Below are positions 1 to 64,000 of a stretch of 64,000 nt of DNA, in pieces. A program made the position numbers and the translations under genes. How positions within the stretch are numbered: position 1 is the stretch's first letter; every line of letters begins with the position of its first letter. A model generated the notes under the pieces. The model was not told the DNA's origin. It ran no database searches and saw only the letters and a program-made list of their open reading frames with translations. Source of the DNA: Thermomonas sp. (GTDB taxonomy: Bacteria > Pseudomonadota > Gammaproteobacteria > Xanthomonadales > Xanthomonadaceae); NCBI RefSeq assembly GCF_023953935.1, contig NZ_JAMLIW010000001.1:529732-593731 (forward strand), written 5' to 3'.

Positions 1-602
1 CATTCTTTTCACCAATTTCTGCCCCGCGGCTTGGCGCTGCCGGTGGCTGGATTGGCGGGGCTTCATGGCCGCGCCCGCGCGGCTGCCCATCCGTGTCACC
101 ACCGGCTGCGCAGCGCGACCTGCACAATACCGCTTGCTCTTCACCGACCTGAAGGGCTTCGGCCGAGCGCCCTGCCCTCCGCCGGCGGTTTCCGTGTCCG
201 ACGTCTGCTGGAGATGCCGCTGCCTCAACCATCGAACCTCGTGCGCCGGGTGCCTTCCTGTAGCTGCAAGAGACCTGGAACTGAGCAAAAACTCGACACG
301 AATCAGCGGCTTCCACTTTTTCTGTTCAGCCAGCGTTCGAAAAACCGCTGCTACCTTGCGCGCACTTCCGCCCTGATCGGTTCGCGATCCCCCTGCGCAG
401 GAAGTCCATCCAACGGCCTCGCCGCCCCCGCGAGGCCACCCGGGCAAAGGGTGCCGCAGAGCCCCGCCCGTCGCGCACAGCCTGTGCGCAAAGAGCTTCC
501 GGCCCTGTTCGGCCGAACTCTCCAATTCGCCAGGCCACGACTTCGCCTTCCCACCCTGATCCGGCTGGGCGCGTCGTGCCGCAACGGAGCAAGGAGTCCG
601 AC
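1..602. other. Window edge, no recognisable gene
   Basis: GC-rich DNA. Open frames exist on both strands here, but their translations are Arg/Pro/Ala-rich, lack a known domain, and have no convincing ribosome binding site. I saw none of the conserved cores of tmRNA, RNase P RNA or SRP RNA. The last bases before position 603 carry AAGGAG, the ribosome binding site of the next gene. I see nothing else to annotate. Confidence 0.5.
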
Positions 603-1061
603 ATGAAATTGGCGTGGATCCTCTGGCTGACACACGTCCTGCCGCAACCAGCCGCCGATTCGCTGTGCCTGTCGACCACGGTCTATCTGGAAGCGCGCGA
701 CCAGTCCGCGCTGGGCCAGCAGGCGGTCGCCGAGGTGGCTCTGCGCCGCCGCGACAGTGGCCTGTGGGGCGACAATCTGTGTGCGGTCGTCACTGCGCGC
801 AAGCAGTTTGCGCCAACCATCGTCTCGCCCAGGACCCGCCTGTCCAACATCGGTGCCTGGGAGGATGCCGTTGCAGTCTCGCTGGCATCGGAACGCAATT
901 GGGCGCTTCCGGTGGGCCAGCGCAAGCTGGTCGTGCCCGGTGCCAGCCACTTCAAGGTGACCCATGTGGTCAGCGCAAGCTGGGGCAATGCCCGGGAAGT
1001 CGCCACCATCGGCGATCACACTTTCTATCGGGTGCCGGGCCTGCTGCGACAGCGCGGCTGA
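603..1061 (+). CDS. Cell wall hydrolase, SleB-like (Hydrolase_2 family)
   Basis: A protein of 152 residues. The first ~18 residues are hydrophobic and could be a weak signal peptide or N-terminal anchor. The core resembles the Hydrolase_2/SleB family of peptidoglycan hydrolases: YLEAR at residues 28-32 with the expected acidic residue (Glu30), then GQQAVAEVAL, then a C-terminal segment with HF and TFYRV typical of the family end. The start at 603 is chosen because AAGGAG lies about 7 bases upstream; longer in-frame extensions have no such site. The expected activity is cleavage of glycan strands or cross-links in the periplasm, by family inference only. It stands alone, with glutathione S-transferase 73 bases downstream. 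Confidence is good for the family and low for the biological role. Confidence 0.75.
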   Translation: MKLAWILWLTHVLPQPAADSLCLSTTVYLEARDQSALGQQAVAEVALRRRDSGLWGDNLCAVVTARKQFAPTIVSPRTRLSNIGAWEDAVAVSLASERNWALPVGQRKLVVPGASHFKVTHVVSASWGNAREVATIGDHTFYRVPGLLRQRG

Positions 1062-1134
1062 GTCGCCGCCGCGCCATCATCTTTCCTTCATCGGTCGTAT
1101 CCGATAGTGGCCGCCGTCCCCACGGAGGCTACTC

Positions 1135-1746
1135 ATGAAGCTTTACACCTCACCCGGAGCCTGCTCCCTTGCCGACCACATCACCTTGGAGTGGATTGGC
1201 CAGCCCTACGAGTACCAGATCGTCAAGGGCGAGCAGCGCAAGGCCCCGGAGTTCCTCAAGCTCAACCCGGCCGGTGCGGTCCCGGCATTGCAGGTCGGCG
1301 ATTGGGTGCTGACCCAGAACACCGCGATCCTGCATTACCTGATGGACAGGTATCCGGACTGCGGGTTGCTGGGCGATGGCACGCCGGAAGGCCGCGCCGA
1401 GGTCAACCGCTGGCTGGGCGTGGTCAACTCCGATGTGCATCCGGCATTCAAGCCGCTGTTCGGCGCTACGGCCTACCTCGAAGACGCGGGCGCGATCAAG
1501 AAGAGCCATGACAACGCGCACAAGCTGCTGCGCACGCATTTCGAGCGTGTTGACGCCCAGCTCGCCGGCAAGGACTGGGTGACCGGCAGCCGCTCGATCG
1601 CCGATCCGTATTGGTTCGTCGTCACCCAGTGGGCCAAGAAGATCGGGGTCGACCTGTCCGGCTTGGACAACCTTGCCCGCTTCGATGCGCACATGACCGC
1701 CGATCCCGGCGTACAGAAGGCGATGAAGGACGAAGGTCTGATCTGA
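1135..1746 (+). CDS. gst: Glutathione S-transferase, beta class
   Basis: A 203-residue cytosolic protein. The N-terminal thioredoxin-like domain (about 1-80) begins MKLYTSPGACSLA, with Cys10 where bacterial beta-class enzymes hold the mixed disulfide with glutathione. NPAGAVPAL around residues 45-53 contains the cis-proline loop that binds glutathione. The all-helical C-terminal domain (about 88-203) includes SIADPYWF, the conserved N-capping box region. It closely resembles E. coli GstA in length and motif order. It would conjugate glutathione to electrophiles or reduce peroxides; the substrate cannot be read from sequence. GGAGG lies just before the ATG, and a strong terminator follows 26 bases after the stop, so it looks monocistronic. 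Confidence 0.93.
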   Translation: MKLYTSPGACSLADHITLEWIGQPYEYQIVKGEQRKAPEFLKLNPAGAVPALQVGDWVLTQNTAILHYLMDRYPDCGLLGDGTPEGRAEVNRWLGVVNSDVHPAFKPLFGATAYLEDAGAIKKSHDNAHKLLRTHFERVDAQLAGKDWVTGSRSIADPYWFVVTQWAKKIGVDLSGLDNLARFDAHMTADPGVQKAMKDEGLI

Positions 1747-1771
1747 GCCGCCCGCCAATGGCAACGGGACG

Positions 1772-1795
1772 AAGCCGCGCTCTGCGCGGCTTTTC
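1772..1795 (+). terminator. Rho-independent terminator after gst
   Basis: A perfect 9-bp stem (AAGCCGCGC / GCGCGGCTT) with a 3-base loop, followed by further T residues on the plus strand. It ends the gst transcript and lies just outside the oppositely oriented channel-like gene. Confidence 0.88.
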
Positions 1796-1801
1796 CTTGG
1801 C

Positions 1802-2254
1802 TCACTCCATGTGCCAGTGGCGCTGCATCAGCAGGAAGGCGAATGAGGCCGACCACGCCACCAGCACGAGGCCGGTCAACGCTTCCACGCTGGCGAGAAT
1901 GCGGATCGCGCCGATCGGAACCAGGGTATCGAAGCCCAGCGAGGTATACGCCAGGCTCGACAGGAACAGGGCCCCGTGCCACTGGAGTTGGCTGATCCCG
2001 GCCACCGCGCCGGTCCCCGGTGTTTGCAACAGCCCCCACCAGGTGGTGCCGAAGATGACGATCTGGGTCATGTGCAGCAACATGATGCCGAAGATCGCCA
2101 GCAAGACCTGCACTGGCTGACGCCTGCTGTGGGAAATGTGGACATGGACGTAGCGTCCCATCCGATACAGGCCCTCGTAGTGCAACAGCGCACTCAGGCC
2201 GGTGGCCAGCAAGGTGCCGACGACGACCAGCAGGGTGCCGCCCCAAGCGCCCAT
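1802..2254 (-). CDS. Small ion-channel-like membrane protein
   Basis: A 150-residue integral membrane protein. Hydrophobic segments lie at about 5-25, 50-72 and 118-145. Between the last two is a short pore-loop-like stretch (about 97-115) containing YTSLGFD, placed as the potassium-channel signature TVGYGD is placed in two-helix (Ion_trans_2) channels. The filter-like sequence deviates from that signature, so ion selectivity cannot be assumed. The start is the ATG at 2254; a larger in-frame extension would overlap prpC in another frame and is rejected. It lies only 5 bases after the prpC stop, on the same strand, so it is probably cotranscribed with prpB-prpC. No functional link to propionate metabolism is known to me. 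Confidence 0.6.
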   Translation of the reverse strand: MGAWGGTLLVVVGTLLATGLSALLHYEGLYRMGRYVHVHISHSRRQPVQVLLAIFGIMLLHMTQIVIFGTTWWGLLQTPGTGAVAGISQLQWHGALFLSSLAYTSLGFDTLVPIGAIRILASVEALTGLVLVAWSASFAFLLMQRHWHME

Positions 2255-2259
2255 GGGCC

Positions 2260-3414
2260 TCAACGCTGCTCGATCGGCACGAACACGCGGTCTTCCGGCC
2301 CGGTGTAGTTGGCGCTGGGGCGGATGATCTTGCCGTCGATGCGCTGCTCGATGACGTGCGCGCTCCAGCCGCTGGTACGCGCCAGCACGAACAGAGGGGT
2401 GAACATCGCGGTCGGCACGCCCATCATGTGGTAGCTGACCGCGCTGAACCAGTCGAGGTTGGGGAACATCTTCTTGATGTCCCACATCACCGATTCCAAC
2501 CGCTCGGCGATGGCATACATCTTCATGTTGCCCTGCTCGGCCGACAGCTGGCGCGCGACCTCCTTGATCACCTTGTTGCGCGGATCGGACACGGTATAGA
2601 CCGGATGGCCGAAGCCGATCACCACTTCCTTGCGCTCCACGCGCGCCTTGATGTCGGCCTCGGCCTCGTCCGGAGTGTCGTAGCGCTTCTGGATTTCGAA
2701 CGCGACCTCGTTGGCGCCACCGTGCTTGGGCCCGCGCAGCGCGCCGATGCCGCCGGCGATGCACGAATGCATGTCGCTGCCGGTGCCGGCGATGACGCGG
2801 CAGGTGAAGGTCGAGGCGTTGAATTCGTGTTCGGCGTAGAGAATGAGCGAAGTGTGCATTGCCCGCACCCACGACTCGGGCGGCGGTTCGCCATGCAGCA
2901 GGCGCAGAAAGTGCCCGCCGATGGAATCGTCATCGGTCTCGACGTCGATCACACGGCCGTTGTGGCTGTAGTGGTACCAGTACAGCAGCATCGAACCCAG
3001 CGAGGCCATCAGCTTGTCGGCGATGTCGCGCGCGCCGGGATGGTTGTGGTCGTCTTTCTCCGGCGACACGCAGCCGAGCACCGACACGCCGGTACGCATC
3101 ACGTCCATCGGATGGGCGGAAGGCGGCAGCTCTTCCAGCGCGGCCTTGACCGCCGCCGGGATGCCGCGCAGCGCCTTGAGCTTGGCCTTGTAGGCGCGCA
3201 GCTCAGCCTGGTTCGGCAGCTTGCCGTGCACCAGCAGATGCGCGATTTCCTCGAACTCGCAGGCGGTCGCCAGGTCCAGGATGTCGTAACCGCGGTAGTG
3301 CAGATCGTTGCCGGAACGGCCAACGGTGCACAGCGCGGTGTTGCCGGCGACGGTGCCGCTCAGGGCCACGGATTTTTTCGGCTTGAAGCCGGGGTTGGAC
3401 GTCGGTTCGCTCAT
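2260..3414 (-). CDS. prpC: 2-methylcitrate synthase
   Basis: A 384-residue citrate-synthase fold enzyme condensing propionyl-CoA with oxaloacetate to 2-methylcitrate, the first committed step of the methylcitrate cycle. Visible motifs: [14 protein letters not shown] near the N-terminus, the GPKHGGANE loop, GFGHPVY with the conserved histidine, and [10 protein letters not shown] near the C-terminus. Length and motif set match PrpC rather than the longer GltA-type citrate synthase. It lies 28 bases after prpB on the same strand. The usual partners acnD, prpF and a prpR regulator are not in this window. Confidence 0.93.
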
Positions 3415-3442
3415 GGATATCTCCGGTGATTCAGGCAAAGCT

Positions 3443-4327
3443 TCATTTCTTTTCCGCAAACAGCGCATCAAGCTTGTCTTCATAGGCGTGGTAGCCCAGG
3501 AAGTCGTACAGCTCGGCGCGCGTTTGCAGGCGGTCGATGATGTTCTTCTGGGTCCCCTCACGACGCACCGTTTCATAGAAGCCAAGCGCGGCCTTGTTCA
3601 TCGCCCGATACGCGCCGCAGCAGTACAGGGCGATATCGACGCCGGCCTCGCGCAGCTCGTCAGTGGTGTAGAACGGCGTTGAGCCGAACTCGGTGAGATT
3701 GGCCAGGATTGGCACCTGCACTGCCGCCTTGAACTTGCGGTAGTCGTCCAGCGATGTCATCGCCTCCGGGAAGATCATGTCGGCACCGGCTTCGACGTAG
3801 GCCATCGCGCGCTCGATCGCGCTGTCAATGCCCTCCACCGCCGCAGCGTCGGTGCGCGCCATGATGACGAAACCGGGATCAAGCCGCGCATCGACCGCGG
3901 CTTTCACCCGATCGACCATCTCGCCTTTTGTCACCACTTCCTTGCCCGGCCGGTGTCCGCAGCGCTTCTGCCCGACCTGGTCTTCCATGTGCACGGCGGC
4001 CACGCCCACGCGCTCGAAGTTGCGGATGGTGCGACCGATGTTGAACGCCCCGCCCCAGCCGGTATCGATATCGACCAGCAAGGGCATGCCGGTGGCATCG
4101 ACGATCCGGCGCGCGTCGGTGAGCACGTCTTCCATCGTGCTGATGCCAAGGTCGGGCATGCCCAGCGAATTGGCGGCGACACCGCCGCCGGAGAGGTACA
4201 GCGCCCGATAGCCGACGCGCCTGGCCATCAGCCCGGCGTAGGCGGTGATCGCGCCCATGACTTGCAGCGGGGACTCTGCGGAAAGTGCGGCGCGAAAGCG
4301 CGCGCCGGCGGAGTTGCTATCGGCCAT
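3443..4327 (-). CDS. prpB: 2-methylisocitrate lyase
   Basis: A 294-residue TIM-barrel enzyme of the isocitrate lyase/PEP mutase superfamily, cleaving 2-methylisocitrate to pyruvate and succinate. Motifs seen: [27 protein letters not shown] with the metal-binding aspartates, and the QKRCGH loop carrying the catalytic cysteine. The start at 4327 (MADSNS) matches the family length; in-frame extension upstream would add an unrelated stretch crossing an inverted repeat. It heads the prpB-prpC unit. A perfect inverted repeat 43-68 bases upstream is a candidate operator. Confidence 0.94.
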
Positions 4328-4650
4328 TTTGGCAACCGGGCTCGGCGAACAATGGAAGCTGTAGTTTAAGGCAACGCTGGAAATTAATCGTTGCCTGCCG
4401 GCCAAGGCTGGCGGGCCGCGGGTCGGTCACGCAATTGATTGATCGAAGGGGGCCCGGTCCGGGCATGCCCGTCCTGAGCTTGACGAAGGGTGCCGGACTC
4501 GCCAATGTCGAAAACATCCCTCCTGAACGTTTTCAGCATGGCCTCGGGCAAGGCCAAGCATCATCGCGTGCTCGCCTGCGTCTCCGTTCGGGTGGTCGAT
4601 GGATCAACGTCTGCAAATCGCATGCGCGCCCTTGGCGACCGCCGCGCGAC
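4328..4650. other. Intergenic region upstream of prpB
   Basis: No gene seen. It contains an operator-like inverted repeat near prpB, a small hairpin (GCCCG-GTC-CGGGC, 4452-4464), and at 4471-4490 a copy of a dispersed repeat (GTCCTGAGCTTGACGAAGGG) of a type common between genes in this and other groups. The rest is featureless. Confidence 0.6.
4370..4395. promoter_or_regulatory. Inverted repeat upstream of prpB, candidate operator
   Basis: GGCAACG and CGTTGCC form a perfect 7-bp inverted repeat around a 12-base AT-rich centre, 43 bases upstream of the prpB start. The form suits a dimeric regulator such as a GntR- or PrpR-type protein. No regulator gene is adjacent, and the assignment is inference from symmetry and position. 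Confidence 0.4.
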
Positions 4651-5466
4651 TCAGCGCGTTGTTCCGGCAAACGCCTGCAAACGCTGCCGCAGCTGGATGT
4701 TGTTGGTGCTGTCGAGACCGCCCAGATTGGTATCCACGGTGGTGATCTGCAGGCGCAGCAGCGGCAGCAGGTTCGGGTCGGCCTGCAAGGCGTGCACCGC
4801 GGCCGCAGCGGCCTCAGGCGTAAGCTCGGGATCGCAGGGATAATCAAGATACCCGGCAAGGCTCGCATAATCGCCATCCTTGCCGGTGTGATCGCCACAG
4901 GCGGTGGCCAGCGCGTCTTGCACCGGGATGTCCAGAAGCTTTCGGAATTCCAGGCGATATGGCGATCTGCGCGCATCGTCCACGAGCCATTCGTTGTTCG
5001 TGTCGGTATAGACATCCGCCGCCAGCTGGCGCAGCCCGGGGTCCCGGATCAGGCCGATGTTTCCGGTTGAGCCCAGCTCGTCCCAGGTCGTGCGATGGCG
5101 ATTGTTGGTGACGTATTGGGTCGCGCGATAGGCCGCTGCCAGCAACGCCTCGTCACCCATTTCGCTCCGGCCGGACAAGGCCGCCTCGGCACGGCGGGCG
5201 TTGGCCAGCACCTGGCCGTAATACGCCACGCTCAACTCATACGCGAATGCTTCTGCGCGCAGGTCCGACTTGAGACGATCGGTGAACACCTTCGATTCAT
5301 TGTCGGCCGTGCGCGCCTCGTTCCAGTTCGAAGCCTGCACGCCGATGAAGACGCCGAGGATGACCACAACGAGCTCGACGCCGACGGTGGTCCAGTCCTG
5401 GCGACGAAGATTGATGACGATTCGACGCAGCACGTCCAACAGCCTCCCCGCACGCGGCGGCACCAT
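4651..5466 (-). CDS. Membrane-anchored protein of unknown function (DUF6090-like)
   Basis: A 271-residue protein. A short basic N-terminus (to about residue 25) is followed by one membrane helix at about 27-45 (VGVELVVVILGVFIGVQ) ending in ASNWNEAR. This anchor followed by NWNE is the hallmark of the DUF6090 group, often found in Lysobacter-type and Bacteroidota genomes. The rest is predicted soluble and mostly helical, with two cysteines near the middle that could pair if periplasmic. No catalytic motif is visible and no function is known. It stands alone between prpB and mdh on the same strand. Confidence 0.65.
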   Translation of the reverse strand: MVPPRAGRLLDVLRRIVINLRRQDWTTVGVELVVVILGVFIGVQASNWNEARTADNESKVFTDRLKSDLRAEAFAYELSVAYYGQVLANARRAEAALSGRSEMGDEALLAAAYRATQYVTNNRHRTTWDELGSTGNIGLIRDPGLRQLAADVYTDTNNEWLVDDARRSPYRLEFRKLLDIPVQDALATACGDHTGKDGDYASLAGYLDYPCDPELTPEAAAAAVHALQADPNLLPLLRLQITTVDTNLGGLDSTNNIQLRQRLQAFAGTTR

Positions 5467-5511
5467 GGTAGCCGTTTGCAGTCAATGTCGCGCAGGAGGG
5501 CGCCCCAGACC

Positions 5512-5540
5512 AGAAGGGCTGACGCGAGGCCAGCCCTTCT
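5512..5540. terminator. Stem-loop downstream of mdh
   Basis: AGAAGGGCTG and CAGCCCTTCT form a perfect 10-bp stem with a 9-base loop, 22 bases after the mdh stop. There is no T-tract on the minus strand, so it may stabilise or end the mdh mRNA rather than act as a classic intrinsic terminator. Confidence 0.55.
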
Positions 5541-5561
5541 GAGGACATCGCCGGTGGTGGG

Positions 5562-6545
5562 TTACAGCAAATGCGCCACGCCGGCCCGCTCTTCCTCGAG
5601 TTCCGCAAGCGTCTTGTCCATCCGCTCGCGGCTGAAGTCGTCGATCGGCAGGCCCTCGACGCGGGTGTACTCGCCGTTCTCGCAGGTGACGGGCACGCCG
5701 TAGATGATGTCCTTCGGGATGCCGTAGCTGCCGTCGGAGGGGATGCCCATCGTCACCCACTTGCCGCCGGTGCCCAGCGCCCAGTCACGCATGTGGCAGA
5801 TCGCCGCATTGGCCGCCGAGGCCGCCGAGGACAGGCCGCGCGCTTCGATGATCGCCGCGCCGCGCTTGGCGACGGTCGGGATGAAGGTGCTGGCGTTCCA
5901 GTCGGCATCGCCAATCCTGTCAGCCAACGACGCGCCGCCCGCGGTGGCGAAGCGGTAATCCGGATACATGGTGGTGCTATGGTTGCCCCACACCGTCAGT
6001 TTCTCGATGTCCGCCACCGCTACGCCGGCCTTGATCGCCAGCTGCGACAGCGAGCGGTTGTGGTCCAGACGCAGCATCGCGGTGAAGTTCTTCGCCGGCA
6101 GGTCAGGCGCCGACTTCATCGTGATGTAGGCATTGGTGTTGGCCGGGTTGCCCACCACCAACACCTTGACATTGCGGCTGGCCACCGCGTTGATCGCCTT
6201 GCCCTGCACGGTAAAGATCTTGGCGTTTTCCTGCAGCAGATCCTTGCGCTCCATGCCCGGGCCGCGCGGGCGGGCGCCGACCAGCAGCGCGTAATCGGCG
6301 TCCTTGAAGGCCATCATTGGATCATCGGTGCCGACCATGCCGGCCAGCAGCGGGAAGGCGCAATCCTCAAGCTCCATCATCACCCCGCGCAACGCGGCCT
6401 GGGCCTTGTCCAGCGGCAGCTCGAGCATCTGCAGGATGACCGGCTGGTCCTTGCCCAGCATTTCACCGGCAGCAATGCGGAACAGCAGGGCGTAGCCAAT
6501 CTGGCCAGCGGCGCCGGTGACGGCAACTCGGACGGGATTTTTCAT
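5562..6545 (-). CDS. mdh: Malate dehydrogenase, NAD-dependent (type 2, LDH-like)
   Basis: A 327-residue cytosolic enzyme interconverting malate and oxaloacetate in the TCA cycle. The N-terminal Rossmann fold opens with [17 protein letters not shown] (about 9-25). [15 protein letters not shown] follows the substrate-binding loop. [10 protein letters not shown] and the active-site histidine region [11 protein letters not shown] are intact. The length fits the type 2 class that replaces the E. coli-type enzyme in many beta- and gammaproteobacteria. The GGAG ribosome binding site sits directly against the base of a heptamer hairpin (6555-6653) that fills most of the gap from the upstream aminotransferase gene. 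Confidence 0.97.
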
Positions 6546-6554
6546 GAAAGCTCC

Positions 6555-6653
6555 GTGATTCGTGATTCGTGATTCGTGATTCGTGAAAGCGGTTGGTGGC
6601 GGGCGGTGTGCTCTTGCAAATCACCAATCACCAATCACCAATCACGAACCACC
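6555..6653. repeat. Heptamer-armed inverted repeat, copy A
   Basis: The left arm has four GTGATTC units (6555-6582) plus a partial fifth. The right arm has four AATCACS units (6619-6646) plus AACCACC. Each 6-base block pairs with its partner, while most seventh positions face C against C and stay unpaired. The loop is about 36 bases of unrelated sequence. It lies between the aminotransferase stop (6656) and the mdh ribosome binding site. Confidence 0.9.
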
Positions 6654-6655
6654 AT

Positions 6656-7855
6656 TCACTTCAATTCGGCAAAAAATTCCTGGATGCGCGCCAGCCCCGG
6701 CGCTAGCTGATCCGGCGGGCAGGTGTAGCTGATCCGCAGACCGCGCGGGTCGCCGAAGGCCGAGCCCGGGACACAGGCCACGCCCTTGGCCTCGAGCAGG
6801 GCGCCGCAGAACTCGACGTCGTTCTCGATCTTCACGCCGTTGTGCGACTTGCCGAAGGCGCAGGCGATCTCCGGGAAGGCGTAGAACGCGCCCTGCGGCA
6901 CAGGGCACACCACGCCGGGAATAGCCGTGAGCGCGGCGACGACCTGATCGCGACGCAGCTGGAATTCGGCGCACTTCTGCGCCGGCACGTCCTGCGGGCC
7001 GGACAGCGCCGCCACGGCGGCGGCGGTGACGACTTCCGGCAGGCTGGTGATGTGGTTGGAATTGAGGGTCGTGACGGCCTTGGCCACGACTTCCGGCCCG
7101 ACCATGAAACCAACCCGCCAGCCCGGCATGCCATAGGTCTTGGACAACGAGTCGATGAAGATCGTGCGCTCGCGCAGCTCCGGGCGGAACTGCACGAAAT
7201 TGGCGTATTCCAGCCCATCGAACAGCATCCGGTTGTAGATGTCGTCGGTGATGATCCAGGTGTCCGGATGGCGCGCGATCACCTCGGCCAGCGCTTCGAT
7301 TTCCGCGCTGGTGTAGACCATGCCGGTCGGGTTGGACGGGTTGTTGAACAGGAACACCTTGGGCTTCTTCGCCAGCGCGGCGTCGAGCTGGTCGGGCGTC
7401 AGCTTGTAGTGCTGCGAGGCCGGGCACGGCAGCAGGTCGACCTTGGCATTGACGATCTCGGCGATATCGAGATAGCTGGTCCAGTACGGCACCGGGAAGG
7501 CGATGGTGTCGCCTTCATCGAGCAGCGCCTCGGCGAGATTGTAGATCACCTGCTTGGCGCCGATCCCGACCGCGCAGTTGGCGCGACCGTAGCCGTTCAG
7601 ACCCAACCCGGCAACATGGCCCAGCAAGGCGTCCAGCAGGGCGTCACTGCCGCGATTGCTGCCATACTGGCCGCTGTCTTTCGCAATCGCCTCGCGTGCG
7701 GCAGCATAGACGTGTTCGCCGGGCAGGAAATTCGGAACGCCGATGGAAAAGCTGATGATGTCCCGCCCTTCGGCCTTCAGGCGTTTGGCCTTGTCGGCAA
7801 TCAGCATGATGACACTGGGCTTGGCGCGACCGATGCGCCGTGCAAGTTGAGGCAT
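6656..7855 (-). CDS. PLP-dependent class I aminotransferase (aspartate aminotransferase-like)
   Basis: A 399-residue fold-type I aminotransferase. Features: FSIGVPNF near residue 40, a YGSNRGSDALL substrate/cofactor region, NNPSNPTG, DDIYNRMLF, and SLSKTYGMPGWRVG with the Schiff-base lysine at Lys239. The Arg of RISYTC near the C-terminus would bind the substrate carboxylate. This pattern fits the Bacillus/Thermus-type aspartate aminotransferase branch; the preferred amino acid cannot be decided from sequence. The ATG at 7855 (MPQLARR) gives the family length; upstream in-frame sequence runs into the divergent lipoprotein gene. It precedes mdh on the same strand. Confidence 0.88.
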   Translation of the reverse strand: MPQLARRIGRAKPSVIMLIADKAKRLKAEGRDIISFSIGVPNFLPGEHVYAAAREAIAKDSGQYGSNRGSDALLDALLGHVAGLGLNGYGRANCAVGIGAKQVIYNLAEALLDEGDTIAFPVPYWTSYLDIAEIVNAKVDLLPCPASQHYKLTPDQLDAALAKKPKVFLFNNPSNPTGMVYTSAEIEALAEVIARHPDTWIITDDIYNRMLFDGLEYANFVQFRPELRERTIFIDSLSKTYGMPGWRVGFMVGPEVVAKAVTTLNSNHITSLPEVVTAAAVAALSGPQDVPAQKCAEFQLRRDQVVAALTAIPGVVCPVPQGAFYAFPEIACAFGKSHNGVKIENDVEFCGALLEAKGVACVPGSAFGDPRGLRISYTCPPDQLAPGLARIQEFFAELK

Positions 7856-7914
7856 GGTGTGAGCTCGAAAAACGGCCGCACACGGCGGCGCAGGACGTGG
7901 GAGACAACCTCGAA

Positions 7915-8706
7915 ATGTTAGCACAGCACCCCATGACGACCCCGTCATCGAAACCGGCCAGGCCGCGTCTGCGCTGGCTTCCGCTGCTGGCCCTGGCAGC
8001 CGCACTGGCACTGCTGTCCGGCTGTGCGTCCACCAGCGTGCGCACCGCCCGCGATGACAGCGGACGCCCCATCGGACTGCACGGCAGCGTGGCCCTGGTC
8101 GAACCCGACATCGAGTTGTCCGAACTCATGGCCGGCGGCATGGCCGAACCGCGCCGCGAATGGACCGCAGCGGCACGCTTGCTGTACTCGCAGGCGGCGC
8201 GGGAAGCGCTGCAACGGCAGGGCATCGCCTCGGCACCGGACTACGTCCTTCCAGCCGACGCCGGCCCGGACGATCCGCGCCGGCAGATCACCCTGCTCAG
8301 CCAAGCCGTGTCGATGAGCATCCTGCAGTTCAGCCGCAGCCACGGAACCGGACCGCTGCGCAACAAGCATGGCCGCTTCGACTGGTCGCTCGGCCCCGGC
8401 GTGGCCGCCCTTCGCGAAGCCACCGGCGCCGACTACGCGCTGTTCACCTACATCCGCGACAGCTACGCCAGCGGCGGCCGCACGGCCATGCGCGTGGCGG
8501 GGCTGCTGTTGCTGGGGGGCGATATCGGCGGCGGAATGCAAATCGGCGTGGCCTCGCTGGTCGATCTACGCACCGGACAGGTGGTCTGGCACAACTTGTT
8601 GATTGATCAGACCGGCGACCTGCGCAACCTCGCCGGAGCGCGCGAGACGACCGAAGACCTGCTCAAAGGCGTTCGCAGCAGCGCCGCTCCGGAGCCCACC
8701 CGATGA
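7915..8706 (+). CDS. Lipoprotein of unknown function
   Basis: About 263 residues with a lipoprotein signal: a basic n-region, a hydrophobic stretch LLALAAALALL, and the lipobox LSGC, so it should be lipidated and placed in the envelope. The mature part is Arg-rich with a Gly-rich hydrophobic patch (LLLLGGDIGGGMQIG), and I recognise no family. The start at 7915 is preferred because GGGAGA lies about 10 bases upstream; an alternative ATG at 7933 gives 257 residues and keeps the same signal. Its stop overlaps the start of the M48 protease gene (ATGA), so the two are translationally coupled. Confidence 0.8.
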   Translation: MLAQHPMTTPSSKPARPRLRWLPLLALAAALALLSGCASTSVRTARDDSGRPIGLHGSVALVEPDIELSELMAGGMAEPRREWTAAARLLYSQAAREALQRQGIASAPDYVLPADAGPDDPRRQITLLSQAVSMSILQFSRSHGTGPLRNKHGRFDWSLGPGVAALREATGADYALFTYIRDSYASGGRTAMRVAGLLLLGGDIGGGMQIGVASLVDLRTGQVVWHNLLIDQTGDLRNLAGARETTEDLLKGVRSSAAPEPTR

Positions 8707-9887
8707 AACCGGCCACGCTGCTGCTGGCGGCGCTGCTGCTGCCGGTCTTCGCCGCCAGCGCTCAGGACACGCCCCAACCCACGCCAGCGCCACCCGCCAG
8801 CGCCGCCTCACCGGCGGCACAGGCCCCGGACGAAGCCGAGCTGTGGTACGCGATGGAGCGCGCCGAGACCGAGCTCAAGCGCTCGCCGCTGCTGGTACGC
8901 GACCCGGCGCTCAACGCCTATGTGCGGGGCGTGGCCTGCAAGGTGGCAGGCGACCAGTGCGACGAGATCCGCGTCTACATCATGGACGTCCCCCAATTCA
9001 ACGCCAGCATGGCGCCGAACGGGATGCTGGTGCTGTGGACGGGCGCGCTGCTGCGCATGCGCAATGAAGCCGAGCTGGCCTTCGTACTCGGCCACGAAGT
9101 CGGCCATTTCAAAGCCCGCCATTCCCTGAAGCAGTGGCGCAAGATGAAGAACGCCAGCGCCTGGCTGAGCGCATTCCAGATCGTGGCCTACGGGGCGGGC
9201 GCAGGTGGCGTGGCCCAGCTCGGCTCACTGGCCGGGATCGCCGCATTGTTCAAGTATTCGCGCGACATGGAGCGTGAAGCCGACCGGCTCGGCTTTGAAA
9301 GCGTCGTCGCACACGGCTGGGCGCCACACGCCGGCGCCGACATGTGGGCAAGGATGTGGCGCGAGGAACAAACCCGCAAATACGACCGCCCGTTGACCCT
9401 GTTTTCAACCCACCCGGCCTCGCAGGAACGCCTGAACGACATCAAGCAAGCGGCCGCCGCCATCATCGCCCCACCGCAGGACGACGGCCACGAGCGCTAC
9501 CGCGCCGCGGTGCATCCGCTGTTGGTCAAGCTGCTGGATGAAGAACTGGCGGGTCGTCGCTACGCCGGCTCGATCCTGGTCATCAGCGAACTGCTCGAAG
9601 ACGCACCCGCCGCGGACCAGGGTTTGTTGACCTTCTACCTCGGCGAAGCCTACCGCCGCCGCGGATTGAACGACGACAAGGCCAAAGCCGCCGGCTACTA
9701 CACGCAGGCCAGCGCCATGCCAGGCACCCCACCCGTCGTCTGGCGCGAAATCGGCTTCCAGCGCCGCGATGCCGGCAATGCGGCCAGCGCGCGCGAGGCC
9801 TTCGACCGCTACCTGCACGACGCGCCGCAGGCCGACGATGCGGCCTTCATTCAACGTGAAATGGACAAATCCGGGAGCCATCCATGA
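8703..9887 (+). CDS. M48 family zinc metalloprotease, exported, with C-terminal repeat region
   Basis: A 394-residue protein with a cleavable-looking signal peptide ending near ASAQ (about residue 21) and a Pro/Ala-rich linker. The M48 peptidase domain spans roughly 45-250. His131-Glu-Val-Gly-His135 is the HEXXH zinc/catalytic motif, and EREAD with Glu192 supplies the third ligand. STHPASQERL is the conserved end of the domain. The C-terminal ~120 residues are helical and TPR-like, as in BepA-type proteases that oversee outer-membrane protein assembly. It is smaller than BepA and that role is inference. It is coupled by 4-base overlaps to lipoprotein genes on both sides. Confidence 0.88.
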   Translation: MKPATLLLAALLLPVFAASAQDTPQPTPAPPASAASPAAQAPDEAELWYAMERAETELKRSPLLVRDPALNAYVRGVACKVAGDQCDEIRVYIMDVPQFNASMAPNGMLVLWTGALLRMRNEAELAFVLGHEVGHFKARHSLKQWRKMKNASAWLSAFQIVAYGAGAGGVAQLGSLAGIAALFKYSRDMEREADRLGFESVVAHGWAPHAGADMWARMWREEQTRKYDRPLTLFSTHPASQERLNDIKQAAAAIIAPPQDDGHERYRAAVHPLLVKLLDEELAGRRYAGSILVISELLEDAPAADQGLLTFYLGEAYRRRGLNDDKAKAAGYYTQASAMPGTPPVVWREIGFQRRDAGNAASAREAFDRYLHDAPQADDAAFIQREMDKSGSHP

Positions 9888-10462
9888 AACCGTTCCGCTG
9901 GCTGGTCCTCATTTTCCTGGCGGTTGTCCTAGGCGCCTGCGCCAGCGGCGGCCCGCTGGTCACCCAAGGCCGCACCACCGCCGGCAGCCATCTCACCATC
10001 GACGCCGGCATGGAGTGGACCCGGATGGGCGGCTTGCGCGAACAGCTGTGGACCATCGATGGCCCCTTGCTCAACACGCTCTATCTGATTCCGACAGTGC
10101 GCGACGGCGACTTCGTTTTCCTCGGCCGCCGCCAGACCAAGCGCCGCCCCGACGGCGCGTTCTATCACCGCGGGATGCGCCCCGACGAGTTGCGCGATCT
10201 GATCGCCGACGGCATGCGCGCGGCGGGCGCGGTCAACGTGACGACCTCGGATTTGCGTCCAGCCACGTTCGGCAATCGTGAAGGCCTGCGTTTCGACATG
10301 ACCCTGGACAGCGACAGCGGCCTGAAGTATCGCGCCATGGTCGCCGCATTCGAACACGAAAAGGGGCTGGCCTTGGCAATGTTCTACGCCCCCGCCGAGT
10401 ACTACTACCCGCGCGATGCGGCCAAAGTCAGCCTCATGCTGGATTCGCTGCGCTGGAAGTAG
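9884..10462 (+). CDS. Lipoprotein of unknown function, third gene of the M48 protease cluster
   Basis: A 192-residue protein beginning with a lipoprotein signal whose lipobox is LGAC (Cys about residue 20). The mature domain is mixed alpha/beta with no motif I recognise; the segment from TRMGGLREQLWTI to FLGRRQT suggests a compact globular domain. The ATG overlaps the protease stop, so this is the last gene of a tightly coupled trio. No clear terminator follows; a short stem-loop lies about 130 bases downstream. Confidence 0.78.
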   Translation: MKPFRWLVLIFLAVVLGACASGGPLVTQGRTTAGSHLTIDAGMEWTRMGGLREQLWTIDGPLLNTLYLIPTVRDGDFVFLGRRQTKRRPDGAFYHRGMRPDELRDLIADGMRAAGAVNVTTSDLRPATFGNREGLRFDMTLDSDSGLKYRAMVAAFEHEKGLALAMFYAPAEYYYPRDAAKVSLMLDSLRWK

Positions 10463-10779
10463 GCAACACGCCGACAGCCGAACGCTGTGGTCTTCGAAGT
10501 GCGGCTACGGGGTTTTGGCGAGCAAAGCTGAGTGCAGGTTGGTACGCGCCGCACTGGAACCACAGGGCCGCCTGCCTGCGTGATCGGTTCGAGCGGGCCA
10601 AGGATGGCCCGCGGCCGCGCATCGGAGCCGGATGCGCAGCTTGCGCGGCGGGCCGAGCACGCAGGCGGGCGGCCGGCGCGGACGCAAGCGCAAATCGGCT
10701 GTCAGAACGAAGGCCACAGGGCCGGCACGAACCGGCCGTCAGATTGAATACCCCGGCAGTCGCCTGCCCGGACGCCCCA
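10463..10779. other. Intergenic region between convergent genes
   Basis: No gene is supported; short open frames here are Arg/Pro-rich and overlap each other on both strands. It contains one stem-loop (10593-10612) whose 8-bp stem also occurs near tRNA-Ser at 62433-62452. Otherwise it is GC-rich and featureless. Confidence 0.55.
10593..10612. repeat. Short palindromic repeat GCGGGCCA-AGGA-TGGCCCGC
   Basis: A perfect 8-bp stem with a 4-base loop. The same stem with loop GGGA recurs at 62433-62452, marking it as a dispersed intergenic element. It may also help end the plus-strand lipoprotein transcript, but there is no T-tract. Confidence 0.6.
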
Positions 10780-11274
10780 TCACGCGGCCAGATGCTTGTC
10801 CCACTCGGCCACCCGATCGGCCTTCGCCGCCAGCACCGATGCCGTGTCGCCTTCGATCTTCACCGATTTGATCTTGTCGCCCTGCTTTATCGCATCCACC
10901 ACGTCCAAGCCTTCGACCACCTTGCCGAACACCGTGTGCTTGCCGTCCAGCCAACCACAGGGAACGTGGGTGATGAAGAACTGGCTGCCGTTGGTGTTCG
11001 GGCCGGCGTTGGCCATCGACAGCACCCCGCGCTCGTGGCGCAGGCCATTGCCGGTTTCGTCTTCGAAGCGATAGCCCGGACCGCCGCGACCGGAGCCTTC
11101 CGGGCAACCGCCCTGGACCATGAAATCCGGGATCACCCGGTGGAAATTCAGCCCGTCATAAAACCCGTGCTGGACGAGGTTGACGAAATTGGCGACGGTC
11201 AGCGGCGCCTTGTCGGCGGCAAGCTCGACGCGGATGGCGCCGCGGTCGGTATCGAAATTGGCAATCAGGCTCAT
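10780..11274 (-). CDS. ppiB: Peptidyl-prolyl cis-trans isomerase, cyclophilin type (cytosolic)
   Basis: A 164-residue cyclophilin without a signal peptide, so cytosolic like E. coli PpiB. Active-site elements present: [13 protein letters not shown] with the catalytic arginine, [16 protein letters not shown], and [12 protein letters not shown]. It catalyses proline isomerisation during protein folding. GGAG lies 9 bases before the ATG at 11274. It is divergent from typA, sharing a 117-base intergenic region. Confidence 0.96.
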
Positions 11275-11391
11275 CTTTGGGTTCTCCGGTCACCGGGATG
11301 GTGCGTCAACCGGATATAATAGCGGGCTTCCTCATTTTCAACGCTGCGCGCCCGCCTCCACGGGACGTGCGGCATGACCGGTCCCGCCACA
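11275..11391. promoter_or_regulatory. Divergent ppiB/typA promoter region
   Basis: TATAAT at 11315-11320 on the plus strand is a good -10 for typA, but the matching -35 is poor. On the minus strand TTGAAA (about 11336-11341) lies 17 bases from TATATC, a possible ppiB promoter overlapping the same AT-rich core. The dual use of the core is inferred. Confidence 0.4.
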
Positions 11392-13228
<1,837 letters not shown>

Positions 13229-13239
<11 letters not shown>

Positions 13240-13753
13240 GACGCCCACCGACGTGGCGCAGGATTCCGGCGCCAGCAACGCGGGTTCGAGCGTACGCCAC
13301 TACAACCCGAGCCCGCGCGCGCATCCCGGCCTGCACGCGATCGCGCTGGTCGAAATCGGCAAGGGCCTGCTGGCGCTGCTGGCGGCAAGTGGGCTGGAAC
13401 TCATCGGGCCAGCGCCGCTGCGGCGCTGGGTCTGGGAGCTGATCCGCCACTTCCAGTTCGACCCGAATCACGGCGCAATGGCCTGGCTGGTGAACGCGCT
13501 GAGCCCGGGCGGCGTGCACCTTGCCGCGGCCGTGGCGGCATTGTATGGCGTGATGCATGTCCTCGAAGGCTGGGGCCTGTGGCATGCCAGGGCCTGGGCG
13601 TCGTGGCTGGGTTGCGTGACGGTGGCGCTGTACCTGCCCTTCGACCTGTACGCGTTGGCCAAACACCCGGGCTGGCTGGCGCTGGTGGTGGTGGCAATCA
13701 ATCTCCTCGTCCTGTGGGTCCTCGCCCGCGATCTGGTGATGCGCAAGCGCTGA
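13229..13753 (+). CDS. DUF2127-like membrane protein
   Basis: A 174-residue protein with an N-terminal polar segment (to about 30) and four hydrophobic helices (about 35-55, 90-110, 120-140 and 148-166). The opening GLHAIALVEIGKGLLALL resembles the start of the DUF2127 domain. Function is unknown. The start codon is a GTG at 13229 inside the last codons of typA, giving an 11-base overlap and likely translational coupling; GTG at 13253 is an alternative. It is followed 63 bases later by the amidase. Confidence 0.7.
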
Positions 13754-13815
13754 TCGGTCATTTGCGGCGCCCGCGACTTCAGGCGATCCTTGCAATTCCC
13801 CGCCGGAGTCCGCCG

Positions 13816-15438
13816 ATGCGCCTGCTGCCGATTGCCCTTGCCATGGCCCTGCTGGCCGCCTGCCAACCACGCGCCACGTCAGTCGTGACCGGCCCGGTAG
13901 CAACTTCTGCACAGGCCCACGCCGCCACCATCCCCGCGTTTGCGTTCGAGGAAGCCACGATCGCGCAACTGCAACAGCAGATGCGGACAGGCTCCCTGAC
14001 CAGCCACGCGCTGGTGCAGGCGTATCTCGACCGCATCGCGGCCATTGATCGAGCCGGTCCCACCCTGCATTCGGTGATCGAGATCAACCCGGACGCACTC
14101 AAGGAGTCCGACGCACTCGACGCCGAGCGCAAGGCCGGCAAGCTGCGCGGCCCGCTGCACGGCATCCCGATCCTGCTAAAGGACAATATCGACGCCACGC
14201 CGATGGTCAATTCCGCCGGCTCGCTGGCGCTGGCCGACAACCGTCCGGCGGCAGACGCCTTCCTCGTCGCGCGCCTGCGCGCCGCCGGCGCGGTGATTCT
14301 GGGCAAGACCAACCTGTCGGAATGGGCCAATTTCCGTTCCACGCGTGCGACCTCGGGTTGGAGTGGCCGCGGCGGCCAGACCCGCAACCCCTACGTGCTC
14401 GACCGCAATCCCTGCGGATCGAGTTCAGGCACCGGCACCGCCATCGCCGCCAACCTCGCCAGCGTGGGCATCGGCACCGAAACCGACGGCAGCATCATCT
14501 GCCCATCGGCCGTGGCTGGACTGGTCGGGATCAAGCCGACCATCGGGCTGGTCAACCGCAGCGGCATCATTCCGATTTCGATCTCACAGGACACCGCCGG
14601 CCCGATGGCGCGCAGCGTGGCCGACGCGGCGACACTGTTGACTGCCATCGCCGCGGCGGACAGCAACGACCCGGCCGCCGCCGAGCGCCGCGACCCGACC
14701 CCGATCGATTATTCCAGCCACCTCAAGCCCGACGCGCTTCGGGGCGCACGGATTGGCGTCGTGCGCAAGCTCATGGGTTATCACCCTGACACTGACGCCG
14801 CCATGGAACGCGCCATCGCGGCAATGCAGGCCGCGGGCGCCACCGTGGTGGACGCAGAGATCCCGACCTTGGGCCAGTGGGACGCGGACGAGTACCAACT
14901 TCTGCTGTACGAGTTCAAGGATGGCCTGAACCGCTACCTGGCCGGCAGCACATCGGCGCGCAAATCGATGGCGGACCTCATCGCCTTCAACCTTGCCCAC
15001 GCGGATCAGGAAATGACGTTCTTCGGCCAGGAGAACTTTGTCCTGGCCAATGCCAAAGGCCCGCTTTCCGAACCCGCCTATCTTGCCGCCCGTGACAAGG
15101 TCCGCCGCCTGGCCGGGCCGCAGGGCATCGACGCGGCACTGAAGGCGCAGCGGCTCGATGCGCTGGCGGCGCCCGCCATGTCACCGGCCTGGGTGACCGA
15201 CCCGATCAATGGCGATCACTTCATCGGCGCCGGCTACGGTCCGGCCGCCGCGGCGCGCTACCCAAGTCTGACCGTGCCGATGGGCGAAGTGCACGGGCTG
15301 CCGGTCGGGATCGTCTTCCTCGGTCCGGCCTGGAGCGAACCCCGCCTGATTGAGCTCGGTTTCGCCTTCGAACAGGCTTCCAGGGCACGACGGCCGCCAC
15401 GGTTTCTCCCGAGGCTCGGCAGCGAATCGACGCAGTAA
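13816..15438 (+). CDS. Amidase-signature enzyme, peptide-amidase-like, exported
   Basis: A 540-residue protein with an N-terminal signal whose LLAAC end (Cys about residue 16) suggests a lipoprotein. The amidase-signature core contains the Ser-cisSer-Lys triad: Lys122 in GIPILLKDNID, the CGSSSGTG loop (200-207) with the bridging serine, and the nucleophile Ser226 in GTETDGSIICPS. TETDGSI with this numbering closely matches the C-terminal peptide amidase of Stenotrophomonas maltophilia, so deamidation of peptide amides is the best guess. GGAG lies 8 bases before the ATG. It is convergent with the DAHP synthase gene, and an octamer repeat array lies between them. Confidence 0.87.
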   Translation: MRLLPIALAMALLAACQPRATSVVTGPVATSAQAHAATIPAFAFEEATIAQLQQQMRTGSLTSHALVQAYLDRIAAIDRAGPTLHSVIEINPDALKESDALDAERKAGKLRGPLHGIPILLKDNIDATPMVNSAGSLALADNRPAADAFLVARLRAAGAVILGKTNLSEWANFRSTRATSGWSGRGGQTRNPYVLDRNPCGSSSGTGTAIAANLASVGIGTETDGSIICPSAVAGLVGIKPTIGLVNRSGIIPISISQDTAGPMARSVADAATLLTAIAAADSNDPAAAERRDPTPIDYSSHLKPDALRGARIGVVRKLMGYHPDTDAAMERAIAAMQAAGATVVDAEIPTLGQWDADEYQLLLYEFKDGLNRYLAGSTSARKSMADLIAFNLAHADQEMTFFGQENFVLANAKGPLSEPAYLAARDKVRRLAGPQGIDAALKAQRLDALAAPAMSPAWVTDPINGDHFIGAGYGPAAAARYPSLTVPMGEVHGLPVGIVFLGPAWSEPRLIELGFAFEQASRARRPPRFLPRLGSESTQ

Positions 15439-15465
15439 TTCATCGGCGCGTGGATTCACGAATAT

Positions 15466-15537
15466 GTTAATGTGTTAACACATTAGCTAGTTAACACGTT
15501 AGCCAATTAGCACGCTAACAGGCTAGCGCATTAACGT
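15466..15537. repeat. Octamer tandem array with internal dyad symmetry
   Basis: Nine consecutive 8-base units, each of form R-Y-TA-R-N-N-N (for example GTTAACAC, ATTAGCTA, GCTAACAG), occupy 15466-15537. Several units are self-complementary (GTTAAC), so the array can fold on itself in many registers. Its A+T content is far above the surroundings. It lies between the convergent amidase and DAHP synthase genes. Confidence 0.85.
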
Positions 15538-15624
15538 GTTTGCTCGGCAATGTTGTGGCCGCCTGTCGAAACAAGCGACCGAAGCATCGTCACGAACGAC
15601 CCAGGTTGCCGCGTTTGCCGAGGC

Positions 15625-17004
15625 TCAGGCCGCGATCACCCCGCGCTTCTGCACGATCAGCATCGCGATTTCCAGCGATTGCTCATAGTTCAGACGCGGA
15701 TCGACCGTGCTGCGATAGTCACGCTGCAGGTCGGCTTCGGTGAGCTGTCGCGCACCGCCCAGGCATTCCGTCACGTTCTCGCCGGTCAGCTCAAGGTGCA
15801 CGCCACCCAGCCGCGTACCGGCTGCCGCGTGCAGATCGAAAGCCTGCTCGATCTCATCGCGGATGTTCCTGAAACGACGGGTCTTGTAGCCATTGCTGGT
15901 GGATTCGGTATTGCCATGCATCGGGTCGCAGATCCACAGCACGCGCCGCCCTTCACGGCGAACAGCCTCCAGCAGCGGCGGCAGCTTGTCCGCAATCTGG
16001 CCAACGCCCATGCGGTGAATCAACCCCAACCGTCCCGGCTCATCATGGGGGTTGAGCACATCGATCAAACGCAGCAGCGCGTCGGGTGTCACCGACGGGC
16101 CGATCTTGACCGCGATCGGGTTGGCAATGCCTCGGAAATATTCCACGTGTGCCCCGTCCAGCGCCGCGGTGCGCATGCCGATCCACGGGAAGTGGGTGCT
16201 CAGGTTGAACCAGCCGTCGGCGCGCGGCACCTGCCGGGTCTGCGACTCTTCGTAGGGCAACAGCAGGGCTTCGTGGGAAGTATGGAAGGCGACCCGCGAC
16301 AGGCTCTGCATCCGACGCCCGACCAGGATTTCGGTAAAACGCACCGCATCGCCGATCGCCGTCACCATCTTCTGGTACTCGGCCGCGTTCGGGGATTGCC
16401 CGACCCAACCCAGGCCCCAAAACTCCGGGTGGTGCAGGTCGGCAAAACCACCATCGATCAGCGAACGCACGAAATTCATCGTCATCGCCGAACGCGCGTG
16501 TGCCTTGATCATCCGGCGCGGATCCGGGCGCCGCGCGGATTCGGTGAACTCCGGGCTGTTGACGATGTCGCCGCGATAACTCGGCAGGCTGACCTCCTCG
16601 CGAGTTTCGCTGTCGGCAGATCGCGGCTTGGCGTACTGGCCGGCAAAGCGCCCCACTCGCACCACCGGCAGCTTCAGCCCGTGCACCAGCACCAGGCTCA
16701 TCTGCAGCAGCACCTTGAGCCGGTTGGTGATCGTGTCGGAACTGCACTCGGAGAAGGTCTCGGCGCAGTCCCCACCCTGCAACAGGAATGCGCGGCCTTC
16801 CTGCGCGTCGGCCAATTGCTGCTTGAGACTGAGGATTTCGCGCGACGTCACCAAAGGCGGCAGCGATTTCAACTCGTCAAGGCAGGCCACCAGCTCTGCG
16901 GCATCCGGATACGTCGGCATCTGCACGGCCGGATGCGTGCGCCAGCCATCTGGCGTCCAAGGCGCAACGGAAGGACGAATCGGTTCGACGCGGGCGCTGG
17001 CCAT
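15625..17004 (-). CDS. 3-deoxy-7-phosphoheptulonate synthase, class II
   Basis: A 459-residue class II (plant-type) DAHP synthase, the entry enzyme of aromatic amino acid synthesis, condensing PEP and erythrose 4-phosphate. Recognisable: WRTHPAVQMPTYPD at the N-terminus, LLQGGDCAE with the metal-binding cysteine, RVGRFAGQYAKPRS, GEDxx-equivalent LPSYRGDIVN, the HTSHEALLLPYE segment, IWICDPMHGNT and GGVHLELTGENVTEC. Xanthomonads are known to rely on this class. The start at 17004 (MASARVEP) is chosen over 17031; neither has a strong ribosome binding site. The gene is convergent with the amidase. Confidence 0.94.
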   Translation of the reverse strand: MASARVEPIRPSVAPWTPDGWRTHPAVQMPTYPDAAELVACLDELKSLPPLVTSREILSLKQQLADAQEGRAFLLQGGDCAETFSECSSDTITNRLKVLLQMSLVLVHGLKLPVVRVGRFAGQYAKPRSADSETREEVSLPSYRGDIVNSPEFTESARRPDPRRMIKAHARSAMTMNFVRSLIDGGFADLHHPEFWGLGWVGQSPNAAEYQKMVTAIGDAVRFTEILVGRRMQSLSRVAFHTSHEALLLPYEESQTRQVPRADGWFNLSTHFPWIGMRTAALDGAHVEYFRGIANPIAVKIGPSVTPDALLRLIDVLNPHDEPGRLGLIHRMGVGQIADKLPPLLEAVRREGRRVLWICDPMHGNTESTSNGYKTRRFRNIRDEIEQAFDLHAAAGTRLGGVHLELTGENVTECLGGARQLTEADLQRDYRSTVDPRLNYEQSLEIAMLIVQKRGVIAA

Positions 17005-17066
17005 GGTGGTGCAATTTCCGGGATGCTGCATTGCATCATCGCGGGATCATGGCTTTGAATCAAGCC

Positions 17067-17585
17067 TCAGCCATGAAACCAACGGGCATGCCGACCTTTG
17101 AATCCGGCATACAGGGCGCCCAAGCCAAGGGCGATGAACCAGGCCAGCGCCCACATCGGCATCGACAATCCCAGGAACTGCCAGTCGATGTTGCTGCAAT
17201 CCCCGGTTGCCTGCAGCACCTTGCGCGCCGCGCCCAGCCAGGAATACTGCTCGACGATGTAATTGAGCCCGGGCCCGCAGGTCGGCAAGCCCGGTGGGTT
17301 CAGCTGCACCCAGACATGACGCCCGGCGTAGGCCATCCCGACCGCGGCGGCAACGAAGGCCAGCACGCCCCAGGCGCGGCGTCCGCCTGCGCCCTTGGGC
17401 GCCAGCAGGCCACCCGCCAGGAACACCAGTCCCAACGCGGCAAAACAGATGCGCTGGAAGATGCAGAACGCGCAGGGTTCGATTCCAAGCTGGAACTGCA
17501 CATACAGCGCATAACCGAGCAAGCCAACGCAGGCGGCAAACCCCAGCAGGAACTGTGCGCGAAACGACCAGCGAAAAGGATTCAT
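17067..17585 (-). CDS. dsbB: Disulfide bond formation protein DsbB
   Basis: A 172-residue inner-membrane quinone reductase that reoxidises DsbA. Four membrane helices are visible (about 10-30, 40-62, 70-88 and 145-165). The first periplasmic loop carries the CAFC pair (Cys39/Cys42 region), and the second loop carries a cysteine pair around PTCGP and GDCSN. The conserved QRICF follows the first pair. It starts at the ATG at 17585. A rho-independent terminator separates it from the upstream rplQ. Confidence 0.95.
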   Translation of the reverse strand: MNPFRWSFRAQFLLGFAACVGLLGYALYVQFQLGIEPCAFCIFQRICFAALGLVFLAGGLLAPKGAGGRRAWGVLAFVAAAVGMAYAGRHVWVQLNPPGLPTCGPGLNYIVEQYSWLGAARKVLQATGDCSNIDWQFLGLSMPMWALAWFIALGLGALYAGFKGRHARWFHG

Positions 17586-17636
17586 GCGTTCATCTTCCAG
17601 ATATCACCGTGATTATCGGCCATTTCGTCAGAAACG

Positions 17637-17659
17637 AAAAACCCCGGCCGGGCCGGGGT
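17637..17659 (-). terminator. Terminator of the alpha operon after rplQ
   Basis: ACCCCGGCC / GGCCGGGGT form a perfect 9-bp palindrome (17641-17659), followed on the minus strand by TTTT (17640-17637). It lies 37 bases past the rplQ stop and ends the ribosomal superoperon. Confidence 0.87.
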
Positions 17660-17695
17660 CGTTCGGTTCAAGCGGCTTGCGCGGCTCAAGGTCGA

Positions 17696-18070
17696 TTATT
17701 CGGCCGCCTGCTGCGGACGATCAACCAGCTCGACATAGGCCATCGGCGCGTTGTCGCCGGCGCGGAACCCGCACTTGAGGATGCGCAGGTAGCCGCCCGG
17801 ACGCTGCGCGTAGCGCGGGCCGAGGACGGTGAACAGGGTACCGACCGCTTCCTTGTCACGCAGGCGCGAGAACGCCAGGCGGCGGTTGGCCACGCCATCG
17901 GCCTTGGCCAGGGTGATCAGCGGCTCGGCGACGCGGCGCAGCTCCTTGGCCTTGGGCAAGGTGGTGCGGATGATTTCGTGCTTGATCAACGATGCCGCCA
18001 TGTTCGAGAACATCACCTGGCGATGGGCGCTGGTGCGGTTGAACTTGCGGCCGGATTTCTGGTGGCGCAT
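17696..18070 (-). CDS. rplQ: 50S ribosomal protein L17
   Basis: A 124-residue L17. The start [17 protein letters not shown] and the core [13 protein letters not shown] are diagnostic. The C-terminus ([17 protein letters not shown]) is complete and ends in a short Gln/Ala tail. It is the last gene of the alpha operon. Unlike the other genes of the cluster, it is separated from rpoA by an unusually long 318-base gap full of repeats. Confidence 0.98.
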
Positions 18071-18280
18071 GGTCTGGATTCCTGTGCAATGTTGAAACGA
18101 TTGGACTTCGCTGTCGCCATCCTGGCGTTTTGTCCGCCGTGGCGGACAGGTGGACTGCGGGTGGCCCGTGCCGGCATCCCTTGCCGGTCATGCCGCGAAC
18201 TGGAGTTCGTCGGCGGTGTTGCGATTACTGCAACTGCAAAAGCTGAAGCGAGAGCCGCGAGCTTGCGCCGCGATTGCATT

Positions 18281-18343
18281 CCCGGCCCTCGCGCATAGCG
18301 CTCGGGCGTTCCCCCGGCCCTCGCGCATAGCGCTCGGGCGTTC
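18281..18343. repeat. Tandem 31-base direct repeat
   Basis: The unit, starting CCCGGCCCTCGCGCATAGCG and ending GCTCGGGCGTTC, occurs exactly at 18281-18311 and 18313-18343, a period of 32 bases. Each unit contains the inner dyad GCGCATAGCGC. It is not part of a coding frame. Confidence 0.9.
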
Positions 18344-18345
18344 GA

Positions 18346-18387
18346 CGCCGCGCGAACTGCCGTTAAGGCAGTTCGCAAGCGCGGCGC
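18346..18387 (-). terminator. Large stem-loop immediately after rpoA
   Basis: Outer arms CGCCGCGC / GCGCGGCG and inner arms GCGAACTGCC / GGCAGTTCGC form a long imperfect stem with a 5-base loop. Its base touches the rpoA stop codon (18389). No T-tract follows, so it may be an mRNA-stabilising or partial termination element. Confidence 0.6.
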
Positions 18388-18388
18388 C

Positions 18389-19387
18389 TCACCCCATCAT
18401 GCCGTGGGCGGCGACGCCGGCTGGGGGCCAGTTCTCGAGCTTCATGCCCAGGGACAGGCCACGCTGCGCCAGCACTTCCTTGATTTCAGTCAGCGACTTC
18501 TTGCCGAGGTTCGGGGTCTTGAGCAGTTCGACTTCGGTCTTCTGGATCAGATCGCCGATGAAGTAGATGCTCTCGGCCTTGAGGCAGTTGGCTGAGCGCA
18601 CGGTCAGCTCCAGGTCGTCGATCGGGCGCAGCAGGACCGGGTCGACGCTGGTGTGCGCCGGCTTGGCCGCGCCGCGTTCGCGGCTGGTGAAATCACCGAA
18701 CACGGACAGCTGGTCGCTGAGGATGTCGGCGGCGGTGCGCACGGCTTCCTCGGCGTCGATGGTGCCGTTGGTTTCGATATCCAGCACCAGCTTGTCAAGG
18801 TCGGTGCGCTGCTCGACGCGGGCGGCTTCGACCGCATAGGCCACGCGACGCACCGGCGAGAACGAGGCGTCCAGCATCAGCCGGCCGATCGTGCGGGCTT
18901 CGTCATCCGGACGGCGACGCGCCACCGCCGGCTGGTAGCCGAAGCCGCGGCTGATGGTCAGGCGCATATTCAGCGCCACGTCCTTGGTCAGGTTGGCGAT
19001 CACGTGGTCGGGGTTGAGGACCTCGACGTTGTGGCTGGTCTTGATGTCGCCGGCGGTGACGATGCCCGGGCCCTGCTTGCGCAGTTCCAGCACGTCGCTG
19101 TCGCCGTTGTGCATGCGCAGCGCGACGTCCTTGAGGTTGAGCAGCACCTCGAGCACGTCTTCCTGCAAGCCTTCGACCGTGGTGTACTCGTGCAGCACGC
19201 CATCGATCTCGACCTCGGTGATGGCAAAACCCGGGATCGAGGACAGCAGGACGCGGCGCAGCGCGTTGCCGAGGGTGTGGCCGTAGCCGCGCTCCAGCGG
19301 TTCGATCACGACCTTGGCGCGGGTGTCGGTGATGCGCTCGATCTGCGGCCCGCGTGGGCGCAGGACTTGGGTGGCGGTAGCCGTCAT
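18389..19387 (-). CDS. rpoA: DNA-directed RNA polymerase alpha subunit
   Basis: A 332-residue alpha subunit. The N-terminal assembly domain has [21 protein letters not shown] and [15 protein letters not shown]. The linker falls around residues 235-250. The C-terminal domain (about 250-325) has [22 protein letters not shown] and [15 protein letters not shown], which bind UP elements and activators. It is an ordinary full-length protein between rpsD and rplQ, and an abundant component of the transcription machinery. Confidence 0.98.
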
Positions 19388-19436
19388 TCGTGGTGTCTCC
19401 TGCTGGCCCGTGCGAACGCGGGCCGATGACTATGGC

Positions 19437-20066
19437 TTACTTCGAGTAGAGCTCGACGATCAGCGCTTCGTTGATGTCGCTGGGCAGATCGGCGCGATCC
19501 GGCACGGCCTTGAACACGCCGCTGAACTTGCCGGCATCGACTTCGACCCAGGACGGGGCCAGGGTCATCTGCTCCGACACGGTCAGCGACTCCTTCACGC
19601 GCAGCTGCTGCTGGGCCTTTTCCGACAGGGTGACCGAATCACCGGCACGGATGGCGAAGGACGGCAGGTTGACCGGCTTGCCATTGACCAGCACGCCCTT
19701 GTGGCTGACCAGCTGGCGGGCGGCAGGACGGGTGACGGCAAAGCCCATGCGATAGACGACGTTGTCCAGGCGGGTCTCCAGCAGGCGCAGGAGGTTTTCG
19801 CCGGTGTTGCCCTTGCGGGTCGCCGCTTTCTTGTAATAGTTGCGGAACTGGCGCTCCAGCAGGCCATAAATGCGCTTGACCTTCTGCTTCTCGCGCAGCT
19901 GGGTGGCGTAATCGGACAGCTTGCCACGACGCGCGGTGGCGCCGTGCTGGCCGGGCTTCTGCTCCAGCTTGCACTTGGAGTCGAGTGCGCGTGCCGGCGA
20001 CTTCAGCGACAGGTCAGTGCCTTCGCGGCGCGCGAGCTTGCAGGTGGGACCGAGATAACGAGCCAT
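19437..20066 (-). CDS. rpsD: 30S ribosomal protein S4
   Basis: A 209-residue primary 16S rRNA-binding protein. [19 protein letters not shown] at the N-terminus, an S4 RNA-binding fold around residues 95-160 ([28 protein letters not shown]), and a C-terminal acidic end ([12 protein letters not shown]) are all normal. In gammaproteobacteria S4 represses the alpha operon through its leader; the corresponding leader here would lie just upstream of rpsM. Confidence 0.98.
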
Positions 20067-20085
20067 GTTCTAGTGCTCCAGTGCG

Positions 20086-20481
20086 TCAGACGCGACGCTT
20101 CTTCGGCGGACGGCACCCGTTGTGCGGGATCGGCGTCACGTCGATGATGTTGGTGATCTTGTAGCCCACGTTGTTCAGCGAGCGGACGGCGGACTCGCGA
20201 CCCGGACCCGGGCCCTTAATCCGCACTTCCAGCGACTTCACGCCATAGTCCAGCGCCGCCTTGCCGGCCTTCTCGGCGGCCACCTGCGCGGCGAACGGCG
20301 TGGACTTGCGTGAACCGCGGAAGCCCGCGCCACCGGAGGTCGCCCAGGAGAGCGCATTGCCCTGCCGGTCGGTAATGGTGACGATGGTGTTGTTGAACGA
20401 CGCGTGCACGTGCGCGATGCCGTCGGTGACGACGCGACGCACTTTCTTCTTGGTACGGGCTGCTGCAGCCGGCTTGGCCAT
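20086..20481 (-). CDS. rpsK: 30S ribosomal protein S11
   Basis: A 131-residue S11. It has a basic N-terminus rich in Ala/Lys, then [22 protein letters not shown], and the conserved C-terminus [17 protein letters not shown]. It lies on the 30S platform near the mRNA exit. Spacing to rpsM and rpsD is short, within the alpha operon. Confidence 0.98.
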
Positions 20482-20493
20482 GGTCTGTGCTCC

Positions 20494-20850
20494 TTACTTC
20501 TTGATGGCCTTGCGCGGGCCCTTGCGGGTCCGTGCATTGGTGCGGGTCCGCTGACCGCGCACCGGCAGGCCGCGACGATGGCGCAGGCCACGATAGCTGC
20601 CGAGATCCATCAGGCGCTTGATCGCCATGCCGATTTCACGGCGCAGGTCACCTTCGACGACGAACTTGCCGACCTCGGCGCGCAGGCGCTCGATTTCAGG
20701 CTCGGACAGGTCGCGGATCTTGGTGGACGCATTCACGCCCGCCGTTTCACACACCTGCTTGGAACGGGTACGGCCAATGCCGTAGATGCTTTGCAGCCCG
20801 ACCCAGACATGCTTCTGGGCAGGCAGGTTGACGCCAGCGATACGCGCCAT
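20494..20850 (-). CDS. rpsM: 30S ribosomal protein S13
   Basis: A 118-residue S13 located in the 30S head. [20 protein letters not shown] and [11 protein letters not shown] open the protein, and the basic C-terminal tail [21 protein letters not shown] contacts tRNA in the P site. It is the first gene of the alpha operon here. In many relatives rpmJ lies just upstream; no L36 gene is visible in the preceding gap. Confidence 0.98.
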
Positions 20851-21255
20851 GAGGCGATCTCCGATGAACGAATGTGCGCCAAGCCGAAACCGGGCGCAGT
20901 GAACACGAAATTATATACGGATCCCGAGTGTTCTGGAAGCCGTGGCGCCAAGGCACCGCGACCCGGCATGGGGAGAGTGCCCATGCTCCGGCGAAAGCTC
21001 CGGTCTCCGGGAGGTCGTTGGCCGGGCAAGCCCGACCGTGCATCCTGCGACCTCCGCCCGGCCCTCCTGGCCGGACGCGCACCAAGGCCGAAGCCCTGGC
21101 CCGCCCCGCGCACTCCTCCAGCGCGCGGATCATCCCGGTGCCACCCGCGCGCGGGACCGCCGCGCGAGTCGCCCATGTGCCGCTTCGTGCGAATGCCGAA
21201 GCGGCTGGTGTTGCGTTGCCCCCATCCCGGCGGGCTGCGGTTCGCTCTGCGCCGA
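20851..21255. other. Gap between secY and rpsM
   Basis: 405 bases without a supported gene. It includes a TATAAT on the minus strand close to rpsM. I looked for the short Cys-rich L36 gene (rpmJ), often found here in Gammaproteobacteria, and did not find it. The rest is GC-rich with several short dyads (for example around CCGGCATGGGGAGAGTGCC). Confidence 0.55.
20910..20938 (-). promoter_or_regulatory. Putative alpha-operon promoter upstream of rpsM
   Basis: Minus-strand TATAAT (plus 20910-20915) is a consensus -10, with a poor -35 (TTCCAG) 17 bases further upstream. It would give a leader of about 50 bases before rpsM. Support is the perfect -10 and its position in the largest gap of this operon. 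Confidence 0.45.
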
Positions 21256-22608
21256 TCAGCGCGAGCGCGAGCCGCCCTTCAAATTGGCTTTCTTCAGCAG
21301 GCTTTCATACTGGTGCGACATCAGGTGCGCCTGGACCTGGGCAATGAAATCCATCACCACCACGACCACGATCAGCAGGGACGTGCCGCCGAAGTAAAAC
21401 GAGGCACCCAGTTCGGTTCGCATGTAGTCCGGCAGCAGGCAGACCAGCACCAGATAGACCGCGCCCGCCGCCGTCAACCGCGTCAGCACGGCATCGATGT
21501 ACTCGCCGGTGGCCTTGCCGGGACGGATGCCGGGAATCAGCGCGCCCGACTTCTTGAGGTTGTCGGCGGTTTCCTGCGAATTGAACACCAGTGCGGTGTA
21601 GAAGAATGCGAAGCCTACGATCAACGCCGCCAGCAGCACCATGTACAGGGGCTCGCCCGGCGACAGCAGCTGGCTGATCTTCTGCAATTCGACCGTGAAC
21701 CTGGAGCCGGACTGGCCGAACCAGGTCGAGGCCGTGGCCGGGAACATGATGATCGACGACGCGAAGATCGGCGGGATCACGCCCGACATGTTGAGCTTCA
21801 GCGGCAGGAACGAGCTCTGGTTCTGGTAGCCGCCGCGCCCGCCCTGGCGGCGCGCGTAGTTCACGGTGATCCGGCGCTGGCCGCTCTCCATGAACACCAC
21901 GAACCAGGTGACGCCCAGCACGATCGCCAGGATGAAGAACACCGTGATCCACTGCATGTCGCCGCTGTTGGCCTGCTGCAGGGTATTGATCGTTGCGCCC
22001 GGAAGCCCGGCCACGATGCCGGCGAAAATGATCAGTGAAACGCCATTGCCGATGCCGCGCTCGGTCACCTGCTCGCCCAGCCACATCAGGAACACGGTGC
22101 CGGCGGTCAGCGAAACCACGGCGGTCAGGACGAAACCCGGGCCGGGGTTGTAGACCACCGGCAGGCCGCTTCCGGCGCCCTGGTTCTGCAGCGCGATCGC
22201 GATTCCAGCCGACTGGAAGATCGCCAGGAACACCGACCCGACGCGCGAGAACTGGGTCACCTTGCGGCGCCCCGACTCGCCTTCCTTCTGCATCGCCTTC
22301 AGGCTGGGCACCACCTGCACCATCAGCTGCATCACGATCGACGCCGAGATGTAGGGCATCACGTTCAGGGCAAACAGGCTGAAGCGCTCGAGGGCACCGC
22401 CCGAGAACATGTTGAACATGTCCACGATGGTGCCCTTCTGCGAGTCCATCAATTGCAGCATCGCCTCGGGGTTGACCCCAGGGACCGGGATGTAGCAACC
22501 GATTCGATAGACGATCAGCGCCCCGACCACGAACAGCAGGCGCGAACGCAGCTCGGCAAACTTGCCGGCGCCCAGCAGTCCGGAAATCGAATCCGCGCTC
22601 CGCGACAT
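21256..22608 (-). CDS. secY: Protein translocase channel subunit SecY
   Basis: A 450-residue inner-membrane channel protein with ten hydrophobic helices. [35 protein letters not shown]-type plug/TM2 region and the cytoplasmic loop with [11 protein letters not shown] are clear. The ATG at 22608 ([12 protein letters not shown]) gives the family N-terminus, 7 bases after the rplO stop. It works with SecE, encoded at 49855-50238, and SecG to export unfolded proteins. Confidence 0.97.
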
Positions 22609-22615
22609 GCGCCGC

Positions 22616-23053
22616 TTACTCCGCCAGCCTGCCGCCGGCCGCCTCGATCGCGGCCTTGGCACCCGCGGTCACGGCGATGCCCTTGAGCACGAACGCCTTG
22701 GTGACCTCGCCCTTGACCACGATCTTGACGCGCTTGGCGGTGCTGGGCACCAGCCCGGCCGCCTGCAGCGCCGCGAAATCGACTTCACCGGCCGGCAGGG
22801 CATCCAGCTTGTACAGCAGCACTTCGGCGCTGTCCTTGGCCGTCTTGGACGCGAACCCGATCTTGGGCAGGCGGCGCTGCATGGGCATCTGGCCGCCTTC
22901 GAAGCCGGCCTTGATCTTGCCCTTGCCGGAACGGGCGAACGAACCCTTGTGGCCACGGCCCGCAGTCTTGCCGAGCCCGGAACCGATGCCGCGACCGACC
23001 CGGGTGCGTTCCTTGCGGGCACCGTCGGCGGGCTTGAGCGTATTGAGCTTCAT
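22616..23053 (-). CDS. rplO: 50S ribosomal protein L15
   Basis: A 145-residue late-assembly 23S rRNA-binding protein. [22 protein letters not shown] and the Gly/Lys-rich RNA-binding segment [16 protein letters not shown] are typical. The C-terminal domain has [21 protein letters not shown]. Part of the spc operon, between rpmD and secY. Confidence 0.98.
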
Positions 23054-23057
23054 CTGC

Positions 23058-23246
23058 TTACTCCTCCACCCGCACCAGGTAGTGCAGCTGGTTGATCAGG
23101 CCGCGCACTTGCGGGCTGTCCTTCAGTTCCCGAACGCTGTTGACCTTGCCGAGGCCCAGGGCCTTGACCGACAGGCGGTGCCGGGACTGGGTGCCGCCCA
23201 GCCCCTTCACAAGGCGCACCTTGATGGTCTTGTTTGCTTCAGACAT
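23058..23246 (-). CDS. rpmD: 50S ribosomal protein L30
   Basis: A 62-residue L30. The start [15 protein letters not shown] at 23246 is chosen because [11 protein letters not shown] is the family opening; the gene overlaps the end of rpsE by 8 bases. The rest ([36 protein letters not shown]) is complete. A longer in-frame extension over rpsE is rejected. Confidence 0.97.
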
Positions 23247-23778
23247 TGGTGAGGTCCTCCACCTTCTTGCCTCGCTTGGCCGCAATCCGGCTTGGCGACT
23301 GCATCGCTTCAAGCCCCTTGACGGTGGCGCGAACGAGGTTGATCGGGTTGCGCGAACCCACCGCCTTGGCCAGCACGTCCTTGACGCCAACGGCTTCCAG
23401 CACGGCGCGCATCGCACCACCGGCAATCACGCCGGTGCCTTCGGACGCCGGCTGCATGTAGACACGCGCCGCACCGTGGCCGGCCTTGACCGGGTGATAA
23501 AGCGTGCCGCTCTTGAGCTCGACCGTGCTCATGTTCTTGCGCGCGTACTCCATCGACTTCTGGATGGCCACCGGCACTTCGCGCGCCTTGCCATAGCCGA
23601 AGCCGACCTTGCCGGCGCCGTCGCCCACGACCGTCAGCGCGGTGAAGGTGAACTGGCGACCGCCCTTGACGGTCTTGCTGACGCGGTTGACCGCGACCAG
23701 CTTTTCGATCATGCCGTCGTCGATTTCTTCGCGCTCGCGATTGCGGTCGCGGCCGCGGGATTCACGTTGTTCTGCCAT
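23239..23778 (-). CDS. rpsE: 30S ribosomal protein S5
   Basis: A 179-residue protein. The N-terminal double-stranded RNA-binding domain includes [17 protein letters not shown], and the C-terminal domain has [20 protein letters not shown]. The N-terminus ([16 protein letters not shown]) is more charged than in E. coli. It sits at the mRNA entry and is implicated in translational accuracy. The start at 23778 (MAEQRES) is preferred over an in-frame ATG 36 bases upstream. Spc operon. Confidence 0.98.
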
Positions 23779-23938
23779 TGCAGTCTCTCGATGGGTTGCA
23801 GGAATGTGCGGCATTGCCGCTTATCGTTGTGGTTGACCTCGGGTGTTCCACCGGAAGCGCAATCGCCCCGCGGCGTCCGGTGCAGCCCGCACCGGCGAGT
23901 CGAACGCCGCCCAAGCCAGGCCTGGGCGCGCCCTGGAA

Positions 23939-24292
23939 TCAGAACTGCAGGCCGGCCTCGCGGGCGGCGTCGGCCAGCGCCTTGACGCGGCCGTGGTAGC
24001 GGTAGCCGGAACGATCGAAAGCGACCTTCTCGATCCCGGCAGCCTTGGCGCGCTCGGCGATCAGCTGGCCGACACGGGCGGCGGCGGCCATGTTCTTGCT
24101 GCTCTCCAGCCCTTCGCGGACGTCGGCCTGGAGGGTCGAGGCCGAGGCCAACACCTTGGCCCCGTCGTGGGAAAACAGCTGCGCGTACACGTGCTGGCCG
24201 GTGCGAAGCACCGACAGGCGCGGGACGCCGAGGATGCGGATGCGGGCGCGGGTGGTCTTGGCGCGACGCAGGCGGGCGATGTTCTTGTCCAT
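23939..24292 (-). CDS. rplR: 50S ribosomal protein L18
   Basis: A 117-residue 5S rRNA-binding protein. The basic N-terminus ([19 protein letters not shown]), [29 protein letters not shown] and the C-terminal [26 protein letters not shown] are diagnostic. A 160-base gap follows before rpsE, larger than elsewhere in the spc operon; I see no gene or clear regulatory element in it. Confidence 0.98.
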
Positions 24293-24372
24293 GATGGGTT
24301 ACCTCGGAAGCGGATCGGCTGTCGGGAATCGCGCCAACGCCGGAAGGCGCGGACGCCGCGGGAACACCGCGA

Positions 24373-24900
24373 TCAGGCCTTCTTGGCTTCCTTGCGGAGA
24401 ATGGTTTCGTCGGAATACTTCACGCCCTTGCCCTTGTAGGGCTCCGGCGGGCGGTAGCCACGGATCTTGGCGGCCACCTCACCCACCAGCTGCCGGTCGG
24501 CGCCGGTGACCAGGATTTCGGTCTGGGTCGGGGTGGTGATGGTGATGCCGGCCGGCGGCGCGAACACCAGCGGATGCGAGAAACCGAGCGACAGGCTCAG
24601 GTCCTTGCCCTGCATGGCGGCGCGGTAGCCCACGCCCACCAGCTCGAGCTTGCGCTCGAAGCCGGTGCTGACGCCGTGCACCATGTTGGCGACGATGGCG
24701 CGCACGGTGCCGGCCATCGGCTCCAGCGCGGCGTCCTCGTTGGACACGAGGGCATGACCGTCCTCGATCCTGATTTCGATCCCGGCCGGCTTGGCCAGGC
24801 TCAGGGCGCCCTTGGGCCCCTTGACGCTGACCGCGTCGGCCTGGACGTTGATTTCGACACCCTTGGCCAGGGCGATGGGCTTCTTGGCAACGCGTGACAT
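24373..24900 (-). CDS. rplF: 50S ribosomal protein L6
   Basis: A 175-residue protein with two related domains, binding 23S rRNA near the sarcin-ricin loop and the GTPase centre. [28 protein letters not shown] and the C-terminal signature [15 protein letters not shown] are intact. Normal length for the family. Spc operon. Confidence 0.98.
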
Positions 24901-24912
24901 GTCAGGCCTCCC

Positions 24913-25308
24913 TTACGCCACGATGCACAGGACTTCACCGCCGACGCCCTGCTGGCGCGCCTGCGAGTCGGTCATGATGCCCTTGGAGGTGGAAATGACG
25001 GCAACGCCGAGGCCGCCGAGCACCTTCGGCAGCGCGTCCTTGCCGCGGTATTGGCGCAGGCTCGAACGCGACACGCGCTTGAGGGTCTCGATGACCGGCT
25101 TGCCCTGGTGGTACTTCAGCGCGATTTCCAGCTCGGCCTTGGCACCCTGGGTGGTCACGCGCGCATCGGCAATGTAGCCCTCGTCCTTGAGGACGTTGGC
25201 AATTGCGACCTTGACCTTGGAGGACGGCATCGTCACCGCCGGCTTGCCAACCGCCGCCGCATTCTTGATGCGGACCAGCATGTCGGCGATGGGATCAGTC
25301 ATGCTCAT
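24913..25308 (-). CDS. rpsH: 30S ribosomal protein S8
   Basis: A 131-residue protein binding the central domain of 16S r[20 protein letters not shown] and the C-terminal [28 protein letters not shown] are characteristic. The start is ATG at 25308, with AGGTGA 6 bases upstream; a second in-frame ATG follows two codons later. In E. coli S8 autoregulates the spc operon. A 153-base gap separates it from rpsN. Confidence 0.98.
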
Positions 25309-25461
25309 TTGGATTCACCTGATGAGTAGCACCGATATCCGCTTTCGCGAAAATCTTCGGATTGTGGGCGCCGTTGCCGGCGGGTGTACGTCCCCTGGCG
25401 GCTTCGCCCGGGACCGGCGGCAGTCGGAATACGACGTGCAGCCGGCAAGTGTAGCAGATTT

Positions 25462-25767
25462 TTACCAGCTTGCCTTGCGCAGGCCCGGCACGTCGCCGCG
25501 CATGGTGGCCTCACGCAGCTTGTTGCGGCCCAGGCCGAACTTGCTGTAGACGCCGCGCGGACGCCCGGTGAGGGCGCAGCGGGTGGTCTGGCGCGACGGC
25601 GAGGAGTCGCGCGGCAGCTTCTGCAGCTTGGCCGCCGCCGCCATCTTGTCCTCGTAGGACGCGTCCTGGCTGGAGATGATCTTCTTCAGCGCTTCACGCT
25701 TGGCCGCGTGCTGCTTGGCCAGCTTGGCGCGCTTGACCTCGCGGTTGACCATGGAAGTCTTTGCCAT
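25462..25767 (-). CDS. rpsN: 30S ribosomal protein S14, zinc-independent type
   Basis: A 101-residue S14 of the long, cysteine-free form (no CXXC zinc motifs), like E. coli. [16 protein letters not shown] opens it, and [24 protein letters not shown] and [25 protein letters not shown] complete it. The start at 25767 lies just past the GTGATT-family hairpin that separates it from rplE; in-frame sequence upstream would read through the repeat and is rejected. Confidence 0.97.
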
Positions 25768-25782
25768 GTCTTTGAACCTTGT

Positions 25783-25876
25783 GTGATTGGTGATTGGTGA
25801 TTCGTGATTCGTTGGAGCGGGATCGCCGGGGCCTTGACGGCTTTGGCAAATCACCAATCACCAATCACGAATCACG
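25783..25876. repeat. Heptamer-armed inverted repeat, copy B (rplE/rpsN)
   Basis: Four GTGATTS units on the left (25783-25810) and four AATCACS units on the right (25849-25876), with a 38-base loop. Six-base blocks pair, while seventh positions alternate between pairing and mismatch. The element occupies almost the whole gap: the rplE stop lies 8 bases from one end and rpsN begins 15 bases beyond the other. Confidence 0.92.
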
Positions 25877-25883
25877 ACCCTGA

Positions 25884-26426
25884 TCAGTTGCGGAACGGGA
25901 AGCGGAAGGCTTCGAGCAGGGCCTTGGCCTCGGCATCGGTCTTCGCGGTGGTGGTGATGGCGATGTCCATGCCGCGCATCGCGTCAACGGCGTCGAAGTC
26001 GATCTCCGGGAAGATGATCTGCTCCTTGACGCCCATGTTGAAGTTGCCGCGGCCGTCGAACGAACGCCCCGACACGCCGCGGAAGTCACGCACGCGCGGC
26101 AGCGAGATGTTGATCAGGCGGTCGAGGAACTCGAACATGTGGGCGCGACGCAGGGTCACCTTGCAGCCGATCGGCCAGCCGTCGCGGATCTTGAACGAAG
26201 CAACCGACACGCGCGACTTGGTGACGATGGGCTTCTGACCGGCGATCTTGGTCATGTCGGCCACCGCGTTTTCCAGCACCTTCTTGTTGGTGGCGGCCTC
26301 GCCCACGCCCATGTTGAGCGTGACCTTGACCAGGCGCGGGACCTGCATCGGGTTGGTGTAGCCGAATTGCTGGGTCAGCTTCGGCACCACCTCTTCCTTG
26401 TAGAACTTTTCGAGACGAGTCGTCAT
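25884..26426 (-). CDS. rplE: 50S ribosomal protein L5
   Basis: A 180-residue protein that binds 5S rRNA and contacts P-site t[55 protein letters not shown] and the C-terminal [25 protein letters not shown] are intact. The start is at 26426, one base past the rplX stop, so translation is probably coupled. Its stop is followed by the heptamer hairpin before rpsN. Confidence 0.98.
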
Positions 26427-26427
26427 G

Positions 26428-26757
26428 TCAGATGGCCTCACCGCTGGAGCGGAACACGCGGATGCGCTTTCCATTCTCCAGCACCTTGGTGGCAACGCGC
26501 TCGCCCTTGCCCGTCGCCGGGTTGTAGGGCATCACGTTGGAAATGTGGATCGAAGCTTCGCGCTCGATCACGCCGCCGGGCTGGCCGGCCTGCGGATTGG
26601 GCTTGGTGTGGCGCTTGGCCAGGTTCAGGTTGGAAACGTACACGCGGTCACCATCGACCCGCAGCACCTCGCCCACCTGACCCTTGAGCAGCTTGTGCTT
26701 CTTCTTGTTGCCGCCGGTCGTGACAACGACCTGATCGCCCTTCTTGATGCGATTCAT
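26428..26757 (-). CDS. rplX: 50S ribosomal protein L24
   Basis: A 109-residue assembly initiator of the 50S subunit. The KOW motif lies in [32 protein letters not shown], and [13 protein letters not shown] and VERE-type downstream strand ([18 protein letters not shown]) follow. GGAGG is just before the ATG. Spc operon, between rplN and rplE. Confidence 0.98.
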
Positions 26758-26774
26758 TGTTCAGTCCTCCACGC

Positions 26775-27143
26775 TCACAGCACTTCGGGGGCGAGCGAAA
26801 CGATCTTCATGAACTTCTCGGTACGCAGTTCGCGCGTCACCGGCCCGAAGATGCGGGTGCCGATCGGCTCCTGCTTGTTGTTGAGCAACACCGCGGCGTT
26901 GCCGTCGAAGCGGATCAGCGAGCCGTCGGCACGACGCACGCCCTTGCGGGTGCGCACCACCACGGCGTCGTAGACGTCGCCCTTCTTGACCTTGCCGCGC
27001 GGAATCGCTTCACGCACCGACACCTTGATGATGTCGCCGATGCCGGCATAGCGGCGCTTGGAGCCGCCCAGCACCTTGATGCACATCAGTTCCTTGGCAC
27101 CCGAGTTGTCGGCAACATCGAGAAAGCTCTGCATCTGGATCAT
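26775..27143 (-). CDS. rplN: 50S ribosomal protein L14
   Basis: A 122-residue L14. [27 protein letters not shown] and [35 protein letters not shown] are nearly invariant in bacteria. It forms part of the inter-subunit bridge. It is the first gene of what is usually called the spc operon; there is only a 15-base gap from rpsQ, so read-through from S10 is likely. Confidence 0.98.
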
Positions 27144-27158
27144 GGCTGTCTCTCCTGC

Positions 27159-27422
27159 TTACTCGGCGGCCCGGGTGACGACTTCCACCACCCGCCAGTT
27201 CTTGGTCTTGGACAGCGGCGCGCACTCGGCGAGGCGCACAACGTCGCCTTCGTGGCAGCTGTTGTCGGCATCATGGGCGTGCAGCTTGGTCGAGCGGCGG
27301 ATGTACTTGCCGTACAGCGCGTGCTGGACCTGGCGCTCGATGAGCACGGTCACGGTCTTGTCCATCTTGTTGCTGACCACGCGGCCTTCGACCGTGCGCA
27401 GCTTCCTGGTTTGTTCGGTCAT
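27159..27422 (-). CDS. rpsQ: 30S ribosomal protein S17
   Basis: An 87-residue primary 16S rRNA-binding protein with an OB fold. [22 protein letters not shown] and [33 protein letters not shown] are diagnostic. It overlaps the end of rpmC by 4 bases (ATGA), so it is translationally coupled. Confidence 0.98.
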
Positions 27423-27625
27423 GACGCCTGTCCTTGCTTCTTCGCACCCAGCAGCGTGTTGACGCGAGCGATCTCGCGGCGCACGCGGCGCGGTTCATTG
27501 GTCTTGGCCGGCGGCAGCTGGCCGGTCGCCTTCTGCATGCGCAGGGCGAAGCGCTCCTTCTGGAGTTCGGCCAGATGGGCCTTGAGCTCATCCGCCGACT
27601 TCTGACGCAGTTGCTTGAGTTCCAT
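27419..27625 (-). CDS. rpmC: 50S ribosomal protein L29
   Basis: A 68-residue two-helix protein near the exit tunnel. [31 protein letters not shown] and the C-terminal [15 protein letters not shown] are typical. Overlaps rplP and rpsQ at its two ends by 1 and 4 bases. Confidence 0.98.
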
Positions 27626-28038
27626 CAGCGCACCGTCCGGGTCACGAAAGTGGTGGTGACCGAAAGCTTGGCAGCGGCCAGGCGCAGCGCTTCGCGCGCG
27701 ACTTCCTCACTGACACCTTCGATTTCGTAAATCATGCGGCCGGGCTGGATCTGGGCCACCCAGTACTCCACGTTGCCCTTGCCCGAGCCCATGCGGACTT
27801 CGATCGGCTTCTTGGTGATCGGCTTGTCGGGGAACACGCGGATCCACATCTTGCCGCCGCGCTTGACGTAGCGGCTGATGGAACGACGCGCCGCCTCGAT
27901 CTGGCGCGCGGTGAGCTGGCCGTGGGCGGTCGCCTTGAGGCCGAACTCGCCGAAGCTGACGGCGTTGCCGTTCCAGCTCAGGCCTTCATTGCGGCCCTTG
28001 TGGACCTTGCGGTATTTGGTTCGCTTGGGTTGCAGCAT
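27625..28038 (-). CDS. rplP: 50S ribosomal protein L16
   Basis: A 137-residue protein near the A site of the peptidyl transferase centre. [44 protein letters not shown] and [36 protein letters not shown] are conserved. The Arg modified by YcfD in E. coli (in the [12 protein letters not shown] segment) is present. The gene begins 3 bases after rpsC. Confidence 0.98.
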
Positions 28039-28041
28039 GGT

Positions 28042-28812
28042 TTAGTCCCTCGCTTCGCCGCGCTCGGCGCGGTCGCCACGGTCAGCCCGGTCACCACGGT
28101 CGCGGCGCGGTCCGCGCGGACGCTCGCGGTCACCGCCACGCGGCGCCGGGGAGTCGTCCTGCTTTTCCTGGCCGATCTGGGTGAAATCGAAGATCTCGCC
28201 CTTGTAGACCCAGACCTTGATGCCGATGATGCCGTAGGTGGTCTTGGCTTCGGCGAAGCCATAGTCGATGTCGGCGCGCAGCGTATGCAGCGGCACCCGG
28301 CCTTCGCGGTACCACTCGGAACGGGCGATTTCCGCACCGTTCAAGCGGCCAGCGACATTCACCTTGATGCCCAGCGCGCCGAGGCGCATGGCGTTGCCGA
28401 CCGCCCGCTTCATGGCGCGGCGGAACATGATGCGGCGCTCCAGCTGCTGGGCGATCGATTCTGCGACCAGCTGGGCGTCGAGTTCCGGCTTGCGGACTTC
28501 GTTGACATTGATGTGCGCGGGAACGCCCATCACGTCGGAGACGTCCTTGCGCAGCTTCTCGATGTCCTCGCCGCGCTTGCCGATCACCACGCCCGGGCGG
28601 GCGGTGTAAATCGTGACCCGCGCGTTGTTGGCAGGGCGCTCGATCAGGATCTTGCTGACGCCGGCCTGGGCCAGCTTCTTGCGCAGCACATCGCGGACCT
28701 TGAGGTCAGCCGCGAGGTAGCTGGCGAACTGCTTCTTGCCGGCATACCACTTGGAGTTCCAGTCCTTGGCGATGCCCAGACGGATACCGATTGGATTGAC
28801 TTTATGACCCAT
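28042..28812 (-). CDS. rpsC: 30S ribosomal protein S3, with Arg/Asp-rich C-terminal extension
   Basis: A 256-residue S3, longer than E. coli S3 (233). The N-terminal KH domain ([17 protein letters not shown]-type loop; here [12 protein letters not shown]) and the C-terminal domain ([16 protein letters not shown]) are normal. After residue ~220 there is an extra tail in which GDR, RGDRA and DRA units recur, highly charged and probably disordered. S3 lines the mRNA entry channel and the tail would be exposed to solvent. Such tails are seen in other Lysobacterales. Confidence 0.97.
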
Positions 28813-28814
28813 GA

Positions 28815-29150
28815 TTACTTGCCCTCGCCGACGACAACGGTGATGTGGCTGGTGCGCTTGGTGATGCGCGTGCCACGGCCCTTCGCACGCGCCATGAAGC
28901 GCTTGATCGAGGGACCTTCGTCGACCATGACGGTCTTGACCTTGAGCGCGTCGGCGTCGGCGCCGTTGTTGTTCTCGGCATTGGAGGCCGCCGAGAACAC
29001 GACCTTGTAGAGCATGCCGGCGGCCTTCTGGTCGGAGAACTTCAGCAGGTCGAGGGCGCGGGCCACCGGAAGACCGCGCACCTGGTCGGCGACCAGGCGG
29101 GCCTTCTGGGGGGAGATGCGCGCGGTGCGCAGGATGGCTTTCGCTTCCAT
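28815..29150 (-). CDS. rplV: 50S ribosomal protein L22
   Basis: A 111-residue protein lining the exit tunnel. [21 protein letters not shown] and the C-terminal [29 protein letters not shown] are typical. An ATG at 29156 is two codons upstream, but the AAGGAG ribosome binding site directly touches it, so the ATG at 29150 with correct spacing is preferred. The tunnel-facing loop shows no insertion. Confidence 0.97.
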
Positions 29151-29160
29151 GGTCATCTCC

Positions 29161-29430
29161 TTACTTCCCGGCCTTCTTGTCGCCGCCGTGCCCCTTGAAG
29201 GTGCGGGTGGCGGCGAACTCGCCGAGCTTGTGCCCGATCATGTTCTCGTTGACCAGCACCGGGACGTGGTTCTTGCCGTTGTGGACGGCGATGGTGTGGC
29301 CGATCATTTCCGGCAGAACGGTGGAACGACGCGACCAGGTCTTGATCGGACGCTTGCTGCTGCCCGCGGCCTCCACCTTCTTGAGCAGGTGGTGATCGAT
29401 GAACGGGCCTTTCTTGAGTGAACGTGCCAT
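29161..29430 (-). CDS. rpsS: 30S ribosomal protein S19
   Basis: An 89-residue protein of the 30S head. [45 protein letters not shown] and [18 protein letters not shown] are diagnostic. Located between rplB and rplV as in all Gammaproteobacteria. Confidence 0.98.
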
Positions 29431-29436
29431 TGCCGA

Positions 29437-30264
29437 TTAGCTCCTGCGATCGCGCACGATGAACTGCTGGGTGCGCTTGTTCTTGCGGGTCTTGTAACCC
29501 TTGGTCGGCACGCCCCACGGCGACACCGGATGCGGGTTGCCCTGCCCGGCCCGCGCCTCGCCACCGCCGTGCGGATGGTCGACCGGGTTCATGACCACGC
29601 CGCGCACGGTCGGCTTGACGCCGCGCCAGCGGGTTGCACCGGCCTTGCCGAGCTTCTCCAGACCGTGTTCGTCGTTGCCGACTTCACCGATGGTCGCGCG
29701 GCACTCCGAGGACACCTTGCGCATCTCGCCGGAGCGCAGGCGCAGGGTCGCGTAGATGCCTTCGCGCGCCACCAGCTGCACCGCCGCGCCGGCCGCACGG
29801 GCGAGCTGGGCGCCCTTGCCGGGCTTCATCTCGATGCAGTGGATCGTGGTGCCGACCGGGATGTTGCGCAGCGGCAGGGTGTTGCCGGTCTTGATCGGGG
29901 CGTCGTGGCCGGCGATCACCTGGTCACCCGCCTTCAGGCCCTTGGGGGCGATGATGTAGCGACGCTCGCCGTCGACATAGCACAGCAGCGCGATGTGGGC
30001 GGTGCGGTTCGGGTCGTACTCGATGCGCTCCACGCGCGCCGGGATACCTTCCTTGTCGCGCTTGAAGTCGATGATGCGGTAGTGCTGCTTGTGGCCGCCA
30101 CCAATGTGCCGGGTGGTGATCCGACCGTGATGGTTGCGACCGCCGGACTTGCTCTGCTTTTCCAGCAACGGCGCATGCGGCGCGCCCTTGTGCAGGTCGG
30201 GCGTCACCACGCGGACCGCGCTGCGGCGGCCGGCGGAGGTGGGCTTGAAAGTCATCAATGCCAT
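29437..30264 (-). CDS. rplB: 50S ribosomal protein L2
   Basis: A 275-residue RNA-binding protein needed for peptidyl transferase activity. [47 protein letters not shown] and the conserved C-terminal histidine segment [14 protein letters not shown], which lies close to the catalytic centre, are all present. Normal length. Confidence 0.98.
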
Positions 30265-30275
30265 GGGTTTGCTCC

Positions 30276-30572
30276 TCAGGCCGAGACGGTCATGACGTCG
30301 ATCGACTGGCCTTCGGCCAGCGTGACGTAGGCCTTGCGCATGTCGCTGCGACGGCCAAGACGCTGGCGGAACGCCTTTGCCTTGCCCTTCACGTTGACCA
30401 CGTTGACGGCCTCGACCTTGACGCCGAACACCTGCTCCACGGCCGCCTTGACGTCGGCCTTGGTTGCGGTCTTCGCCACTTCAAAGACATATTGGTTGGA
30501 CACTTCCTGCAGGCGTGCGGTCTTTTCGGACACGCGCGGCGCACGGATCACTTCGTACAGATTGGCGCTCAT
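30276..30572 (-). CDS. rplW: 50S ribosomal protein L23
   Basis: A 98-residue protein at the tunnel exit, the docking site for trigger factor and [54 protein letters not shown] is typical. The start at 30572 (MSANLYEV) overlaps the rplD stop by 4 bases (ATGA), favouring it over an ATG three codons upstream. Confidence 0.97.
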
Positions 30573-31174
30573 GCGAGCCACTCCTCGATCTTCTTCACCG
30601 CGTCGGTGGTGACCACGACGGTATCGGCGCCGACCAGCGACACCGGATCCAGGCCCTGCACGTCACGCACCTGCACATAGGGCAGGTTGCGCGCCGACAG
30701 GTACAGGTTGTCGGTCGCTTCCTCGGTGACGATCAGCGGGCGCTTGCCGACGTTCAGCGCGGCCAGCTTGCCGACCAGACCCTTGGTCTTGGGGCCGTCG
30801 ACGTCGAAAGCCTCGACCACGGTGATGCGGCCCTGGCGGTTCAACTCGGACAGAATCGAGGCGATCGCCGCGCGGTACATCTTGCGGTTGACCTTCTGCG
30901 CGAAGCTGCGCGGCTTGGCCGCGAAGGTGACGCCGCCGCCGACGAAGATCGGGGCCGTCAAGGCGCCGTGACGCGCGCCGCCGCCCTTCTGCTTCTTCGA
31001 CTTCTTGGTGGTGCCGTTGACTTCCGAACGGGTCTTCTGCGCCTTGGTGCCGGCGCGACCGGCGTTGCGGTAGGCCACGACGACCTGGTGCACCAGATCC
31101 TGGCTGAAATCCCGACCGAACACCGCATCGGAGACATCGAGTTTGGCGGCACTGCCGTTGATGTTGAGTTCCAT
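30569..31174 (-). CDS. rplD: 50S ribosomal protein L4
   Basis: A 201-residue protein with an extended loop ([23 protein letters not shown]) that lines the exit tunnel. In E. coli L4 also represses its own S10 operon through the leader before rpsJ; the ~280-base leader here could serve the same use. The rest ([29 protein letters not shown]) is normal. Starts 3 bases after rplC. Confidence 0.98.
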
Positions 31175-31176
31175 GC

Positions 31177-31833
31177 TCAGACTCCCTTGCTCGTCGGGCG
31201 CACGATCACGTCGCCGCCCGGAGCACCCGGCACCGCGCCACGCACGGCGATCAGGCCGCGCTCGACGTCGACCTTGACGACCTGCAGGTTCTGGGTGGTC
31301 TTGGTTTCGGCGCCCATGTGGCCGGCCATCTTCTTGCCCGGGAACACGCGACCCGGGGTCTGGCGCTGACCGATCGAACCCGGCGAACGGTGCGACAGCG
31401 AGTTGCCGTGGGTGGCATCGCCCATCTTGAAGTTCCAGCGCTTGATCGTGCCCTGGAAGCCCTTGCCCTTGCTCACGCCCTGGACATCGACGATCTGGCC
31501 TTCGCTGAAGATGTCGGCCTTGATCTCGCCGCCAATCTCGAAGCTGCCGATCTGGTCGTCGGCGACGCGCAGCTCCCACAGGCCGCGACCGGCCTCCACC
31601 TTCGCCTTGGCGAGGTGGCCGGTTTCCGGCTTGGTCAGCAGGCTGGCGCGCTTGACGCCGGCGGTCACCTGCACGGCGCTGTAGCCGTCGGTTGCCAGGG
31701 TCTTGATCTGGGTGATGCGGTTCGGCGTGGCCTCGATCAGGGTCACCGGGATGGACTTGCCATCCTCGGTGAACATGCGGCTCATCCCGGCCTTGCGACC
31801 GACGATGCCGAGCGAATGTTTCTTCGCGCTCAT
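31177..31833 (-). CDS. rplC: 50S ribosomal protein L3
   Basis: A 218-residue early-assembly protein near the peptidyl transferase centre. [42 protein letters not shown] and the [25 protein letters not shown] loop, including the Gln that is methylated in E. coli, are present. Starts 11 bases after rpsJ. Confidence 0.98.
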
Positions 31834-31844
31834 CTTCGGTCTCC

Positions 31845-32156
31845 TCAGGTCAACTTGATCTGGACATCAACGCCCGCCGCGAGTTCGAGCTTCATCAGCG
31901 CGTCCACGGTCTTGTCGTTGGGGTCGACGATGTCGAGCACGCGCTTGTGCGTGCGGGTCTCGTACTGGTCGCGCGCGTCCTTGTCGGCGTGCGGCGACAC
32001 CAGCACGGTGTAGCGTTCGATCTTGGCCGGAAGCGGAATCGGACCGCGCACCTGAGCGCCGGTCCTCTTGGCCGTTTCGACGATCTCGCTGGCCGAACGG
32101 TCGATCAAGCGATGATCGAACGCCTTCAGCCGGATGCGAATCTTCTGGTTCGCCAT
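31845..32156 (-). CDS. rpsJ: 30S ribosomal protein S10 (NusE)
   Basis: A 103-residue protein that works in the 30S head and, as NusE, in transcription antitermination with Nus[43 protein letters not shown] and [22 protein letters not shown] are diagnostic. The start is ATG at 32156. It opens the S10 operon, 283 bases downstream of a good promoter. Confidence 0.98.
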
Positions 32157-32438
32157 TGTGGTTGACCTCACAAATCCTGAAAGAGCGACAGGCGTGGCGG
32201 CTGTTTGCGCCATGCCCCGATGAATGGAGCCTTGCTTTCGCGCCGCCGCAGGGGCCCGGCGCGACGTTTGCCAAACCGGGAATCCACTGGCGCGCAGAAA
32301 GGCCCCGCCGATGTGCTCCGGAAGCTTCCGGAGCGGACGAGGCCTTGCCGTGCGACATCTCCCTGTCTGGCGAACACGAGGCGCGTCCTGCACCTCATTT
32401 CGCTACCCGACACGACTCACATCGCGTGCGGGTCTTGC
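32157..32438 (-). promoter_or_regulatory. S10 operon leader region
   Basis: About 275 bases transcribed before rpsJ if the predicted promoter is right. Several dyads occur (for example GAAGCTTCCGGAGC around 32321). In related bacteria L4 regulates the operon through a structured leader here; I cannot verify the L4-binding fold by eye. Confidence 0.4.
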
Positions 32439-32468
32439 ATTCTAACGGATGCAAATCAGGCTTTGCAA
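32439..32468 (-). promoter_or_regulatory. Promoter of the S10 operon with overlapping palindrome
   Basis: On the minus strand, -35 TTGCAA (plus 32463-32468) and -10 TAGAAT (plus 32439-32444) are separated by 18 bases. A perfect 10-bp inverted repeat, GATGCAAATC (32448-32457) and GATTTGCATC (32473-32482), flanks the -35 hexamer. Confidence 0.7.
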
Positions 32469-32489
32469 GCTCGATTTGCATCCTGATTT

Positions 32490-32514
32490 GAATCCCCGCT
32501 TTCGCGGGGATGAC
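32490..32514. repeat. REP-like palindrome downstream of tuf
   Basis: GAATCCCCGC-TTTC-GCGGGGATGAC: an 8-bp stem of a repeat widespread in this order. It matches two further copies at 46345-46371 and 46423-46449. Confidence 0.8.
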
Positions 32515-32557
32515 GCAACCGCAACCGTGCGCGCTCGGCGCGCACGGGCGGTTTGCG

Positions 32558-32560
<3 letters not shown>
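32511..32560 (-). terminator. Stem-loop overlapping the tuf stop codon
   Basis: TGACGCAA (32511-32518) pairs with TTTGCGTCA (32552-32560) and encloses a GC-rich inner stem (CGTGCGCG / CGCGCACG). The outer arm includes the tuf stop codon at 32558-32560. It probably ends or stabilises the str operon mRNA; there is no U-tract. Confidence 0.6.
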
Positions 32561-33748
<1,188 letters not shown>

Positions 33749-33761
33749 TTTCTTGAACTCC

Positions 33762-33863
33762 GTGATTCGTGATTGGTGATTCGTGATTCGTGACAGGGAA
33801 GGTGATCGGTGACTGCCGAGCGAATCGCTCTTGCCAATCACCAATCACCAATCACCAATCACG
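33762..33863. repeat. Heptamer-armed inverted repeat, copy C (fusA/tuf)
   Basis: Four GTGATTS units (33762-33789) and four AATCACS units (33836-33863) with a 46-base loop. The fusA stop codon (33859-33861) is within the last right-arm unit, and the left arm ends exactly where the tuf ribosome binding site begins. Confidence 0.93.
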
Positions 33864-35982
33864 CCTTCTTGATGACCTGCTCGGCGATGTTGTTCGGCGC
33901 TTCCTCGTAATGGTCGAACTCCATCGAGAAGGTGGCGCGGCCCTGCGACATCGAGCGCAGCGAGGTGGCGTAGCCGAACATTTCGCCCAGCGGGATCATC
34001 GCGTTGATGATCTTGCCCGAGGGGCTGTCGTCCTGGCCCTGGAGCACGCCGCGACGGCGGCTGACGTCGCCCATCACGTCGCCCAGATAGTCCTCGGGGC
34101 TGACGATCTCGACCTTCATGATCGGCTCCAGCAGCACCGGATCGGCCTTGCGGAAGCCTTCCTTGAACGCCATCGAGGCGGCCAGCTTGAACGCCATTTC
34201 CGACGAGTCGACGTCGTGGTACGAACCGAACACCAGCTTGACCTTCAGGCCCACTACCGGGTAGCCGGCCAGCGGGCCGCTGGTGATGGCTTCGCGCATG
34301 CCCTTTTCGACCGCCGGGATGAATTCCTTCGGGATCACGCCGCCGGTGATTTCGTTGATGAACAGGAAATCGTTCTTCACGTCCGGATTGGCGCGGTCCT
34401 CGGCGGTCATCGGCGACAGCTCGATCACGACGTGGCCGTACTGGCCCTTGCCGCCCGACTGCTTGGCGTGCTTGTAATCGCTCTTCACGTCCGACCTGCG
34501 GATGGTTTCGCGGTACGCCACCTGCGGCTTGCCGACGTTGGCCTCGACGTTGAACTCGCGCTTCATGCGGTCGACGATGATGTCCAGGTGCAGCTCGCCC
34601 ATGCCGGCGATGATGGTCTGGCCGGACTCTTCGTCGGTGCGCACGCGGAAGCTGGGGTCTTCCTGGGCCAGACGGCTCAGGGCGTTGCCCATCTTTTCCT
34701 GGTCGGACTTGGTCTTCGGCTCGACCGCCATCGAGATCACCGGCTCCGGGAAGCTCATGCGCTCGAGCACGATCGGATGATCAAGATCGCACAGGGTATC
34801 GCCGGTCGTCACGTCCTTCAGGCCCACCGCCGCACCGATGTCGCCAGCCAGCACTTCCTTGATCTCGTTGCGGTTGTTGGAGTGCATCTGCAGCAGGCGG
34901 CCGATGCGCTCCTTCTTGCCCTTGACCGAGTTCAGCACCTGATCGCCGGCATTGAGATGGCCGGAATAGACGCGGAAGAAGGTCAGCGAACCGACGAACG
35001 GGTCGGTCATGATCTTGAACGCCAGCGCCGAGAACGGCGCCTTGTCATTGGACTCGCGGGTCAGTTCCTTGGTCTCGTCATCGACGTCCACGCCCTTCAC
35101 CGCCGGCACGTCGGTCGGCGCCGGCAGCAGGCTGACGACGCCGTCGAGCATCGCCTGCACGCCCTTGTTCTTGAACGCGCTGCCGCAGTACATCGGCACG
35201 ATCTCGGTCTTCAGGGTGCGCTCGCGCAGCCCCTGGTAGATCTCGTCCTCGGACAGCTCGCCCTCGGTGAGGTACTTGTCCATCAGCGCTTCGTTGGCCT
35301 CGGCGGCCGACTCGACCATGAACGAACGCGCCTCTTCGGCCGACGCCTGCAGGTGCTCGGGGATGTCGTAGTAATTGAAGGTCAAGCCCTGGCTGGCCGG
35401 ATCCCAATGGATCGCCTTCATCTTGACCAGGTCAACCACCCCGTCGAAGCCCTCCTCGGCACCAACCGGGATCTGCATCGGCACCGGCGCCGCCCCGAGA
35501 CGCGACTTCAACTGGTCGCGGACCTTGAAGAAGTTCGCACCGGTGCGGTCCATCTTGTTGACGAACGCGATCCGCGGCACGTGGTACTTGTTGGCCTGGC
35601 GCCACACCGTCTCGGACTGCGGCTGCACGCCGCCCACGGCGCACAGCACGAACACCGCGCCGTCGAGCACGCGCAGCGAGCGTTCGACTTCAATGGTGAA
35701 ATCGACGTGCCCGGGGGTATCGATGATGTTGAAGCGATATTCCGGCAGCGACTTGTCCATGCCATGCCAGAACGCAGTGGTGGCCGCCGACTGGATGGTG
35801 ATGCCGCGCTCCTGTTCCTGCTCCATCCAGTCCATGGTGGCAGCACCGTCGTGCACTTCACCGATCTTGTGGCTCTTGCCGGTGTAGAACAGGATGCGCT
35901 CGGACGTGGTGGTCTTGCCGGCGTCGATGTGGGCCATGATGCCGAAGTTGCGGTAGCGTTCGATTGGAGTGGTACGGGCCAC
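33859..35982 (-). CDS. fusA: Elongation factor G
   Basis: A 707-residue translocase GTPase. The G domain starts [23 protein letters not shown]3 is [12 protein letters not shown] and G4 NKMD. Domains II to V follow, including [28 protein letters not shown] in domain V. It works in translocation and, with RRF, in ribosome recycling. The stop codon lies inside the first unit of the GTGATT hairpin that leads to tuf. Confidence 0.99.
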
Positions 35983-36107
35983 GGAAGCCTCTCAATTTTT
36001 TCGGATTTCGGAATGACCGAAGGCCGCCTGTCGGCGGCGCTCGGGACGCCTCGCAAGCGTGGCGTCGGTGCCGGGCGAAAGCGCCTGCGCTGTCGCCGCG
36101 CGCGTCT

Positions 36108-36575
36108 CTACCAGCGGTAGTGGGCGAATGCCTTGTTGGCGTCGGCCATGCGGTGGGTTTCTTCGCGCTTCTTGATCGCGCCACCACGGTTTTCGGACGC
36201 ATCCATCAACTCGCCGGCCAGCTTGCGCGGCATCGAGTTCTCGCCACGCTTGCGGGCGGATTCGATCAGCCAGCGCATCGCCAGCGCCATGCGGCGGGAG
36301 GCACGCACTTCGACCGGCACCTGGTAGGTGGCACCACCGACGCGGCGGGACTTGACCTCGACCGACGGCGAGACATTGCCCAGCGCCTTCTCGACCAGTT
36401 CAAGCGGGTTCGGATTCTTCTCGCCGATCACGTCCATCGCGCCGTAGACGATCTTTTCCGCGATCGACTTCTTGCCGCTCTGCATCACCATGTTGATGAA
36501 GCGGGCGATGGTCTCGCTGCCGTGCTTGGGATCCGCCAGCACCGAACGCTGGGGAGTATTGCCTTTACGGGACAT
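36108..36575 (-). CDS. rpsG: 30S ribosomal protein S7
   Basis: A 155-residue primary 16S rRNA-binding protein of the 30S head. [45 protein letters not shown] and [32 protein letters not shown] are conserved. In E. coli it represses the str operon. It lies 100 bases after rpsL; the gap to fusA is 125 bases. Confidence 0.98.
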
Positions 36576-36675
36576 GGGAATTTCCCTGAATCAAATGCGG
36601 TAGGGGAAGTGCGGCCCGGAGGCCGCGCCTGCTGTAGTTGGCGGGCGGGCTGGCGAACAGCCGACCCGGTTGCCC

Positions 36676-37050
36676 TCAGCTCTTCGGGCGCTTGGCGCCG
36701 TACTTGGAACGCGACTGCTTGCGCTTGGCCACGCCGGCGGCATCGAGCGAGCCGCGCACGGTGTGGTAGCGCACGCCCGGCAGGTCCTTGACGCGGCCGC
36801 CGCGGATCAGCACCACGCTGTGTTCCTGCAGGTTGTGGCCTTCGCCGCCGATGTACGAGATGACCTCGTAGCCGTTGGTCAGGCGCACCTTGGCCACCTT
36901 GCGCAGGGCCGAGTTCGGCTTCTTCGGGGTGGTGGTGTAAACGCGCGTGCACACGCCGCGACGCTGCGGGCAGTTGGCCAGCGCGGGCGAGTTGCTCTTG
37001 TAGGTTTCCGGGCTGCGCGACTTGCGCACCAGCTGGTTGATCGTTGCCAT
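36676..37050 (-). CDS. rpsL: 30S ribosomal protein S12
   Basis: A 124-residue protein of the decoding centre. [15 protein letters not shown] opens it. The streptomycin-relevant lysines in [11 protein letters not shown] (position 43 region) and [13 protein letters not shown] (position 88 region) are wild type, so no resistance change is visible. The start at 37050 matches the family; a longer in-frame extension crosses the promoter. First gene of the str operon. Confidence 0.98.
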
Positions 37051-37496
37051 TTGGGGGCTCTGTTGGCGGGCCTTGCGACCCATGCTGTTAATGGGCCTGA
37101 CGACCCAATCGGACACAAGGCCGCCCGATTGCAGATGCAATTCGGACGGCCAGACGTAAAAGTATAGCCTGCGCTCGACCTTTCGATCAAACGCAGCTAA
37201 CCGAATGCAACCGAACGCGCCTGCGGCGGCCCGACTGCTGCCTGCGATCCCGCCCGTCCTGGGCCCAAAACGAGGCGCTCCCTGCGACCTCATTTGGTGA
37301 TCTGGATGGCCTGAAGCCATCATCCAACGCGGGGATTTTCGCACGCACGCGACGCGCACGCAAGCACCGTGTCAGCGCCGTGAGCTTGCACCAGCCCCGA
37401 CCCGGCCGACTGCGATCCCGCCATCCCGCTGCACCGCGATGCCACGCACTCCACATGGCACCTCGACCAGGTGTCTCGATGGTTTGGCCTCGCCAA
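37051..37496. other. str operon promoter region and gap to rpoC
   Basis: About 446 bases with no gene. The str promoter is at 37161-37190, and the rest up to the rpoC terminator is featureless GC-rich sequence. Small open frames on both strands are Arg/Pro-rich shadows. Confidence 0.6.
37161..37190 (-). promoter_or_regulatory. Promoter of the str operon (rpsL)
   Basis: Minus-strand -35 TTGATC (plus 37185-37190) and -10 TATACT (plus 37161-37166) with an 18-base spacer. The leader to rpsL is about 105 bases. It is the best sigma-70 match in this gap and follows the rpoC terminator. Confidence 0.72.
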
Positions 37497-37525
37497 GAAA
37501 AAGGGCGCCTCGCGACGCCCTTTTT
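37497..37525 (-). terminator. Terminator after rpoC
   Basis: AAGGGCG-CCTCGCGA-CGCCCTT with A- and T-runs on both sides, so it can work in both directions. On the minus strand the T-run follows the stem, 22 bases after the rpoC stop. It ends the rplKAJL-rpoBC transcript before the str promoter. Confidence 0.88.
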
Positions 37526-37547
37526 CGACCCACATCGAAGAATCGCC

Positions 37548-41744
<4,197 letters not shown>

Positions 41745-41763
41745 GTCTTTTCTCCGATGGAGC

Positions 41764-41879
41764 GTGATTCGCGAGAGAGCGTGATTCGTGATTGGTGATT
41801 CGTGATTGGGAAATTGGATTCGCGACCGGATTCGATGCTGTTGCTTCCTCGAATCACGAATCACGAATTCCCAATCATC
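41764..41879. repeat. Heptamer-armed inverted repeat, copy D (rpoB/rpoC)
   Basis: Four GTGATTS units (41781-41808) face four right-arm units (41852-41879: AATCACG twice, then the diverged AATTCCC and AATCATC), with a 43-base loop. An extra GTGATTC lies at 41764-41770. The element starts 6 bases after the rpoB stop; on the rpoC side the CGGAG ribosome binding site follows at once. Confidence 0.92.
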
Positions 41880-41884
41880 ACTCC

Positions 41885-46051
<4,167 letters not shown>

Positions 46052-46109
46052 GGATCGTGCGCCTCAATTTCATTCGGCCGCGTGGCGGCCTACGGGGGTG
46101 TCAGGAACC

Positions 46110-46172
46110 GACAGTTGGAAGTCGCTGGTATTGCCGGCACCAGCACGCCCTCTCCCGCTACTTCCGACTGTC
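46110..46172. repeat. Heptamer-armed hairpin with GACAGTY/GGAAGTM units
   Basis: Left arm GACAGTT-GGAAGTC (46110-46123) pairs with right arm TACTTCC-GACTGTC (46159-46172). The 6-base blocks GACAGT and GGAAGT are perfectly complementary and the seventh positions mismatch, the same design as the GTGATT family with different sequence. Confidence 0.75.
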
Positions 46173-46190
46173 AACTCGGGTGGAGCCGTA

Positions 46191-46281
46191 AGACGAGAAA
46201 CGGGAGACGAGAAACGGGATTTGCGCGCGTGTGCAGGACATGCTCGACAGAACCTCGTCTCTCGTCTCTCGTCTCCCGAAA
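46191..46281. repeat. Heptamer-armed hairpin with AGACGAG/AAACGGG units
   Basis: The left arm has alternating AGACGAG, AAACGGG, AGACGAG, AAACGGG (46191-46218). The right arm has CTCGTCT three times and CCCGAAA (46254-46281). The 35-base loop and four units per arm equal the GTGATT elements elsewhere in the window. Confidence 0.85.
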
Positions 46282-46344
46282 CCCGGCCTTTCACTACAAC
46301 GGCCAAAGGCCGGGAGCTTTCGCCCCCAGCCTTGGCTGTTTGCC

Positions 46345-46371
46345 GTCATCCCCGCAACAGCGGGAATCCAG
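46345..46371. repeat. REP-like palindrome, first of an inverted pair
   Basis: GTCATCCCCGC-AACA-GCGGGAATCCAG, followed by a T-run on the plus strand. The partner at 46423-46449 is in opposite orientation, a BIME-like arrangement. Confidence 0.8.
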
Positions 46372-46422
46372 CGTTTTTTGCTGCGACTTCTGCGATCAAC
46401 TTGACAAGCCAATCTGATGAAA

Positions 46423-46449
46423 CTGGATCCCCGCTTGCGCAGGGATGCC
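46423..46449. repeat. REP-like palindrome, second of an inverted pair
   Basis: CTGGATCCCCGC-TTGC-GCAGGGATGCC, the same element as 46345-46371 in reverse, and in the same orientation as the copy at 32490-32514. Confidence 0.78.
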
Positions 46450-46451
46450 GC

Positions 46452-46492
46452 ATCGGCAAGGCCGCTCGCGCCACAGACGCGAGCGGGCCGAT
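46452..46492 (-). terminator. Stem-loop after rplL, candidate attenuator
   Basis: Inner stem CCGCTCGCG / CGCGAGCGG (9 bp) with a 7-base loop, extended by ATCGGC / GCCGAT. It begins 3 bases after the rplL stop and has no U-tract. Its position matches the rplL-rpoB attenuator of enterobacteria, so partial termination is plausible. Confidence 0.65.
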
Positions 46493-46495
46493 GCG

Positions 46496-46870
46496 TCACT
46501 TGACTTCGACGGTCGCGCCAGCGGCTTCGAGGTCCTTCTTCATCTTCTCGGCTTCGTCCTTCGAGACGCCTTCCTTCACCGGGCCACCGGCGACGGTGAG
46601 GTCCTTGGCTTCCTTCAGGCCCAGGCCGGTGATGGCGCGGACGGCCTTGATGACCTCGACGGTCTTGCTGCCGGCGTTCTTCAGGATGACGCTGAACTCG
46701 GTCTGCTCTTCGACCGCAGCGGCGGCGACCGCGGGACCCGCGGCCATGACCGGGGCGGCGGCGGAGACGCCGAACTTCTCTTCGATGGCCTTCACCAGGT
46801 CCATCACTTCCATCAGCGACATGCCGGCGACGGCGTCGACGATCTGCTCATTGCTCAGGGACATTTGCAT
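46496..46870 (-). CDS. rplL: 50S ribosomal protein L7/L12
   Basis: A 124-residue stalk protein. The N-terminal dimerisation part ([34 protein letters not shown]), an Ala-rich hinge, and the C-terminal factor-binding domain ([35 protein letters not shown]) are all present. It recruits EF-G and EF-Tu. Lies 55 bases after rplJ. Confidence 0.98.
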
Positions 46871-46925
46871 TTACCTCTGGAGATGTTGCGTTGAATGGGA
46901 AAACGTTGTCGGGTTCGCGGATCGC

Positions 46926-47459
46926 TCAGGCCGGTTCGGCCTGCGCCTCGGCCGGGGCTGCGACATCGCCGCCGCCCTGCTTGTCGGCCACGGCCTTGAC
47001 CGCGCGGGCGAACATCGCCGCCGGCTCGGCCAGCACGCGTGCCAGCATCGCGAGCGCCTGCTCACGGGTCGGCAGCGAAGCCAGCACTTCGACATGCGTG
47101 GCCGGATACTGCTGACCACCCACGACGACGAGCTTGGGCTGCAACTTGTCGTTGCCCTTGGCGAACTCCTTGATCAGGCGACCGGCAGCGCCGGGTTCCT
47201 CGGTCGAGAACGCGTACAGCAGCGGACCCACGAGGGAGTCCTTCGCCACTTCGTACTCGGTGCCGGTGACGGCGCGTGCAGCCAGCGTGTTCTTGACGAC
47301 CTTCAGGAACACGCCCGTCTCGCGGGCCTTCTTGCGCATCGCGGTCATCTGCGAGACCGTGGTGCCGGCGTACTCGGCCGCGATCAGGGAGTGTGCCTTG
47401 GCAGCCACTTCGGCCACTTCGGCGACAACGTCCTTTTTCTGGGACAGATTGAGAGCCAT
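46926..47459 (-). CDS. rplJ: 50S ribosomal protein L10
   Basis: A 177-residue stalk base protein. [33 protein letters not shown] and [27 protein letters not shown] are typical; the C-terminal helix binds L7/L12 dimers. AGGAGTG precedes the ATG. In related bacteria L10 with L12 represses its own leader, and the 454-base upstream gap is the place for this. Confidence 0.98.
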
Positions 47460-47913
47460 GATTCACTCCTGGGTTGAACTCCGGCCGCGGCTCCTGCCGC
47501 AGACGGTCCTCGGCGATGCCGGTCCCTGGCATCGGGGATGCATGCGCACCCCTCGGTGGCCATCCAGATCTGTCTTTTCAAACATTCCAGAAAGGCGACA
47601 CCATCTACGCAGGCCCGACCCCGAAGGGTGCGGATTAAGCGATCCCGCCTGCGGCAACGGCGAATCCCTGCCATGCGAGCATCCCTGCCCGTCGTTGCCA
47701 CGCGCAGACCGCACCTGCGGTCTTTGACGGCTTCCATCGCGGTGGGTTGCGACGGGGCCTTCAAATTCCTTTGCACAACACCGGGCATCCTGCCGCGGGT
47801 TGTGCGGAACGGATGCGGCCAAGCCGCATCACGTTCCCGCGCCCGATCGCTTCGCGATCGTCGGCGGCACATCCCTGTGCCGCATGCACCCGAAGGTGCA
47901 GGCGTGCTAACGC
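47460..47913 (-). promoter_or_regulatory. rplJL leader region (L10 autoregulation candidate)
   Basis: 454 bases between rplA and rplJ with no supported gene. Clear short stem-loops: AGACCGCA/TGCGGTCT (47706-47723), CGATCGC-TTC-GCGATCG (47844-47860) and TGCACC-CGAA-GGTGCA (47885-47900). Gammaproteobacteria have an L10-binding leader in this gap. I cannot assign the exact L10 motif by eye. Confidence 0.5.
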
Positions 47914-48612
47914 TTACTTCAGGCTCAACGACGCCTGGTCCACGGTGACACCGGGGCCCATGGTGGAGCTGAGCGAAATCTTCTGCAGGTAGGTGCCCTT
48001 CGAAGTCGCCGGCTTGGCCTTGACCAGGTCCGCCAGCAGCGCCTGCAGGTTGCCCTTCAGCGCATCATTCTCGAAGTTGGCCTTGCCGATGGTGCAATGA
48101 ATGATCCCGGCCTTGTCGGTGCGGTAGCGCACCTGACCCGCCTTGGCATTGCGCACGGCGCCAGCGGCATCCGGCGACACCGTGCCGACCTTCGGGTTCG
48201 GCATCAGGCCGCGCGGGCCCAGCACCTGGCCGAGCTTGCCGACCACGCGCATCGCATCCGGCGTGGCGATGACCACGTCGTAGTTCAATTCACCGCCCAG
48301 CATGCGCTCGGCCAGATCGTCCATGCCCACCACGTCGGCACCCGCCGCCAGCGCCTCGTCGGCCTTGGCGCCGGCCGGGCAGAACACTGCCACCCGCACC
48401 GTCTTGCCGGTACCGGCCGGCAGCACGGTCGAGCCGCGCACCTGCTGATCGGACTTCTTCGCATCCACGCCCAGGCGCACGGCCACGTCGATCGCTTCGA
48501 CGAACTTGGCCTTGCTGTTGTCCTTGAGGATCTTCAGGGCATCATCGATGGCATAGGCCTTGCCCGGAACGGTGGCGGCGAGGATCGCCTTCTGTCGCTT
48601 GTTCAGTGCCAT
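47914..48612 (-). CDS. rplA: 50S ribosomal protein L1
   Basis: A 232-residue stalk protein that binds 23S rRNA and, in E. coli, the rplKA leader as repressor. Motifs: [51 protein letters not shown] and [18 protein letters not shown]. It starts 4 bases after rplK. Confidence 0.98.
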
Positions 48613-48616
48613 TGTC

Positions 48617-49045
48617 TCAGCCCTCCACCGTCAGACCCATGGAACGGGCCGAGCCCGCGATCGTCCGCACCGCCGCGTCCAGGTCGGCCGCAGTCAGGTC
48701 GGCTTCCTTCGCCTTGGCGATGTCTTCCAACTGCGCACGCGTCACCTTGCCCACCTTCTCGGTGTTCGGGCGTTTGGAGCCGGAGGTGACGCCCGCCGCC
48801 TTCTTCAGCAGCACCGTGGCCGGCGTGCTCTTGGTGACGAAGGTGAAGGTGCGGTCGGAATAGGCGGTGATGATGACCGGGGTCGGCAGACCCGGCTCGA
48901 GCTTGGAGGTTGCCGCGTTGAACGCCTTGCAGAACTCCATGATGTTCAGGCCGCGCTGACCCAGCGCAGGACCGACCGGCGGCGAGGGGTTGGCCTGGCC
49001 GGCCTTCACCTGCAGCTTGATGTAACCGACGACTTTCTTTGCCAT
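48617..49045 (-). CDS. rplK: 50S ribosomal protein L11
   Basis: A 142-residue protein of the GTPase-associated centre, needed for RelA activation. [42 protein letters not shown] is diagnostic, with the proline-rich thiostrepton-site turn intact. First gene of the rplKAJL-rpoBC operon, behind a promoter about 180 bases upstream. Confidence 0.98.
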
Positions 49046-49227
49046 TGCTGTTGTCTCCGGGTGCTAGCGCCTGGGTTGCAGGCTCCCCATCGGACCGGGA
49101 TCATCGACATCGCAGGCAGCGCGCGTCCCGGCATCGCGCAATCACCCGAATTGCACCCACTGAATTGCATCCACCTCGAAGACCCGGTCGCGGCGGCGAA
49201 CGGAAGCTTCAAAAGTGCGAGCCGCGC

Positions 49228-49256
49228 ATTGTAGCAGATTCCGGGGCCGCCGTCAG
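49228..49256 (-). promoter_or_regulatory. Promoter of the rplK operon
   Basis: Minus-strand -35 CTGACG (plus 49251-49256), 17-base spacer, and extended -10 TGC-TACAAT (plus 49228-49233). It lies in the 222-base gap after nusG. It would give a leader of about 175 bases ahead of rplK, enough for L1-type control. Confidence 0.7.
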
Positions 49257-49267
49257 ACGGGCGTGGA

Positions 49268-49855
49268 TCAGGCCTTTTCGACCTGCCCGAACTCCAGCTC
49301 GACCGGCGTGGAGCGCCCGAAGATCAGCACGGCCACGCGCAGGCGGCTCTTCTCGTAGTTGATCTCTTCGACCACGCCGTTGAAGTCGTTGAACGGACCA
49401 TCGACCACCCGGACCATCTGCCCCGGCTCGAACAGCACCTTGGGCTTGGGCTTGGCGACGCCGTCCTGGACGCGCTGCAGGATGGCGTCGGCCTCGTCGT
49501 CACGAATCGGCAACGGCCGGTCGGCGGTGCCGCCGATGAAGCCCATCACCTTCGGGGTTTCCTTGACCAGGTGCCAGGATTCGCTGTCGATGCGCGGAAT
49601 GCCATCCACGGCATGGGTGGCAATCTGCACCAGCACGTAGCCGGGGAAGAACTTGCGCTCCGAGCGCCGCTTCTGGCCCGAACGCATCTCCACCACTTCC
49701 TCGGTGGGCACCAGCACCTCGCCGAAGCGATCCTGCATGCCCATGCGCACGATCCGGTCGCGCAGCGCCTGCGCCACCGACTTCTCGAAGCCGGAATAGG
49801 CGTGGACCACGTACCAGCGCTTGAGAATGTCGGAATTGCTCACTGAAGTCTCCAT
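49268..49855 (-). CDS. nusG: Transcription termination/antitermination protein NusG
   Basis: A 195-residue protein. The NGN domain ([32 protein letters not shown]) binds RNA polymerase; the C-terminal KOW domain ([37 protein letters not shown]) binds S10 or Rho. The ATG at 49855 shares one base with the secE stop (TGATG), which supports it over an upstream ATG. Confidence 0.97.
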
Positions 49856-50238
49856 CAGCTGCCGAGCAGCCATTTCACGGCGAACTGGATGATGAAATCG
49901 AACGCCGCCATGATCAGGCTGAACGCCAGCACAGCCAGAATCACGACCATCATCATCCGGTTGGTTTCCTGGCGCGTCGGCCAGACCACCTTGCGCAGTT
50001 CGAAGCGCGATTCGGCGAGGAATCCCCGGGTCTTGGCGCCCCGGCTCGTGCTCATGAGGAACAGCGCACCGCCCGCAATCACGCCAGCTGCCACCAGCAG
50101 CATCCGCACGCCGCTGGGCCAGGCGCTGCCGATCAGATAGTAGGCGGTGATCCCGGCCGCCACCAGCACGATGGCAATGACGTATTTGACGATGTCCCCG
50201 GAGCCGGCGGACGGATTGGGCAGCGCGTTGCTGGTCAA
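49855..50238 (-). CDS. secE: Preprotein translocase subunit SecE, TTG start
   Basis: A 127-residue, three-helix SecE (helices about 17-38, 44-64 and 90-120). The conserved [16 protein letters not shown] cytoplasmic [11 protein letters not shown] motif is intact. No ATG is available: the in-frame upstream extension runs into tRNA-Trp. The first credible start is TTG at 50238, with GAAGAGA as ribosome binding site about 7 bases upstream. It is followed directly by nusG and pairs with SecY (21256-22608). Confidence 0.9.
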
Positions 50239-50277
50239 GGCTTCATCTCTTCGGCGTCCGCCGCAGCGGCGCCCGGT

Positions 50278-50353
<76 letters not shown>

Positions 50354-50488
50354 ATGAAATTTGCATTGTTCCCGAAAAGGCAACGGCGGCTTGCGCCGCC
50401 TGGCCTTGCTCCCGACACGCTTGGCGGCTAGTCGGGACGGGTGCTCCGCTTACGCGGGGCTGGATGTTGCTGGGTGAATCTTGATGAC

Positions 50489-50570
50489 CGCAATCGCACC
50501 CCTCGGCCTGCGGCCTCGGTGAGCTCCTACACCGCAACCCGCAGGAGCGCACCGCATGGGGCGCGATCAC
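50489..50570. repeat. REP pair with GTAG head, downstream of tuf copy 2
   Basis: The minus strand of 50489-50530 reads GTAGGAGCTCACC then a GC-rich dyad and GGGGTGCGAT, the layout of GTAG-tetranucleotide REPs of Lysobacterales linked to RAYT transposases. A degenerate partner of opposite orientation (GCAGGAGCGCACC ... GGGGCGCGAT) lies at 50541-50570. Confidence 0.7.
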
Positions 50571-50579
50571 GCACTCGCG

Positions 50580-51770
<1,191 letters not shown>

Positions 51771-51863
51771 GGCTCGAATCTCGTTGACGTTGATGGATGG
51801 AATCGTTTCCCTGTTCGGCTTCCGGAAAAGTTGATCCGACTGCCTGCGGCGGGACCGCAATAC

Positions 51864-51939
51864 TGGTGCTCACGACTGGAATCGAACCAGTGACCTCCTC
51901 CTTACCAAGGAGGTGCTCTACCGACTGAGCTACGTGAGC
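51864..51939 (-). tRNA. trnT: tRNA-Thr (GGU)
   Basis: 76 bases with encoded CCA. Acceptor stem GCTCACG / CGTGAGC, anticodon loop TTGGTAA with anticodon GGT, T-loop GTTCGATTC. Third tRNA of the cluster leading into tuf copy 2. Confidence 0.96.
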
Positions 51940-51972
51940 GAAATTGTTCAAACGAGCCGCGCAATGCAATGG

Positions 51973-52046
51973 TGGAGCGGGAGACGGGAATCGAACCCGC
52001 ACTAGTAGCTTGGAAGGCTACAGTTCTACCATTGAACTACTCCCGC
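51973..52046 (-). tRNA. trnG: tRNA-Gly (UCC)
   Basis: 74 bases with encoded CCA. Acceptor stem GCGGGAG / CTCCCGC, anticodon loop CTTCCAA with anticodon TCC, T-loop GTTCGATTC. Second tRNA of the cluster. Confidence 0.96.
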
Positions 52047-52096
52047 ACCGGGAGGCCCGTCTTGATGCACCGTCGGCTGGTAAGGCCGCGGGTGAA

Positions 52097-52140
52097 ACTT
52101 CAAACGCTTTCCAACTTCCAACTGGTGGAGGGAGGTGGAT
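52097..52140 (-). repeat. Partial duplicate of the tRNA-Tyr 3' end and its spacer
   Basis: 44 bases that match 52190-52233 with 3 mismatches. The shared part includes the last 18 bases of tRNA-Tyr with CCA (ATCCACCTCCCTCCACCA on the minus strand) and 26 bases of following spacer. The period is 93 bases. The copy is too short to be a tRNA. Confidence 0.9.
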
Positions 52141-52215
52141 GGCTGCGGCGCTGCGCGCCTTCTCCAATTCGCCCACCCCACGTTCCCGCACTTCAAACAC
52201 TTTCGAACATCCAAC

Positions 52216-52301
52216 TGGTGGAGGGAGGTGGATTCGAACCACCGAAGGCGTAAGCCAGCAGATTTACAGTCTGCCCCCGTTGGCCGCTTGGGTATCCCTC
52301 C
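52216..52301 (-). tRNA. trnY: tRNA-Tyr (GUA)
   Basis: 86 bases with a long variable arm and encoded CCA. Acceptor stem GGAGGGA / CCCTCC, anticodon loop CTGTAAA with anticodon GTA, T-loop GTTCGAATC. First gene of the tRNA-tuf transcript. Its 3' end is duplicated 93 bases downstream. Confidence 0.96.
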
Positions 52302-52346
52302 GAATTGTATCAATGGCGGGCCGCGCGGCCCACCAAAGAGCCCGTA

Positions 52347-52375
52347 ATTTTGACCGCCGCCTTCCGCGCTGTCAA
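52347..52375 (-). promoter_or_regulatory. Promoter of the tRNA-tuf operon
   Basis: Minus-strand -35 TTGACA (plus 52370-52375, consensus), 17-base spacer, and -10 CAAAAT (plus 52347-52352), about 45 bases upstream of tRNA-Tyr. It fits the start of the tRNA-tuf-secE transcription unit. Confidence 0.7.
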
Positions 52376-52486
52376 CGGCTGGCGCTTGCGCCAGCACCAG
52401 TCCGGACAATCCACGCTGCGGTCCCGGATCACGCCGGCAATCCATTTGGCCGGGCCGGGGTGGGACGCGATGCGGTCTTCCCGTCT

Positions 52487-54430
52487 TCAGGCCCGCCCAA
52501 CCTGGCCGCCCGCCGCCTGATCGCACAACGGGCCCTGGCGGATCCTCTGGGCAAGCCGACCATGGCGAACGCTCGGCCTGGCCAGCGCTGTTTCCACCGC
52601 TGCGTCGGTGGCCCACAGTTCCACCGACAACCGCGCTCGGGACAGGCCCGTGTAGAGCATTTGCCGGGCCAGCAACGGCGAGTTCGGATCAGGAGGAAGC
52701 AGCACGGCCACGTGGTCGTATTCGGAACCTTGGCTCTTGTGGACGGTCAAGGCGAACGCATCCTCGTGGGGCGGCAAGGCGCGTGGATCGAACAAACGCA
52801 CGCCTGTGGCTTCCGCCTGCGGACCGGTCTGTGCACCCGGCACCGCTGCCTGCGTACTTTCGAAAACGACCTTCAGGACCCCGGCATCCCCGCCGCCCTC
52901 GACCAACACGCACAGCCCGACATCGCCGTTGTACAAGCGCGAAGCGGGGTCGTTGCGGGTGACGATCACGCTGCGTCCCGGGTAACAGTCGCCGCTGAAC
53001 CAGGGCTCCAGCGCCTGCCAGCCGCGCAGGCGGGCAGCGATGGCTTCGGCCACCCGAACCGAACCGAACGGGCCCTCGCGCTGGGCGCACAGCAGCTGCT
53101 GGCGGCGCAGGGCAGCCAGGCGCATGGCGAGTGCGGGTTGGTCGCTGGCGGCCACCGGCCGGGTGATGGCAACGGCTTCGAGCGTGCGCCGCAAGCCTTC
53201 GACCCAGGGGCGCAGCCGGCGCCGCAACCCGGCAGCATCGGCTACGGCATGTTCGGCGGCCGCAGGATGCCCCGAAGCCGCTTTCCGTTCGCCCGCGGTC
53301 GCCAGCGCACGCTTGAAGGCATCCGTCGCACCAGCGCGCACGGCTTCATTGATCGGCACCAAGTGGCGGTCGGCGCGGAAGCAATGGCTGAGCCGGACCA
53401 GGTCGCCGCGCGGGTCGGCTTCCAGCGCGCTGACGATGTCCAGCATGATCGAGCCGGTGCCGACCGAGGTGAGCTGGTCGGCGTCGCCTACCAGCACCAG
53501 CACGGCCGTTTCCCGCAGCGCGGCCAGCAAAGCGCGCAGCAGGCCAAGATCGAGCATCGAGGCCTCGTCCACGACCACGATGTCTGCTGGAAGCTGCTCA
53601 TCGGCGTGGAAGCTGAAGCCGCCGCGGCCGCCACGACTGCCGAGCAGGCGATGCACGGTGCCGGATTCGGCGGAGACGATCGCTTCGAGATGCGGCCGCC
53701 ATTCGCTGGCAAGCGGTCGTTCGCCGTCCAGCAGGTGCGCCTCGCCTTGCCGCAGCGCTGCACCAAGCCGTTGCGCGGCCTTGCCGGTGGGTGCGGCGAT
53801 CTGGATCCGCGGCAGGCGATCATGCGCGGCGGCATGATCGCGCGACAGGCCCAGCAGCATGCGCAGCACGGTGGTGGTTTTGCCGGTGCCGGGCCCGCCG
53901 GTGAGCACCATCAGCCGCTTGCCGACGGCTTGGCGGACGGCGTCGCGCTGGCTCGCCTCCTGATTCGTCCAGCTGCCGTTGAACAGCGCCCGCAGGTCAT
54001 CATCGGACAATGGGCGCCGCGGCTCGAACCCGGCGGCGCGGCGCGCGGACAGCGCGATGGCCACCGCGGCCTCGGCGCGATGATTGCGCCGCAGGTAAAG
54101 GTAGCCGCCATCGAGCACGAAGGGGCAGCCCGCTTCCGGCTCGACATTCGCCGTCGCCATGGTCGCGACCAGCGGACTGCACGCCAGCGTTTCGCGCTGC
54201 GCTGCATCGAATGGCGGCGACCCATCCGCGCCGGACAGCGGCAGCGCGCTGTGGCCGCGGCCTTCGGCCTGGCTGGCCCATGCAGCGGCGGTAGCCGTGG
54301 TGGCGTCGCCGCCGTGTGCAACCACCCAGCGCCAGACGGCGCGATCGAGTGGACGCCATGCGTCCGGCCAGCCCGCGTCCGGTTGGGCGGCGCGGAACCC
54401 GAATGTCTCCCCGGCGCTGCGCGCGTTCAT
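52487..54430 (-). CDS. recD: Exodeoxyribonuclease V alpha subunit RecD
   Basis: A 647-residue 5'-3' helicase subunit of RecBCD. The N-terminal ~150 residues bind RecC. Walker A is GGPGTGKTTT (about 178-187) and Walker B VVVDEASM. The C-terminal UvrD_C_2 region has FALTVHKSQGSEYDHVAVLL and the arginine-finger end YTGLSRAR. The start at 54430 overlaps the recB stop by 4 bases (ATGA). Last gene of the recC-recB-recD set. Confidence 0.95.
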   Translation of the reverse strand: MNARSAGETFGFRAAQPDAGWPDAWRPLDRAVWRWVVAHGGDATTATAAAWASQAEGRGHSALPLSGADGSPPFDAAQRETLACSPLVATMATANVEPEAGCPFVLDGGYLYLRRNHRAEAAVAIALSARRAAGFEPRRPLSDDDLRALFNGSWTNQEASQRDAVRQAVGKRLMVLTGGPGTGKTTTVLRMLLGLSRDHAAAHDRLPRIQIAAPTGKAAQRLGAALRQGEAHLLDGERPLASEWRPHLEAIVSAESGTVHRLLGSRGGRGGFSFHADEQLPADIVVVDEASMLDLGLLRALLAALRETAVLVLVGDADQLTSVGTGSIMLDIVSALEADPRGDLVRLSHCFRADRHLVPINEAVRAGATDAFKRALATAGERKAASGHPAAAEHAVADAAGLRRRLRPWVEGLRRTLEAVAITRPVAASDQPALAMRLAALRRQQLLCAQREGPFGSVRVAEAIAARLRGWQALEPWFSGDCYPGRSVIVTRNDPASRLYNGDVGLCVLVEGGGDAGVLKVVFESTQAAVPGAQTGPQAEATGVRLFDPRALPPHEDAFALTVHKSQGSEYDHVAVLLPPDPNSPLLARQMLYTGLSRARLSVELWATDAAVETALARPSVRHGRLAQRIRQGPLCDQAAGGQVGRA

Positions 54431-57400
54431 GCGGCCTCCTGCAGCGGCAGGCCCAGCGCCGCCTGCACGGCATCGAGCAGGCCATCGTTGAAGCGGTGGT
54501 GCCAGACCCCGCACGGGGTGCCGTCGGGCAGGTTCAGCCCCACCGCGCGAATGAACAGATACCAGCAGTCGCCCAGATGCGTTTCGCGCCGGTAGGTATC
54601 TCCAAGGCGAGCGCGCAGGTAGCGCTCCGTGGCGATGGTGTACAGCAGCGCCTGAAAGCGATAGTGGGTGTCCCGCATCCTGGCATCGAGCGCGTCGGGC
54701 GCATAGTCCTCCAGGCACGGGCGCTCGGCTGCGGACAGCCGGTTGCCCTTGTAGTCCAGCACGTGGATGCGGCCGCCGCTGGCAAACAGCAGGTCGATCT
54801 TGCCGTTCATCACCCCCGCGAGGGTCTGGTCATGCCCGGGGACCAGATCGGGTTCGCCGTGGAGGACGCAGGCATTGCGCAAGGCTCGCAGCGTGGCGCC
54901 GTCGAGCAGATAGTTGAACTCCATTTCGGCGCGCATGGTGTCGCCATCCAGATCCCACAGTCGCGGACCAAGCGGATCGCTTGCCCGCATCCGCAGCGGC
55001 GTATCCAGTACCGCCTGCAGTCGCCGGGCCAGATCGCGGGAAAACTGCCCGTCATCGATGCCGCGCAGCCGCACCCCGTGTTCCCTCAGCGCGGCGAGCA
55101 CTGCCTCTTCCGACATCGGCACATGCGGTTCGCGACGCTCGAACAAGGCGTGCACGGCATTGCCGAACTCGGTGCCGGCCACTGCGGCCAGCGCTTCCAG
55201 CTCGGTGTGCGCGGTGGAGGTTGCCGGCACTTCCGATGGCGCTTCCGGCAGGACCGCGTTCTGGAAAGCGTCGTCCTGCTCCAGCAGTTCCTCATCCTCG
55301 GCCGCGCCGCCTTCATCGAGCACGGGACGATGACCGCCGCCTGACAGGGTGGTGAAACTGTGGCGCATCGGCAGCGGGCCTGCGGGCGCGGGCGGCAACG
55401 GGCGGGCGCGGCGGGGGCTGGCAGTATCCGTCCCCGCGCTCAAGCTCAATCCTTCATGGGCCTCCCAACCCTTGCGGCATTCGATGCAGGCAGGTGCAGC
55501 CTCTCCCGACCCGAACTGGCCAAGCGGCAGCCTGTTCAAGGGGGCTTCATCCGATTGTTTCTGCGCTCCTCGCACCTCTGGCGAGAGCGTGAACACATGG
55601 CAGGCGTGGATGGCCCGGGTCAGCGCCACGTAAAGCATGCGGCAGCGTTCATCGAACTCCTGCTGCTTGACGATGTCCTTGGCCTGGCCCTCGACCAGAT
55701 ATTTGTGCTGGCCGTCAGCATCGGACAAGAGCTGGGCACCCTTGCCGGCAGGCCCGGGGCGCTTGTGTTTCCACATCAGCGGCAGGAACACCACACCGAA
55801 TTCCAGGCCCTTGCTGCCGTGCAAGGTGAGCAGCCGGACCCGCGCCGCATCCGACTCCAACCGCAGCGCCCGCGCGTCGGCCGCGTCGCCGCCCTCGGCA
55901 TCGCCCTCGACCTGATCGGCGAACCAGGCCGCCAGCCGTTCGCCACCACCGACGTCCAACCACGCCTCCTGCAACAGCTCCCCGAGGTGGCGCAGGTCGG
56001 TGAGCACGCGCTCCCCATCCGTGGCTTCAAGCAGGCGCGGCGCCTGCCCTTCCAGCAGCCTTGCCACCACTTCCAGCGGTCCGCCGCTGACCAGATGGGC
56101 GCGCAGCGCGTGGAACTTCGCGGCTTGCCGATCCCATGCGGCCGAATCCGAATCGAGCGCCTGCAGCTTCCGCAATCCGAGGCCGCACAAGCGCGTGGCC
56201 AGCGCCGCGCGCAGCGCGCCGGCATCGTCCGGATGCAGCAAGGCGTGCAGGATCAGCCGCAGGTCGCGGGCGGTGTCGGTCTCGAACACGCTGCTTGGCG
56301 TCGTTGCCACGCAGGGCACGCCGCGCATCTTGAGCAACGCCGAGAGTTTCCTGATCTGGCCGTTGGTTGGCAGCAGAACGGCGATGTCGCCAGGCTTTAG
56401 TGGCCCTCGCGTCAGTTCATCCAGCTCCGACAGCCTGTCAATGCAATATCCCTGCGCGGACAGCGCCCACGCGATCTGCCCGGCGCACGCCTTGAGCGCC
56501 AAGGTTTCCAGATCGACGCCTTCCGGCGGGTCAGCCAGCTCGTGCAACACCAGCAGCCGCGCAACCGGCTCGCCATTCGGCGCCGAGCGCAGCGGCGTGG
56601 CGTCCTGGCGGCCACTGGCCTGCACGTCCTCATAAGCGATCGTGGTTGTTGATTTGTCGTCACCCAACTTGCGTCCCGTCGCCGCATAGAACTGGTTGAT
56701 CGCTTCAACATAGCCACGGCTGGAACGGTGATTGGTGTTCAGGGTCAACCGATCCGTGGGCGGCACCTCGGATTTGGCGCGCTCGTAGGTCTGCACGTCG
56801 CCGCCGCGGAAGCGGTAGATAGACTGCTTGGGATCGCCGATCATCACCAGTCGGCCGCGCGGCGTTTTTTCGGCGCCGCCTTCGCGATAAATCGCATCGA
56901 GGATGCCGAACTGGACCGGATCGGTGTCCTGGAATTCGTCCACCAGCGCCACCGGCCATTCGGCGAACAAGGCGTCCGCCAGCGCACGCTGGCCCGCGTG
57001 CGGTTGCAGCGCATCGCTCACGGCGACCAGAATCTGGTCGAACGTGGACTGGTTGGCAGCATCCAGCCGCGATTGCATGGCCTGTCGGCACCAGCGCCGG
57101 GCGGCGGAGAGGAAGGTTCGGAGGGCTCGGTTGGCCGCCAACTCAAGCTGCAAGGGCGAAATGGCGGCGGCGATTCCGGGTGACAGATCCACGAGTTTGC
57201 GCACCTGCGAATCCGTCTTGCCCGCCTTGTTCACGCCCCTCATCGATGAGGCATCGAGCAAATCCCTGCGATACTCTTCAAGAATGTCCGCGATGGCCTC
57301 ATCAGACGTCTCGAACGCATCCGCCAGCGCTGCCCAGGCCTTTCCAAGCCGTCCACCGCGATTCAGCAGCCCCTCCGCAGACACCACCTCGCGCACGTTG

Positions 57401-58101
57401 GCAACCCAGCCCTGCCAGCCTCCAACGGCCTCGGAAACCGCTGCCGCCACGATCTGCGGATCCAGTGGCCCTACCTCCACATTTGCCTGCAGCAGCACCG
57501 GCACATATTTTTTCAGCTTGTTGCGATCGATTTCTGCGGCATGCGCCAGCTGGACCAATTCGTCCGCTTCGCTCCCTTGCGAGATGACCCGCCACAGATC
57601 GTCGGTCAGCGATTTCTCCAGCGTCTTGCCGTCGATCATGTCGCGCTCGCGAAACAGCGCCCCGGCGGCAAACGGGTGCTCGGCGAGGATGCGCGCGCAC
57701 AGCGCGTGCAGGGTGGAAATCGGGGCGGCATCAAATTCGGCCAACGCGGCTTGCAGACGTTGCACGTCTTTGTTGCATTGATTCGCATCGCCCAGCCAGC
57801 GCTGCAGAAGCCATTGCCGATCCGATGCCGACTCGTCATCGGCAGTGCCGCCGGCCGCCATGCTCTCCGCCTCGGCCAGCGCCCACAGCAGTTTGCCGCG
57901 CAGCCGCTCGGACAACTCGGCTGCGGCGGCGTTGGTGAAAGTGCTGACCACGATCCTCCGCGGCGTCAGCTCACGTTCCAGCAGCAGGCGCAGGTACAGC
58001 GCGGCGATGGTCCAGGTCTTGCCGGTGCCGGCGCTGGCCTCGACCAGACTGCGGCCACCGTCATCCAGCGGCAGCGTCATCCAACTGCTTGCCCCGCTCA
58101 T
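54427..58101 (-). CDS. recB: Exodeoxyribonuclease V beta subunit RecB
   Basis: A 1224-residue 3'-5' helicase/nuclease. Walker A is ASAGTGKT (22-29), and Walker B VDEFQDTD with further UvrD motifs including GDPKQSIYRFRGGD and LLTLHGSKGLEFGVVFLP. The C-terminal nuclease domain has the KIDLLF...HVLDYKGN motif (about residues 1095-1121), with the Asp and Lys needed for Mg-dependent DNA cleavage. It starts 4 bases inside the recC stop. Confidence 0.96.
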   Translation of the reverse strand: MSGASSWMTLPLDDGGRSLVEASAGTGKTWTIAALYLRLLLERELTPRRIVVSTFTNAAAAELSERLRGKLLWALAEAESMAAGGTADDESASDRQWLLQRWLGDANQCNKDVQRLQAALAEFDAAPISTLHALCARILAEHPFAAGALFRERDMIDGKTLEKSLTDDLWRVISQGSEADELVQLAHAAEIDRNKLKKYVPVLLQANVEVGPLDPQIVAAAVSEAVGGWQGWVANVREVVSAEGLLNRGGRLGKAWAALADAFETSDEAIADILEEYRRDLLDASSMRGVNKAGKTDSQVRKLVDLSPGIAAAISPLQLELAANRALRTFLSAARRWCRQAMQSRLDAANQSTFDQILVAVSDALQPHAGQRALADALFAEWPVALVDEFQDTDPVQFGILDAIYREGGAEKTPRGRLVMIGDPKQSIYRFRGGDVQTYERAKSEVPPTDRLTLNTNHRSSRGYVEAINQFYAATGRKLGDDKSTTTIAYEDVQASGRQDATPLRSAPNGEPVARLLVLHELADPPEGVDLETLALKACAGQIAWALSAQGYCIDRLSELDELTRGPLKPGDIAVLLPTNGQIRKLSALLKMRGVPCVATTPSSVFETDTARDLRLILHALLHPDDAGALRAALATRLCGLGLRKLQALDSDSAAWDRQAAKFHALRAHLVSGGPLEVVARLLEGQAPRLLEATDGERVLTDLRHLGELLQEAWLDVGGGERLAAWFADQVEGDAEGGDAADARALRLESDAARVRLLTLHGSKGLEFGVVFLPLMWKHKRPGPAGKGAQLLSDADGQHKYLVEGQAKDIVKQQEFDERCRMLYVALTRAIHACHVFTLSPEVRGAQKQSDEAPLNRLPLGQFGSGEAAPACIECRKGWEAHEGLSLSAGTDTASPRRARPLPPAPAGPLPMRHSFTTLSGGGHRPVLDEGGAAEDEELLEQDDAFQNAVLPEAPSEVPATSTAHTELEALAAVAGTEFGNAVHALFERREPHVPMSEEAVLAALREHGVRLRGIDDGQFSRDLARRLQAVLDTPLRMRASDPLGPRLWDLDGDTMRAEMEFNYLLDGATLRALRNACVLHGEPDLVPGHDQTLAGVMNGKIDLLFASGGRIHVLDYKGNRLSAAERPCLEDYAPDALDARMRDTHYRFQALLYTIATERYLRARLGDTYRRETHLGDCWYLFIRAVGLNLPDGTPCGVWHHRFNDGLLDAVQAALGLPLQEAA

Positions 58102-61100
58102 GCGGCGCCTCCTGTCACTTCGGAGGGCGCAACGTCAGCACCCGGCGCCTGTCTTTCTTCCAGGAGAATCAAGGCGTTGACCCGTATTGCGCTGTCCAGC
58201 AAGGATTGCAGCGCACGGGTTTCCGGATCGGTTTGCGGATCGCCGAACCTCAGGTCGCCTTCAAGGACAGCGGCATAACCGGGGGCGTAATCGCGCTCAC
58301 CGACGCCGTCGCCATGCTCCTGGACCCAGCGGCTACTGATCCTGGCCGCGATTGCCGACAATACGACTGCCGAACTCGCTCCCCCGGCTCCCGATTCAGC
58401 CTGCTGGCCGCTTGCCCGGAGCTTGGCTGCTTCACGCAAGGCAGCCCACGCCGTTGCCGGATAGAACCACAGCTTCCCCATCATCGCCTCGCGCCAGAAC
58501 GCGATCAGACCACGCAGGCGGCGGCGCAGATCGGTTTCCATGGCGCTGCGGCTTGCCGGATCGGCGGCGCAATAGGCATCGTCCCAATCGTTGATCCGCT
58601 GGGCCATGTCGGGTTCGCCCTCGGCCAGAAAGGTCAGGCGCACCGGCGCTGGCGGTTCCTCGCCTCCGCGTTGCAGGCGCAGCAGCGCCCAGTGCAGGAA
58701 AGCGGGAACGAGTTCCTTGAAACCCAGGCTGTCCGTTGTCTTGAGCCACGTCCTTTTGTTTTTCGAATCCGGTGCCGCGAACACCACCTGCACGCCGGTC
58801 TCCGAACCCGGCCACGGGTAGACGTTGCGCACCCGACCAGTGATGCGTTGGGGCATGTCCGACAGCGTTTCGGTTTCGCCCGCCATGACCAGCGGGATAT
58901 CCACGCACAACACCTGACCGCCGCTTGCGCCACGGGTACCGAAACGCGCGCAACCTTCGGCGCGGGCCCACAACGCATCCACGGCACTGGCCTCCAACGC
59001 CCAGACCACCGCGCCGACTGTGCCCGGCGGCAGCAACCCGCCCAGACCAAGCCAGGCCGGCGGTTTTCGATCCCAAGTCCACCCGGAGTCTGCGCACTTG
59101 CGCGGCAGCACGTGTTCCAGGAATACGCGACGCGCCGGCGTGTGGATGCGCGCGATGTCGTCCATGGGCTCATCTTCGGGCAGGGCGGTGCCCGCATCCA
59201 GCCCGTCAAGCGTCAGATGCAAGTGATCCTTGAGCAATGCCTTGGCTGGGTCTTTGTAATAGGCCGCAAGCATCGCCAAGGGCAATGGATCGGGCAGCGT
59301 TGCCGCCAGCGGCTGGGTCGGATCGTGCAGTCGTGACGGCCGCTCGCTGCCTTGGCCGGTCATGCCTGCGAAGTCGGCGGAATAGGAAAACAGCGCCGGG
59401 TTTTCCCCATCGAAATAGCGCGCATCGAACGGTTGCAGCGGATGCTGCACCCGCCACGGCCGCGGCGTTTTTTCATCGTCCGGGGCGATGCCGGCAAACC
59501 GGTCCAGTTCGGCCAGCAATTCCGCCAGCGGTGCGGCCGGATTGCGGCGCTTGCCGTCGCGGACGCCCTGCCCCACGAAGGACAGGTGCAGCCGCTTGCG
59601 CGCGGACATCACGGTTTCCAGGAACAGATAGCGATCATCGCCGGACACGTCACGATCGCCGATGCAGCGGATGCGTGCCATCAAGTCGATCCCGCCATCG
59701 GCAGGCCGGCGCGGGAAGGTGCCTTCGCCCAGCCCAAGCACGCAGACCACGTCGAACGGAATGGCGCGCTGCGGGACCATCCCGCAGAAGGTGATGCCGC
59801 CCATCAGGAAACGCTGGCGCTCGGAAGCGGACTCGAGCGCTTGCTGCAACACCTCGCGCACCACCGGCATCCGCAGGACCGGATCCTGGCCGTTGTGGTT
59901 TGGCTCGGCGGCGATCTGCTCGATGGCCCGATGCAACGTTGCAAGCGCTGCGCGTGCGCCGGCATCCGTGTGATCGATGCGCAGCAGCGCCTCCACGCGC
60001 AAGCGCAGCACCTTGGCCCAGTCGCTGGCCTTGCGTTCGCCCTGCGCCAACTCACGCCATGCCTGCAGCTCACACAGCAGGCGGTCCAGACTGCCCAGCG
60101 CGGCGGCGGACGGGCCGTCGATGCCGGCCATGGGCAACAGTTCGCTACCATCCGGCAACGCAACGGCCCGTGGTTCGGACGCCCCCGCCACATCCGCCAT
60201 CAGATAGCCGGCAAGCATGCGGTCCATCGCCCAGGCAAAGCTGTTTTCGCGGCGCCCCGGCAGGCCCAGCGCCGCTTTGTGGTCACCATCCAGCGCCCAC
60301 GCCACGCCGCTGGCGCGCAGCCATTCCACCAGCACGCCGGCGTCGTTTTCATCCAGCGCCAGCGCGCGCCGCACTTCGGCCACCGCCAGCAAGTCGGCCA
60401 CCTCCGGCGCGGTGATGCGCGAGCCCCCCGATTCCAGCAGGGTCTGGAACACGGTCAGCAGCGGATGACTGCGCGCCACCGGAACGTCGGCCAGGTGATA
60501 TGGCAGCAAGCGTTCGTGCGCCGATCCGGGTTCACCGAACACCGCCCGGATCAGCGGCAACCAGACCTGGATGTCGGGAGCCATCACCACGATGTCGCCG
60601 GCGCGCACCTGCTCATGCTCGATGGCGTGGAGCAGCGCATCGCGCAGCACCTCCAGTTCGCGCTGGCGGGTGTGGCAGGCGTGGACGCGCAGGCTGGCAT
60701 CCTCGATGGATTCCTTCGCCTGCGGCGCCTCGTGCATCAGTTCCGGCCGCAACTGGCGAATGCTCTCCTGCAGGCGCTGCAGGCGGTTGCACGGCTGCGC
60801 CGGGGCTTCATCCTGCCAATGGCGAATGTCTTCGCGCACCTCGCCAGCCACCAGCGCCGAGAAGAAGTGCTGGCCCAACCGTCCCCAGCGCGCAAGCAGT
60901 GGATGCGCCTGCTCGCGCCAGTCCGGGGCGTCGGGATTTTCCAGCAGGCGACTCTCCTCTTCGCGCCATGCCCGCCATCCGGCCGCATCGGGAAACCGCC
61001 AACCACCCTGCCCCGACGCCGGCCGCAGCCCACCCCAGTATTCACGACAGGGGTCGGGCACATACAGGAATACCGGCGCCCGCTGGGCGTAAGCACGCAG

Positions 61101-61859
61101 CACCGACAGTTCAACCGGAGGCAGGTGCGACAACCCCACCACGTGCAATGGCGACAGCGCCTCGCACGAGTCCCCCAGCGCCTTGACCAACGCCTCGACC
61201 AGCGCCCCGCGGTGCTCGCCCAGTTCACCCGATACGACCTTCCACAGCGGTGCCAGGCACTTTTCCTCCAACGCCCGCAGTGCAGGATCGTTCCGCCTTG
61301 CGGTGGCAAAGGAAAACTTGCCCGCCTGCCACGCCTCCAGCCAGTTGCTGCGATAGACCAGATATTGCGAAAACACCCGCGCCAGCCGATCGGCCAGCTG
61401 GAAGCGTCGCTGTGCAAGCTCGTCCGCGCTTTTCCCGGAACCGGCGTCCAGATAGTCCAGCACTCGCCGGTCGGTGACGCCATGCCGTTGCGGGTCGTCC
61501 AGCAACGCGTGCAGGCTCCAGCGCAAATGCCCGCGCCGATACCTGGGCAAGGCCACCGCACGTTTGCCCAGCCGCTCGACGGACAGCGCATCCAACCAAT
61601 CGCTGGGCAGACGCACATCCAGATTGGCCACGACCCCGGCCACGCCAACGCGCCGTGCAAGCGCGGTCGTGATCCACTGTTTCATGCCCGGGTGCGCCGC
61701 GATCAGCGTCTGCGGCGTCAGCGGGTTGTCCGGACGGGTTTGCGCCAGCAGCGCCAGCAGCGGATCCAGCAGCGCTTCCAGCCGGCTGGCGCGCAGCAGG
61801 ATCAAACCGTTTTCCGACGGATCCGCGTACAGCGCCGCCTGTTCCACCAGTTTCGCCAT
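58098..61859 (-). CDS. recC: Exodeoxyribonuclease V gamma subunit RecC
   Basis: A 1253-residue subunit, longer than E. coli RecC (about 1122). The N-terminus ENGLILLRASRLEALLDPLLALL and PLTPQTLIAAHPGMKQWI are family signatures, as is FCGMVPQRAIPFDVVCVLGLGEGTFPR in the middle. Helicase motifs are degenerate, as expected: RecC recognises Chi and splits the duplex. The ATG at 61859 is chosen for the family N-terminus and GAGGAGGG upstream; about 100 in-frame codons further upstream are Arg-rich and rejected. Confidence 0.93.
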   Translation of the reverse strand: MAKLVEQAALYADPSENGLILLRASRLEALLDPLLALLAQTRPDNPLTPQTLIAAHPGMKQWITTALARRVGVAGVVANLDVRLPSDWLDALSVERLGKRAVALPRYRRGHLRWSLHALLDDPQRHGVTDRRVLDYLDAGSGKSADELAQRRFQLADRLARVFSQYLVYRSNWLEAWQAGKFSFATARRNDPALRALEEKCLAPLWKVVSGELGEHRGALVEALVKALGDSCEALSPLHVVGLSHLPPVELSVLRAYAQRAPVFLYVPDPCREYWGGLRPASGQGGWRFPDAAGWRAWREEESRLLENPDAPDWREQAHPLLARWGRLGQHFFSALVAGEVREDIRHWQDEAPAQPCNRLQRLQESIRQLRPELMHEAPQAKESIEDASLRVHACHTRQRELEVLRDALLHAIEHEQVRAGDIVVMAPDIQVWLPLIRAVFGEPGSAHERLLPYHLADVPVARSHPLLTVFQTLLESGGSRITAPEVADLLAVAEVRRALALDENDAGVLVEWLRASGVAWALDGDHKAALGLPGRRENSFAWAMDRMLAGYLMADVAGASEPRAVALPDGSELLPMAGIDGPSAAALGSLDRLLCELQAWRELAQGERKASDWAKVLRLRVEALLRIDHTDAGARAALATLHRAIEQIAAEPNHNGQDPVLRMPVVREVLQQALESASERQRFLMGGITFCGMVPQRAIPFDVVCVLGLGEGTFPRRPADGGIDLMARIRCIGDRDVSGDDRYLFLETVMSARKRLHLSFVGQGVRDGKRRNPAAPLAELLAELDRFAGIAPDDEKTPRPWRVQHPLQPFDARYFDGENPALFSYSADFAGMTGQGSERPSRLHDPTQPLAATLPDPLPLAMLAAYYKDPAKALLKDHLHLTLDGLDAGTALPEDEPMDDIARIHTPARRVFLEHVLPRKCADSGWTWDRKPPAWLGLGGLLPPGTVGAVVWALEASAVDALWARAEGCARFGTRGASGGQVLCVDIPLVMAGETETLSDMPQRITGRVRNVYPWPGSETGVQVVFAAPDSKNKRTWLKTTDSLGFKELVPAFLHWALLRLQRGGEEPPAPVRLTFLAEGEPDMAQRINDWDDAYCAADPASRSAMETDLRRRLRGLIAFWREAMMGKLWFYPATAWAALREAAKLRASGQQAESGAGGASSAVVLSAIAARISSRWVQEHGDGVGERDYAPGYAAVLEGDLRFGDPQTDPETRALQSLLDSAIRVNALILLEERQAPGADVAPSEVTGGAA

Positions 61860-62212
61860 TCCCCGCAGTCCCTCCTCGCACACCGTCGGCCACGGCTCAT
61901 CCTGCCCCAACCGCGTCTCGCGGAATGAGACGGGGCAATCGAATACGCAACCCGCTCCTCCCGTAGCCGCCACCGGACGGCCTTTCCAGCCACGACGCGC
62001 GATCATGCCACGCCGCCATGCGGGCCGTTGATGCGGCAGATGGATGCATCGACCCGTGGCCGCGACGCACTCGGGATACTTGACTCGTTGTGCCAAAGCC
62101 GCACGAACGTTAGAATTCGCAGCCCGGCGCGACCGGCCTGCGCGTCCGCCACGGTCGCCGGGGCGAAGCACGGCAACAGCCAAGGGGCGGCCCGCCCCGC
62201 GGTCCTGATTCA
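61860..62212. other. Divergent region between recC and tRNA-Ser
   Basis: About 353 bases with no gene. A tRNA-Ser promoter is predicted near its right end. No LexA-box-like or other operator is evident for recCBD; I see no clear promoter on the minus strand. Confidence 0.5.
62088..62116 (+). promoter_or_regulatory. Putative tRNA-Ser promoter
   Basis: -35 TTGTGC (62088-62093), 17-base spacer and -10 TAGAAT (62111-62116). The transcript would carry about 90 bases before the tRNA. Confidence 0.5.
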
Positions 62213-62305
62213 GGAGAGGTGTCCGAGTGGTTGAAGGAGCACGCCTGGAAAGTGTGTAGGCGGCTAAACCCCGCCTCGGGGGTTCGAATCCCCCTCTCTC
62301 CGCCA
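62213..62305 (+). tRNA. trnS: tRNA-Ser (GGA)
   Basis: 93 bases with a long variable arm and encoded CCA. Acceptor stem GGAGAGG / CCTCTCC, anticodon loop CTGGAAA with anticodon GGA, T-loop GTTCGAATC. Its 3' end is part of a perfect 26-bp inverted repeat that encloses the terminator. Confidence 0.96.
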
Positions 62306-62359
62306 GATACGCAAGCGCCCCGCCAGGGGCGTTTTGCGTATCTGGCGGAGAGAGGGGGA
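62289..62359. repeat. Perfect 26-bp inverted repeat on the tRNA-Ser 3' end, with nested terminator
   Basis: 62289-62314 (the last 17 bases of tRNA-Ser including CCA, plus GATACGCAA) is exactly complementary to 62334-62359. The 19-base centre is itself GCGCCCC-GCCA-GGGGCGTT, a good rho-independent terminator with TTTT at 62332-62335. As RNA the whole could fold into one long hairpin that hides the tRNA 3' end. Confidence 0.93.
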
Positions 62360-62401
62360 CGAGTAGTCCCCCGTCGGGGTTCGACTGATTCGCCGGGAGC
62401 G
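62315..62401. repeat. tRNA-Ser-derived repeat, copy 1
   Basis: An 87-base unit beginning with GCGCCCCGCCAGGGGCG, containing the inverted tRNA 3' end and GGGGTTCGA, and ending CGCCGGGAGCG. It is repeated at 62488-62574 with few changes (for example AGTAG versus AGGTG in the middle). Confidence 0.9.
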
Positions 62402-62432
62402 AATCAGGACAGCCGCAGGCTGCCCGCAGGGC

Positions 62433-62452
62433 GCGGGCCAGGGATGGCCCGC
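62433..62452. repeat. Short palindromic repeat GCGGGCCA-GGGA-TGGCCCGC
   Basis: Same 8-bp stem as 10593-10612. It lies between the two tRNA-Ser-derived units. Confidence 0.6.
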
Positions 62453-62487
62453 GTCTATCCCCCCGGAGTTTCCAGCACGTTCCGATT

Positions 62488-62574
62488 GCGCCCCGCCAGG
62501 GGCGTTTTGCGTATCTGGCGGAGAGAGGGGGACGAGGTGTCCCCCGCCGGGGTTCGACTGATTCGCCGGGAGCG
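62488..62574. repeat. tRNA-Ser-derived repeat, copy 2
   Basis: Second 87-base unit, 173 bases after the first. It also holds the complete terminator stem and the inverted tRNA 3' segment. Both units are followed by GGACAGCCGCAGGCTGCC (62407-62424 and 62591-62608). Confidence 0.9.
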
Positions 62575-62628
62575 TCTTGCCTGTATATCGGGACAGCCGC
62601 AGGCTGCCTCAGGAGCGCAGCGGCCTCC

Positions 62629-63879
62629 TCAGCTTGAAGTGCCCCATCCCCACAGGGCGGCTCCCGCTATCAAGGCGGGAATGGTCAGTTTTGCCTTGGA
62701 AGCAAACAAGATCGCCAGAACTATTGCAAACAACATGAGCGCCTCGGCGTTGATCAGGCTGATCCGAAGCAATCCCGTCGTCGTGCCGGAAATCAGGCCC
62801 ACCACCCCTGCGGTGACACCTTCCAGGAAGATCCGTATGCGCGGCCGATGCACCCACCGCTCCAATGCGTCATGCCCGAGCAGGGAGAATGCAAACGCCG
62901 GAAGAAAGATGCCGACGGTCATTGCCACGGCGCCCCATGGCCCACCGCCGAGATAACCGACAAACGTGGAAAAGATGATCAATGGCGCCGGGAGCAGCCC
63001 GGACAGGGCCAGGCCATCGAGGAACTGGGCATTGCTCATCCACGCACCGCCGGACACGGCATCCCGTTGCAGGAAAGGGATGACGGTATAAGCCCCGCCG
63101 AATGTCAGGAGGCCCGCCTTCAATCCCGACCAGAACAATTCAGGCAAGGACATTGTCGCCGCATTGCTGGGTTCGCCAGCGACTGGACTTGCCGTCAGCG
63201 CGGCAAGACCCACCAATCCATGGCGCTCAATCAGCCACACGACGCCAACAACGGCAAGCACTGTGACTGCCAATGCCATCACGCGAAAGCCGCGTCGCGC
63301 CAGCAGATACAAGGTGCCGGCAACGACAAGGATGATGGAGAAGTGCACGCCCGCCAATTGCGCGACAGTTGCAAGGATCGCGAAGAACCACAGCCAGCGA
63401 TCCGTGACTACATGCCCGCCGATCCTGACCACGGCGCGAACGATCAAGGCCGCAACAGCCACCTGCACGGCGGCAAACACCGATTGCGACGCATCCGTCT
63501 TCAAGCCAAAACGCACATACGCCCAAGACAACGCGAACATCAGGAGAAAACCAGGCAGCATGAACCCGAGCCCGGCGAGGATGCCACCCCAGCGACCACG
63601 CGAACGCATGCCGAAGTACACGCACAACTCATGTGCTTCGGGGCCCGGCAACACCTGATAGACCGCCAACACCCGATTGAACCGTGCACTGCTGATCCAG
63701 CGCTCCTCCTCCACGAGTTGCTGGCGGATCATCGCGAGCTGGGCCACCGGGCCACCCCAGGCAAGCGCCCCGAAATGCAGGAAGCGCAGGAACAAACGCA
63801 TCAGGGACTCGCGAGGAATGGCGTCCGCCCCCTCTTCCGCAAGGGAGTCATTCGCGTCGCCAGCCGTCGGCATCACCAT
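62629..63879 (-). CDS. chrA: Chromate transporter, ChrA (CHR) family
   Basis: A 416-residue inner-membrane protein with about ten helices in two homologous halves. The first half has FLHFGALAWGGPVAQLAMIRQQLVEEERWIS and VLAVYQVLPGPEAHELCVYFG; the second has SGLKAGLLTFGGAYTVIPFLQRDAV and FLDGLALSGLLPAPLIIFSTFVGYL. These paired FGG and PGP-type motifs define the CHR superfamily, which exports chromate or moves sulfate. The start at 63879 is chosen among three close ATGs. No other metal genes are adjacent, so the substrate is unproven. Confidence 0.9.
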   Translation of the reverse strand: MVMPTAGDANDSLAEEGADAIPRESLMRLFLRFLHFGALAWGGPVAQLAMIRQQLVEEERWISSARFNRVLAVYQVLPGPEAHELCVYFGMRSRGRWGGILAGLGFMLPGFLLMFALSWAYVRFGLKTDASQSVFAAVQVAVAALIVRAVVRIGGHVVTDRWLWFFAILATVAQLAGVHFSIILVVAGTLYLLARRGFRVMALAVTVLAVVGVVWLIERHGLVGLAALTASPVAGEPSNAATMSLPELFWSGLKAGLLTFGGAYTVIPFLQRDAVSGGAWMSNAQFLDGLALSGLLPAPLIIFSTFVGYLGGGPWGAVAMTVGIFLPAFAFSLLGHDALERWVHRPRIRIFLEGVTAGVVGLISGTTTGLLRISLINAEALMLFAIVLAILFASKAKLTIPALIAGAALWGWGTSS

Positions 63880-64000
63880 GACAGTGAGGCTACAGCAACC
63901 CGCCGCAACCATGTAAACTACCGCCCCTGCGATGCTCTGGCAGTGCGATTTGCAAGCCAACCATCGCAGGACACGTTCCACGAGCCAGCGCCAGCGCGGC
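63880..64000. other. Upstream of chrA, window edge
   Basis: 121 bases with no supported gene and no clear promoter visible. An in-frame extension of chrA is open here but lacks a ribosome binding site. Confidence 0.4.

Follow-up and report, generated by a model that had tools for sequence, protein, structure and literature searches.

Why do gaps between genes such as fusA and tuf, or rpoB and rpoC, hold long inverted repeats built of one seven-base word? The question is raised by a stretch of 64,000 nucleotides of a Thermomonas sp. genome, hereafter the window, in which four gaps between core genes carry hairpins made of GTGATTS units. A first-pass annotation of this DNA had proposed a role in setting the ratio of the neighbouring proteins. 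The analysis described here leans instead towards a family of short, self-spreading repeats, organised much like REP dimers and tolerated beside gene ends.

Heptamer hairpins in the window

The four GTGATTS hairpins (Table 1) lie where the first-pass annotation had placed them, with four 7-base units in every arm when diverged units are included, and their existence is borne out by word counts, by a word-agnostic scan and by shuffling. Specifically, the window contains 42 copies of GTGATTS where 15.6 would be expected, and none of 100 shuffles reached 42. A strict scan for inverted pairs of tandem runs, blind to the word and covering periods from 4 to 14, returned exactly these four sites at period 7, three of which reappear at the harmonic 14, and none at periods 4-6 and 8-13. 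In 100 block shuffles of the window no period-7 inverted pair was found. The loops measure 35, 37, 45 and 42 nt at the sites beginning at 6555, 25783, 33762 and 41781, respectively, the RNA folding z-scores of the four sites range from -4.5 to -6.8, and all four are without any G-rich array.

At the fusA-tuf site the arm 33835-33862 consists of four GTGATTG units on the minus strand and is adjoined by a cap, GCTCTTGC on the plus strand, at 33827-33834. The intimate contact with the flanking genes is confirmed by the coordinates: the TGA stop codon of fusA falls within the unit 33856-33862 (minus strand), while the GGAG preceding tuf directly abuts the other arm. Between the aminotransferase gene and mdh two diverged units extend the hairpin to 6659 and a cap occupies 6610-6617; between rplE and rpsN a cap-like GCTTTGGC is present at 25840-25847. 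The rpoB-rpoC arm 41851-41878 is formed by only two exact and two diverged units, and an extra unit is found at 41764-41770.

NCBIfam assigns the neighbouring genes as mdh, an aminotransferase gene, rplE (L5), tuf (EF-Tu), fusA (EF-G), rpoC, rpoB and rplL. The NCBIfam search gave no match for S14 at the 1e-40 limit, and the small gene after rplE is read as rpsN (S14) from its sequence and gene order. Rfam, applied to the window at the gathering score, returned five tRNAs only, and the hairpins match no known structured RNA. No target site duplication is evident by eye at the rplE-rpsN site. Full termination within the rplE-rpsN and rpoB-rpoC gaps would be implausible.

A fifth hairpin, in the rplL-rpoB gap, follows the plan of the other four with a different word; tandems of GAGACGA are rare in the genome (3 matches). 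In the same gap (46052-46495, minus strand) further inverted repeats are visible by eye, for example GGGGATCCAG...CTGGATTCCC and GACAGTCGGAAGT...GACTTCCAACTGTC. Elsewhere in the window, at 18281-18343, a 32-base unit is present in two tandem copies with a 100% match.

Table 1. Heptamer hairpins of the window (positions numbered from its first base)
Location	Coordinates	Strand	Arms	Word
Aminotransferase gene-mdh	6555..6659	-	6555-6582 and 6618-6645	GTGATTS
rplE (L5)-rpsN	25783..25875	-	25783-25810 and 25848-25875	GTGATTS
fusA-tuf	33762..33862	-	33835-33862 and 33762-33789	GTGATTS
rpoB-rpoC	41764..41878	-	41781-41808 and 41851-41878	GTGATTS
rplL-rpoB gap, upstream of rpoB	46188..46284	-		AGACGAG/AAACGGG

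A capped monomer in facing pairs

The anatomy of the repeat was studied at loci of the same genome chosen by pattern match, namely 24 loci and the window, amounting to 281 kb of 2.59 Mb. In 26 hairpins from this genome, 17 left and 17 right arms hold exactly four units, and 39 of 71 arms with at least two units have four; for the 65 arms of up to nine units, a geometric fit would expect a fraction of 0.148 at this number. All 52 arms of the 26 hairpins are followed by a G, and most of them by G[AC]AA[GA]AGC; in a broader set 56 of 62 arms have a G directly after them. A cap GNAARAGC, scored as at least five of seven positions, accompanies 42 of 62 arms of this genome and, in other genomes, whose words vary, 33 of 50 arms; the same score is reached by 1.8% of random 8-mers and by 3 of 112 8-mers from the middle of loops. 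In other words, the monomer of the repeat is some 36 nt long and in most cases composed of four 7-base units and an end cap GNAARAGC. Folded alone, three of three monomers did no better than their own shuffles.

Monomers occur in pairs that face each other. The ratio of convergent to divergent arm pairs is 31:1 at the loci of this genome and 10:0, 11:2, 2:1 and 8:0 elsewhere (31:3 summed), all pairs being kept for these counts; for the arm and cap statistics 6 of 31 pairs from other genomes were dropped by hand as spurious, and for the gene positions and stem mismatches 4 of 23 pairs from G183, G006 and G017. Of 242 units, 231 end in G or C. The interiors of 23 loops are mostly unrelated, with one of 253 pairs above the highest null score, so that the similar interiors expected among copies of a MITE are not seen in these loops. 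A heptamer hairpin family with unrelated loops, situated between genes and near their ends, as the first-pass annotation had described, is thereby upheld.

A few long and mostly uniform arrays, of up to 24 units, exist as well. At L193 (3938-4063), L194 (1736-1819) and L195 (3972-4034, where the array stands at a contig end) long one-sided arrays mix blocks of GTGATTC and GGGATTC. At L169 (3972-4151) and L194 (16193-16561) groups of GTGATTS are split by GGTAGGGAC or GGGAAGGG-like caps, in the manner of tandem monomers.

Occurrence in the genome and in the family

The search of the genome and its relatives for tandem GTGATTS that the first-pass annotation had recommended revealed a genome-wide family. 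In the 2.59 Mb genome there are 337 tandem matches (174 and 163 of GTGATTSGTGATTS) and none to a control pattern written backwards; 67 overlapping matches fit the convergent pattern. Counted by word, the 337 matches to GTGATTS stand beside 56 to GGGATTS and none to GGGAATS, a minority of G-rich arrays being present. Among the named records listed, from which near ones may be missing, the closest to its fusA is Arenimonas composti at 82%, which would put the genome in or near the Xanthomonadaceae/Lysobacteraceae. In the family, 101 of 296 genomes, spread over 26 of 54 genera, have at least one tandem match of GTGATTS, and a single genus spans from 587 matches to none among its species. Within 68 chosen family genomes GGGATTS tandems are found in 39 and GGGAATS tandems in 30; these genomes were hand-picked from high and low counts, and their two-peaked repeat load is in part a consequence of this choice (G302, for which there is no GTGATTS count, was omitted). 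The heptamer format with other words (GGGATTS, GGGAATS, GGGACCC, GGGAGAC) is thus patchy across the family.

Scans for the format itself gave a more graded picture. Stretches from 20 family genomes, 18 of them of 20 kb and two shorter, with four (G040, G208, G255, G123) taken at known GTGATTS places, returned seven rows at period 7, two sharing an arm; nine other periods yielded no row. A laxer scan found in G183 four hairpins at period 7, with four at 9, one at 6 and one at 11 as well; in G006 eight at period 7, one at 9 and one at 12; and in G017 one at 7. The stretches of G006 and G017 were placed at regular steps, except for C1:1-20000, in genomes picked after high word counts. Period 7 is therefore clearly prominent only in the strict scans and in G006. 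Outside this setting, 80 named fusA loci (1.18 Mb, mostly from outside the family) contained no period-7 hairpin. Carriage by viruses was considered and rejected, the hairpin pattern having 0 matches in viral_contigs.

Position relative to genes

In G183, G006 and G017, where intergenic DNA makes up 14-22%, 17 of 19 hairpins are intergenic. Of these, 11 lie between co-directional and 6 between convergent genes and none in divergent gaps, the background being 198, 45 and 65 (p 0.029 for divergent). In the Thermomonas genome itself the hairpins are distributed like the background, with 23 in co-directional, 2 in convergent and 5 in divergent gaps and one inside a called gene. The observation that all hairpins lie between co-directional genes consequently stands for the window and fails in the genome, where convergent and some divergent gaps are occupied too; nor is a special link to co-directional genes supported, since 34 of 47 intergenic hairpins occupy co-directional gaps and 306 of the 456 gaps of the background are of this kind (p 0.52). 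By hand count, 41 of the 47 have at least one edge no more than 20 nt from a called gene. Genes were called by codon bias, and some of their starts and ends are misplaced, as in the case of the called rpsN start and at L161/L255.

The same gaps in related genomes

Comparison with relatives indicates that the elements are present or absent at one and the same gap. Between rplE and rpsN the gap measures 116 nt here when counted to the equivalent start codon, or 131 nt to the start as called, against 9 nt in G212, G225, G051 and G296, that is, in four of four relatives with data. The rpoB-rpoC gap has a length of 140 nt here. Of 13 relatives with data, 10 have 69-72 nt, the remaining ones being G298 (105 nt, with a misplaced gene end), G199 (112) and G183 (154). 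The gap near L170:7070, the second of two at this locus, measures 131 nt here and 15-20 nt in three of ten relatives (G302, G225, G260); in the other seven it ranges from 39 to 114 nt, which means that this gap is also subject to other causes of variation. At mdh the gap measures 110 nt in this genome, and in the nine relatives with data, where no heptamers were seen by eye, it spans 43-100 nt; the L170 and mdh gap lengths derive from alignments of the flanks. G302, the nearest relative sampled, has no element in the five gaps inspected. In the near relative G167 the space between fusA and tuf contains degenerate GTGATTS units, and absence from that gap is therefore not general. These differences between relatives would reflect gain of the element, judging from the aligned gaps. 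With regard to the earlier statement that the hairpins are not recent copies of one mobile element, it holds insofar as no whole-element copies are seen; presence and absence at the same gap among related species speak against it.

A different aspect is offered by G183, which has heptamer hairpins of its own in five of the eight gaps with data that carry them here; of 35 other gaps none has one (p 6e-5). The fusA-tuf gap stands outside this table, and some of the G183 stretches were placed at hits of the loci studied here, including one (L255) for which the hit was to the hairpin itself; the table is also affected by the caller errors at L161/L255, where G183 does hold a similar hairpin. At rpoB-rpoC, the two L170 gaps, the L163 gap and fusA-tuf, the words of G183 (GGGACCC, GGGAGAC, GGGATTS) differ from those found here. 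Conversely, the word and the loop agree in the hairpin of L161 and in the one before rpoB, which in G183 lies at the place matching 46188-46284; from this similarity, both look inherited. Further relatives have other palindromes in the first L170 gap; some of these start with GTAGGAG, which we take to be REP-like. The same gaps are used repeatedly, via insertion preference, selection or tolerance.

Agreement and pairing between the arms

The majority base at positions 2, 5 and 6 of the unit is common to both arms in 158 of 165 cases. Permuting genome by genome gives 130.6, and none of 20,000 permutations came as high; for this test each right arm was represented by a single row, which lowers the number from this genome from 31 to 30. 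By subset, the p value is 0.17 for misc alone and 0.013 for G006, G017 being uninformative. The seventh position behaves differently: it agrees between arms in 30 of 55 cases against 28.9 (p 0.45), and in equal-length arms of this genome 20 of 44 seventh bases are pairable, where composition predicts a fraction of 0.466. At positions 1-6, in co-directional hairpins and in unit pairs agreeing at four or more of six positions, 79 of 852 stem cells are mismatched, of which 14 keep a wobble pair, 23 are the mirror changes and 42 are transversions. The predicted pairing of the Shine-Dalgarno region varies by site from 0.22 to 1.0. Each site has a word common to both arms, yet there is no sign of base-by-base upkeep of RNA pairing, because position 7 is uncoordinated and the mismatches have no wobble bias. 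These two results (p 0.45; 14 mismatches against 23) lend no support to a finely tuned RNA hairpin or to a role in setting protein ratios.

Search for a mobilising enzyme

The genome contains one match to Y1_Tnp, at L196 (G000:C9:70728-71054), with no heptamers in the 3.3 kb around the gene. Inverted repeats of TGTCCCTGACACC lie on both sides of this match, and a gene pair that is presumably IS3-like comes after it. Among the 33 genomes that reach 30 or more tandem matches, eight lack a Y1_Tnp match, and over 67 genomes the rank correlation between repeat load and Y1_Tnp count is 0.06. A link to a RAYT was rejected on the grounds of the single match lacking nearby heptamers and of the missing correlation. 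RVT_1 (PF00078) has a match in 18 of 67 genomes and none in the Thermomonas genome, and a reverse transcriptase link was rejected for the latter reason.

What the hairpins may be

Somewhat better than an even chance is given to the reading that the hairpins belong to a REP-dimer-like (BIME-like) family of self-spreading short repeats. It builds on the computed monomer plan, facing pairs and placement, on presence and absence and word differences between species, and on occurrence without Y1_Tnp or RVT_1. Monomers of about 36 nt would be laid down as facing pairs across a site-specific spacer of roughly 20-70 nt, near gene ends, where the pair is presumably transcribed into a long imperfect hairpin. 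Spread would take place in bursts, aided by some factor, and the elements would be tolerated beside gene ends. Their effect on the host may be mild, acting on the stability or processing of mRNA at the 3′-end or by segment, as has been proposed for REPs, rather than being tuned to the operon. Counting against this reading are the monomer, which has no fold of its own (three of three), the transposase, of which none was found, and the concordance of words between arms, which fits selection for pairing as well.

The latter possibility, that of selected intercistronic RNA hairpins that would set the ratio of neighbouring proteins through mRNA stability or by hiding a ribosome binding site, is considered rather unlikely. 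The stable predicted folds, the words shared at positions 2, 5 and 6 and the same-gap hairpins of G183 argue for it, and since hairpins recur at the same gaps it keeps a place in the discussion; together with the positions between shared ORFs reported for Xanthomonas in the portions covered of Rehm et al. 2015 (PMC4692102), the G183 hairpins would be compatible with selection that keeps a hairpin at these places or with insertions that are old. Such a function accords poorly, however, with mismatches devoid of G-U bias, arms unmatched at position 7, the lack of the element from the five gaps inspected in G302, the occupation of convergent and some divergent gaps, and the wide range of predicted pairing of the Shine-Dalgarno region. 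A seventh base that is G or C regardless of pairing and the preference for four units would be natural in arrays of duplex-DNA sites for a putative repeat-binding protein that accepts C or G freely; we know of no protein that binds the heptamer repeats, their words vary among sites of one genome, and this explanation is judged improbable. Plain slippage, producing microsatellites that face each other by chance, might account for the few long uniform arrays; it is a very poor candidate for repeats with a four-unit mode, an end cap, convergent polarity and mixed seventh bases. Slighter still is the chance of mobilisation by a RAYT-type Y1 transposase or a reverse transcriptase. In its favour are the REP-like layout and the one Y1_Tnp match, but a general requirement for either enzyme is already contradicted, within the sensitivity of the Pfam search, by repeat-rich genomes devoid of Y1_Tnp, by the negligible correlation with Y1_Tnp count, by the lack of RVT_1 in the Thermomonas genome and by the heptamer-free surroundings of its Y1_Tnp gene. 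The slimmest prospect of all is that of G-quadruplex repeats, as for GGGAATC in Xanthomonas: the layout and the four-unit preference match the covered portions of Rehm et al. 2015 (PMC4692102), but the G-runs of GTGATTS do not exceed GG, at the unit joints, and four units are still commonest. The four-unit format found here is not explained by quadruplexes because GTGATTS lacks the G-runs of the Xanthomonas class.

Going beyond the REP-dimer-like reading, a doubtful proposal is that of a repeat class defined by its format, about four 7-base units and a cap in facing pairs, and not by its sequence, the word varying blockwise in both arms between species or sites and the seventh base being free to be C or G. 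If true, it would need an undescribed repeat-making or copying activity, neither a RAYT nor a PF00078 reverse transcriptase, that reuses the same gaps. If the word is truly replaceable, a comparison of repeat-rich with repeat-poor species from a single genus would be a way to look for this machinery. In any case, the definition of a monomer with a cap permits the class to be counted across a bacterial family, and such inserts are possible even in the rplE-rpsN and rpoB-rpoC gaps.

Comparison with known systems

No earlier description of GTGATTS hairpins was found in the open-licence literature. Several known repeats share part of their features. REP dimers or BIMEs, in the portions covered of Di Nocera et al. 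2013 (PMC3733652), are formed by GTAG- and CGTC-tagged repeats with spacers mostly of 20-100 bp, lie near 3′ ends in the gaps between unidirectional and between convergent ORFs, and are uneven in number among species; the CGTC families are without a linked transposase. Facing pairs, a variable spacer and proximity to gene ends are found here too. According to the same portions of that paper, a REP is itself a small stem-loop, whereas the heptamer monomer is no palindrome (three of three folded alone), and, unlike the GTAG families, the heptamer repeats have no linked RAYT gene. The P6b stem of the Nostoc tRNA-Leu intron, in the part covered of Kaasalainen et al. 2015 (PMC4476775), is a stem of 7-base repeats in which one of two word classes, TDNGATT and NNTGAGT, is repeatedly replaced by the other at one place; it differs in being inside a group I intron of cyanobacteria. 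The TAACTGA heptamer repeats of Beggiatoaceae, as presented in the portions covered of MacGregor 2015 (PMC4679880), are many and intergenic and mostly lie directly before start codons, those of ribosomal protein genes among them, a placement reminiscent of the one described here; they are direct repeats, however, with one indirect repeat only.

The closest relationship is with the heptamers of Xanthomonas, as far as the portions covered of Rehm et al. 2015 (PMC4692102) extend. There, GGGAATC heptamers of two Xanthomonas genomes are proposed to form quadruplexes, prefer four units, occur as convergent inverted pairs (70 in Xcc and 75 in Xac), and are mostly intergenic, near gene ends and between aligned ORFs, most of them between the same ORFs in both species. 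The same portions include the Xanthomonas repeat GGGNATC and the Nostoc repeat GGGGA(T/C)T, and cite a heptanucleotide GTGATTA in Helicobacter pylori. The 7-base period, the four-unit preference, the convergent pairs and the intergenic position are all shared by the hairpins of Thermomonas, whereas their word has no G-tracts and is not of the quadruplex-capable GGGANTN type. The end cap, the 36-nt monomer, the other words at the same gaps and the arm-to-arm statistics go beyond the portions covered of that paper (PMC4692102). The hairpins described here are consequently a variant of the Xanthomonas heptamer format and not members of its quadruplex class. What is new is that GTGATTS, free of G-tracts, keeps four units as the commonest arm, and the format therefore does not need quadruplex formation.
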